DNA from: Sulfuricurvum sp. PD_MW2
GTDB taxonomy: Bacteria; Campylobacterota; Campylobacteria; Campylobacterales; Sulfurimonadaceae
Assembly: GCF_002633015.1 (NCBI RefSeq)
Contig: NZ_NSIU01000019.1
Coordinates: 1 to 41,861, forward strand
Length of the DNA stretch: 41,861 nt
Reading direction: 5' to 3'
Shown here in pieces: positions 1 through 41,861 of this stretch (position 1 is its first letter; each line of letters starts with the position of its first letter). The position numbers and the translations under genes were made by a program. Under the pieces are notes generated by a model, which was given only the letters and a program-made list of their open reading frames with translations, was not told where the DNA came from and made no database searches.

Positions 1-42
1 GTCGCCGCCTGGCTCTCAGAATTTCTTCTTCTACTAAAATAA
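1..42 (+). CDS. possible C-terminal end of an upstream gene (partial)
   Basis: Reading from base 1, the sequence stays open for 13 codons and ends at a TAA at 40-42. The translation, VAAWLSEFLLLLK, looks like a hydrophobic helix at a protein end. The gene would start before the window. The evidence is only this short open stretch, so no product can be named. Bases 43-156 are AT-rich and hold nothing else recognisable. Confidence 0.3.
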   Translation, partial: VAAWLSEFLLLLK

Positions 43-156
43 TCAAAAAAAACTTCTCACTCAAAATCAAAAGCAAATCTACTAAACTATTATCTTTATA
101 TTCACCATTCAAGCTCTAGACCTCTCTTGTCAGCTACTCTACTGTATACTTCATTC

Positions 157-711
157 ATGAATACAACACTTTATTTTCTCAGATCTTCCGAACAAAAAAT
201 CGTTACCGATATGCTTCATTATTCTATGCGTTTGGATGAAGTCAATAAAAGACTCTCCGATATACCGAAACTCTCAATCTATGAAGAGTTCTATGGCTTT
301 ACTAGCAAAGATTTAGGTCTTTATATCCTTGTAGATAACCAGATTGCAGGAGCCGCTTGGATTCGTCGTTTAAATGCGGATCACGGTACAAACGGATACA
401 TTGATGACAATACACCTATCTTGAATATAGCTGTTCTTCCAGAGCATAGAAGAAGAGGATTTGGTTCACAAATGCTTGAACAGCTCTCTATTGAAGCCGG
501 AGCACTTTATGATCAAATCAGTGTTTCTGTGCTCAAAGATTCGTCTGTTCTATCTTTCTATGAAAAGCATGGCTTTATGCGTCACGATAACACGGTTCTA
601 GAACAAAGTTTTATTGATGGCAAAGATGTTATCACTTTGGTAAAAAAACTTCAAAAAGCGGCAGTTATACGTCCTACAGACGGATATGATCCTAGACGTT
701 GGATGGATTAA
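157..711 (+). CDS. GNAT-family N-acetyltransferase
   Basis: A 184-residue cytoplasmic acetyltransferase of the GNAT (GCN5-related) superfamily, predicted to move an acetyl group from acetyl-CoA to an amine. The acetyl-CoA pyrophosphate loop is visible as LNIAVLPEHRRRGFGSQML, which carries the R-x-x-G-x-G motif A. The later VSVLKDSSVLSFYEKHGF segment is the usual end of the fold, where residues of an N-x-x-x-x-x-F-Y-x-x-x-G-F pattern sit. The substrate cannot be told. The ATG at 157 is preferred to a TTG at 127 because similarity to the fold begins after it; neither has a convincing Shine-Dalgarno. It is convergent with rpsR and shares a hairpin with it. The fold is clear; the specific function is unknown. 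Confidence 0.85.
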   Translation: MNTTLYFLRSSEQKIVTDMLHYSMRLDEVNKRLSDIPKLSIYEEFYGFTSKDLGLYILVDNQIAGAAWIRRLNADHGTNGYIDDNTPILNIAVLPEHRRRGFGSQMLEQLSIEAGALYDQISVSVLKDSSVLSFYEKHGFMRHDNTVLEQSFIDGKDVITLVKKLQKAAVIRPTDGYDPRRWMD

Positions 712-746
712 TAATACAGAGTCGGAGTGTTAATGTTATGAGGGAT

Positions 747-765
747 GTATCGGCAAAGCCGATAC
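747..765. terminator. hairpin between convergent genes
   Basis: Perfect 8-bp inverted repeat GTATCGGC / GCCGATAC with an AAA loop, between the acetyltransferase stop and the rpsR stop. It lies downstream of both genes, so it could end or protect both transcripts. Neither strand has a T tract after the stem, so classical intrinsic termination is uncertain. Confidence 0.45.
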
Positions 766-775
766 GAGGTTCGGC

Positions 776-1033
776 TCAACCTTCGAAAGAAGCGCCGGCG
801 ATCACTTTGCGTGATACAGTATATGGGATCAACGCAGCTGCGCGTGATTGTTTGATAGCGATTGTAACCATGTCTTGGTGACGTTTACAGTTACCTGTAA
901 GACGGCGTGGCATGATTTTGAAACGCTCAGAGAGTGAATATTTCAAAGAAGCTACATCTTTGTAGTCAATGAAATCAACTTTTTGCTCGCAGTATTTGCA
1001 ATAACGTTTTTTGTATTTTCTTTTTTCTGACAT
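776..1033 (-). CDS. rpsR: 30S ribosomal protein S18
   Basis: An 85-residue S18, part of the small-subunit platform where it pairs with S6. Family hallmarks are visible: the basic start, the IDYKD segment, [11 protein letters not shown], and the C-terminal [14 protein letters not shown]. Unlike the E. coli form, it keeps a Cys pair (YCKYCEQ) and a later NCKRH. This CxxC...CxxH set fits the zinc-binding (C+) version of this protein. It is the last gene of rpsF-ssb-rpsR on the minus strand, 21 nt after ssb. The length is typical and the identification is firm. Confidence 0.98.
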
Positions 1034-1054
1034 GGTTCTATCCTTGTGCTTATT

Positions 1055-1570
1055 CTAAAACGGAATTTCGTCTTCGTTAATATCAATCTCCGGGAGATTG
1101 TTTTCCGGCATTCTTACCGGAGCGGGTTTAGAATACGACGGTGCTTGGTTATAAGAGGGTTTTGGTGCAGGAGCATCATATCCACCGCTATAACTGTTTC
1201 CAGCATCGTTGTAATCGTTATAACCGCCCTGAGAACCACCCTCGCCGCGTGAATCGAGCATTTGCATCGTTTCAACGATAACGGAGTGTTTGGAGCGCTT
1301 TTGGCCGTTTGTTTGGTCAACCCATTGTTCAAAACTAAGTCGTCCCTCTACCAGGATTTTAGAACCCTTGCGAAGGTATTGGTTGGCTACTTCACCTGAA
1401 CGGCCGAAAAAAGTGATGTCGACAAAACAAGTCTCCTCTTTTTTCTCACCGTTCAACGTAAATTTGCGGCTGGTCGCAATAGCGGTTTTAGCGATTGCCG
1501 AACCGTTTTGCGAATAACGCAGTTCGATGTCGCGGGTAAGATTTCCAACCAAAATGACTTTGTTATACAT
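1055..1570 (-). CDS. ssb: single-stranded DNA-binding protein
   Basis: A 171-residue SSB that coats single-stranded DNA in replication, recombination and repair. The N-terminal OB-fold (about residues 1-105) starts MYNKVILVGNLTRDIELRYS and contains FVDITFFGRSGEVANQYLRKGS, both strongly conserved. A flexible Gly/Asn/Pro/Tyr-rich linker (about 110-155) follows. The acidic tip ends DEDEIPF-like (INEDEIPF), the site that recruits partner proteins. It sits between rpsF and rpsR, the widespread bacterial arrangement that couples SSB supply to ribosomal protein synthesis. The gap to rpsF is 18 nt and contains an AAGGA-type ribosome site. Confidence 0.98.
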   Translation of the reverse strand: MYNKVILVGNLTRDIELRYSQNGSAIAKTAIATSRKFTLNGEKKEETCFVDITFFGRSGEVANQYLRKGSKILVEGRLSFEQWVDQTNGQKRSKHSVIVETMQMLDSRGEGGSQGGYNDYNDAGNSYSGGYDAPAPKPSYNQAPSYSKPAPVRMPENNLPEIDINEDEIPF

Positions 1571-1588
1571 AGGTTTTCCTTAAAGGGC

Positions 1589-1963
1589 TTAAGAAGCTGC
1601 TTCTTCTTTTTTCTCAGCAACAGCAGCAGGTTTTTTGGTTTTTTCAACCATACCATTCCATGCTGCGATTTCACGTTTTGTATCGTATTTCATAGTTACG
1701 AAACGTAAAATTTCTTCGTTGATGCGGAAACGACGTTCAATTTCAGCGATAGAAGCTGGTGCAGCTTTGTGATACATAACGTAGAAATAACCACGAGCAT
1801 TTTTCTCGATCGGGTAAGCCAATTTTTTCATTCCCATTGCGTCGCGAGCAATGATTTCACCGCCGTTTGCAGTGATCACTTCTTCAACGAGAGCGATGGT
1901 GTTTTTAATCTCTTCTTCTGTAAGAGTAGGTTTTACGATTACTAGGTTTTCGTAATGTCTCAT
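1589..1963 (-). CDS. rpsF: 30S ribosomal protein S6
   Basis: A 124-residue S6, the platform partner of S18. It begins MRHYENLVIVKPTLTEEE and contains MGMKKLAYPIEKNARGYFYVMYH, the family signature. The C-terminus has a Lys/Glu/Ala-rich tail (KKPAAVAEKKEEAAS), as often seen. The ATG at 1963 is chosen because an AAGGAGA stands 8-9 nt upstream and S6 homology starts there. An upstream in-frame start would add 24 residues unrelated to S6. It is the first gene of the operon, with a TATAAT at 2047-2052 (minus strand) about 85 nt upstream. Confidence 0.98.
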   Translation of the reverse strand: MRHYENLVIVKPTLTEEEIKNTIALVEEVITANGGEIIARDAMGMKKLAYPIEKNARGYFYVMYHKAAPASIAEIERRFRINEEILRFVTMKYDTKREIAAWNGMVEKTKKPAAVAEKKEEAAS

Positions 1964-1972
1964 AGCGTATGT

Positions 1973-2052
1973 CTCCTTATGGTGTTCGCCCCTTATGGTA
2001 TTAATACAGCACGACAATCGTGTTGCAAAGAGCAAGGAACGCGCGGATTATA
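1973..2052 (-). promoter_or_regulatory. rpsF operon promoter and leader
   Basis: On the minus strand a TATAAT (2047-2052) is followed by an 80-nt leader before the rpsF ATG. The leader holds a short CACGA/TCGTG inverted repeat (2010-2022) and two copies of CCATAAGGRG (1989-1998 and 1973-1982). The second copy supplies the ribosome binding site. S6/S18 operons of many bacteria carry an autoregulatory leader bound by S6:S18; whether this is one cannot be decided by eye. Confidence 0.45.
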
Positions 2053-2080
2053 CTAAAAATCCGCTTAATTTAAGTTTTGG

Positions 2081-3046
2081 TTATAAGATAGATTGGAGTT
2101 TGAGTAGGGCAGATAGAAGCAGTGACTCTTGATCCGGACTTCCGGTCGATTTCATCTTCAGTTCGGTATCAAGGAGGAGATTGATACCTCGTTTATAGCT
2201 CTCTGGAGAGATTTTGATCGAGAGGGCGGCACGCTCTTTTTCGACAAATCCGGGAAGTTTATAGCCCAAAACCAGTGCCGAATCGGCAACGCCGTGAATT
2301 TTGATCGCGCTGTTAAAGAGATAGAGTTGCGTTAAAAATCCACTGATGGCAGTAAGGAGCTGTATCTCGTTTTCTCCCGATTCGAGGAGATGGCGTAGAG
2401 AGGGGAGGAACTCTTTTTTCTCGATGACACGGGCGATGAAATGATCCAGTTTGATTTCGCTCAGTCCGAATACATGTTCGTCGATCTCTTTCATTCCGAT
2501 CGGCTTGCCCAAAATGGAGAGTTTGGAGAGCTCGTTGCAGGCGAGGGCGAGGTCGTTGTTGTGAATGTCGAGGAGATGAAACGCCGCTTGGTTATCGAGC
2601 TGAACCCCTAAGCTTTGAGCTTCTTGCATGACAATGCCACGCGCTTCGGCAGCAAAGGGATGAAAGAAGCGAACCGATCCTGTGTGAGAGCCTTTGAACG
2701 CGGTGTCCGCCCCTTTGACATCTTCACCGTAGTAGCAGTAAATAAAGGTGTTGTCGCTGTTTTTTCCGACCAGTTCGACGAGGGTATCGAGTTCGGCTTT
2801 GGGGAGCTTCTTCTCGTGTTTGACGATGAGGAGGTTTTGGTCACCAAAAAGGGAACCCTGGGAAAGGTGGGCTTTGGCGGTATTGAAATCGTACTCGTCG
2901 TGATAAAGGCTGAGAACCGATGCCCCCTCGATTTGTGAGAGTTTGTGGGCGTAGCGGTCAATGAGAAAGTGGCTCTCTCCAAACAGCGCCATTGCTTTGG
3001 GGGCTGAATTATTTTGAATATGACGATCAAGATCTTGTCGATTCAT
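2081..3046 (-). CDS. holA: DNA polymerase III, delta subunit
   Basis: A 321-residue protein matching the clamp-loader delta subunit, which opens the beta clamp and loads it on DNA. It has the HolA-like start (APKAMALFGESHFLIDRYAHKL), the SLFGDQNLLIVKHEKKLPKAEL segment, and the helical middle with DLALACNELSKLSIL. The C-terminal collar region (NEIQLLTAISGFLTQLYLF) follows. Walker motifs are absent, as expected for delta. The ATG at 3046 is preferred over an upstream in-frame start because AAGGAG lies 5 nt before it. The start overlaps the end of rnr by 20 nt, indicating translational coupling. Confidence 0.9.
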   Translation of the reverse strand: MNRQDLDRHIQNNSAPKAMALFGESHFLIDRYAHKLSQIEGASVLSLYHDEYDFNTAKAHLSQGSLFGDQNLLIVKHEKKLPKAELDTLVELVGKNSDNTFIYCYYGEDVKGADTAFKGSHTGSVRFFHPFAAEARGIVMQEAQSLGVQLDNQAAFHLLDIHNNDLALACNELSKLSILGKPIGMKEIDEHVFGLSEIKLDHFIARVIEKKEFLPSLRHLLESGENEIQLLTAISGFLTQLYLFNSAIKIHGVADSALVLGYKLPGFVEKERAALSIKISPESYKRGINLLLDTELKMKSTGSPDQESLLLSALLKLQSIL

Positions 3047-4988
3047 CAGACTCCTTTTCGATATGGCGTACAAACGACGCAGTGATTTTGGCGGTGGCGA
3101 GATTGGAACTTTCGATTTTCACAATAATATCATCAAAAAGCATGAGTCCAAATTGGGAGTTAACAGCTACCTTGGCACCTATAATTACATCGTGTATCTC
3201 GGCAATGAACGGCTCTTCGGCGCGCATGATACGCGCTTTGAACTCCTGACCGATCACGGTGGCTGCCCAGCGGGCGAATTTGCGTTCATGGAAACGGATC
3301 TCAATGTCACTGGCCTCACGCTCTTTTTCGCTGATCGAGGTGCACAGCGATTCGATATTGCGAAGAACATACGATCCCTCTTCGGTATCGTGTGATTGAA
3401 TCGCTTTGAGGAGACGATGGACGATCAGGTCACTGTAACGGCGGATTGGGGAGGTAAAATGGGTGTAGCGATCGAATCCCAATCCAAAGTGTCCCATGTT
3501 ATAGGGGGCATAGCGTGCCTGCATCTGAGCGCGGATGATGAGGGTGTCTACTTCGCTCACCAGATCACGCCGCTCCGCTTCTGCTTGAATTGCCATGATC
3601 GTCTCTTTGATGGATCCTTGGGATTCGACAAAAATCCCGATACTGGCTAGTTCGGTATAAAGGCTTTGGAGTTTCATCGGAGAGGGCGATTCATGGATAC
3701 GAAATACTCCCCGCTCGTACATCGAAGCAGCGGCTTTGTTCGCGAGGAGCATACAATCCTCGATTAGAGCATGTGATGGGGTCTCGACGGCAAATTCGGT
3801 CGATACGATGTTCTGCTCTTCGTCAATCCGCATTTCCAGCTCGCTGGAGCGGAAGTTGTACCCTTTTTTCATCCGCTCTTCCCGCAGTTTCCCCGTTAGA
3901 ACGTTGAGATCATTGATATAGGCCAAAGCTTTTGCTTCTTTGTCGTTTTGGGCGCTTAGGTGACCCTCCAAATAGGCGTCGATCTCTTCGTAGGTGAAGC
4001 GGCGATGGGAGTGGATAATCGACTCGTACAACTCGAACGAATCCATCTCGTAGGTGGTGGGATCGATATGCATCTCAAATGTGTATGCGAGGCGGTCGAC
4101 ATTGCCTTGCAACGAACAGAGTGTTTCGCTGAGTTCTCGGGGAAGCATTGGGATGGAGCGGTGCGGCAGATAGATTGAAAAACTGCGGTAAATTGCTTCG
4201 GCATCAATGGCACCGAAAGGGTGGACGTATTCGCTGACATCGGCGATGGCAACGTAGAGGGTGGACGTTTCGGGGACATAACAGATCGCATCATCGTAGT
4301 CTTTGGCGGTGACGGGATCGATCGTACAAAAGGGGAGGTGACGGAGGTCACGGCGTGAGGGGTACTGCGACGCATCCACCTCTTTGGGAAATTCGCGTGC
4401 CATGGCGAGTACATCATCTTCGAAAGCGTCGTGTTTGTTGTAGAGGGCGAGGACGATTTTCTCATCCACTTTCGGGTCACTGAAGTTTCCGAGATAGGCG
4501 GCGATAGTTCCGCTTTGGTTGTTGATCTGATAGAGTGACCCCTCGGTGGTTTCGGGGAGGTCAGAGAGGGCAAATCCTGCGGGGTGGTCGGTGCGGATGT
4601 CATACAACCCTAGATGAGTGTTTTTGGAACTGACGACAGCAACACTGTAGGTTTCGCTTCGTCCTGCAATGATGACAACTTTTGCCTGAGGTCCGCCGCG
4701 TCGTCCGAGAAGCCGTTGCGCGATGACCAAATCGCTGCTTTTTGCCCCCATGAGGTTCGCTGTTTCGATAAAGTGGTCACGGATGCTTTCGCCTAAAGTC
4801 TGAAGATAGGCGCCGCTCTCGGACGCTAACGAGACGATCCCCGCGCGGTACTGAGAAGCAAATTGGTATTTCCCCTCCTCATGTGTGAGAAGTTTCATGG
4901 CAAACCAGTTTTGTACGTTTCCACGTTCAGACTCGGTGATATCTTGGTCATACAGACCATGGGTAAGACGAATTAGGAGTGATTTCAT
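3027..4988 (-). CDS. rnr: RNase R/RNase II-family 3'-5' exoribonuclease
   Basis: A 653-residue processive exoribonuclease of the RNB family, acting on structured RNA and in mRNA and rRNA turnover. The catalytic centre is at residues 223-234, IDPVTAKDYDDA, with the metal-binding Asp residues D224, D230, D232 and D233. The C-terminal RNB signature HFTSPIRRYSDLIVHR is intact. It is shorter than E. coli RNase R (about 810 residues), as is usual in this phylum. The terminal S1-like region is reduced. The gene starts at an ATG with no Shine-Dalgarno, while a TATAAT ends only 6 nt upstream, suggesting a leaderless message. holA follows with a 20-nt overlap. Confidence 0.93.
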   Translation of the reverse strand: MKSLLIRLTHGLYDQDITESERGNVQNWFAMKLLTHEEGKYQFASQYRAGIVSLASESGAYLQTLGESIRDHFIETANLMGAKSSDLVIAQRLLGRRGGPQAKVVIIAGRSETYSVAVVSSKNTHLGLYDIRTDHPAGFALSDLPETTEGSLYQINNQSGTIAAYLGNFSDPKVDEKIVLALYNKHDAFEDDVLAMAREFPKEVDASQYPSRRDLRHLPFCTIDPVTAKDYDDAICYVPETSTLYVAIADVSEYVHPFGAIDAEAIYRSFSIYLPHRSIPMLPRELSETLCSLQGNVDRLAYTFEMHIDPTTYEMDSFELYESIIHSHRRFTYEEIDAYLEGHLSAQNDKEAKALAYINDLNVLTGKLREERMKKGYNFRSSELEMRIDEEQNIVSTEFAVETPSHALIEDCMLLANKAAASMYERGVFRIHESPSPMKLQSLYTELASIGIFVESQGSIKETIMAIQAEAERRDLVSEVDTLIIRAQMQARYAPYNMGHFGLGFDRYTHFTSPIRRYSDLIVHRLLKAIQSHDTEEGSYVLRNIESLCTSISEKEREASDIEIRFHERKFARWAATVIGQEFKARIMRAEEPFIAEIHDVIIGAKVAVNSQFGLMLFDDIIVKIESSNLATAKITASFVRHIEKESDESTRS

Positions 4989-5026
4989 AAAGTTATTATA
5001 GTCAATAAAAACTTCTATGATAGAAT
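4989..5026. promoter_or_regulatory. divergent rnr / small-gene promoter with palindrome
   Basis: For rnr (minus) a perfect TATAAT lies at 4995-5000, six bases before the ATG. For the plus gene at 5059 a TAGAAT at 5021-5026 could be the -10. Between them is a perfect 13-bp palindrome TTCTAT-G-ATAGAA (5013-5025) that overlaps the plus -10 and lies upstream of the minus one. That is a good position for an operator. Confidence 0.5.
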
Positions 5027-5058
5027 AACTCCTTTATTTTTACAAAGGAACTATAGCT

Positions 5059-5385
5059 ATGACATACGAAGCGATTTTAAATCAACTTGGATATACGCCT
5101 AATGAAGCTCTTGCGGAGCAACTTTCACGGATTGAGAAAAATACATCAGGGTATGAGAAAATCATCAAACATATTTTGGATTTGCACGAAGCGTTGAAAA
5201 CGGATGAATCGTATGTAGCAATGTCTAACACAAATGACTATTTTAAGATCAAAATCGATGCAACGAGCGAAGTGAGTGCGAGTGATGCGATGGAAAAAAT
5301 CAACCATTTCGCCGATAAATATAAAGTTAACCTACAAAAAGTGGACGGAAAACCGACCTATTATATTGTCGGATTTGCGGCGTAA
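5059..5385 (+). CDS. small hypothetical protein
   Basis: A 108-residue soluble protein that I do not recognise by name. The first half is predicted helical (NQLGYTPNEALAEQLSRIEKN...KIIKHILDLHEALK). The second half looks like a small alpha/beta unit (YFKIKIDA, then DAMEKINHFADKYKVNLQKVDGKPTYYIVGF). There is no signal peptide, membrane segment or cysteine. The ATG is supported by AAAGGA 9 nt upstream. It is divergent from rnr and convergent with the degenerate GGDEF gene, six bases away. Good codon bias and a clear ribosome site argue that it is real. Confidence 0.8.
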   Translation: MTYEAILNQLGYTPNEALAEQLSRIEKNTSGYEKIIKHILDLHEALKTDESYVAMSNTNDYFKIKIDATSEVSASDAMEKINHFADKYKVNLQKVDGKPTYYIVGFAA

Positions 5386-5396
5386 AATTTTTTACG
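5381..5396. terminator. shared hairpin over two convergent stop codons
   Basis: CGTAAA-ATTT-TTTACG is a 6-bp perfect inverted repeat. It contains the TAA of the plus gene (5383-5385) and the TAA of the minus gene (5392-5394). The A/T-rich centre supplies a T run on either strand. It could act as a compact bidirectional end, though the stem is weak. Confidence 0.35.
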
Positions 5397-6336
5397 TTGA
5401 TGGCGAATCTGTTGGAGCAGCCGAGTGCATGGCTTCAACGGATTGAGCTAATAATTCTTCTGCACTTAGTCCGGCCCCAATCTGGATAATTCCCATCAGA
5501 ATATGTTCATTTTTTGCATTTGGGTCTGCGTCGATAAAAATTGCTTTTGAGACGAGACGGTTAAAGCGTTCCGTCGCTATTTCAGCTTCCGTTTCGTTTG
5601 TATGACGTAATAAAATCGTAAAAATACCATTCCCATAGTATGATATTGAGTCACTTCTGCGAAGCGCGTTCGCTAGAACATTTCCCATATGCCGCACTAA
5701 ATTTGCATACGTTTTGGTATTTTTAATTGAGAGTGAATTATTGGAAAGAGAGATAGAGATTAAAGAGCTTTCGTAGGCTGAATTATTGCAAAGTTCTCGC
5801 TCTTTTTCAATCAGAGTCAAAAAGTATTTTTTGTTGAAAACGCCTAAGGTTGCATTGTAAACACTCATATTTTTGGCTGTTTTGATAGAGGTTGCAACCG
5901 TTCCGTAGAGTTCTTTTATCGATGAAGCTTGTTTTTCCAAAGAGGTTAAAAATTTTTCTAAAACCGTTTCAACCGAAGAGGTTACGTCCAGTAGAGTCTC
6001 TTGATCTGCATTCGAAGCAACCATATCTTTTTTCGTCTGGATAATTTTTTTTAAAAGGGTGGTGTTTTTGTAAACGTTGGAGCCTTGAGTCAAAATCAGT
6101 TTGACCGCTTTCGCCCCTTGAGTTAAAGAACGTTCATATTCGAAACTTTTGTGGATCGCTTCATCGGCATGATGGGTGATAGAATTGATCTGTTTGCGAA
6201 ATTCATCATTTTTCTTTTCGAGAAGCTTATCAAAATAAAAAGTAAAATTTTCCGGCAGAGCGGGGATATCGTTTGCTTTTAGCTCGTTAATGATTTCATC
6301 TGCAAGAGAGTAGAGATCGGTTTTAATGTTTTGCAT
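5392..6336 (-). CDS. degenerate GGDEF-domain protein
   Basis: A 314-residue cytoplasmic protein. Residues 1-150 are a long helical or coiled-coil region (Lys/Glu-rich, no membrane segment). Residues 155-300 have the diguanylate cyclase fold order: ATLGVFNKKYFLTLIEKE matches the usual LTGLYNRRYF-x-x-x-L start. Y-Y-G-N-G-I-F-T-I-L-L at 233-243 lines up with the active-site R-Y-G-G-D-E-F strand. There the second Gly, the catalytic Asp and the Glu are replaced by Asn, Gly and Ile, so c-di-GMP synthesis is not expected. No clear RxxD inhibitory site was found. It may be a nucleotide sensor or scaffold. It is divergent from the GreA-like gene. Confidence 0.8.
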   Translation of the reverse strand: MQNIKTDLYSLADEIINELKANDIPALPENFTFYFDKLLEKKNDEFRKQINSITHHADEAIHKSFEYERSLTQGAKAVKLILTQGSNVYKNTTLLKKIIQTKKDMVASNADQETLLDVTSSVETVLEKFLTSLEKQASSIKELYGTVATSIKTAKNMSVYNATLGVFNKKYFLTLIEKERELCNNSAYESSLISISLSNNSLSIKNTKTYANLVRHMGNVLANALRRSDSISYYGNGIFTILLRHTNETEAEIATERFNRLVSKAIFIDADPNAKNEHILMGIIQIGAGLSAEELLAQSVEAMHSAAPTDSPST

Positions 6337-6498
6337 GATACTTTATCGTATAAAATTTTTGTAATTAACCTTGTTTAGCATTACGAATTATTTCACTTTT
6401 GAGTTGCAACTTTGTTGCATTTTAGAATCTTTGTTCATCTGTAGTCGAAGCTAAGATTCGATATATTTTCAGGATATTTTTTAAAAAGCGGATAAAAA

Positions 6499-7029
6499 AT
6501 GAACCATAAAGAGCCGATGAGTACGAGAGGATATGATGAACTGTTACGTGAATTTAAATATTTAAAAGAGGTTGAGAAACCGCGTGTCAATCAAGAAAAA
6601 CAGCGTGCCGCCGAGTTGGGAGACCGAAGTGAAAATGCGGAGTACCATGCTGCAAAAGAGAAACTTCGACATATAGACAAACGTCTGTTTTATCTCAATT
6701 CGATGATAGAAAAAGCGCAGATTATCGATCCCTCTTTGCTTGAGCATTCGCGTGCTCATTTCGGAGCGACGGTTACGATTATGGATGTCAATAGTGAAGA
6801 AGAGTTTGTCTATACGATTTGCGGAACGTTAGAGAGTGAACCCGAAAATGCGTTAATTTCAGTTCATTCACCGCTTGCGCGAGCAATGTTAGGCAAAGAG
6901 GAAGGAGATGAATTCAGTGTCCATCTCCCCGCCGGAAAAAAGAGTTACGAAGTGATTGCAGTTACCTATATAGATATTTATACACTTAAAAAAAATATCC
7001 GTACTGAAAAAGAGTTCGGGTTTCACTAA
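6499..7029 (+). CDS. GreA/GreB-family transcription elongation factor
   Basis: A 176-residue transcript cleavage factor. It inserts into the RNA polymerase secondary channel and rescues backtracked complexes. The N-terminal coiled coil (residues 8-80) carries the catalytic tip GDRSENAEY at 41-49, with both acidic residues (D42, E45) present. The following AAKEKLRHIDKRLFYL is closer to GreB in style. The C-terminal FKBP-like domain includes SPLARAMLGKEEGDEFSVHLPAGKKSYEVI, the family signature. About 18 extra residues trail the normal end. The stop overlaps the convergent small secreted gene by 4 nt. GreA versus GreB cannot be settled, so no symbol is given. Confidence 0.9.
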   Translation: MNHKEPMSTRGYDELLREFKYLKEVEKPRVNQEKQRAAELGDRSENAEYHAAKEKLRHIDKRLFYLNSMIEKAQIIDPSLLEHSRAHFGATVTIMDVNSEEEFVYTICGTLESEPENALISVHSPLARAMLGKEEGDEFSVHLPAGKKSYEVIAVTYIDIYTLKKNIRTEKEFGFH

Positions 7030-7208
7030 GGGCTATTTGATCTCGATTTTTTCACTTCCTCTTTACTCTCCAACTTTTCCATCGATGCAAAAAGGACACT
7101 TTTGCTTACACGGGTTCTTTTTTCGGATGTGAGTGGAGTTATTGTCGCATGGGCGAGGAGCGGAATCGTTCCTAATGCAATTAAAAAAAGACGTTTTGAC
7201 AAAGTCAT
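7026..7208 (-). CDS. small secreted protein, unknown
   Basis: A 60-residue protein with a clean Sec signal: basic MTLSKR, hydrophobic LFLIALGTIPLL, then an AHA cleavage site near residue 21. This leaves a basic, Ser/Lys/Glu-rich mature peptide of about 39 residues. It is short, but the start is well supported by GGAGG 7 nt before the ATG. A promoter also reads TTTACA (7254-7259), a 16-nt spacer, and TATCAT (7232-7237) on the minus strand. Its stop overlaps the stop of the GreA-like gene. I recognise no family; the mature part has no cysteine. Confidence 0.65.
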   Translation of the reverse strand: MTLSKRLFLIALGTIPLLAHATITPLTSEKRTRVSKSVLFASMEKLESKEEVKKSRSNSP

Positions 7209-7231
7209 GATAAACCTCCAAGAATAATTTC

Positions 7232-7259
7232 ATGATAAAATTTAAGTTGATTTTGTAAA
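7232..7259 (-). promoter_or_regulatory. sigma-70-like promoter of the small secreted gene
   Basis: Minus strand TTTACA (7254-7259), 16-nt spacer, TATCAT (7232-7237), about 24 nt upstream of the ATG at 7208. Match to consensus is 4/6 and 5/6. Confidence 0.45.
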
Positions 7260-7297
7260 TAGAGAGTAAATTAAGGGGGCACTGTTGAACCCTTTGG

Positions 7298-7303
7298 TAT
7301 AAT
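7298..7303 (+). promoter_or_regulatory. purL -10 element
   Basis: Perfect TATAAT preceded by GG, 37 nt before the purL GTG. There is no recognisable -35 at the proper distance, which is common in this phylum. Confidence 0.5.
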
Positions 7304-7339
7304 CGCACCAATTTTATTATTTTACTCAAGGAAACTGCC

Positions 7340-9553
7340 GTGAGCACTCCCCTTCCAGACATCGAAAAAGTTCTCAAACAACATAAACTCTCACTGGGAG
7401 ATTATGACCATATCAAAAAAATTCTCGGACGTGAACCGAATCTCGTCGAAATCGGGATTTTTTCAGCCATGTGGAGCGAACACTGCAGCTACAAATCGTC
7501 TAAAAAACATTTGAGTGGTTTCCCGACAAAAGCACCGTGGGTTATTCAAGGTCCAGGTGAAAATGCGGGAGTTATCGATATCGGCGGCGGGTATGCGGCA
7601 GTTTTCAAAATGGAGAGTCACAACCACCCGAGTTTTATCGAACCGTATCAAGGTGCCGCGACAGGTGTCGGAGGTATTATGCGTGACGTCTTTACCATGG
7701 GAGCGCGTCCGATTGCTAACCTAAATGCGCTTCGTTTCGGAAACGTATTGAATCAAGATGATATCAGTGCACATCAACGTTATTTGGTTCGCGGAGTCGT
7801 ATCGGGTATCGGCGGATACGGTAACTGTATGGGGGTGCCGACGATCGGTGGTGAAACGAGTTTTGATGAATGCTATAACGGTAATATTCTGGTGAATGCA
7901 TTTACTCTCGGTCTTGCAAAAAGCGATGAAATTTTCTACGGGCGTGCTGAGGGGATTGGAAATCCGGTTATCTATGTCGGTTCTAAAACAGGGCGTGACG
8001 GTCTCGGCGGTGCGGTCATGAGTTCGGATAGCTTCACTGAAGCATCCAAAGGGCTTCGTCCGACTGTTCAGGTAGGAGATCCGTTTACCGAAAAACTTCT
8101 CCTTGAAGCGTGTTTGGAACTTTTCAAAACCGATTATGTTGTCGGGATTCAGGATATGGGTGCGGCTGGTTTGACATCAAGTTCATTCGAGATGGCGGGA
8201 CGTGCAGGAAGCGGTATGATCATGCATTTGGATAAAGTTCCTGCACGCGAACAGGGGATGCAACCGTATGAGTTCATGCTCTCCGAATCGCAAGAACGTA
8301 TGTTAATCTGTGCGAAAAAAGGGACAGAACAAGCGATTATCGATATTTTTGAAAAATGGGATCTTGACTGTGCCGTTATCGGTGAAGTTACGGCTACGGG
8401 TAAAATGGAGCTGTTCTGGCATGGAGAGAAATGTGCAGAAGTTCCTGTCGATCCGGTGAGTGAAGAAGCACCGGTACTAGATCGTCCGATGAGCCGCCCC
8501 GCATATCTTGATGAGATTGCGAATGTAAAACTCAGCGATTTTGAAGCAGTTGATAACCAGAGCGCATTTGAAAAATTGATCGCGTCGATGGAAGTCGTGG
8601 ATAAAGGGTGGATTTATCAGCAGTACGATTCGATGGTACAAACCAATACCGTCAAAAAAGGCGGTGAACTGGATGCTTCGGTTATCCGTATCAAAGAAAA
8701 CGGTGTCGCATTGGCGATGAGTGCGGATTGTAACGTTCGTTATTGTTTTATTGATCCAAAAGCCGGAGCGGCCGCTGCGGTAATCGAGAGCGGTCGTAAT
8801 GTCGCGATGAGCGGCGCGACTCCAAAAGCGATTACCGATTGTCTCAATTACGGTAATCCGGAAAATCCGGAAGTGATGTGGCAGTTTGCACAAGGATGTT
8901 TGGGGATCAAAGAAGCATGTGCGGAATTGAATACTCCGGTTATCGGCGGAAACGTATCGCTGTACAATGAAACCAACGGAAAATCGGTTTTTCCTACCCC
9001 ATCCATCGCGATGGTAGGGGTCAATGATGATCAAAACAACGTATTGTTGTCGACGTTCCAAAATGAGGGAAATGTAGTTTACATCGTTGGTGAAAACCGC
9101 TCTGAATTCGGCGGATCTTTGTATATGAAAGAGCTCTATAATGTTGTCGCAGGAACCATTCCGACCATTGATTATACTAAAGAGCGCGCATTATGGAATC
9201 TTGTCATCGAAGCGAATAAAAAAGGATTGCTTGAAGCGGCAAAAGATTGTAGTTCTGGCGGAGCGGCAATTGCATTGGCGAAAATGGCATGTGTCAGCGG
9301 AAAAGGGATTGGCGCAACGATGAACGTGAACGATCCGCGTGATATTTTCGCAGAAAGCATGAGCCGTGCAATCATTGAAGTGGCTCCGGAGAATTGTGCG
9401 GCATTTGAAGCGATGGTCGGATCATTGGATTGCCAAAAAATCGGTACAATCGGCGGAGATACTTTTAGTTTCAATGATGTAACAATGAGACTTCCTGAGA
9501 TGCAAAACATCTACTACAACACCTTCAAAAAAGTGATTGAAGGCGACCTCTAA
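7340..9553 (+). CDS. purL: phosphoribosylformylglycinamidine synthase, PurL subunit
   Basis: A 737-residue FGAM synthase II, which turns FGAR, ATP and glutamine-derived ammonia into FGAM in purine synthesis. The length is that of the small PurL type, which works with separate PurQ and PurS; neither is in the window. Family landmarks are FSAMWSEHCSYKSSKKHL, the ATP/Mg segment VFKMESHNHPSFIEPYQGAATGVGGI and GVPTIGGETSFD. The second half repeats the pattern with NYGNPENPEVMWQF and GGNVSLYNE. The start is GTG with AAGGAA upstream. It is monocistronic: small secreted gene upstream on the other strand, murA convergent downstream. Confidence 0.97.
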   Translation: MSTPLPDIEKVLKQHKLSLGDYDHIKKILGREPNLVEIGIFSAMWSEHCSYKSSKKHLSGFPTKAPWVIQGPGENAGVIDIGGGYAAVFKMESHNHPSFIEPYQGAATGVGGIMRDVFTMGARPIANLNALRFGNVLNQDDISAHQRYLVRGVVSGIGGYGNCMGVPTIGGETSFDECYNGNILVNAFTLGLAKSDEIFYGRAEGIGNPVIYVGSKTGRDGLGGAVMSSDSFTEASKGLRPTVQVGDPFTEKLLLEACLELFKTDYVVGIQDMGAAGLTSSSFEMAGRAGSGMIMHLDKVPAREQGMQPYEFMLSESQERMLICAKKGTEQAIIDIFEKWDLDCAVIGEVTATGKMELFWHGEKCAEVPVDPVSEEAPVLDRPMSRPAYLDEIANVKLSDFEAVDNQSAFEKLIASMEVVDKGWIYQQYDSMVQTNTVKKGGELDASVIRIKENGVALAMSADCNVRYCFIDPKAGAAAAVIESGRNVAMSGATPKAITDCLNYGNPENPEVMWQFAQGCLGIKEACAELNTPVIGGNVSLYNETNGKSVFPTPSIAMVGVNDDQNNVLLSTFQNEGNVVYIVGENRSEFGGSLYMKELYNVVAGTIPTIDYTKERALWNLVIEANKKGLLEAAKDCSSGGAAIALAKMACVSGKGIGATMNVNDPRDIFAESMSRAIIEVAPENCAAFEAMVGSLDCQKIGTIGGDTFSFNDVTMRLPEMQNIYYNTFKKVIEGDL

Positions 9554-9572
9554 TAACTATCAGTTAAAATGC

Positions 9573-9594
9573 ATGTGGAGTGCCAACTTCACAT
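9573..9594 (+). terminator. hairpin downstream of purL
   Basis: ATGTGGAGT-GCCA-ACTTCACAT forms a 9-bp stem with one G-T pair, 20 nt after the purL stop. A moderately T-rich stretch (ACACTTTTATATTT) comes about 15 nt later. The remainder of 9595-9770 is AT-rich with no supported gene. Confidence 0.45.
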
Positions 9595-9770
9595 CGCTCT
9601 ACAACTACACTTTTATATTTAAGATTACATATCGATAAATGAGGAATACTTTTTGCATGCAGATGCGCATGAAAAAGTTACTCAAAAGATTATTTCGGAT
9701 TCGATCCAAAAACAAGTGTGAATTTTATATTACCAATCTAAGTTATCGTTGCGGCGAATAGAAGAAAACG

Positions 9771-9798
9771 GAGGAAAAATACGCTCCCAAGAGGGGAG
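9771..9798 (-). terminator. murA terminator
   Basis: Read on the minus strand, CTCCC-CTCTT-GGGAG (9798-9784) is followed by CGTATTTTT. A GC-rich 5-bp stem with a T run directly after the murA stop makes a plausible intrinsic terminator. Confidence 0.5.
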
Positions 9799-9803
9799 GA
9801 CAG

Positions 9804-11066
9804 CTACTCTTTGAGACGCTCTATTTTAGCACCGAGTGCACGGAGCTTTTGTTCAAGATTTTCATATCCGCGATCGAGATGGTAGATACGATGGACGTTT
9901 GTTGTCCCCTCAGCTGCCATTGCTGCCAATACCAATGCGCTTGATGCACGTAGATCGGTTGCCATAACATCAGCTCCGTAGAGTTCACACGGTCCGATAA
10001 CGGTAGCAACGTGACCACTGAGTTTGATATCAGCTCCGAGACGTTGTAATTCACTGACGTGCATAAAGCGATTTTCAAACAATCGCTCATCGATACTGCT
10101 TGCCCCTTTGGCCAACGTTGCAAGGGCTAGAAATTGTGCTTGCATATCGGTTGGGAAAGCCGGGTACTCTTGGGTGATGATGTCTACATGTTTGAGTTGT
10201 GCAGCAGGATGAATCGTCATCGTATCAGCGCTACATTCGACACGGCATCCCATTTGTTCCAATTTGGCCGTAACGGCATCAAGATGATCAGGGCGGACAC
10301 GCTCTAATGTAATCGTAGAGTTTGTGATCGCTCCCGCACACAGATAGGTTCCCGCTTCAATACGGTCAGGGATAACTTCAAAATCGACCATATCGATAGT
10401 TTTTCCGCCTGTTCCGACGATTGTGATTTCAGATGTTCCGATACCGGTAATATCGATACCGCTGTCACGTAGGATTTCACACAGTTGTACGACTTCAGGC
10501 TCTTTAGCACAGTTGACAAGAACTGATTTGCCGTGTGCCAGTGCTGCCGCCATAACGACATTTGCTGTTCCGGTCACAGTAATTTTATCGAAAATGATAT
10601 GAGCTCCTTTAAGCCCCTTCGGTGCTACGGCATGAACGTATCCCGCATGGATTGTGATCGTTGCTCCCATCGCTTCCATCGCTTTGAGGTGTAGATCGAT
10701 CGGACGTTGACCGATAGCGCATCCGCCCGGCAAAGAGACTTCACAGTGACCGAAACGTGCGAGAAGCGGTCCAAGGACAAGTATAGAAGCACGCATCGTT
10801 TTGACGATATCATAGTTCGCCATCGTGTGATTGACGGTAGAGGTGTCAATATTCAGTACATGATCTTGCAATGTACAGCTTGCCCCGAGATTTTGGAGAA
10901 GTTTTAGAAGGGTTTTGATATCGGCCACTTCAGGCATATTGGTGACTTTGAGCGGATTGTGGGCTAAAAGCGCCAACGTGATAAGTGGTAATGCGGCATT
11001 TTTCGCGCCGGAGATAGTAACGGTTCCGCTAAGTTTAGTCGGCCCTTGAATTCGTAAATAGTCCAT
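9804..11066 (-). CDS. murA: UDP-N-acetylglucosamine 1-carboxyvinyltransferase
   Basis: A 420-residue cytosolic enzyme that adds enolpyruvate from PEP to UDP-GlcNAc, the first committed step of peptidoglycan synthesis. It shows the family start ([25 protein letters not shown], with the catalytic Lys/Asn segment). The PEP-reactive cysteine is C116 in [16 protein letters not shown]; a Cys here predicts the fosfomycin-sensitive form. [12 protein letters not shown] and [17 protein letters not shown] follow in the second half. The length is typical. A TATAAT lies at 11096-11101 on the minus strand, about 30 nt upstream. It is divergent from the unknown gene at 11155. Confidence 0.98.
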
Positions 11067-11095
11067 TAAATTCCCACAATGATAAAAAGTGACGT

Positions 11096-11101
11096 ATTAT
11101 A
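11096..11101 (-). promoter_or_regulatory. murA -10 element
   Basis: Minus-strand TATAAT, 29 nt before the murA ATG, in the 88-bp divergent region shared with the gene at 11155. No clear -35. Confidence 0.45.
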
Positions 11102-11154
11102 AGTCAAGCTAGGTTAAAATTATCAAAATCATAGAGGTAATGGAGGGATAAAAC

Positions 11155-11589
11155 GTGAGTTCAGCATTGGATCGTTTAAAAAACCTCACTGCACAAATCT
11201 CCAGTTACGAATTGGAACGCAAAAGCAACCTCAAAACTCTCGAAGAACTTTATCGAAAATTGGGAATTCATGCCAAAGTAGAACAATTTGAGATGCTTTT
11301 TGACTTTAAAGCGATCAATCTCTCCGGTATTTCTCTTTCCGAAGATGATTTGGGTGCGATCAAAGAGGGGAAATACGCTCAAATTATCGCCATAATCTAT
11401 GACAAAGACGCGAAAGTAAAAAATAAAAATATTTCACTAGCCTATTATGGGCGTGCCGAAAAACTAGTACCTGAACAAAAAAATGAGATCATTTCATTTG
11501 TTTTGGGATGGCGGTTTGAAAAAAGTTTCCGAACATTGGAACACTATCATAATCTTATCTCTCATCTGAAATCTCAAACGACACACTAA
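11155..11589 (+). CDS. hypothetical protein upstream of the rsmD-flagellar block
   Basis: A 144-residue soluble protein of unknown family. The first 45 residues are predicted helix (LDRLKNLTAQISSYELERKSNLKTLEELYRKL). The rest mixes strands and helices (YAQIIAIIYDKDAKVKNKNISLAYYGRAEKLV). It has no signal, membrane segment or metal motif. The GTG start is well supported by GGAGG 8 nt upstream. It is the first gene of a tightly spaced run: the DnaQ-like gene begins 3 nt after its stop. It may be a phylum-specific protein; I cannot assign a role. Confidence 0.8.
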   Translation: MSSALDRLKNLTAQISSYELERKSNLKTLEELYRKLGIHAKVEQFEMLFDFKAINLSGISLSEDDLGAIKEGKYAQIIAIIYDKDAKVKNKNISLAYYGRAEKLVPEQKNEIISFVLGWRFEKSFRTLEHYHNLISHLKSQTTH

Positions 11590-11592
11590 ACG

Positions 11593-12294
11593 ATGCTGAT
11601 ATTTCTTGATACCGAAACAACGGGAGTGGAACCCAAAGATAGAATTTGTGCGTTGGGACTGATCTACGATCAGATCAATCATTTTGAGTTGATCAATCCT
11701 GGGAAAAAGATCCCTCCTTCCGCCTCTGCAATCCACCATATTACCAATGAAATGCTCACGGATGCTCCTGCATTTTCTTCCTCTGCGAGTTATCAAAAAC
11801 TCCGAGAACTCAATAGTACTGAGAATGTGCTGGTATCGCATAATGCCCCGTTTGATTTAGCGATGCTGGAAAAAGAGGGATTGACATGGCAGGGGAGGGT
11901 GATTGATACGCTCAAATGTTCCAAATCACTGATGGATGATTTGGAGGGGTACAGCCTGCAATTTTTGCGATATGAACTGCGGCTTTATCGTCATGAACGT
12001 GAAATTTTTGAAGCGTATAATCTTCTTATAACTCCCCACCATGCACTCAGCGATGCATTACACACCAAAATGGTACTGGAATATCTTCTGGATTTGGCGG
12101 ATAGTGAAAGACTGATAGAAATATCCAAAAGTCATGTTCTCTTGACCCGTTTGCCATTTGGAAAATACGCTAAAAAGCGGATCGAAGAGATTGCTCTCAA
12201 AGACCCCGGATATCTGAAGTGGATGAGTGATAGTTTAATGGATATGGATGAAGATTTGCGTTATAGTATCGATTATTATTTGAGAGGGAAGTGA
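11593..12294 (+). CDS. DnaQ-like 3'-5' exonuclease with C-terminal DUF3820-like segment
   Basis: A 233-residue DEDDh exonuclease. The acidic residues and histidine are present: FLDTETTG (Exo I), SHNAPFDLAML (Exo II) and HHALSDALHT (Exo III, H and D five apart). A C-terminal piece of about 45 residues, LPFGKYAKKRIEEIALKDPGYLKWM, resembles the DUF3820 module often attached to such nucleases. It is probably a stand-alone nuclease acting in DNA repair or RNA trimming rather than the Pol III epsilon subunit, since it lies far from replication genes. It has a 3-nt gap to the gene before and a 1-nt gap to the gene after. Confidence 0.88.
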   Translation: MLIFLDTETTGVEPKDRICALGLIYDQINHFELINPGKKIPPSASAIHHITNEMLTDAPAFSSSASYQKLRELNSTENVLVSHNAPFDLAMLEKEGLTWQGRVIDTLKCSKSLMDDLEGYSLQFLRYELRLYRHEREIFEAYNLLITPHHALSDALHTKMVLEYLLDLADSERLIEISKSHVLLTRLPFGKYAKKRIEEIALKDPGYLKWMSDSLMDMDEDLRYSIDYYLRGK

Positions 12295-12295
12295 T

Positions 12296-12676
12296 TTGAA
12301 AGTAGCGATTCAGTGTGATTCACCATTGTTGCAACGTTCATTGGAACTTTTTTTGGAAGGGAATCTAAGTTCGCTTCGTCAATGTGATATTTTGATTCGT
12401 GACAAAAATATAGATGATGATCAATATCCTACATTTGTAATCGGTTCCGATGAATCTTCCGATCTTCTTAAACCCTTTTCTAAAGCGCAATTATTGCATG
12501 CGTTAAACCAAAAATTCGAGTCAAAGCACGATGTTTCATTTCCGTCAATCGAGGAGCGAGTATCTTCAAATGACGAAAAAATAAGCTTTGAAATTTTGGA
12601 ACGTCATATTGATAAATTGACCCGTGAATACCAATCTAATATTTTAAAAGCGATACGTGCATTTTATGAAAAATAA
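12296..12676 (+). CDS. hypothetical protein between exonuclease and rsmD
   Basis: A 126-residue acidic soluble protein with a TTG start, one base after the exonuclease stop, with GAGAGGGAAG as the likely ribosome site. The first 60 residues have the rhythm of a reduced receiver-like domain (VAIQCDSPLLQRSLELFLEG, then DILIRDKNI, FVIGSDES and LLKPFSKAQLLHAL). That includes a KPFS near where receivers have their conserved Lys-Pro, but no phospho-acceptor Asp in a normal context. The C-terminal 35 residues are helical and basic. The receiver resemblance is my inference and weak. The last 11 nt overlap rsmD. Confidence 0.72.
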   Translation: MKVAIQCDSPLLQRSLELFLEGNLSSLRQCDILIRDKNIDDDQYPTFVIGSDESSDLLKPFSKAQLLHALNQKFESKHDVSFPSIEERVSSNDEKISFEILERHIDKLTREYQSNILKAIRAFYEK

Positions 12677-13253
12677 TCCAACTATTACCAAAAAAATCAT
12701 TGCCGGAAAATACAAAGGCAAAACGTTAAAGCTCCCTTCAAAAGAGACGACACGCAGCTCAAAAGCGATTGTTGTTGAATCTTTTTTTAACACGTTGCAG
12801 TTTGACATTATTGACTCAGTCTTAGTTGAAGTATTTTCGGGAAGCGGATCGATTGGATTGGAAGCTCTCAGTCGAGGGGCTAAAAAAATTATTTTTATGG
12901 AAAAAGATCGGGATGCGATCCGTACTCTGCGTGAAAATATCGCGCAAACCGACCCACGTGCCTGCGAGGTGGTTGAGGGAGATAGTTTTACCAATATTGT
13001 CCATGTTAAAAAACGTCTTTCCACACTCAACGAGAGTGCTTTTATCTATGTTGATCCCCCTTTTTCCATTCGTGAAGGGATGGAAGAAATTTACGACAAA
13101 ACCATCGATATGATCGCTTCGATTCCTCTTGAGATAGCGACTTTGGTTATTATCGAGCATATGAGTACACTTGAATTACCTGATTCTATCGGCCATTTTA
13201 ATCGTATCAAATCAAAACGTTTTGGAAAAACGTCACTCACTTACTACGCATAA
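12666..13253 (+). CDS. rsmD: 16S rRNA (guanine966-N2)-methyltransferase RsmD
   Basis: A 195-residue Rossmann-fold methyltransferase acting on 16S rRNA in the assembled small subunit. Landmarks are IIAGKYKGKTLKLP at the start, the SAM motif VEVFSGSGSIGLEALSRGAKK, MEKDRDAI for ribose binding, and the catalytic VDPPF. The ATG at 12666 is preferred to a GTG at 12657 because it starts near the expected length. It overlaps the upstream gene in the ATGAAAAATAA style (11 nt), pointing to translational coupling. It lies immediately before the flagellar genes, an order I recall from Campylobacter jejuni. Confidence 0.92.
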   Translation: MKNNPTITKKIIAGKYKGKTLKLPSKETTRSSKAIVVESFFNTLQFDIIDSVLVEVFSGSGSIGLEALSRGAKKIIFMEKDRDAIRTLRENIAQTDPRACEVVEGDSFTNIVHVKKRLSTLNESAFIYVDPPFSIREGMEEIYDKTIDMIASIPLEIATLVIIEHMSTLELPDSIGHFNRIKSKRFGKTSLTYYA

Positions 13254-13260
13254 GCCATTT

Positions 13261-13278
13261 TTGGAATAGCCTTTGCTT
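13261..13278 (+). promoter_or_regulatory. sigma-54 (RpoN) promoter of flgI
   Basis: TTGGAATA-GCCT-TTGCTT: the GG (13263-13264) and GC (13275-13276) are separated by exactly 10 bases, and the flanking bases match the RpoN consensus. Transcription would start near 13288, giving a short leader with AAAGGA just before flgI. Middle flagellar genes of this phylum are RpoN/FlgR controlled. Confidence 0.72.
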
Positions 13279-13303
13279 AATCCTTTCATCATAAAGGATG
13301 GGC

Positions 13304-14350
13304 ATGCGAATTATCGGTTTACTTTTTTGTTTACTAACTATTGCACACGCGACACGTATCAGTGAAGTAGCGAATATTGTCGGTGTACGGGATAATCAAA
13401 TTATCGGTTATTCTTTGGTCGTCGGTTTGAAAAAAACCGGTGACGGTACAACCTCTAAATTCACCCTCCAATCAATCGCGAATATGCTTAAAGCGATGAA
13501 TATCGATATGAATCCGGTAGACATCAAATCCAAAAACGTTGCAGCGGTTGTTGTTACCGCTAAATTTGCCCCGTTCGCTCGTCAAGGCGATTCATTTGAC
13601 GTTACCGTATCTTCTATCGGTGATGCTAAATCGCTCGAAGGCGGAACATTATTGATGACTCCGCTCAAAGGGGTTGACGGCAAAATTTATGCATTAGCAC
13701 AAGGACCACTGAGCATCGGTGGAAAAAATGACAAAGGTGCTGGTGCAGAATCTCACCCGACGGTAGGGATGGTTTACGGCGGCGGTTTGGTTGAACGTGA
13801 AATTGCTCAGGATTTATATCATCAAAACAACGCAACACTCTCATTGAAAGAATCCAATTTCGCAAATGCGGTAGCGATTCAAAATGCTATTAATGCAAAA
13901 TATCGATCACATGCAGCAACAGCGATCGATCCGCGAACGATTCAGCTTCAACTTCCAAGCAATAAATCAATGGTTGAATTTTTGGCTGAAGTTCAAAGTT
14001 TGAATATCGATTATACGCAAGATCAAAAAATTATCATCAATGAACGTACGGGGACGATTGTTGCCGGTGTCGATGTCGAGGTTAAGCCGGTGGTCGTGAC
14101 ACAGGGAAGTTTAACGGTAAAAATTTTGTCTCAAAATGAAGTTTCAAAACCTGCAGGAAGTGTCGCGATGGATAAAAGTCTCGTTATCGGGTTAAATGAA
14201 AATGAGATTTTCACCGAAAAAGGGACAACAACTGTTGCCAATATCGCCAGATCGCTTCAAAAAATGGGTGCAACGCCTAAAGAGATGATCTCAATTTTTC
14301 AGGCAATGAAAAGTGCCGGTGCAATTTCGGTTGATTTGGAGGTCATCTAA
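13304..14350 (+). CDS. flgI: flagellar P-ring protein FlgI
   Basis: A 348-residue periplasmic protein that builds the P ring around the flagellar rod in the peptidoglycan layer. A Sec signal MRIIGLLFCLLTIAHA precedes the conserved mature start TRISEVANIVGVRDNQIIGYSLVVGLKKTGDGT. GMVYGGGLVEREI and the C-terminal ISIFQAMKSAGAISVDLEVI are also typical. The ATG at 13304 is preferred to the one at 13298 because AAAGGA sits 5 nt before it and the signal peptide is then compact. It has its own sigma-54 site and the last base overlaps flgJ. Confidence 0.97.
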   Translation: MRIIGLLFCLLTIAHATRISEVANIVGVRDNQIIGYSLVVGLKKTGDGTTSKFTLQSIANMLKAMNIDMNPVDIKSKNVAAVVVTAKFAPFARQGDSFDVTVSSIGDAKSLEGGTLLMTPLKGVDGKIYALAQGPLSIGGKNDKGAGAESHPTVGMVYGGGLVEREIAQDLYHQNNATLSLKESNFANAVAIQNAINAKYRSHAATAIDPRTIQLQLPSNKSMVEFLAEVQSLNIDYTQDQKIIINERTGTIVAGVDVEVKPVVVTQGSLTVKILSQNEVSKPAGSVAMDKSLVIGLNENEIFTEKGTTTVANIARSLQKMGATPKEMISIFQAMKSAGAISVDLEVI

Positions 14351-14643
14351 TGGATATAACGAATGTCGGGTATCAAAAATCGCTTCCTACGATAGGCTCA
14401 AAAGAGGGAAATAAAGCACTCAAAGAGAAGACAGATCAATTTGAAGCAATTATCGTAAAAATGATGTTGGATGAAGCGATGAAAGATGAAAAAAATGTTT
14501 TTACGAGCTCAAACGATCCGGGTGACAAGATTTATAAATCGATGTACCGTGAAGAACTTTCAAACGCAAGTGCCGGGGGATTTGGTTTTTCACAAATGCT
14601 TTATGACAACCTCAGTCAAAAGGGTGTGAAAATAGATAAATAA
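14350..14643 (+). CDS. flgJ: rod-binding protein, short FlgJ (N-terminal type)
   Basis: A 97-residue protein equal to the rod-capping domain of FlgJ. The core EKTDQFEAIIVKMMLDEAMKDE and the YKSMYREELSNASAGGFGFSQMLYDNL segment are diagnostic. The muramidase domain of the 313-residue enterobacterial FlgJ is absent, as is common in Campylobacterota. A separate hydrolase must therefore open the wall. It overlaps flgI by one base (TAATG) and so is likely translated by coupling. Confidence 0.93.
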   Translation: MDITNVGYQKSLPTIGSKEGNKALKEKTDQFEAIIVKMMLDEAMKDEKNVFTSSNDPGDKIYKSMYREELSNASAGGFGFSQMLYDNLSQKGVKIDK

Positions 14644-14645
14644 AT

Positions 14646-14672
14646 TAAATTTTTATAGTTTTTTGCCGATAT
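14646..14672 (+). promoter_or_regulatory. sigma-28 (FliA) promoter of flgM
   Basis: TAAATTTT (14646-14653), an 11-nt spacer, then GCCGATAT (14665-14672). This has the spacing of the FliA consensus TAAA-N15-GCCGATAA and differs only slightly in sequence. It lies between flgJ and flgM, 37 nt before the flgM ATG. Confidence 0.75.
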
Positions 14673-14709
14673 GGTTGTAGACATCATAAACGCAAAATAA
14701 GGATTCAAC

Positions 14710-14916
14710 ATGATAGGAAGTGTAAACGGGTCGCTCCTAAAGGCGACGTATCAGGAATCGACAATAAAAACAAAAGAGCAGGAGAAATCCACGCAATCTA
14801 TTTCGAAACAAGGTGACACTAGCCGTATCGATGAGCTAAAAGCTTCTATCGAGAAGGGCGAATATCGTGTCGATATCGAAGCGTTAGCCAAACGCATCGC
14901 ACAAGAACTGACTTAA
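14710..14916 (+). CDS. flgM: anti-sigma-28 factor FlgM
   Basis: A 68-residue anti-sigma factor that binds FliA until the hook is finished and FlgM is exported. The C-terminal half, SRIDELKASIEKGEYRVDIEALAKRIAQEL, is the classic FliA-binding helix pair; the N-terminal half is polar and likely disordered. AAGGA lies upstream (ATAAGGATTCAAC-ATG). A near-perfect FliA promoter precedes it, so FlgM would be made by the sigma factor it inhibits. flgN-like and flgK genes follow. Confidence 0.95.
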   Translation: MIGSVNGSLLKATYQESTIKTKEQEKSTQSISKQGDTSRIDELKASIEKGEYRVDIEALAKRIAQELT

Positions 14917-14932
14917 AATACAGGAGTTTATG

Positions 14933-15361
14933 ATGTTGTCTTATCAGTTGCAGAGCGCTATCAAAGATCTTGAAACTCTCATTTCTTTGTCACAAGAAGA
15001 TATCGCAGATATCAAAGAAGCAAAGCACGATCCTCAATTTGACCGACTAGCGCTCAAAGAGGAAAAAATCAAAAGTTTTGAACAAAAAAAGGCGATGATC
15101 GATCGTGAAATTTCAAAACTGATGACTCAAAATCCTTCACATGCTCTCTCTGAACTTTTAGATAATGAACAACATCAACAACTCGACTCACTCAAAGAAC
15201 ATCTCTCTACGTTGCGGGAAGTCAATCAACAGTACGCAAAAATGGTTCTCAGTGTAGGCTCTTTTTATAATGCTCTCTTGGAACGATTGGTTCCGACACA
15301 AATGCAAGGGTATCAAAAAGTAGCACGTTCTGAAGCGTCATTTTTGGAAGTGCGAGCATAA
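14933..15361 (+). CDS. flgN: FlgN-like flagellar export chaperone
   Basis: A 142-residue mostly helical, Gln/Leu/Lys-rich cytoplasmic protein. Position (between flgM and flgK), size and long amphipathic helices fit FlgN, the export chaperone for the hook-filament junction proteins FlgK and FlgL. Primary sequence is weakly conserved in this family, so the call leans on context. Two ATGs stand in tandem; the second (14933) has a better 6-nt spacing from AGGAG. One base separates its stop from the flgK ATG. Confidence 0.75.
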   Translation: MLSYQLQSAIKDLETLISLSQEDIADIKEAKHDPQFDRLALKEEKIKSFEQKKAMIDREISKLMTQNPSHALSELLDNEQHQQLDSLKEHLSTLREVNQQYAKMVLSVGSFYNALLERLVPTQMQGYQKVARSEASFLEVRA

Positions 15362-15362
15362 G

Positions 15363-17210
15363 ATGGCATCCATTTTCAACGCATTAAATATCGGATATAG
15401 CGGATTAAATGTAGCACAAATCGGTATTGATACAACAGGTCACAATATTTCCAATGCCGAAACAGAAGGATATTCTCGCCAACGTGTTGTTACAGCTGCC
15501 GCAACACCGATCTATTCTCAACCTGGAGCGGTAGGGAACGGAGCACAAATCACCGAAATCGCTCGAGTATTTGATGATTTTGTCTTTACCCGTTATGCCA
15601 ATGCTGCACAAAGCAAAGAGAATTCCGATACGTTGAAACGAAATCTTGAGGAGTTGTCCTCGTATTTTCCTGAGATCGATAAAATCGGTATAAAAAACGA
15701 TTTGCAAAACTATTTCAATGCATGGCAATCGCTTGCTGCAAATCCGAGTAATACATCTCTCAAAGAGTCATTGGCTCAGCAAACACAAACCTTGTCGCAA
15801 CATATTCAAGAGACGCGTTCAAAAATACATGATTTGCAAACCTCATTGAATGATCAAGTCAAAGTGAACATCGATGAAGTCAACCGTATTACAGAACAAA
15901 TAGCAAAAATCAACTCCAGGATCAATGAAGCCGAATCTATCTCGACAATGAATGCCAATGATCTCAGAGATGAGAGAAGTCAGTTAGAATTGAGTTTAAA
16001 TAAGTTAGTTGGTGCCAAAGTTATTGTCGGACAAATCGAAACCAATAATGTGATTGATAGCAATATAGCGATAAAACAGGGAAGCTATACGATACAAGTA
16101 GGTGGTTTCAATATCGTTGATGGCAGTACATTTCATCCTATCGGTTTGAACAATATCGATAATCCAAACGGTTACAATGACATTTATTATGAACGTCAAG
16201 ACGGTGTTCGTGTTCCGTATGCTGAACATATTACCGGTGGAAAAGTGGGTGCATTACTTGAGCTGAGAGGCTCTAAAATCGGTACAAATGGAGAATTCCA
16301 AGACGGATTTTTGCAAGAAACCATTAATAATATGGACAGTTTCGCCAAAGGTCTTATCGAATCTACCAACAGTATTTATGCACAAACGGCGACAAAGGCC
16401 ATGCAATCGAATGTACTTGGTTTTTCTAATAATCAATCGCTTATGAGTACGGATGAAAATTTCAAAACAGGTTCATTTGATTTAATTGTATACGATATCA
16501 GCGGCAAAGAGGTCGGTCGTCGGAGTGTTACAATTGATGAGGGGACGTTAATAGATAACTCTGCCTTATCCACAAATAGCATTGTCAACCAAATCAATTC
16601 TGCAAAAGATGATAACAAAGACGGTAATGCATTGAATGATATCAACAGTATGTTGAATGCAACATTCAATGCTAATCAAAAAATATTTTCAATCGCGCTT
16701 CAAGGATCATACGCCGATCAAGGTTACACTTTCGCGATTCAAGACAATGGAACGAATTTCGCCGGTGTAACCGGAGTGAACCGTTTTCTTGATGGTAATA
16801 GTGCAAAAAGCATTGGATTGAACAGCGCAATGAAAGATGATACCAGCAATATCAAAGGGTACGCTTCTCCGGCAAACGGCGATAACCAGACAGCTCTTGA
16901 TATCGTTCAATTACAGTTTGGATCGGTAACTTTCGGTACCGGATTTAATAAAACGACAGATACCGTGTATGGTTACTTTGACAATATGGTTACTAAAGTC
17001 GGAACAAAAACGAATGCTGTTATCGCCAATAATGATGCCATTACAGCGCAATACAATGCGATAAAGCAAGAACAAGACTCTATAAGCAAAGTCAGTATCG
17101 ATGAAGAGATGGCAAATTTGATTCGTTATCAAACCTCTTATGGTGCAGCTGCGAAAGTCATTACAACGGTTGATCAAATGATGACAACTCTTTTAGGCAT
17201 AAAAAGCTGA
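15363..17210 (+). CDS. flgK: flagellar hook-associated protein 1 (FlgK)
   Basis: A 615-residue axial protein of the hook-filament junction, exported by the flagellar type III system. The N-terminus is the flagellar rod/hook signature: FNALNIGYSGLNVAQIGIDTTGHNISNAETEGYSRQRV. The C-terminus, SIDEEMANLIRYQTSYGAAAKVITTVDQMMTTLLGI, is the matching coiled-coil end. The middle is a variable surface domain. No cleaved signal is expected or seen. It sits after the putative chaperone gene, and its stop overlaps the start of the permease by one base. Confidence 0.97.
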   Translation: MASIFNALNIGYSGLNVAQIGIDTTGHNISNAETEGYSRQRVVTAAATPIYSQPGAVGNGAQITEIARVFDDFVFTRYANAAQSKENSDTLKRNLEELSSYFPEIDKIGIKNDLQNYFNAWQSLAANPSNTSLKESLAQQTQTLSQHIQETRSKIHDLQTSLNDQVKVNIDEVNRITEQIAKINSRINEAESISTMNANDLRDERSQLELSLNKLVGAKVIVGQIETNNVIDSNIAIKQGSYTIQVGGFNIVDGSTFHPIGLNNIDNPNGYNDIYYERQDGVRVPYAEHITGGKVGALLELRGSKIGTNGEFQDGFLQETINNMDSFAKGLIESTNSIYAQTATKAMQSNVLGFSNNQSLMSTDENFKTGSFDLIVYDISGKEVGRRSVTIDEGTLIDNSALSTNSIVNQINSAKDDNKDGNALNDINSMLNATFNANQKIFSIALQGSYADQGYTFAIQDNGTNFAGVTGVNRFLDGNSAKSIGLNSAMKDDTSNIKGYASPANGDNQTALDIVQLQFGSVTFGTGFNKTTDTVYGYFDNMVTKVGTKTNAVIANNDAITAQYNAIKQEQDSISKVSIDEEMANLIRYQTSYGAAAKVITTVDQMMTTLLGIKS

Positions 17211-18004
17211 TGCCACTTTATAGCATTACCGTATTAGTTACGGTGATTCTTTTCTCATTTGCTGGACCGTTTTTTTATACGCTCAGCCCACATGTACTCG
17301 ATTCACAATCAATATTGCTTTCTCCATCACTTAGTCATTGGTTCGGTACGGAAAGGTTAGGACGCGATCTACTGGCACGTTTGATGGTTGGTGGACAAAT
17401 TTCTTTGACTATCGGATTTATGAGTGCTTTGGTTGCGACATTGATAGGCTTGATTTATGGTGTTAGTGCTGCACTGTTTCGAGGTGGATACGATAAGCTA
17501 TTTATCATAGTCGTTGATCTTTTTTTAACGTTTCCAACACTGTTTTTGCTTTTGACGTTGGTGAGCTATGTGAATGCATCAGTTTGGATACTCATTGTCA
17601 TTATTTCAATCACCGGATGGATGGGGACGGCACGTTTGATACGTTCCGAGAGTTTTGCTATCGCATCGAAACCATTTATCCGTATCCTTCACATTGGAAA
17701 GGTACATCCGATTAAAATAATATTCAAATATTATGCTCCTCTTTTGGCTCCGATTGTATTGGTGAATTTTACATTTGGAGTGGGGGGAGCTATTTTAGCA
17801 GAATCGGGACTCTCTTTTTTGGGATTGGGGATTGTTGCGCCTCAGATGAGTTGGGGAAGTATCCTCAGTGGGGGCAAAGAGGTCATTGATATCGCGTGGT
17901 GGGTGAGTTTTTTTCCGGGATTATTGATCTTTTTAGTTACATTTGCTTTAATGAATATCTCCGATGCGCTTCAAGCGCATTGGAACCAAAAAGAGATCCG
18001 TTAA
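17210..18004 (+). CDS. DppC/OppC-like ABC transporter permease
   Basis: A 264-residue inner-membrane permease of the dipeptide/oligopeptide/nickel type. It has about six hydrophobic segments. HWFGTERLGRDLLARLMVGGQISL is the conserved entry to the first core segment. SGLSFLGLGIVAPQMSWGSIL is the C-terminal signature. The coupling loop that contacts the ATPase is near RIL-HIGKVHPIKIIFKYYAPLLAP. No DppB, ATPase or binding protein is adjacent; the next gene is on the other strand. It is transcribed behind flgK with a one-base overlap. It presumably pairs with components encoded elsewhere; substrate unknown. Confidence 0.88.
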   Translation: MPLYSITVLVTVILFSFAGPFFYTLSPHVLDSQSILLSPSLSHWFGTERLGRDLLARLMVGGQISLTIGFMSALVATLIGLIYGVSAALFRGGYDKLFIIVVDLFLTFPTLFLLLTLVSYVNASVWILIVIISITGWMGTARLIRSESFAIASKPFIRILHIGKVHPIKIIFKYYAPLLAPIVLVNFTFGVGGAILAESGLSFLGLGIVAPQMSWGSILSGGKEVIDIAWWVSFFPGLLIFLVTFALMNISDALQAHWNQKEIR

Positions 18005-19183
18005 CTATCGAAGAACATGTCCTACGAATTTAGACATGTTGCCCAATATTTTACCTCCTCGTCGGAATCCTAAACCGCACGCTTCGTAGGCAAAAAATAC
18101 GCCGGCTTGATAGCTATTGCCTGCGTTATCTTTCGGCAATTCGACATATTCTTGATAAATCGGTTTAAAGTTGCCATACGGACCGTCATTGGATTCGAGT
18201 GTGCTGCCTGCAGCGTCTATAATCCGTACATTGGCACCTTCTCGTCCAAACATCCGTTTTTCAACATGAGAAATTCCTTGGAGCGGTTCGAATGATGTTT
18301 TGAGCAGATACGGCGAATCAGGGAAAAGATCGCACAGAATTTTCATCATCCCTTTGGATTGAAAGAGGAGTGTGTAGGCGGGATTGAGAATAATCGCTTG
18401 TTGATTATTCATGATGGTAGTGAGGAGTGTTGCAAGTTCAGGCTCTTCAATCGCAATCTCTTCCCACGGAAAGAGTTTGAACCAATATTCGTAGTTGATC
18501 TCTGCACTATCGTAAATTCCATTCTCATCGAATTTAACGCCGCCCAGCGGCTCAAATCCTGTTTCAAACCCTGCATCGATTGCCATCTGCTGCAATAGAC
18601 GAACCGTTTGTTCCTCTTCAATGTTTCCGCTAGCAGAGCTAAAAAGGATTTTCCATCCTTCATACAAAGCATCAAATTTTTCGGTATCGTCAAACAGCGT
18701 GACAAGACGGCGAAAATTTTCGCTGATTGCTTCATAAATCGAGTTAAATTGACGCTCTTCGTCCATATTATTGTGTTTGAGAAGTGCCCATTGCAAGATG
18801 GCTGTTTCGAAAAGAGCCGTTGGGGTATCGGCATTGAACTCAATGAGTTTAATCGGTTTTCCATCAATCCCTCCCGCAAGATCAAAACGTCCATAAAGGT
18901 GCCAGTGGACATCGTTTTCCCAGCTCTTTTTGATCGGGTCGATCAGATTGAATGGAATTCCGAGATCAAAAAAGAGATTATTATCGATGACGTATTGAGC
19001 TGCGGTAGCATACATATCGTAGAGTTCGTTTACCGCTTCATAATAATTTTCCGCTTCCGCATCGGTGAGCACAACCAATTCATCCGCAATGTATTTGCTT
19101 TGATCAGAATCGGTATGCCAACCGAAACCCATTTGTTCTAATGTTGCATCGTTGATTGGATTTATTTTTTGTAACGTTATCAT
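18005..19183 (-). CDS. glutathionylspermidine synthase-like ATP-grasp amide ligase (YgiC/YjfC type)
   Basis: A 392-residue cytoplasmic enzyme with the preATP-grasp and ATP-grasp layout of glutathionylspermidine synthases. KLIEFNADTPTALFETAILQW is the substrate/ATP segment; MFGREGANVRI and the terminal AYEACGLGFRRGGKILGNMSKFVGH are also typical. It resembles the short E. coli YgiC/YjfC proteins, which lack the amidase half. Known members join the glycine carboxylate of glutathione to a polyamine; the true substrate here is unknown. The ATG at 19183 is chosen for GGAGG 6 nt upstream. One base separates it from the lipoprotein stop. Confidence 0.88.
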   Translation of the reverse strand: MITLQKINPINDATLEQMGFGWHTDSDQSKYIADELVVLTDAEAENYYEAVNELYDMYATAAQYVIDNNLFFDLGIPFNLIDPIKKSWENDVHWHLYGRFDLAGGIDGKPIKLIEFNADTPTALFETAILQWALLKHNNMDEERQFNSIYEAISENFRRLVTLFDDTEKFDALYEGWKILFSSASGNIEEEQTVRLLQQMAIDAGFETGFEPLGGVKFDENGIYDSAEINYEYWFKLFPWEEIAIEEPELATLLTTIMNNQQAIILNPAYTLLFQSKGMMKILCDLFPDSPYLLKTSFEPLQGISHVEKRMFGREGANVRIIDAAGSTLESNDGPYGNFKPIYQEYVELPKDNAGNSYQAGVFFAYEACGLGFRRGGKILGNMSKFVGHVLR

Positions 19184-19184
19184 A

Positions 19185-19778
19185 TCAACCTCCAAAACTG
19201 CTGCTGCTTGAGGTGCTTTTCGCGGCCGAATTTCCAAAGAAACTTTTTTTCTGCGTTGAAGAAGAGGCCGGAGTACTCATGCCGCTTGCTGAGCGATGGT
19301 AGGCGGAGCGGTTGGACATGTCCTGATGTTTACGGACATTCGCATTATTCATGAGCGCATTTCCGATCATGTTACCCAATAATGCCCCTCCGGCAGCTGC
19401 GAGGATGGTCCCTGCCAACCCCATACCTTCGCTGTGGGGCTCTCCATTGAGTTCAGACTGACCCGATTCCATTTTTTTGTACTCTTGATCCGCCATCTCT
19501 TTCATTTCGGCTTCCGTCAAGACACGTTCGTGCACGGTTCCATTTTCGTCTTTAGAACGGATAATTGCACGACTAGGGCCTTCGGTAGGCATCTCTTCTA
19601 CAATGACATATTTGCCGTTTGTGAGTTGTTCCACGACCAAAAATTTATTTTTTGCTTCGGCAGCTTTTTCTTCGGCAGTTTTTTCTTCTGGAGCGCTTTG
19701 ACATCCGCTAAGAGCACTAAGGACGACAAATCCCATGGTTCCGAGCATAATATGATTTGCAGAGGTAAAAGGTTTCAT
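19185..19778 (-). CDS. UPF0323-type lipoprotein with glycine zipper and Ser-rich Gly-Gly tail
   Basis: A 197-residue lipoprotein. The signal ends in the lipobox LSGC (C26). The +2 residue is Gln, which predicts outer-membrane sorting. Segments in order: Glu/Lys/Ala-rich linker (27-45); a small beta-like domain (FLVVEQLTNGKYVIVEEMP); an acidic helix; a glycine-zipper hydrophobic stretch GLAGTILAAAGGALLGNMIG (about 119-138); a polar region; and a Ser-rich tail with FFGNSAAKSTSSSSSFGG at the C-terminus. I recall similar proteins (Cj0371 in Campylobacter, HP0232 in Helicobacter). It is co-transcribed with the ATP-grasp ligase, one base apart. Confidence 0.85.
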   Translation of the reverse strand: MKPFTSANHIMLGTMGFVVLSALSGCQSAPEEKTAEEKAAEAKNKFLVVEQLTNGKYVIVEEMPTEGPSRAIIRSKDENGTVHERVLTEAEMKEMADQEYKKMESGQSELNGEPHSEGMGLAGTILAAAGGALLGNMIGNALMNNANVRKHQDMSNRSAYHRSASGMSTPASSSTQKKSFFGNSAAKSTSSSSSFGG

Positions 19779-19786
19779 TTTGACTC

Positions 19787-20218
19787 CTATCGTAATTGTT
19801 TTAAATGTTTGGAATTGAGTTTAAAAATTTTGGAGGCGCTTTTTTCCGATAATCCTCGATAATCTTCGACAATGATATCGGAGACATGGTAACAAAAATC
19901 TGGGTTGTAGTGTTCTCCGCTTTTGTTGGCCGAAGTCGAAAAGAGCCATCCGTAAGGCTTTATAAGACATGCGTGTTCCAAATCGCTGACAAATCGAAAC
20001 GCTTGATTTTTGAGGACAAAAGTGGTTTTACGGCTATGTCGGATTCGGTGTTTGTGGATGGGCGGAATACGGATATCAGAGCGAAGAATTTTGAGTTCTG
20101 CATATACTTTGAGAAAAGGTTTATTTCCATTGCGCATTTTGATCTCTTCAAGACGAGATGCGTCTTGCGAGAGAAATCCGACGGTAGTGTCGGTTTGAGC
20201 AAGGATGATTTTGTCCAT
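19787..20218 (-). CDS. short Sua5/YciO/YrdC-domain protein
   Basis: A 143-residue protein with recognisable parts of the threonylcarbamoyl-AMP synthase fold. TDTTVGFLSQDASRLEEIKMR (residues 9-29) aligns with the TDTVYGL...KIKxR region and keeps the Lys and Arg (K27, R29). STSANKSG (94-101) is the other signature. It is well below the usual size of about 190-210. The PGP-type segment in the middle is replaced by HSRKTTFVL. It may be a reduced TsaC partner in t6A synthesis or a paralog with another role. It starts 3 nt after the carB stop and ends 8 nt before the lipoprotein start. Confidence 0.72.
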   Translation of the reverse strand: MDKIILAQTDTTVGFLSQDASRLEEIKMRNGNKPFLKVYAELKILRSDIRIPPIHKHRIRHSRKTTFVLKNQAFRFVSDLEHACLIKPYGWLFSTSANKSGEHYNPDFCYHVSDIIVEDYRGLSEKSASKIFKLNSKHLKQLR

Positions 20219-20221
20219 TGC

Positions 20222-23200
20222 TTAGGAGATGAGATAATCTTGAAGCGCTTGCGGTTCCATCCAGCTGTCGTCTTGCATATGTCCCATCGCTTCAATCGCC
20301 GCGCGAGCTGCACTAAGCGTAGTGAAATATGGAATCCCCATACGAAGAACGATTTGGCGGATTTGCTCAGCATCTTTTTTTGATGTATTGTTGTCCGATG
20401 TATTGATGGCTAAAGAGATATCACCATTTTTCATCATATCTTCGATATTCGGACGCCCCTCAGAAATTTTGAGCACTTCCACACACGGAATACCAGCCGC
20501 TTCAATGATTTTTTGAGTACCGCGTGTTGCAACAAGGCTGAAACCTTGATTGTGAAGTCCGCGTGCGATTTCCGGCGCATGGACTTTATCCATCTCGATG
20601 AATGAGAGGAAACATGTTCCCGACGTCGGGATTTTGTTGCCTGCTGCAAGCTGGCTTTTTGCGAAACTGACGCCAAAGTTTTGGCTAACCCCCATAACTT
20701 CACCGGTTGATTTCATTTCCGGAGAGAGAACCAAATCGGCACCGTAGAGTTTATTGAACGGAAATACTGCTTCTTTGATCGCGACGTGACCTTTGAGACG
20801 CGGTTTCAGGAGCCCATCTGCTTCCATAACAATGTTGTAATTGTCGTAGTATTTTAAGGCACTGCGTAAACTATCACCGAGCATGACACGCGTTGCAACT
20901 TTTGCCAAAGGCATACCGGTCGCTTTTGAAACAAACGGTACTGTACGAGATGCACGCGGATTCACTTCAATCAAATAGACTTCATTTTGATAGATAGCGT
21001 ATTGGATGTTGAGCAAGCCGATAACACCAAGCCCCAAGGCAATTTTTTTCGTTTGTTGTTCTACTTGCGCTTGAAGCTCACGGCTGAGGCTCACCGGTGG
21101 GAGTGAACATGCACTGTCCCCTGAGTGAATCCCCGCTTCTTCGATGTGTTGCATTACTGACCCGATATACACTTCGGTTCCATCAGAAATTGCATCAACG
21201 TCAAGTTCAACGGCTTGATCGAGGAATTTGTCAACAAGAACCGGTGAATCGTTACTGACCGATACCGCTACGTCCATATAGGTGCGAAGTTCGTCTTCGT
21301 TGTAAACGATACGCATAGCACGTCCGCCTAAAACGTATGATGGACGAACAAGTACCGGATACCCAAGCTCTTCGGCAACGGCAAACGCTTGCTCTTTTGT
21401 CATAGCAATACCGTTTTCCGGTTGTTTAAGACCTTGTGCAACAACGAATGCGGAGAATTTTTCACGGTTTTCCGCCAAGTCGATCACTTCTGCAGACGTT
21501 CCGGCAATTTTAGCACCGATGGCGTGAAGTCCATTCGCGAGTTTAAGTGGAGTTTGCCCTCCGAAGTGGACGATAATTCCATCCGGCTGCTCCGCTTCTA
21601 CGATAGAGCGGACATGTTCAAAATCGATCGGTTCGAAATAAAGAACATCGGACGTATCGTAGTCGGTAGAGACGGTTTCCGGATTACAGTTGACCATGAT
21701 CGTCTCAATGCCCATCTCTTTGAGGGCAAATGATGCGTGAACACAACAATAGTCAAACTCGATCCCCTGTCCGATACGGTTTGGTCCGCCACCGAGAATC
21801 ATCACTTTTTTCTTATCGCTTTGACGCGGTGCTTGAAGCCCGAGACGAGTGATGTTGGTAGTAGAATACAAATACGGAGTGAGTGATCCGAACTCAGCCG
21901 CACAAGTGTCTACCTCATTGTATTCAAATGCAATGGCAAGATTTTTGCGTGCTTCATAGACATCAAGCTCTTTGCAGTTTCCACCGTTTTGGGTGATCAA
22001 GCGGGCAATCATTTTATCCGAGAAACCTTCGGTTTTGAGTCGGCGGAGTTGATCTTCGTTGCTGAGTGTCGCAGTAGTGACGTTCGCTTCTTGAGCAATG
22101 ATCTCTTCGATTTGGGTCAAGAACCAAGGATCGATTTTCGAGAGGTCGAAAATTTCTTCTTTGGAGAGACCCATTCGGAACCCTTGCCCGACATAGAGGA
22201 TGCGTTCTGCGTTCGGACGGCGGATCTCGTGTTTGACAAATTCGAGATCGGCATCGATAGGATCAAACCCGCTAAGCCCTGTTTCAAGCGAACAGAGTGC
22301 TTTTTGAACCGATTCTTTGAATGTGCGTCCGATTGCCATTGCTTCACCGACTGATTTCATACTGGTGGTAAGAGTCGATTCTGCTTCCGGGAATTTCTCG
22401 AATGTGAAGCGTGGAACTTTGGTCACGATATAGTCGATGACCGGTTCAAACGAAGCAGGTGTTCCGGTGATATCATTGGTAATCTCATCGAGGGTAAATC
22501 CTACTGCGAGCAAGGTTGCCACTTTTGCAATCGGATAACCGGTTGCTTTTGATGCCAATGCGGAAGAGCGTGAAACACGTGGATTCATTTCGATAACAAT
22601 CATACGACCTGTTTTCGGGTTCACAGAGAATTGTACGTTTGATCCGCCGGTATCGACACCGATTTCACGTAGAATTGCAAACGATGCATCACGCATGCGT
22701 TGGTACTCTTTGTCGGTTAATGTCAACGCAGGAGCAATGGTGATAGAGTCGCCGGTATGTACACCCATCGGATCAAAGTTTTCGATAGAACAGACGATGA
22801 TACAGTTGTCCGCTTTGTCACGGATAACTTCCATCTCATACTCTTTCCATCCAAGCAAGGATTCTTCGATCAGAATTTCGGTGATTGGAGATTCGTCCAG
22901 ACCGCGTTGCGCGAGTACTTTGAACTCATCGATATTGTACGCAACACCGCTTCCTCCTCCGGCAAGCGTATACGATGCACGGATGATGATCGGAAAGCCG
23001 ATCGCTTCAGCGGCTGCCATCGCTTCGTCCATATTGTACGCATAGCGGGAGATTGGCAAATCCATACCGATTTTGATCATTGCCTCTTTGAACGCTTGAC
23101 GGTCTTCCCCTTTTTTAATCGCGCTTGGGTTTGCACCGAGAAATTCTATCCCCTCTAACATCCCTTTTTCATACATTTGCATAGCGGCATTGAGAGCGGT

Positions 23201-23479
23201 TTGTCCTCCCATGGTCGGGAGAATAGCATCTACGTTCTCTTTTTTGATAATTTCCGCAATGATTTCAGGTTTGATAGGTTCGATGTAGGTACGATCGGCA
23301 AATTCAGGGTCGGTCATAATCGTTGCTGGATTCGAGTTGATCAAAACTACACGGTATCCAAGCTCTTTGAGCGTTTTTACCGCTTGAGTCCCTGAGTAGT
23401 CAAATTCACAGGCTTGTCCGATAACAATCGGGCCTGATCCGATGAGTAAAATCGTTTTGATGTCGTCGCGTTTTGGCAT
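20222..23479 (-). CDS. carB: carbamoyl-phosphate synthase large chain
   Basis: A 1085-residue synthetase that makes carbamoyl phosphate for pyrimidine and arginine synthesis, using ammonia from the CarA subunit (not in the window). It shows the two homologous ATP-grasp halves. The first has [24 protein letters not shown] and [27 protein letters not shown]. The second has [19 protein letters not shown] and [19 protein letters not shown]. The C-terminal MGS-like allosteric domain follows, with [19 protein letters not shown]. The ATG at 23479 follows AGGGG and is preferred over a TTG five codons upstream. A minus-strand TATAAT is at 23508-23513. Confidence 0.98.
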
Positions 23480-23507
23480 TAAGACCCCTATCAATAAAAA
23501 TTTTATT

Positions 23508-23513
23508 ATTATA
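23508..23513 (-). promoter_or_regulatory. carB -10 element
   Basis: Minus-strand TATAAT, 28 nt before the carB ATG, in the 66-bp gap after mreC. It suggests that carB is not simply read through from the mre genes. No -35 recognised. Confidence 0.45.
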
Positions 23514-23545
23514 GACGAGAAGCACTTAAAATCGGATTACAGTGA

Positions 23546-24307
23546 CTACCGTACCTCGGTAATGACATGAAAATAGGCTGGATTTTTGCCGTAAAAGTAG
23601 GGTTCCACCACAGCACTTTGGTATCCGCTGGCTTTGGAGATAGAGATCACTTTACCGACTTTTAACCCGGACATAAAGATACGATCCAAGCCGGACGTTA
23701 GCACTTCATCTCCGACCGAAATAGGGATCCATGTCGGGATGAATTCGACAATAAGACGGCGTTCATTATTGCCTCGTACGATTCCCGGTGCAAGGGTACT
23801 GCCGATGGTTACGGCATAGGAACTTTTGACGTCTCCGTTAAGAAGTCCCAGCGCATGTCCGTTGCTCCCTACCACTATTCCGGCTGTATAGCCACGGTAC
23901 AAGAGTCCGTAAACTTTTTTCGGATCGAAACGATCCATCTCAATCCATACGCGGTGCGGGTCTCCAAATCGAACATAAGAGAGAGTTCGTGCTAATGCGG
24001 TATGCGGATGCGTTGCGAGAGAACTGTTTTGTTCATGCAAAAGCTTTTGATACTCATCGGCTACTTGGTGCAAATTGATAAGTTCTTTTTCATAGTAACG
24101 ATTTTTTTCTTTTAAAGCTATGATAGTCGCTTGTTGATGAAAATGCTCGTTGATTGCATCCTGGATTGATTCGACCCCATCAAGATAATACGATTTTATA
24201 GAATGGGTAACTTGCAGTATCGGTGATTGTAAAAAGTTGGTAAAATAGAGCGTCCCTCCAAGCATTGCGGCAAGGAGGGCTGTTGTGGTAAGAGTACTTT
24301 TATTCAT
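23546..24307 (-). CDS. mreC: rod shape-determining protein MreC
   Basis: A 253-residue periplasmic scaffold of the elongasome, anchored by one N-terminal membrane segment (residues 8-27, ALLAAMLGGTLYFTNFL). A coiled coil (about 60-100, KEKNRYYEKELINLHQVADEYQKLL) and the MreC beta domain follow. The latter contains GYTAGIVVGSNGHALGLLNGDVKSSYAVTIG and PISVGDEVLTSGLDRIFMSGLKVGKV, both typical. mreD is not adjacent. The start overlaps the mreB end by 8 nt, consistent with coupled expression. Confidence 0.95.
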   Translation of the reverse strand: MNKSTLTTTALLAAMLGGTLYFTNFLQSPILQVTHSIKSYYLDGVESIQDAINEHFHQQATIIALKEKNRYYEKELINLHQVADEYQKLLHEQNSSLATHPHTALARTLSYVRFGDPHRVWIEMDRFDPKKVYGLLYRGYTAGIVVGSNGHALGLLNGDVKSSYAVTIGSTLAPGIVRGNNERRLIVEFIPTWIPISVGDEVLTSGLDRIFMSGLKVGKVISISKASGYQSAVVEPYFYGKNPAYFHVITEVR

Positions 24308-25337
24308 TATCGAAGAGTTCGTGAAGTTGGTCGATCTCTTCTAATGCGCGTCCTGTTCCGCGTGCAACACACAATAGAGGCTCATCAGCAACGTAAACAG
24401 GGATTTTGATCGTTTCTGAAATGTATTTGTCAAGCTGACGGATCAATGCTCCGCCCCCTGTGAGAATGACACCGTTATTCACGATATCCCCTGCCAAATC
24501 CGGCGGCATATTTTCAAGAACATCACGTAGTGCTTCAAGAATCTCTTTGAGCGGTTCGCGCATCGCTTCGCGTGCATCTTCGCTGCTGAGTTCGATTGAT
24601 GTGAGAAGCCCTTCGACTTGGTCACGTCCGTTAATAATCATCTTGAGCTCTTGGGCTAATGGCATTGCTGTACCGATATTGATTTTAATATCTTCGGCGA
24701 TACGTTCACCGATGAGAAGGTTGTATTTGCGTTTGACGTAATCCATAATAGCACGGTCAATTTTATCACCTGCAACACGGATAGAGCGGCAGAGTACGAG
24801 TCCGCCAAGTGAGATGACACCAATTTCAGTGGTTCCTCCTCCGATATCAACGACAATGTTCCCTTTTGGTTCACGAATATCGATACCTGCACCGATTGCA
24901 GCTGCCATCGGTTCATCGATGAGATAGACTTCACGTGCACCGGCACTCATCGCGGATTCACGTACCGCTTTACGCTCTACTTGTGTAAGACCGTAAGGGA
25001 TACAGATAATGATACGCGGACTGATAAGACTGCTTCGTCCGTGTGCTTTTTCAATAAATTTACGGATCATTTTTTCGGTCATATCGAAATCGGCGATAAC
25101 TCCATCGCGCATTGGGCGGATTGCTTTGATATTACCCGGTGTTTTTCCCACCATCTCTTTAGCTTCGCGACCTACGGCAAGAACTTTTTGCTGACCGTAT
25201 TTTTCTGTTTTCACCGCTACAACAGATGGCTCATTGATGATAATCCCTTTGCCTTTTGAGATGACAAGGGTATTAGCTGTTCCCAAGTCGATAGAGAGGT
25301 CATTTGAGAACATTCCGATTAATTTATTAAATAGCAT
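24300..25337 (-). CDS. mreB: cell shape-determining actin homolog MreB
   Basis: A 345-residue bacterial actin that forms membrane-bound filaments guiding lateral wall synthesis. Actin-fold motifs are all present: SIDLGTANTLV (phosphate 1), VVDIGGGTTEIGVISLGG (phosphate 2) and GVILTGGGALIRQLDKYI (adenosine). The N-terminal MLFNKLIGMFSNDL could be the membrane-touching amphipathic part. AGGAGAG lies upstream of the ATG, and clpX ends 8 nt before. It lies in a minus-strand fabZ-lpxA-clpX-mreB-mreC order. Confidence 0.98.
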   Translation of the reverse strand: MLFNKLIGMFSNDLSIDLGTANTLVISKGKGIIINEPSVVAVKTEKYGQQKVLAVGREAKEMVGKTPGNIKAIRPMRDGVIADFDMTEKMIRKFIEKAHGRSSLISPRIIICIPYGLTQVERKAVRESAMSAGAREVYLIDEPMAAAIGAGIDIREPKGNIVVDIGGGTTEIGVISLGGLVLCRSIRVAGDKIDRAIMDYVKRKYNLLIGERIAEDIKINIGTAMPLAQELKMIINGRDQVEGLLTSIELSSEDAREAMREPLKEILEALRDVLENMPPDLAGDIVNNGVILTGGGALIRQLDKYISETIKIPVYVADEPLLCVARGTGRALEEIDQLHELFDNE

Positions 25338-25345
25338 TAACTCTC

Positions 25346-26578
25346 CTATGCGCTTTTTTGTTTTGTTTTTTTGATGTATACAGGTGCAATATTTTCTTCG
25401 ACTACTTCTTTGGTAATGAGTACCTCGTATCCGCTATACTCAGGAAGCTCATACATGGTTTCGCCCATGGTCTCTTCCATAATGGCTCGAAGTCCCCGTG
25501 CTCCGGTTTTACGGGCCAACGCTTTAGCAGCTATAGCGTTAAGCGCTTCTTTTTCAAAGGTAAGCTCGACGTCGTCGATCGCGAAAAGTTTGGTGTATTG
25601 TTTGACTAGAGAGTTTTTTGGTTCCGTCAAAATACGAACCATCTCCTCTTCGGTAATTTTGTTGAGTGATGCAATGATCGGCAAACGTCCGATCAATTCA
25701 GGGATCAATCCATAGCTGACCAAATCATCCGGTTCGACATTCTCAAAACTATCATCGATATCGGTCGTACTTCGTTTGCTCTGACCGAATCCCATGACGT
25801 TGGAGCCTTTTTTGCGTTCTAGGATTTGTCCCAGACCATCAAACGCACCCCCACAGATAAAGAGAATACCGGAAGTATCGATTTGAATGAAATCTTGGTT
25901 CGGATGTTTGCGACCACCCTTTGGCGGGATGTTAACAACGGCACCTTCGATAATTTTTAGGAGTGCTTGTTGCACTCCTTCACCCGAAACATCACGAGTA
26001 ATGGAACGGTTCTCAGACATTCGGGAAATTTTATCGATTTCATCAATAAATACGATCCCTTGCTGTGCACGTTCAACATCCCCATCGGCTGCTTGGAGAA
26101 GTTTCGTCAAAATGTTTTCAACGTCTTCTCCTACATAACCCGCTTCGGTGAGGCTTGTAGCATCGGCGATAGCGATAGGGACGTTCAAGACACGAGCAAT
26201 CGTTTGTGCCATAAGGGTTTTACCGCTCCCGGTAGGCCCTATGAGAAGAACATTCGATTTTGCGATCTCGGTATCATCTTCAACTTGTGTGTGTTTGAAA
26301 ATACGTTTGTAGTGGTTATATACGGCAACCGATAAAAGTTTGCGGGCTCTGGTCTGTCCGATAATGTATTGTCCGAGAAAGTTATTGAGCTCTTTTGGTG
26401 TCAATAACTCAGCATTTGTGTGCTCAACGGCAGATGCATTTTCGCTTTCAGAATCACCGAACATGATCTTATATGCGGAAAAGACACAGTTTTTACAGAT
26501 ATAAACATTTGTACCGGCAATAAGTGGGTTGTGATCGCTCTCTTGAGCATCACAAAAACTGCAATGGCGGTGAATCAT
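25346..26578 (-). CDS. clpX: ATP-dependent Clp protease ATP-binding subunit ClpX
   Basis: A 410-residue AAA+ unfoldase that feeds substrates to ClpP. The N-terminal zinc-binding domain has C6, C9, C28 and C31. The AAA+ core shows Walker A GPTGSGKT (114-121), Walker [11 protein letters not shown], and the [13 protein letters not shown]-type pore/loop region in a [11 protein letters not shown] context. A sensor-2 Arg lies in [13 protein letters not shown]. clpP is not in the window. The ATG overlaps the end of lpxA by 4 nt (ATGA). Confidence 0.97.
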
Positions 26579-27360
26579 GATTGATTCCTTTCGTACGGGA
26601 TTCCCCGTTTAGTATTCAGAACAAAGGTACAAAGATTTTTAACATATTCACTGGATGCTTCTGCAAGCAACAATGAAGCCTGTTCTTGGAGCGGCAGACC
26701 CGATTCAAAAAGATCGCGGTAGGCACTTCGAAGCGCATCGATATCAGATCGGTCAATATGGCGGCGTAAACCGTTTAGATTTAAGCCGCGAAGTACAGCA
26801 CGATTACCTTCTGCAAGACAATAAGGCGGTACATCTTGTGAAAGTGCCGAAGCACCTGCAATCATTGCATAATCGCCGATTTTTACAAATTGGTGGATAG
26901 GTGTCATACCACCGACAACGGCAAAATTTCCCATCTCGACATGCCCTGCCAAAGTCGCTGCATTCGCTAGAATACAATGATCGCCGATAATGACATCATG
27001 ACCTAAATGGACATACCCCATAAAAAGATTATGATTTCCGACAACGGTTTTTCCGCCGCCGCCGGCTGTTCCCGGATTAAAGAGGGTAAACTCACGGATT
27101 TTATTGTGATCTCCAATGATCAGCTCGACTTCTTCTCCGGCATATTTTAAATCTTGCGGAATCGATCCCAATACCGCATGCGAAAAAATATCGTTGAACT
27201 CACCGATCGTGGTGTTTCCGTAAATGCACGCACTTGCGGCAATTTTTGTTCCTCGACCTATTTTCGCATTTGCGGAGATAAAACAAAAAGGGCCTATTTC
27301 AACGTCTTCGCCGATAACCGCGCCTTCTTCGATCACTGCTAGTGGAGATATTTTACTCAT
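26575..27360 (-). CDS. lpxA: UDP-N-acetylglucosamine acyltransferase LpxA
   Basis: A 261-residue cytoplasmic acyltransferase that moves a 3-hydroxyacyl chain from ACP to UDP-GlcNAc, the first step of lipid A. It is a left-handed beta helix built of hexapeptide repeats, e.g. [20 protein letters not shown]. The catalytic His region is [28 protein letters not shown]. The family C-terminal helical tail starts near LNGLRRHID. fabZ, which shapes the acyl-ACP pool, lies 10 nt upstream, the usual pairing. It overlaps clpX by 4 nt. Confidence 0.97.
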
Positions 27361-27370
27361 TCTCTCTCGC

Positions 27371-27814
27371 TTACTTGTCTACGATCATAGCTTTGAGTTC
27401 TGCTTCAGAAACAAGCGTATCATCAACGTACGCTTTTCCTTCAAGTACCCAGATAGAACCTTTGTGTTTTACCACATTCATCCGATATTCAAGACGATCT
27501 CCAGGGCGAACGGGAGCACGGAATTTGGCACCGTCGATACTCATAAAGTAGACCACTTTGTGTGCCGCTTCTTCTTCGGTCATTTCCATGCTTTCAAATG
27601 CCAATATTCCACCTGCTTGTGCCATACCCTCTAAAATCATAACTCCCGGATAAATCGGATGTCCCGGAAAATGACCTTCAAAAATCTGTTCACCGATAGT
27701 GATATTTTTGTAACCGATGAGTGACTCGTTCGGGGTCAGCGAAGTAACGCGATCTACCAGTAAAAACGGGAATCTGTGCGGTAAAATTTTTTGAATTTGA
27801 ACTACATCTATCAT
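27371..27814 (-). CDS. fabZ: 3-hydroxyacyl-ACP dehydratase FabZ
   Basis: A 147-residue hot-dog-fold dehydratase of fatty acid elongation. The catalytic His and Glu lie in [24 protein letters not shown], and the start [17 protein letters not shown] is diagnostic. The ATG at 27814 is preferred over a start 11 codons upstream because homology begins there. It is the first gene of a minus-strand envelope operon. A promoter-like TTAACT-N17-TAAAAT lies at 27847-27875, about 30 nt upstream. Confidence 0.96.
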
Positions 27815-27846
27815 ATTTTTGGACACCTTGGGTAAAAAATCCCCCA

Positions 27847-27875
27847 ATTTTATCTTAAAAAAGGTTAATAGTTAA
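27847..27875 (-). promoter_or_regulatory. promoter of the fabZ-lpxA-clpX-mreB-mreC operon
   Basis: Minus strand TTAACT (27870-27875), 17-nt spacer, TAAAAT (27847-27852). The -35 is the same TTAACTAT octamer seen before the histidine kinase and before the toxin-antitoxin genes. Confidence 0.5.
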
Positions 27876-27898
27876 TAATATCTATTTTTTTGACGAAG

Positions 27899-29500
27899 CT
27901 ATTCATCGTGCAATGCATGATTGACAAGCAAATCGGCGACTTCAAAACTTGCGTCGACAAAGGTTAACTCGTTCAAATCCCGCATACTTTTTCTCTCTTC
28001 GGCACTGTCGATTTTGATAATAATGTGGGCATTTTTATCGTAGTTGAGAACGGCTTCACTGATGAGACGGCGATTTTGCTCACTGCTCATGGTGATGATG
28101 ATTGCTTTGGCTTCTTTGACCATCAAAGACTCTAAAACGGGAAGTTTGTTCAAGTGCCCGAAATAGGCCATATAACCAAGTTTTCTGGCATGCAAAACAT
28201 GTTTGAGGTTATCCGAAATAATGACGAAATTTGAGCCTTTGCTTTGTAAAGAAGCCGCTACAATTTTTCCGAGCATTGCAAATCCGGCCACAATAATATG
28301 TCCTTCGCGTTCGATGGGAGTAATGACGTCCGATTCATAAAATTCTTTTTCAAAATAAGAGGAGAGTTTATAGATATTCCCGATGATAAACGGAGTAAGA
28401 ATCATTGAGATGACACTCACCAAAATCAAAAAACTTGCCATCTCTTCGGAGATCAATTTTTGTGCCCCCGCCAAAGCAAATACGGCAAAGGAAAATTCCC
28501 CGATTTGTGCGAGGGAGAGGGCGGTTTTGGCTGAGGTATTTTTATCCGAATTACGTCGGATGATCGCATAGATGACGATTGCTTTAAACAGCATCGCAAA
28601 AACAAAAACAAAAGTAATAATATGAATGTTTTGGACAAAGTAGAGGATGTCGATTTTGGTTCCGACACCGAAGAAAAAAGTTCCGAGTAAAAGATCTTTG
28701 TAGGTCGAAATATCTGATTCTACTTTTACGCTATAACGGGTGTCGGCAATAATCATACCTGCGATAAACGCTCCCAAAGAGTAAGTAAATCCCATCGTAT
28801 GAGCAAGTAGCGCCGTACCGATCAAGATGGAAAATACTGAACCTAAAAAAAGCTCTTCAAGTTCTGTTTTTGCGGAAAATTGGAGTAAAGCGTTGACAAT
28901 TTTATCTCCGATGGTAAACATAAAAATAACGACAAACAGTGCCGAAAGAAAGGTTTTGATCAATACTTCTCCCAACGAGAGGGTATCGTTGGATAAAAAG
29001 GTGATGAGCAATAAAATCGGAATCACTGCGAGATCCTGAAAGATCAAGATACCCATCGATTTTTGTCCGTAGGGAGTATGAATGTCTTTGGACTCTTTGA
29101 GATACGTCAAGACGATAGCGGTGGATGAAAGGGAAAATGCCAATGAAATGATGAGTGAGGTATTGATATCGAGATGAAAAAGATAGTGAGAGAGTATAAA
29201 GATGACAACAACGCTGAATACGACTTGCAACACGCCGTTTGTGATAAGAATCTCTTTCATCTTTTTGATTTTTTCGATGTTCAGCTCTAAACCGATCGTA
29301 AACATCAAAAATACAATACCAAACTCGCCGATGAAATTGAGTGAATCGTTGCTGGCACCGTTGAACCCAAAAAGGGTACTGATAATAATACCCGTCGCGA
29401 TATAGCCGATAATGTGCGATATCCCGAAGCGTTTGAGGATGATGTTAAGCACGGTTGCAATGGCTACGGTTAAAAAGATTGAAAGTAATAGTGTTTCCAT
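27899..29500 (-). CDS. Kef-type monovalent cation:proton antiporter (CPA2) with TrkA-N domain
   Basis: A 533-residue inner-membrane protein. About 12 hydrophobic segments span residues 1-380, with CPA2 landmarks such as FGIVFLMFTIGLELN, SLSSTAIVLTYLKES and GAFIAGMIIADTRY. A cytoplasmic RCK/TrkA-N domain (about 400-520) starts HIIVAGFAMLGKIVAASLQ. Its nucleotide loop is G-F-A-M-L-G, in which the middle Gly of the usual G-x-G-x-x-G is Ala. It likely exports K+ or Na+ against protons. The ATG at 29500 has no ribosome site but lies 6 nt after a TATAAT. A TTG upstream would fall before that box. Confidence 0.9.
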   Translation of the reverse strand: METLLLSIFLTVAIATVLNIILKRFGISHIIGYIATGIIISTLFGFNGASNDSLNFIGEFGIVFLMFTIGLELNIEKIKKMKEILITNGVLQVVFSVVVIFILSHYLFHLDINTSLIISLAFSLSSTAIVLTYLKESKDIHTPYGQKSMGILIFQDLAVIPILLLITFLSNDTLSLGEVLIKTFLSALFVVIFMFTIGDKIVNALLQFSAKTELEELFLGSVFSILIGTALLAHTMGFTYSLGAFIAGMIIADTRYSVKVESDISTYKDLLLGTFFFGVGTKIDILYFVQNIHIITFVFVFAMLFKAIVIYAIIRRNSDKNTSAKTALSLAQIGEFSFAVFALAGAQKLISEEMASFLILVSVISMILTPFIIGNIYKLSSYFEKEFYESDVITPIEREGHIIVAGFAMLGKIVAASLQSKGSNFVIISDNLKHVLHARKLGYMAYFGHLNKLPVLESLMVKEAKAIIITMSSEQNRRLISEAVLNYDKNAHIIIKIDSAEERKSMRDLNELTFVDASFEVADLLVNHALHDE

Positions 29501-29506
29501 AGAGAT

Positions 29507-29512
29507 ATTATA
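29507..29512 (-). promoter_or_regulatory. -10 element directly before the antiporter ATG
   Basis: Minus-strand TATAAT with only ATCTCT between it and the ATG. The expected start of transcription is at or within a base or two of the A of the ATG, giving a leaderless mRNA. Confidence 0.5.
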
Positions 29513-29563
29513 GTGCAAAGGATTATCGTAGAGGTGGTTAAAAAGTAAGCTGTTTGAATGTTT

Positions 29564-30643
29564 TTAAAGGGTAATGAGCCGCTCTTTTGTATCTTCATAC
29601 GTTTTTGTTTCTAATATAAGTGTGAGTTTGCCTATCGGTATAGTATCGACAATGATTATGGCTGAAGTGCTAAAAGGTGTTTTCACCAGTTGGGAGCGAA
29701 GAGAGAGCTCATCATCCAGACTAAGGGGATTAAACATCAATTCTTGGGTTGAACGGTAGTGTGTCGCGCAAAGGGTATTGAATGTTGCAATGGTGATGAA
29801 ACGGACTTCGTCACGGTTGAGAAAATGTTGATCCTCTATCGACAATTCAATCGTGCCTTGGGTTTGCGGACGGCTGATGGTTGAATAAAAAAGGGGATAG
29901 GAAGGGACAACACTATCTCCTACCTTGAGAGATGAGCGGATCAAACGGTAGTTTAAAAACCGCTCTTTGAGTATACGGTAAGGAGTGTTAGACTCTTCGA
30001 GCTCATTACGCAGTTGGTAGAGTTCCAAACGTTCTTCAATCGAGGCGGGGAGAATTTGGGCATTGATAGGCGAGAACATTTCATCCATCAGTTTTTGTTG
30101 TTGTTCACGTTGCATGTCAAGTCCGAATAGACAACCGCAATAGTCCTGACGATAGAGCTGCTGTTCTTTGCTGACTCTCCCCTGATCCGCAGTTCCGTTG
30201 TTTTTGCGATAATCAAACGCGATGAATTTGACCCCGTGAGACGCTTCAAATGCTTCTCCGCTTCGGATAAGCTGCTCTTGGGATTTTTTTGGGCTCACAA
30301 GGAGAGTTGTTGTCATTGTCTTCTCGCCAAGTTCAAGCGCTTTTTGCGCACTCACTTCAAAACGGCGGTCAAAACACACTTCGCAGCGTGATCCCTTTTC
30401 GGGCTCTTTTTCCAATCCTCGAACGGCATTTAGCCAGTTTTCGAAATCATAGGGACCTTCGATCAGCTCAATACTCAATTTTTTACAGCTGCGCTCAACG
30501 TCTAAAAGTCGGAGACGGTATTCACTATAGGGATGGATATTGGGATCATAGAAGAATCCGATGAGTTTCTCATCGGGATACTCTTGCTGCAGTTTTTCAA
30601 TAAAGAAATGAGAGTCAACGCTGCAGCAGATATGGACGAGCAA
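29564..30643 (-). CDS. queH: epoxyqueuosine reductase QueH with C-terminal extension
   Basis: A 359-residue protein whose first 180 residues match QueH (DUF208), the iron-sulfur enzyme for the last step of queuosine synthesis in tRNA. The Cys set is present: C6-C7 (HICCSVDS), C87/C90 (SRCEVCFDRR) and C169/C171 (YRQDYCGCLFG). FFYDPNIHPYSEY is also typical. The remaining 180 residues are an extension I do not recognise, of mixed strand and helix with no further cysteine cluster. The only plausible start is TTG at 30643, 3 nt after the cyclophilin stop. No strong ribosome site is seen, so coupling is likely. Confidence 0.9.
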   Translation of the reverse strand: MLVHICCSVDSHFFIEKLQQEYPDEKLIGFFYDPNIHPYSEYRLRLLDVERSCKKLSIELIEGPYDFENWLNAVRGLEKEPEKGSRCEVCFDRRFEVSAQKALELGEKTMTTTLLVSPKKSQEQLIRSGEAFEASHGVKFIAFDYRKNNGTADQGRVSKEQQLYRQDYCGCLFGLDMQREQQQKLMDEMFSPINAQILPASIEERLELYQLRNELEESNTPYRILKERFLNYRLIRSSLKVGDSVVPSYPLFYSTISRPQTQGTIELSIEDQHFLNRDEVRFITIATFNTLCATHYRSTQELMFNPLSLDDELSLRSQLVKTPFSTSAIIIVDTIPIGKLTLILETKTYEDTKERLITL

Positions 30644-30646
30644 GGG

Positions 30647-31153
30647 TTAGTTTTTCTCGGCTAGAATTTCAACAGATTCGATTGTATCACGCATAGCGAT
30701 AGAATCAAGAACCGCCATGGATTCAGTATCATCCGCTTCGATACCGCCAAATACGGTGTGAACGCCGTCAAGGTGAGGAGTACTCACAAAACAGATGAAA
30801 AATTGGCTTCCGCCGGTATTTGGCCCAGCGTGTGCCATAGAGAGGGCACCTTTGACGTGACGGTGTTTATTAAGAGCTGTTTCACACGGAATTGCCCAAC
30901 CCGGACCACCGGTTCCTGTACCGTGCGGACATCCGCCTTGAGCCATGAATCCTGGGATAACACGGTGAAAATTGAGACCGTTATAAAAACCGTCGTTAAC
31001 CAGAGCTGCGAAGTTTGCAACCGTGTTAGGTGTTTCATCGTTGTAGAGTTTAAGCCACATAACCCCTTTTGAAGTGGTCATTTTTGCCCATTGGTAGCTT
31101 GCGAGCTCTTCTGCTGTGGCATTGTAGTTTTTAAGTTCTTTACGTCCGAACAT
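30647..31153 (-). CDS. cyclophilin-type peptidyl-prolyl isomerase
   Basis: A 168-residue prolyl cis-trans isomerase. Core motifs are present: NFHRVIPGFMAQGGCPHGTGTGGPGW, ALSMAHAGPNTGGSQFFICF and HLDGVHTVFGGI. There is no signal peptide, so it acts in the cytoplasm. The first 25 residues (MFGRKELKNYNATAEELASYQ) are a short extension before the barrel. It has its own promoter (TTGATA, 16-nt spacer, TATAAT on the minus strand), divergent from the histidine kinase. queH follows after 3 nt. Confidence 0.95.
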   Translation of the reverse strand: MFGRKELKNYNATAEELASYQWAKMTTSKGVMWLKLYNDETPNTVANFAALVNDGFYNGLNFHRVIPGFMAQGGCPHGTGTGGPGWAIPCETALNKHRHVKGALSMAHAGPNTGGSQFFICFVSTPHLDGVHTVFGGIEADDTESMAVLDSIAMRDTIESVEILAEKN

Positions 31154-31182
31154 AGTAGTGGATCCTTGATGGAATTTTTGAA

Positions 31183-31228
31183 ATTATAATGGAACAATCT
31201 TAACTATCAAAAAGGAATGGGTTATAAT
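31183..31228. promoter_or_regulatory. overlapping divergent promoters, cyclophilin and histidine kinase
   Basis: Plus strand: TTAACT (31200-31205), 17-nt spacer, TATAAT (31223-31228) for the kinase. Minus strand: TATAAT (31183-31188) with TTGATA (31205-31210) 16 nt away for cyclophilin. The two -35 regions abut or overlap by a base, so the promoters may compete. Confidence 0.55.
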
Positions 31229-31254
31229 GACTCATTTTAATTTAGGGATATTGT

Positions 31255-32487
31255 TTGGAAGTGTGGCTTCAAAGGCGTTTATCAAGAATTGCACTGCGTG
31301 ATTTAAATTTTTATACGATTGTATTTATCCTTTTATTTACCGTAGTTTTTTCCTCTCTTCTCATCTATGATGAATACAAAGATTTTTTGAAAACTGCTCA
31401 AAACGGGGTAGAGATCGCTAAAGGTGTTCCGTTGAATACCTCTCTTTCTTACCAAGATTTGCCAAAAACACGACTCATTAAAGTCATTTTAGAAATTTCG
31501 ACGTTGGCGTTGATATTGTTTGGTTTTATTTTTGGTATTTCAAAAGTCGTTAATACGATGCTTGCACGAGATATGAACCGATTTCTGGAGTTTTTTGAAT
31601 CGGCACATACCCAAGCCGAACTCATTGTTGTAGATGAACTCTATTTTGCAGAATTTAAACGGATGGCAGGGTTTGCCAATGAAATGGCGTTGACCATTTC
31701 AGAACAAAAAGAGTCTCTCCAACAGCTCAATATGGGGCTTGAGGAACGGGTTCTCCTAAAAACACAAGCATTGCAAATAAAAAATGATGCGTTGGAAGAG
31801 GAGCAAAAATTCTCCCAAGGATTGCTCGAATCTCATAAGCAGTTTATCCGTTATGCAATTCATGAAACCCATACACCGCTTTCGGTGATTATGGCGAATA
31901 TTGAACTTTTTTCTATGAATGAAGGGCGTAATCGATATCTGGCAAAAATAGAGGCAGCCGTTAAAAATATTTTTAGTATTTACGATGATTTGAGTTATCT
32001 TGTCAAAAAAGATCAGATTGATTATCCGAAAAAGGCAATAGATCTCGGAGAATATGTTCAAAAACGGCTTGAATTTTTTGATGAGGTCGCTTTGTTTTCA
32101 AACCTGACGTTTAATTATCACAAACCTAAGTTGGTATCGTGGATACAGTTCAACGAGACGAAACTACAGCGTGTCATCGATAATAATTTAACGAATGCGA
32201 TCAAATACACAAAAAGCGGCGAAGAGATTCGCGTCGGTGTAGAGGGGAATACGGAGGAAGTCGTTTTTTGGGTTGAGAGTCACTCGCAAAAAATTCATGA
32301 TCCGCAAAAGATTTTTGAGGCATACTACCGAGAACGGAAAAAGACCGATGGCTTTGGTCTTGGGCTGAGCTTGGTCAAATCGATCTGTGATGAAGACGGT
32401 GTTGAGATAGCCATCTCTTCGAACAAAGAACAGACTCGTTTTGAATACCGTTTTAAAAAGGGGAGCAGTGAAAATACTTTTGCTTGA
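31255..32487 (+). CDS. membrane sensor histidine kinase
   Basis: A 410-residue inner-membrane kinase. Membrane helices are at about 19-38 and 74-98, enclosing a short periplasmic loop of about 36 residues, so the sensed signal may be in the membrane or be small. A coiled coil (145-195) leads to the phospho-acceptor segment YAIHETHTPLSVI with H203. The ATPase domain has NNLTNAIKYTKSGE (N box) and GFGLGLSLVKSI (G box). The TTG at 31255 is the assumed start; the GTG two codons later is equally possible. It overlaps the response regulator by 20 nt and is preceded by TTAACT-N17-TATAAT. Confidence 0.92.
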   Translation: MEVWLQRRLSRIALRDLNFYTIVFILLFTVVFSSLLIYDEYKDFLKTAQNGVEIAKGVPLNTSLSYQDLPKTRLIKVILEISTLALILFGFIFGISKVVNTMLARDMNRFLEFFESAHTQAELIVVDELYFAEFKRMAGFANEMALTISEQKESLQQLNMGLEERVLLKTQALQIKNDALEEEQKFSQGLLESHKQFIRYAIHETHTPLSVIMANIELFSMNEGRNRYLAKIEAAVKNIFSIYDDLSYLVKKDQIDYPKKAIDLGEYVQKRLEFFDEVALFSNLTFNYHKPKLVSWIQFNETKLQRVIDNNLTNAIKYTKSGEEIRVGVEGNTEEVVFWVESHSQKIHDPQKIFEAYYRERKKTDGFGLGLSLVKSICDEDGVEIAISSNKEQTRFEYRFKKGSSENTFA

Positions 32488-33130
32488 AGATGAGCAGATG
32501 CTCAGTGAAGCGATCCATGAGTATCTTCTTGCATTGGGGCATAGGGTTACCCTGTTTTATAACGGTAGTGATGCACTTGAACATCTTAAAAAAGAGACGT
32601 TTGATCTGCTCATTTTGGATATCAATGTTCCGGGTATCGATGGATTGGAACTTTTAGAAGCATTGCATATCCTAAAAATTCGCACTCCGGCGCTTTATAT
32701 CAGCGCACTTGTTGATATTGAAGGGATTAGTAGGGCCTATGATTTAGGATGTTACGATTATCTCAAAAAACCGTTTCATCTCAAAGAGCTTGCATTGCGG
32801 ATTGATAAAGTGATGCAAAACTGTACCATCCCGCAAAGTCACGTAAAGTTGTCAAAAAGTTACGCTTATGATGCCTCGACGTCGACACTTATGTGTGATA
32901 ACGTAACACAGCCTCTTAGTAAACGCCAACTGCAGATTATTGATCTTCTGTCACGTAACCGTGGTCGTGTAGTCGATTTTGATCAGTTTCGCGCCTATGT
33001 ATGGGATGAAGAGTACGTGGATAACGCAACGATACGAGCAGAAGTGAGCCGTCTGAAAAAAAGTCTTAAAGAAGACTTCATCCAAAATATCCGCGCGTTA
33101 GGTTACATGATCGATATCCCCCGCACTTAA
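32468..33130 (+). CDS. OmpR/PhoB-family response regulator
   Basis: A 220-residue regulator. The receiver (1-115) has the acidic pair E7-D8, phospho-Asp D51 in LLILDINVPG, S79, and K101 in YLKKPFHL. The C-terminal winged helix (about 130-220) has LSKRQLQIIDLLSRNRGRVV, FRAYVWDEEYVDNATIRAEVSRLKKSL and the final IRALGYMI. The GTG at 32468 is chosen because it gives the standard MKILLLEDE start; an upstream in-frame ATG would add nine residues read inside the kinase. The partner is surely the overlapping kinase. The likely target is the direct repeat upstream of the porin. Confidence 0.94.
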   Translation: MKILLLEDEQMLSEAIHEYLLALGHRVTLFYNGSDALEHLKKETFDLLILDINVPGIDGLELLEALHILKIRTPALYISALVDIEGISRAYDLGCYDYLKKPFHLKELALRIDKVMQNCTIPQSHVKLSKSYAYDASTSTLMCDNVTQPLSKRQLQIIDLLSRNRGRVVDFDQFRAYVWDEEYVDNATIRAEVSRLKKSLKEDFIQNIRALGYMIDIPRT

Positions 33131-33201
33131 AGTGTTACTTTTTTCTACATTATCTTTTTTTTTACTCTGTTTAATACAATAAATTTTTCTAATTTCACCA
33201 T

Positions 33202-33234
33202 TGCTACGTTCATGCTACGTTTGCCTTTCATAAT
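33202..33234 (+). promoter_or_regulatory. porin promoter with 11-bp-spaced direct repeat
   Basis: TGCTACGTT occurs at 33202-33210 and again at 33213-33221, exactly 11 bp apart. A CATAAT -10 follows at 33229-33234. Direct repeats on one face of the helix, replacing the -35, are how OmpR/PhoB-class regulators usually bind. The regulator gene ends 70 nt upstream. The rest of 33131-33201 is T-rich and shows nothing else. Confidence 0.6.
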
Positions 33235-33268
33235 GACAGTGTTAAAAACTTGGTTCAAGGAGTTAAGA

Positions 33269-34624
33269 ATGAGAGGTACAGTATCTCTATCGCTATTAGC
33301 ATCAGCTTTAGTCGTTAATGCATTTGCAGCAGACGATGTAGCAGGAATGTTTAGCGAAGGAAAAGTAAGCGGACAATTTCGTGAGTTTTCAATCAGTCGA
33401 GAAGTTGATGATACTCGCCCTGTGGCTAACAACGATTATACGCGAAAAGCTAATGCTGTTGGCGGATATTTGAAATATGAAACAGGTGCATGGAACGGGT
33501 TAAGTTTCGGAGCCGCTGCGTATGCAACGATTGGTGTTCATTTAGGAAACCGTTCAAATGTAAATGATGTTGATCCAACATTGCTTAGTAGAAATAATGA
33601 AAATGATATGTATCTTGGTGAAGGATATCTTCAATATAAAAACGGGAATACAACGTTTAAAGGCGGTCGCCAAAAGTTGGATACTCCGATGGCGGGTAGC
33701 GATGATGCGCGTATGCTTCCGAACCTTTTTGAAGCGTATGTATTGAGCAATACCGATATTAAAGATACTACTTTAATCGCTGCACATGTCACAAAATTTG
33801 CTCAAGGGACATTCGGTCGCGCTTATGCAGCTACGAATCCTGTAGGAATAAATTCAATCCTTAGTGTTACATCTGGATATTCTCTGATTGATTCTCGAAA
33901 TCAAACCGGTACATTTACTGATATGGGTAAATATGCTATTGGTGAAAATACGGGTGGAGTTAGTGTAGCAGCCGCTATTTATTCAGGTATCCCTGGATTA
34001 AAACTTCAACTTTGGGACTATTATGCGAATGATATTCTTAATGCTGTATATGCTGAAGCAAATTATGGTTTTTCAATGGCTAACGGTGTAGCACCATATT
34101 TTGGTGTGCAGTGGATTAATGAACGAGATATCGGTTCAAATAATGTCATTAGTAAAGTCGATAGTGATTTTATTGGAGCAAAAGCAGGTATCAAAGTAGC
34201 TAATTTTGATCTTTCATTGGCAGCTTCTCATAATAGCAAAGATGCAAATGCAGCAGCTAATGGTGGGACTATTTCTCCATGGGGTGGTATGCCGGCATAT
34301 ACCCAAGGTATGGTGACACGTCATCAGTTTATGGCGGGAACCGATGCGCTTAAAGTCGCAGCAAGTTACGACTGGAAAAACTTTGGTCTAAATTTAAATA
34401 CCGGAGTATATTACACCGAATTTGATATGGATAAACTAAACGGGTATTCAACAAACTATGCTTGGACAGCAAAAGAGTCAGGATTTGATATTATTTTCAA
34501 TCCTCAAGCTGTCAAAAATTTGCAATTGCGTTTACGTGCAAACTATGCGGATGATTTTTATCAAAGCTCAACCGGTTCAGTTAGCTGGGATGAATATCGC
34601 TTTATCGCAAACTATAACTTTTAA
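33269..34624 (+). CDS. OprD-like outer-membrane porin
   Basis: A 451-residue outer-membrane beta barrel. The signal peptide MRGTVSLSLLASALVVNAFA ends at an AFA site. The mature start ADDVAGMFSEGKVSGQFREFSISRE is like Campylobacterota OprD-family porins. Alternating hydrophobic strands run throughout, and the chain ends in Phe (YRFIANYNF), the barrel-assembly signal. The ATG at 33269 follows CAAGGAG 6 nt upstream; a start 19 codons earlier would disrupt the signal peptide. It is the first gene of the acetate cluster, 12 nt before DUF485, and probably lets small organic acids into the periplasm. Confidence 0.88.
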   Translation: MRGTVSLSLLASALVVNAFAADDVAGMFSEGKVSGQFREFSISREVDDTRPVANNDYTRKANAVGGYLKYETGAWNGLSFGAAAYATIGVHLGNRSNVNDVDPTLLSRNNENDMYLGEGYLQYKNGNTTFKGGRQKLDTPMAGSDDARMLPNLFEAYVLSNTDIKDTTLIAAHVTKFAQGTFGRAYAATNPVGINSILSVTSGYSLIDSRNQTGTFTDMGKYAIGENTGGVSVAAAIYSGIPGLKLQLWDYYANDILNAVYAEANYGFSMANGVAPYFGVQWINERDIGSNNVISKVDSDFIGAKAGIKVANFDLSLAASHNSKDANAAANGGTISPWGGMPAYTQGMVTRHQFMAGTDALKVAASYDWKNFGLNLNTGVYYTEFDMDKLNGYSTNYAWTAKESGFDIIFNPQAVKNLQLRLRANYADDFYQSSTGSVSWDEYRFIANYNF

Positions 34625-34636
34625 AGGAGGCTTAGT

Positions 34637-34951
34637 ATGAAACAAGAGATGGTAGATGCTATCAAAAATGACCCGGATTATATTAATCTGGTCAAAACAC
34701 GTTCTAGTTTTGCGTGGACATTGACGGTAATTATGTTGGTGATCTATTTTGGATTCGTTTTGACGATTGCATTTGATCCAAAACTTTTGGGAACACCATT
34801 ATCAGCAGGATCGGTAACGACAATCGGTATTCCGATCGGTATCGGTGTTATTGTAAGTGCGTTTATTTTGACGGGAGTTTATGTCCGTCGTGCGAACGGT
34901 GAATTTGATGAATTGACCGCTAAAATCAAATCAAAAGCAAAGGGAGAGTGA
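34637..34951 (+). CDS. DUF485 membrane protein (YjcH type)
   Basis: A 104-residue inner-membrane protein with two helices (about 27-49 and 63-87). The family pattern starts [38 protein letters not shown]. coli YjcH, between acs and actP, is the best-known member. Its role is undefined; the invariable pairing with ActP suggests an accessory subunit. AGGAGG lies upstream. The stop overlaps the actP start by one base (TGATG). Confidence 0.93.
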
Positions 34952-36720
34952 TGAAAGCGTTACTTTTAGCTCTTTTCTCAGCTGCTGCGTTTGCCGGAGA
35001 GGCACTCAGCGGTGCGGTAGAAAAACAGCCGCTTAATATGTCGGCAATTACGATGTTTCTTATTTTTGTTGCGGCTACATTGGGGATCACCTACTGGGCA
35101 GCTAAACGTACTAAAACGGCAAAAGATTTCTATACTGCAGGTGGAGGAATCACAGGATTCCAAAACGGTATGGCGATCGCGGGTGACTATATGTCAGCGG
35201 CTTCGTTTTTGGGGATTTCAGCACTCGTTTATACAAAAGGGTATGATGGATTGATCTACTCAATCGGGTTTTTGGTTGGTTGGCCGATTATCTTGTTCAT
35301 GGTAGCAGAGCAGCTTCGTAACCTTGGAAAATATACGTTTGCGGACGTTGCATCGTATCGTTTACGTCAAACACCTATCCGTACATTGGCGGCATTTGGT
35401 TCTATCTTGACCGTTATTTTGTATTTGATCGCTCAAATGGTTGGAGCAGGTAAATTGATCCAACTTCTTTTCGGTTTGGATTACAACGTAGCTGTTGTAT
35501 TGGTCGGTGTATTGATGATCCTTTATGTAACATTCGGTGGAATGTTGGCAACAACTTGGGTTCAAATCATTAAAGCGTTCTTGCTCCTCTCAGGTGCAAC
35601 ATTTATGGCAATTGCGGTTATGGCTCACTATAACTTCAATTTCGAAACATTGTTCAGTACAGCGGTTAGCATGAAAGATGCTTCTATCATGGCTCCGGGT
35701 AAATTGGTAAGCGATCCGATTTCAGCGATTTCATTGGGGATTGCGTTGATGTTCGGTACGGCGGGTCTTCCGCATATTCTTATGCGCTTTTTCACCGTTA
35801 GCGATGCAAAAGAAGCACGTAAATCGGTTTTCTATGCAACAGGATTTATCGGGTATTTCTATATTTTGACGTTCATCATCGGTTTCGGTGCGATCGTTAT
35901 GGTATTCCAAAACCCACAATATCTTGACCTTGCAAAACAAGCGATTGATGGTGGTTCACCGATCCTTGGTGGTGACAACATGGCGGCAATTCACTTGTCT
36001 CATGCAGTAGGCGGCGATTTCTTCCTAGGATTTATCTCTGCGGTAGCGTTTGCAACGATCCTTGCGGTTGTTTCAGGTCTTACATTGGCGGGTGCATCAG
36101 CAATTTCACATGACTTGTATGCAAGTGTAATTCGTGCAGGACGTGTTGATGGAATGATGGAGATGAAAGTTTCTAAAATTGCTACGGTTGTATTGGGTAT
36201 TATCGCGATCTATCTTGGTATTATTTTTGAAAAACAAAACATTGCGTTCATGGTTGGATTGGCGTTTGCGGTTGCTGCAAGTGCGAACTTCCCTATTTTG
36301 TTCCTTTCAATGTTCTGGTCAAAACTTACTACACGCGGTGCATTCATCGGTGGTATGATCGGTCTATTGACGGCAGTTATTCTAGTTATTCTTGGGCCAA
36401 TGGTTTGGGCAGAAATTATCAATGGGGATGCGCTTAAAGCAGCTGTAGCTGCGGCTAAAGCTGCGGCAACGGCTTCTGGTGCAACTGGAGCTGAAATTGT
36501 TAAAGCAGGTGATGTAGCGAAAGCAGCGTTTATTAAAGAAACGGCGATCTTCCCATATCAGTATCCGGCATTGTTCTCTGTAACGGCAGCGTTCGTAAGT
36601 ATCTGGTTCTTCTCAATCACGGATAAATCAGATAATTCGAAAAAAGAGATCGAAGCATTCGAAGCTCAAAATATCCGTTCTCAAACCGGTATCGGTGCAG
36701 AAGGTGCTGTTGAGCACTAA
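34951..36720 (+). CDS. actP: sodium:solute symporter, ActP-like acetate permease
   Basis: A 589-residue inner-membrane symporter of the SSS family with about 13 membrane helices after a cleavable-looking start ([17 protein letters not shown]). [40 protein letters not shown] is the family signature. [28 protein letters not shown] and the tail [14 protein letters not shown] closely follow E. coli ActP. An Ala-rich segment of about 37 residues, encoded at 36421-36540, is inserted just before [11 protein letters not shown]. coli ActP, as I recall it, has only a few residues there. The ATG at 34951 is used; a GTG one codon earlier is possible. It takes up acetate or similar acids for Acs. Confidence 0.93.
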
Positions 36721-36726
36721 TGATTG

Positions 36727-36746
36727 ATCTGTCCTTCGGGACAGAT
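36727..36746 (+). terminator. UUCG-capped hairpin between actP and the DUF294 gene
   Basis: ATCTGTCC-TTCG-GGACAGAT: a perfect 8-bp stem with the very stable UUCG loop, six bases after the actP stop. There is no T run behind it, so it more likely stabilises the actP mRNA end or partly attenuates than fully terminates. Confidence 0.55.
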
Positions 36747-36769
36747 GTACGAAATTTTAGGAGTCACTT

Positions 36770-38593
36770 TTGAGTCTGTTTGACCAAAAAACACTATTGA
36801 TGTCAATCCATCCTTTTGACCTTTTGGGTGAGAGGATGATTGAGAAACTGATGACCCAGATGGATATTGCCTATTATCCTAAAGAGACGGTTCTAATCAA
36901 CCCTCGGGTTAGGGCGGAATCGCTCTACATCATTATCAAAGGTATTGTCAACGAAAGTATCGACGGTGAACTCCAAAATGTATACGGGGAGCGTGACAGC
37001 TTTGACGCGAACTCCCTGATATATGGAAACACCCAAAGCACCTTCAGCGTCGCAGAAGATCTTATCTGTTACGAACTCCCCAAAGAATCTTTCCTAAACC
37101 TTCTCCAAGATGTCGAATCGTTTCAAAACTATTTTATGCAGGATTTTATTACCAAGCACCAAAACCTCAAAGAACGTCAGCACCAAAATGAGTTGACTCC
37201 GTTTATGGTTGCGCGTGTGGATGAAATCTATCTCCATACTCCGTGTATGGTTGATGCTTCGATGCCAATCAAAGATGCATTGCGTAAAATGGCGGATCAA
37301 GACGGTAATGTCATTTTGGTCAATGATAGCGGAAATATGGGGATCGTGACCGATACGAATTTGCGAGAAAAGCTCCTTTTGAGCGATAAAAGCCGAAATG
37401 ATCCGATCGGAGAGATAGCAACGTACGGGTTGATTACGATTGAGAAGCATGATTTTCTTTTCAATGCACTGCTTCTTTTCACAAAGCATGGAATCAAGCG
37501 ATTGATTGTTGTCGAAAATGATCAAATTGTAGGAATCCTCGAGCAACTCGATTTGCTCAGCCATTTTGCCAACCATACCCATCTCATTGCTGCATCGATC
37601 GATCGTGCCATGAGTGTGGATGAGTTGCAAAACGCACAGCGCTCGCTCACCCATTTGGTTCGATCCTTGACTACCAAAGGGGTGCGTGTACGCTACGTTT
37701 CAAAGCTAGTGACCGAGCTCAATGCCAAAGTCTATCGCAAAGTTTTTGAGATGGTTGTCCCTGAAGCGTATCAAAGCAAATGTGCATTGATTGTCATGGG
37801 ATCTGAGGGGAGAGGTGAGCAAATACTTCGAACCGATCAAGATAACGCGCTGATCGTCAAAGACGGCGAAAATGTTGAGGTGTTTGAACCCTATATGCTT
37901 AAACTCAATGAGTATCTTCTTCAACTCGGATTTCCAAAATGCAGCGGTAACGTGATGGTTTCAAACCCATATTGGCGCAATACTGTCTCCGGATATCAGA
38001 GTAAAATCGAAGGTTGGACACAGACCTTGAGTGAAGAAGGGTTGATGGGGCTCTCCATTTTCCTCGATGCTCATTGTGTCGCCGGCGATTCGAAATTGCT
38101 AGACGATTGCCGAACCTTTTTATTCACTCATTTTGAAGGGCGCAGTGATATTTTAGCCCATGCGACGAAAGCGGCATTGGCCTTTGAAACTCCGCTAAGC
38201 CTTATCGGCGGATTTGTTTTGGGACGCGCCGAACACGGCAGTGAATTTGATATCAAAAAAGGGGGAATCTTTGCAATCGTTCACGGTATTCGTATGCTCT
38301 CACTTGAACATAAAATCGAACATACCAACACCACGGAGCGAATCAAAGAGTTAAATAATCTTGGATTATTTGATCGGGTTTTTGCCAATGAATTGATCGA
38401 AGCGTATGATACGCTTCTCAGTATCCGTTTGCGGTTTATCCTTGGTCAAAAACAAGGAAGCAACGAACAAAATTACGTCAATCCGAAATTGTTGAGCAAA
38501 GCTGAGCGGGATTTATTGAAAGATTCGTTTAAAATCGTCAATAAATTCAAAAAATTCCTAACCTACCATTTCCATTTAGGCATGGTAGTCTGA
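36770..38593 (+). CDS. cNMP-binding / CBS / DUF294 nucleotidyltransferase-like protein
   Basis: A 607-residue cytoplasmic signalling-type protein. Domains in order: a cyclic-nucleotide-binding-like barrel (about 10-130); a CBS pair (about 155-275, e.g. MADQDGNVILVNDSGNMGIVTDTNL and HGIKRLIVVENDQIVGILEQLDLL); and a DUF294 nucleotidyltransferase with MGSEGRGEQILRTDQDNALI (about 343-362). The last has the G-S/D-x-D metal-site style of GlnD/GlnE-type enzymes. A DUF294 C-terminal helical domain follows. The TTG start has TTAGGAG upstream. It follows actP and overlaps the exonuclease gene by one base. It presumably senses adenylate charge and modifies a partner; the target is unknown. Confidence 0.88.
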   Translation: MSLFDQKTLLMSIHPFDLLGERMIEKLMTQMDIAYYPKETVLINPRVRAESLYIIIKGIVNESIDGELQNVYGERDSFDANSLIYGNTQSTFSVAEDLICYELPKESFLNLLQDVESFQNYFMQDFITKHQNLKERQHQNELTPFMVARVDEIYLHTPCMVDASMPIKDALRKMADQDGNVILVNDSGNMGIVTDTNLREKLLLSDKSRNDPIGEIATYGLITIEKHDFLFNALLLFTKHGIKRLIVVENDQIVGILEQLDLLSHFANHTHLIAASIDRAMSVDELQNAQRSLTHLVRSLTTKGVRVRYVSKLVTELNAKVYRKVFEMVVPEAYQSKCALIVMGSEGRGEQILRTDQDNALIVKDGENVEVFEPYMLKLNEYLLQLGFPKCSGNVMVSNPYWRNTVSGYQSKIEGWTQTLSEEGLMGLSIFLDAHCVAGDSKLLDDCRTFLFTHFEGRSDILAHATKAALAFETPLSLIGGFVLGRAEHGSEFDIKKGGIFAIVHGIRMLSLEHKIEHTNTTERIKELNNLGLFDRVFANELIEAYDTLLSIRLRFILGQKQGSNEQNYVNPKLLSKAERDLLKDSFKIVNKFKKFLTYHFHLGMVV

Positions 38594-39207
38594 TGTTTGA
38601 GCGTTTCAAACGTAATTGGAATCGTCGGGGACTCAAAGACGAAACCTATGCGTGGATGTTTGATCCGTATGAGGGAGATGAAGTGGTAGTATTCGATACC
38701 GAAACCACGGGCTTGAATACCAAAAAAGATGCAGTACTCAGTATCGGTGCGGTAAAGGTCAAAGGGGATCGGATCCTGACCTCTGAGAGCTTTGAAATTT
38801 TTTTAAAACCGGACAAAGAGATCAGTGCCGAGAGCATAAAAATTCACCATATTCGTCCTTGCGATTTGGAAAATGCCATTGAACCCTTGGAAGGGGCAAA
38901 AAAGTTTCTAGATTTTATCGGAAATAGACCTTTGGTAGGGTATTATTTGGAGTTTGATATGGCGATGATGAATCGTCTGATCAAACCGTGGCTGGGATGT
39001 GAACTTCCCCACAAACAAATTGAGGTTTCAGGTCTGTATTTTGACAAAAAAATAGAGCTGATTCCCCAAGGAAATGTTGATTTGCGTTTTGACTCTATTT
39101 TGCGGGATTTAAAGATTCCGAAGATGGGTCAGCACAACGCATTAAATGATGCAATTATGACCGCAATGGTCTATATAAAATTACAACACACTATAAAGTT
39201 AAACTAA
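38593..39207 (+). CDS. DnaQ-like 3'-5' exonuclease linked to the acetate operon
   Basis: A 204-residue DEDDh exonuclease. Exo I is VVFDTETTGL, Exo II is GYYLEFDMAMMNRL, and Exo III is GQHNALNDAIMTAM with the His and Asp in place. It is a single domain, annotated in many genomes as Pol III epsilon, but the setting is wholly metabolic. The first 30 residues (MFERFKRNWNRRGLKDETYAWMFDPYEGDE) are a basic extension. The ATG overlaps the DUF294 stop (TGATG), and acs follows 18 nt later. The constant pairing with DUF294 suggests joint function on a nucleotide or RNA. Confidence 0.88.
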   Translation: MFERFKRNWNRRGLKDETYAWMFDPYEGDEVVVFDTETTGLNTKKDAVLSIGAVKVKGDRILTSESFEIFLKPDKEISAESIKIHHIRPCDLENAIEPLEGAKKFLDFIGNRPLVGYYLEFDMAMMNRLIKPWLGCELPHKQIEVSGLYFDKKIELIPQGNVDLRFDSILRDLKIPKMGQHNALNDAIMTAMVYIKLQHTIKLN

Positions 39208-39225
39208 ACACAAGGAGCCTTAATA

Positions 39226-41184
39226 ATGAGTGATATCGTAAAACCGACTTTTCAGCCGAACCGTGAGTTTGCTAAAGCTGCCCGTATTAAAAATATGTGT
39301 GAATACCATGATTTGCAAACATGGGCACAAGAAGATTATGAAGGATTCTGGGGGCATTTCGCGTCTGAGAAAATCGACTGGTTTTCACCGTACACCCAAG
39401 TGCTTGATGAGAGCAATGTCCCTTTTTATAAATGGTTCGTAGGTGGTAAACTCAATGTTGCTCACCAATGTATCGACCGTCATTTGAATTCACGCAAAAA
39501 CAAAGCTGCGATCATTTTCGAAGGTGACCGCGGCGACAAACAAATCATTACGTATCTCGAACTTTATTACAACGTTAACAAATTTGCAAACTTGTTGAAA
39601 AATGAATTCCATGTCAAAAAAGGTGACCGTGTTGTTATCTATATGCCGATGATTCCTGAAGCGGCATACGCAATGCTCGCATGTGCACGTATCGGTGCGA
39701 TTCACTCTATCGTATTTGGCGGATTCTCTGCAGAAGCGTTGAAAGACCGTATCGAAGACGCGGAAGCAAAAGTGGTTATTACTGCTGATGGTGCATTCCG
39801 TAAAGACAAACCATACATGCTCAAACCGGTTGTTGACCAAGCGATCACTGCTAATTCTCCGGTTGAAAAAGTGCTTGTTGTCGAGCGTAACAACGAGGAT
39901 ATCACTTGGGTAGCAGGACGTGACTACTCTTATAACGAATTGATCAAAAATCAATCGAGCATCTGTGAAGCCGAAGTTATGGACGCGGAAGATCCGTTAT
40001 TCCTCCTTTACACTTCAGGTTCAACTGGAAAACCAAAAGGGGTTCAACATAACTCTGCTGGATACATTCTCTGGGCTCAAATGACGATGGAATGGGTATT
40101 CGACGTTAAAGAAAACGATACCTACTGGTGTACTGCTGACGTAGGCTGGATTACCGGACATACGTATATCGTATACGGACCGCTTGCAATGGGTGCAACA
40201 ACCGTTATGTTCGAAGGCGTACCGACCTATCCGGATGCCGGACGTCCATGGAAAATGGTTGAAGAGTACAAAATCAACCAATTCTACACCGCTCCAACTG
40301 CGATCCGTGTATTGCACAAAACGGGTGAAGATGAGCCTGCGAAATACGACCTTAGCAGCCTAAAAGTTCTCGGAACTGTTGGTGAGCCGATCGACCCACC
40401 GGCATGGAAATGGTACTACGAAGCTGTCGGCGGAAGCAAATGTGCGATTGTTGATACTTACTGGCAAACAGAGACGGGTGGACATATCGTTTCTCCGTTA
40501 CCGGGTGCAACACCGATCAAACCTGCATGTGCTACATTCCCGCTTCCAGGTATCATGGCTGAGATCCTTGATCCGCAAACCGGTGTCAAAGTTGCAGCAG
40601 GAGAGGGTGGTTATATGTGTGTAACACGTCCTTGGCCATCAATGATCCGCGGTATCTGGGGCGATCCTGAGCGTTTCGTAAAATCGTATTTCGGTGATGT
40701 GAAAAAAGACGGTCAACCGGTATACTTCACAGGTGACGGTGCAATCTATGATGAAGAGGGATACATCACGATCACAGGACGTACCGATGATGTTATCAAC
40801 GTATCCGGTCACCGTATGGGAACGGCTGAAGTTGAAGCGGCATGTAAAAAACATCCGAATGTTGCGGAAGTAGCGGTTGTCGGTAAACCACACGATATCA
40901 AAGGTGAAGGAATCTTTGCTTATATCGTTCTCAAAAGCGATGACACTGTCGGTGAAGAGATGGAGATGGTCAAAGAGATCAACAAAGTGATCATGAAAGA
41001 GATCGGTAACATTGCTATTTGTGATGACATCGTTTTCGTACCGGGCTTGCCAAAAACACGTTCAGGTAAAATCATGCGTCGTATCCTTCGCTCTATCGCC
41101 AAAGGCGAAGCGATCACTCAAGATATTTCAACACTTGAAGATCCATCAATCGTTGCGACAATCGAAGCGAAAGTTAAAGGGTAA
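39226..41184 (+). CDS. acs: acetyl-CoA synthetase (AMP-forming)
   Basis: A 652-residue adenylate-forming ligase that turns acetate, ATP and CoA into acetyl-CoA, AMP and PPi. Motifs are [17 protein letters not shown] (phosphate loop), [50 protein letters not shown] (hinge), and [11 protein letters not shown] with the catalytic K615. In other bacteria this lysine is acetylated to switch the enzyme off. AAGGAG precedes the ATG. It is the last gene of the acetate cluster, followed by a hairpin terminator. Confidence 0.98.
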
Positions 41185-41205
41185 CTTTTACCATCTTTCC
41201 CGTCG

Positions 41206-41234
41206 TCCCGCACTTGATGCGGGATCTATCTTTC
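41206..41234 (+). terminator. acs terminator formed by a REP-like dyad
   Basis: TCCCGCA-CTTGA-TGCGGGA is a perfect 7-bp GC-rich stem (41206-41224), followed by a T-rich stretch (TCTATCTTTCT). It is 22 nt after the acs stop. The surrounding GTCGTCCCGCACTTGATGCG resembles a dispersed palindromic element seen in many proteobacterial genomes. Confidence 0.65.
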
Positions 41235-41243
41235 TAATCAAAC

Positions 41244-41284
41244 TTAACTATTTCCCTCCAACATGTTATAATACTCCATCGATG
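41244..41284 (+). promoter_or_regulatory. toxin-antitoxin promoter and possible operator
   Basis: TTAACT (41244-41249), 17-nt spacer, TATAAT (41267-41272). A CATCGATG palindrome (41277-41284) covers the likely start site and could be bound by the antitoxin or TA complex for autoregulation. Confidence 0.55.
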
Positions 41285-41297
41285 CAGGAGTGATAGA

Positions 41298-41486
41298 ATG
41301 CAATCATTAACCCTTAATTTCCAAAATCCGCAAATATTTGATAAGTTTTTATGGTTGTTGGATCATTTTAAAAAAGATGGCGTAGAAGTCGTTTCCAAAG
41401 ATGATATTGATGATTTGAAGCTATTAGCAAAAACACGTGAAGAAGAGAGTATCCCTTTTGAGGACTATTTTAAAGATGCGCATTGA
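41298..41486 (+). CDS. RelB-like antitoxin
   Basis: A 62-residue acidic protein in front of a RelE-type toxin. The C-terminal half, with the LAKTREEESIPFEDYF pattern, is the usual toxin-wrapping tail of this small antitoxin group. The N-terminal half (SLTLNFQNPQIFDKFLWLLDHFK) is probably the dimer or DNA-binding part. AGGAG is 7 nt before the ATG. It overlaps the toxin by 11 nt. The call rests mainly on gene order and the tail motif. Confidence 0.8.
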   Translation: MQSLTLNFQNPQIFDKFLWLLDHFKKDGVEVVSKDDIDDLKLLAKTREEESIPFEDYFKDAH

Positions 41487-41721
41487 GATTCGCAAAAGTG
41501 CGATCAAAGACCTCCAAAAAATCAATGAACCTTTCAAAAGAAAACTTCACGAAAAAATAATTTCTCTTAAAAATTTCCCCGATGTTTCCAATATCAAAAG
41601 GCTGACCAATTTCGAGCCTGCCTATCGTCTACGAGTAGGTGATTATCGAATTTTATTCGATGTGATCGAGGATACGATTTTTATCGGTCGTGTATTGCAT
41701 CGGCAAGAGAGTTATGAATAA
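41476..41721 (+). CDS. RelE/ParE-family toxin
   Basis: An 81-residue basic protein with the RelE fold order: helix hairpin (KSAIKDLQKINEPFKRKLHEKIISLKNFP), then strands with NIKRLTNFEPAYRLRVGDYRILFDV, and IGRVLHRQESYE at the end. The Arg residues and the YRLRVGDYRI core are those used by ribosome-dependent mRNA interferases. The ATG at 41476 lies inside the antitoxin end; an earlier in-frame start would add 13 residues that belong to the antitoxin reading region. The fold is clear, but gyrase-poisoning ParE versus mRNA-cleaving RelE is not settled. Confidence 0.85.
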   Translation: MRIEIRKSAIKDLQKINEPFKRKLHEKIISLKNFPDVSNIKRLTNFEPAYRLRVGDYRILFDVIEDTIFIGRVLHRQESYE

Positions 41722-41742
41722 CAATTTGAGAAGGAGCTTTTT

Positions 41743-41861
41743 GTGTCAGTTAAAAAATTATTGATTCTATTGATTGTTTCGTTTTTACTTTTAGAATTAT
41801 CTGTTCTGATAACAAATTTTTATTTTTTTCATTGGGAATTAAAAGAACATAAAGTTGATGC
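41743..41861 (+). CDS. N-terminus of a membrane protein (partial)
   Basis: A GTG at 41743 preceded by AGAAGGAG opens a frame that runs off the window (39 codons). The translation begins VSVKKLLILLIVSFLLLEL and continues with hydrophobic residues, then a charged stretch WELKEHKV. This is a signal anchor followed by a periplasmic start, typical of membrane sensors, but too little is present to name it. It lies 21 nt after the toxin stop. Confidence 0.6.
   Translation, partial: MSVKKLLILLIVSFLLLELSVLITNFYFFHWELKEHKVD

Follow-up and report, generated by a model that had tools for sequence, protein, structure and literature searches.

A tailed lipoprotein beside a glutathionylspermidine-synthase-like ligase in Sulfuricurvum: a candidate pair for C-terminal polyamine attachment before export

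The window, i.e. the whole stretch of DNA analysed, comprises 41,861 nucleotides from Sulfuricurvum sp. PD_MW2, and on its minus strand a lipoprotein gene is followed by a ligase gene with a single base, 19184, between them (the lipoprotein stop codon is 19185-19187, the ligase ATG is at 19183 and the ligase stop ends at 18005). The features are as follows.

19185..19778, minus strand: lipoprotein gene, UPF0323/PRK04081-like, 197 aa, the proposed substrate (translation and NF003146 match)
18005..19183, minus strand: ligase gene, 392 aa, a stand-alone GSP_synth ATP-grasp amide ligase of YgiC/YjfC type
19701..19778, minus strand: signal peptide with lipobox LSGC and lipidated Cys26 (translation; G25 and C26 invariant in alignment A4)
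19341..19427, minus strand: Gly-rich hydrophobic segment, residues 118-146, borderline as a transmembrane helix (hydropathy, alignment)
19233..19250, minus strand: internal tail motif KKSFFG, residues 177-182 (F181 more than 90% conserved in the alignment)
19188..19196, minus strand: terminal FGG, residues 195-197, the proposed amidation site (translation, ortholog tails)
18818..18889, minus strand: ligase active-site stretch R99-x-D101 ... E115-x-N117-A-D-T-P-T122 (invariant in alignments A1, A2 and A3)

The lipoprotein is thus laid out as lipobox, acidic body, Gly-rich hydrophobic segment and basic Ser-rich tail, with KSTSSSSSFGG at its C-terminus. A first-pass annotation had described a lipoprotein with a Ser-rich FGG tail and, one base on, a glutathionylspermidine-synthase-like ligase, and both translation and the PF03738 match bear this out. 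The genome is 99.99% complete and its best named relatives are Sulfuricurvum MAGs, with ligase identity of up to 92%. A 143-aa protein encoded at 19787-20218 on the same strand, with a sub-threshold match to Sua5/YciO/YrdC (19 bits), has the lipoprotein gene on one side and a large carbamoyl-phosphate-synthase-like gene on the other, and these three genes possibly form one transcription unit.

PF03738 (GSP_synth) covers ligase residues 12-390 (399.6 bits, E 2e-119) and was the sole domain found in the Pfam search, a fused N-terminal amidase domain being absent. By sequence the nearest solved structures are YgiC (130 bits) and YjfC (113.5 bits), with the bifunctional glutathionylspermidine synthetase at 59 bits, and a fold search with the predicted ligase model placed YjfC at the top, followed by a Gss structure and then YgiC. 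The window ligase shares with YgiC and YjfC the NADTPT signature and the residues of R-x-D and E-x-N; on the model of Gss structures these residues are assigned to metal binding. In all 206 Campylobacterota loci that showed the pattern, TPT comes after N-A-D, as against SAS in E. coli gss, and N-(A/G)-D-T-P-(T/V) follows the metal-binding Glu in nearly all tail-linked ligases where the pattern was found, Gss having NADSAS. YgiC and YjfC, which RefSeq names 'peptide--spermidine ligase', are reportedly active as such. By domain, motifs and an adjacent tailed exported protein the window ligase is of YgiC/YjfC type, and its joining activity is predicted from sequence. In Helicobacter mustelae the ligase stands at number 44 of a proteome abundance list (PMC2846917), so this is not a scarce enzyme.

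The family name of PF03738 is that of glutathionylspermidine synthase, and taken at its word it would make glutathione the carboxylate substrate here. The genes needed to make glutathione were sought as glutathione synthetase GshB (PF02955) and glutamate-cysteine ligase GshA (PF04262), and neither was found in the 99.99% complete genome, the E. coli control being positive; carboxynorspermidine decarboxylase NspC is present (538 bits), and on both counts glutathione is an unlikely substrate. With the amidase domain lacking, NADTPT in place of NADSAS, and YgiC itself reported, in the account that PMC12506659 gives of Sui 2012, to be without glutathionylspermidine synthase activity, it is scarcely credible that the database name describes what the enzyme does.

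The lipoprotein matches NCBIfam PRK04081 (NF003146) over nearly its full length (162.4 bits, E 9.4e-48), short of the curated cut-off of 194, and since that equivalog cut-off is passed by none of the 71 genomes of the window genome's own family, the protein is by that cut-off a PRK04081 relative rather than a member. A Pfam search of it gave no match to DUF1190 (PF06693), the Pfam family of E. coli YgiB and YjfM, which agrees with the earlier remark that the lipoprotein families paired with such ligases are differently named. There is a weak indirect link to DUF1190 via phrog_13808 (E 8.6e-6), and comparison of the UPF0323 and DUF1190 profiles aligns a Gly-rich segment; shared ancestry of the two bodies was dropped as a proposal, that alignment spanning just 20 columns. 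A Pfam SARAF match (18.6 bits, below cut-off) is regarded as compositional. In the 50-sequence lipoprotein alignment A4, G25 and C26 are invariant and L121, G135 and L142 conserved.

Residue counts were made on 179 distinct orthologous Campylobacterota tails, two frame-disrupted copies being left out. The final position holds G in 122, S in 54 (30%) and A in 3, with G just before it in 166; among the first 118 sequences, about 86% have F or Y at the third position from the end. The rule can be written aromatic-Gly-(Gly/Ser/Ala); a low-complexity stretch precedes the end, and the terminal positions stand out against it. The terminal Gly is accordingly not invariant, a correction to the first-pass annotation, given the S and A ends and the tails of genus g19 (presumably gastric Helicobacter), which end in FNS, FNA or AIS-like residues. 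GG and GS endings both occur within several genera. An internal (R/K)(G/S)(G/F)FG motif is conserved too, about 10-15 residues before the end. Acidic residues are nearly absent: over the last 25 residues of the 179 tails, D+E occupy 4 of 4475 positions and K+R 630, with 14.5% D+E in the lipoprotein body. As read from its sequence, the tail would in effect present no carboxylate other than that of the C-terminus, and since an ATP-grasp ligase activates a carboxylate, the purging of side-chain carboxylates from the tail points to the C-terminus as its target.

Whether lipoprotein and ligase genes co-occur across genomes had been put forward as a check, and they do. In 397 Campylobacterota genomes, with presence lists compared by eye, 355 have both, 40 neither, 2 the lipoprotein only and none the ligase only, for totals of 355 genomes with the ligase and 357 with the lipoprotein. 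Genomes with and without the pair coexist inside about ten genera (g2, g5, g17, g21, g27, g41, g48, g50, g55 and g65), which implies that the two genes were lost together repeatedly. Spacing is usually a few bases, or the genes overlap. In one genus (genomes G020 and G023; loci L119, L120 and L121) the lipoprotein is not beside a ligase; G023 keeps both genes, far apart, with the ligase elsewhere in the genome on the opposite strand. As to the two lipoprotein-only genomes, in one (G231) a contig end truncates the lipoprotein, and the other (G211, family f2, 99% complete; L134:1456-2145) is a real exception, with a lipoprotein bearing a GGGFGG tail and no ligase detectable in that genome. Its retention of the tail fits a role for the tail itself in the envelope, e.g. 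a basic Gly/Ser tail that binds anionic surfaces, with the ligase linked for some other reason. Positive charge after the hydrophobic segment in 118 of 118 orthologs fits that role also, but charge requires neither a fixed terminal Gly-(Gly/Ser/Ala) nor an RGGFG-like motif, and an envelope role gives no reason to expect the tail beside a single ligase subfamily in phages and five further phyla; it is accordingly rated improbable.

The E. coli pairs named in the first-pass annotation are real. YgiB ends TSSRSMGG, the Ser-rich Gly-Gly end described there, and adjoins ygiC, and YjfM ends ARGHWGG and adjoins yjfC. Together with 22 plasmid-borne GSP_synth loci (one of them a further yjfMC copy) these two chromosomal pairs give a sample of 24 loci from outside Campylobacterota, with hosts in Pseudomonadota, Actinomycetota, Deinococcota, Bacillota and Cyanobacteriota. 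In 23 of them there is a neighbouring exported protein with a Gly/Ser-rich tail, mostly of the form ...SRGGFG...GG, the exception being L151 of Azospirillum, whose ligase is divergent (28% to YgiC). The partner is the gene directly upstream in 19 of the 24. By hand count partners end in GG in 17 cases and GS in 3 (20 of 24), with GG, GS or SG at the ends of 4 of the 148 other genes in the same loci; a Fisher test with a lower count (18 of 24 against 4 of 148) gives p = 8e-16. The partners were picked by looking at tails; a fair figure takes the gene immediately upstream, which by hand count ends in GG or GS in 16 of 24. The enrichment is more than chance. Across an alignment of 12 DUF1190 proteins both terminal glycines are more than 90% conserved and two glycines of RGGFG are invariant, and by its position KKSFFG may be the counterpart of that RGGFG. 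E. coli gss, which encodes the true glutathionylspermidine synthetase, has no tailed neighbour at its locus. Two plasmid loci deserve mention on their own account: one from Roseomonas (L150:3426-7197) has two tandem GSP_synth genes followed by DUF350 and a DUF1190 protein ending SSGG, and one from Bacillus subtilis, a Gram-positive phage-plasmid (L154:2910-4583), has a 129-aa lipoprotein ending SSGFGG and then a divergent ligase that is identical in phage vB_BsuS_PJN02.

Several of these partners are without Pfam similarity to DUF1190, and this bears on the idea that the ligase makes a small peptide-polyamine metabolite which the lipoprotein binds, exports or senses. There is precedent, as glutathionylspermidine and trypanothione are products of known relatives, small amides are formed by ATP-grasp relatives of E-64 type (PMC12568646), and the DUF1190 lipoprotein is described as metal-chelating in passages of PMC11237479 that make no mention of the tail. 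Such a metabolite would, though, leave unexplained why partners lacking detectable similarity have a common tail, and why that tail is acid-free with a fixed small end, and the searched glutathione synthesis genes were not found in the genome. Its production by the ligase is unlikely.

Phages have the system as well. The ligase family is encoded in 136 phage-collection records (a few being bacterial contigs), and an adjacent tailed lipoprotein is present in 4 of the 5 phage loci read. An RGGFG-like motif lies near the end of 37 of 67 distinct upstream reading frames from 80 viral contigs. The 49 phage tails collected end in G, S or A in 45 cases and in E in 4, and having mostly been chosen by the RGGFG-like motif they are informative only as to ends and charge. 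The carriers of ligase and tailed lipoprotein (L240, L241, L244 and L245-L324) include T4-like phages of Aeromonas and Acinetobacter, a Sinorhizobium jumbo phage and many IMG/VR contigs; PHROGs labels the ligase a moron/auxiliary gene and the lipoproteins unknown. The phage copies suggest that phages use the tail-ligase system too. In Achromobacter phage Motura (L242:803-3628) three genes follow one another, for an annotated homospermidine synthase (with domains of saccharopine dehydrogenase), for a DUF1190-like lipoprotein bearing the tail, and for the ligase, a trio that is possibly a self-contained polyamine-modification cassette.

Motura is pertinent to the identity of the amine, on which the tail is silent, the tail evidence bearing on the carboxylate side alone. 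NspC was tried as a correlate of the ligase and set aside, since it is near-universal in the phylum (30 of 30 genomes with the ligase, 37 of 41 without) and does not discriminate. A modified tail carrying some other amine, be it that of an amino acid, of peptidoglycan or lipid, or of a Lys in a different protein, draws on both of these points. Set against it are the phage homospermidine synthase, the reported activity of the closest characterised relatives as peptide-spermidine ligases, and the passages of PMC11237479 in which GspS-like ligases share operons with AdoMet decarboxylase and polyamine oxidase; a non-polyamine amine is, on balance, not likely, if less far-fetched than a tail with an envelope role. 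Should the tail be the substrate, a polyamine is strongly favoured as the amine.

The reading preferred here is that the lipoprotein C-terminus receives spermidine, or a polyamine related to it, from the ligase before export, at a probability of roughly 0.6. Lipoprotein and ligase would be substrate and enzyme, translated in that order from the same message; with ATP, the carboxylate at the end of the tail would be turned into an acyl phosphate, to be attacked by a primary amine of the polyamine to give a polyamine amide at the lipoprotein end, with Sec export and lipidation after ligation, for which back-to-back translation would help. That the tail is the ligase substrate is considered probable. 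The first-pass proposal of the tail, as opposed to glutathione, as substrate gains from joint presence and loss, from recurrence of the tail in phyla and phages, from its paucity of acidic residues and from the failure to find GshA and GshB; the modification itself stays a prediction. The tail as natural peptide, a polyamine as the amine in this organism and a cytoplasmic reaction before export (or on a tail kept cytoplasmic) would each have to hold. Points against polyamine attachment to the tail are S at 30% of ends, the g19 endings, the four phage Glu ends and G211.

No signal peptide is seen on the ligase, and access to the tail before export is therefore the weak step. An alternative setting would have the tail left on the cytoplasmic side of the membrane. 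Over 118 orthologs the best 19-residue Kyte-Doolittle mean of the hydrophobic segment is 1.16-1.74, and in all of them charge is acidic before the segment and basic after it. A transmembrane helix keeping the tail cytoplasmic fits the charge pattern, yet hydropathy is borderline and the AlphaFold helices are short and broken. We take C. jejuni Cj0371 to be the ortholog of the lipoprotein, from its locus tag beside Cj0372, a GSP_synth protein. Papers on Cj0371 predict one transmembrane segment, in keeping with such a helix. Several partners in other phyla are without the hydrophobic segment, so a membrane-held tail, conceivable for UPF0323, cannot be the general solution. In an AlphaFold model of a lipoprotein-ligase fusion made by reading through the stop (Sulfuricurvum ortholog L164) the tail is disordered (pLDDT below 50) and undocked, in a test that the tether weakens.

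In a wider form, the proposal would have polyamine attachment to the C-termini of exported proteins as a modification in general use among bacteria and marked by a tail code that can be recognised, for which the odds appear about even. The code would consist of an RGGFG-like motif, almost no acidic residues and a small-residue Gly end. Several lipoprotein families would use it, in six phyla or more, and phages would carry it, one of them at least together with a polyamine gene of its own. Peptide-spermidine ligase chemistry was already reported in 2023 and is not new; how widely the tail pattern occurs, and that phages have it, was not found described in the literature surveyed, which took in Pederick et al. 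2023 by title and citations. If correct, there would be a natural substrate for a very widespread enzyme family named after a reaction that many members probably cannot perform, a function for UPF0323 and DUF1190 lipoproteins, including the Campylobacter and Helicobacter relatives, and a bacterial C-terminal polyamine modification of proteins parallel to SUMO-spermidine.

Of known systems, E. coli Gss and trypanothione synthetase have the ATP-grasp fold and the metal/ATP motifs in common with the window ligase, which differs in being without the amidase domain, in having TPT in place of SAS after the metal-binding Asn, and in a genome where the GshA and GshB families were not found. YgiB-YgiC and YjfM-YjfC are closer, with an exported protein whose basic Ser/Gly tail ends in GG directly before a stand-alone ligase of about 390 aa. 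Identity of the window ligase to YgiC and YjfC is, however, about 30%, the bodies of YgiB and YjfM are Cys-rich DUF1190 as opposed to UPF0323-like, and the PspA, DUF350 or YjfK genes found beside YjfMC are lacking in the window. The PspA-linked operons described in passages of Ravi et al. 2024 (PMC11237479) also have ligase and lipoprotein in one operon, some with polyamine genes nearby, the window having the two-gene core only. The conjugation of spermidine to SUMO (PMC12270671) is by eukaryotic E1/E2 enzymes unrelated to ATP-grasp and onto a folded, ubiquitin-like substrate; it too is ATP-dependent and, as proposed for the Sulfuricurvum lipoprotein, places spermidine on the C-terminal Gly of a protein ending in Gly-Gly.
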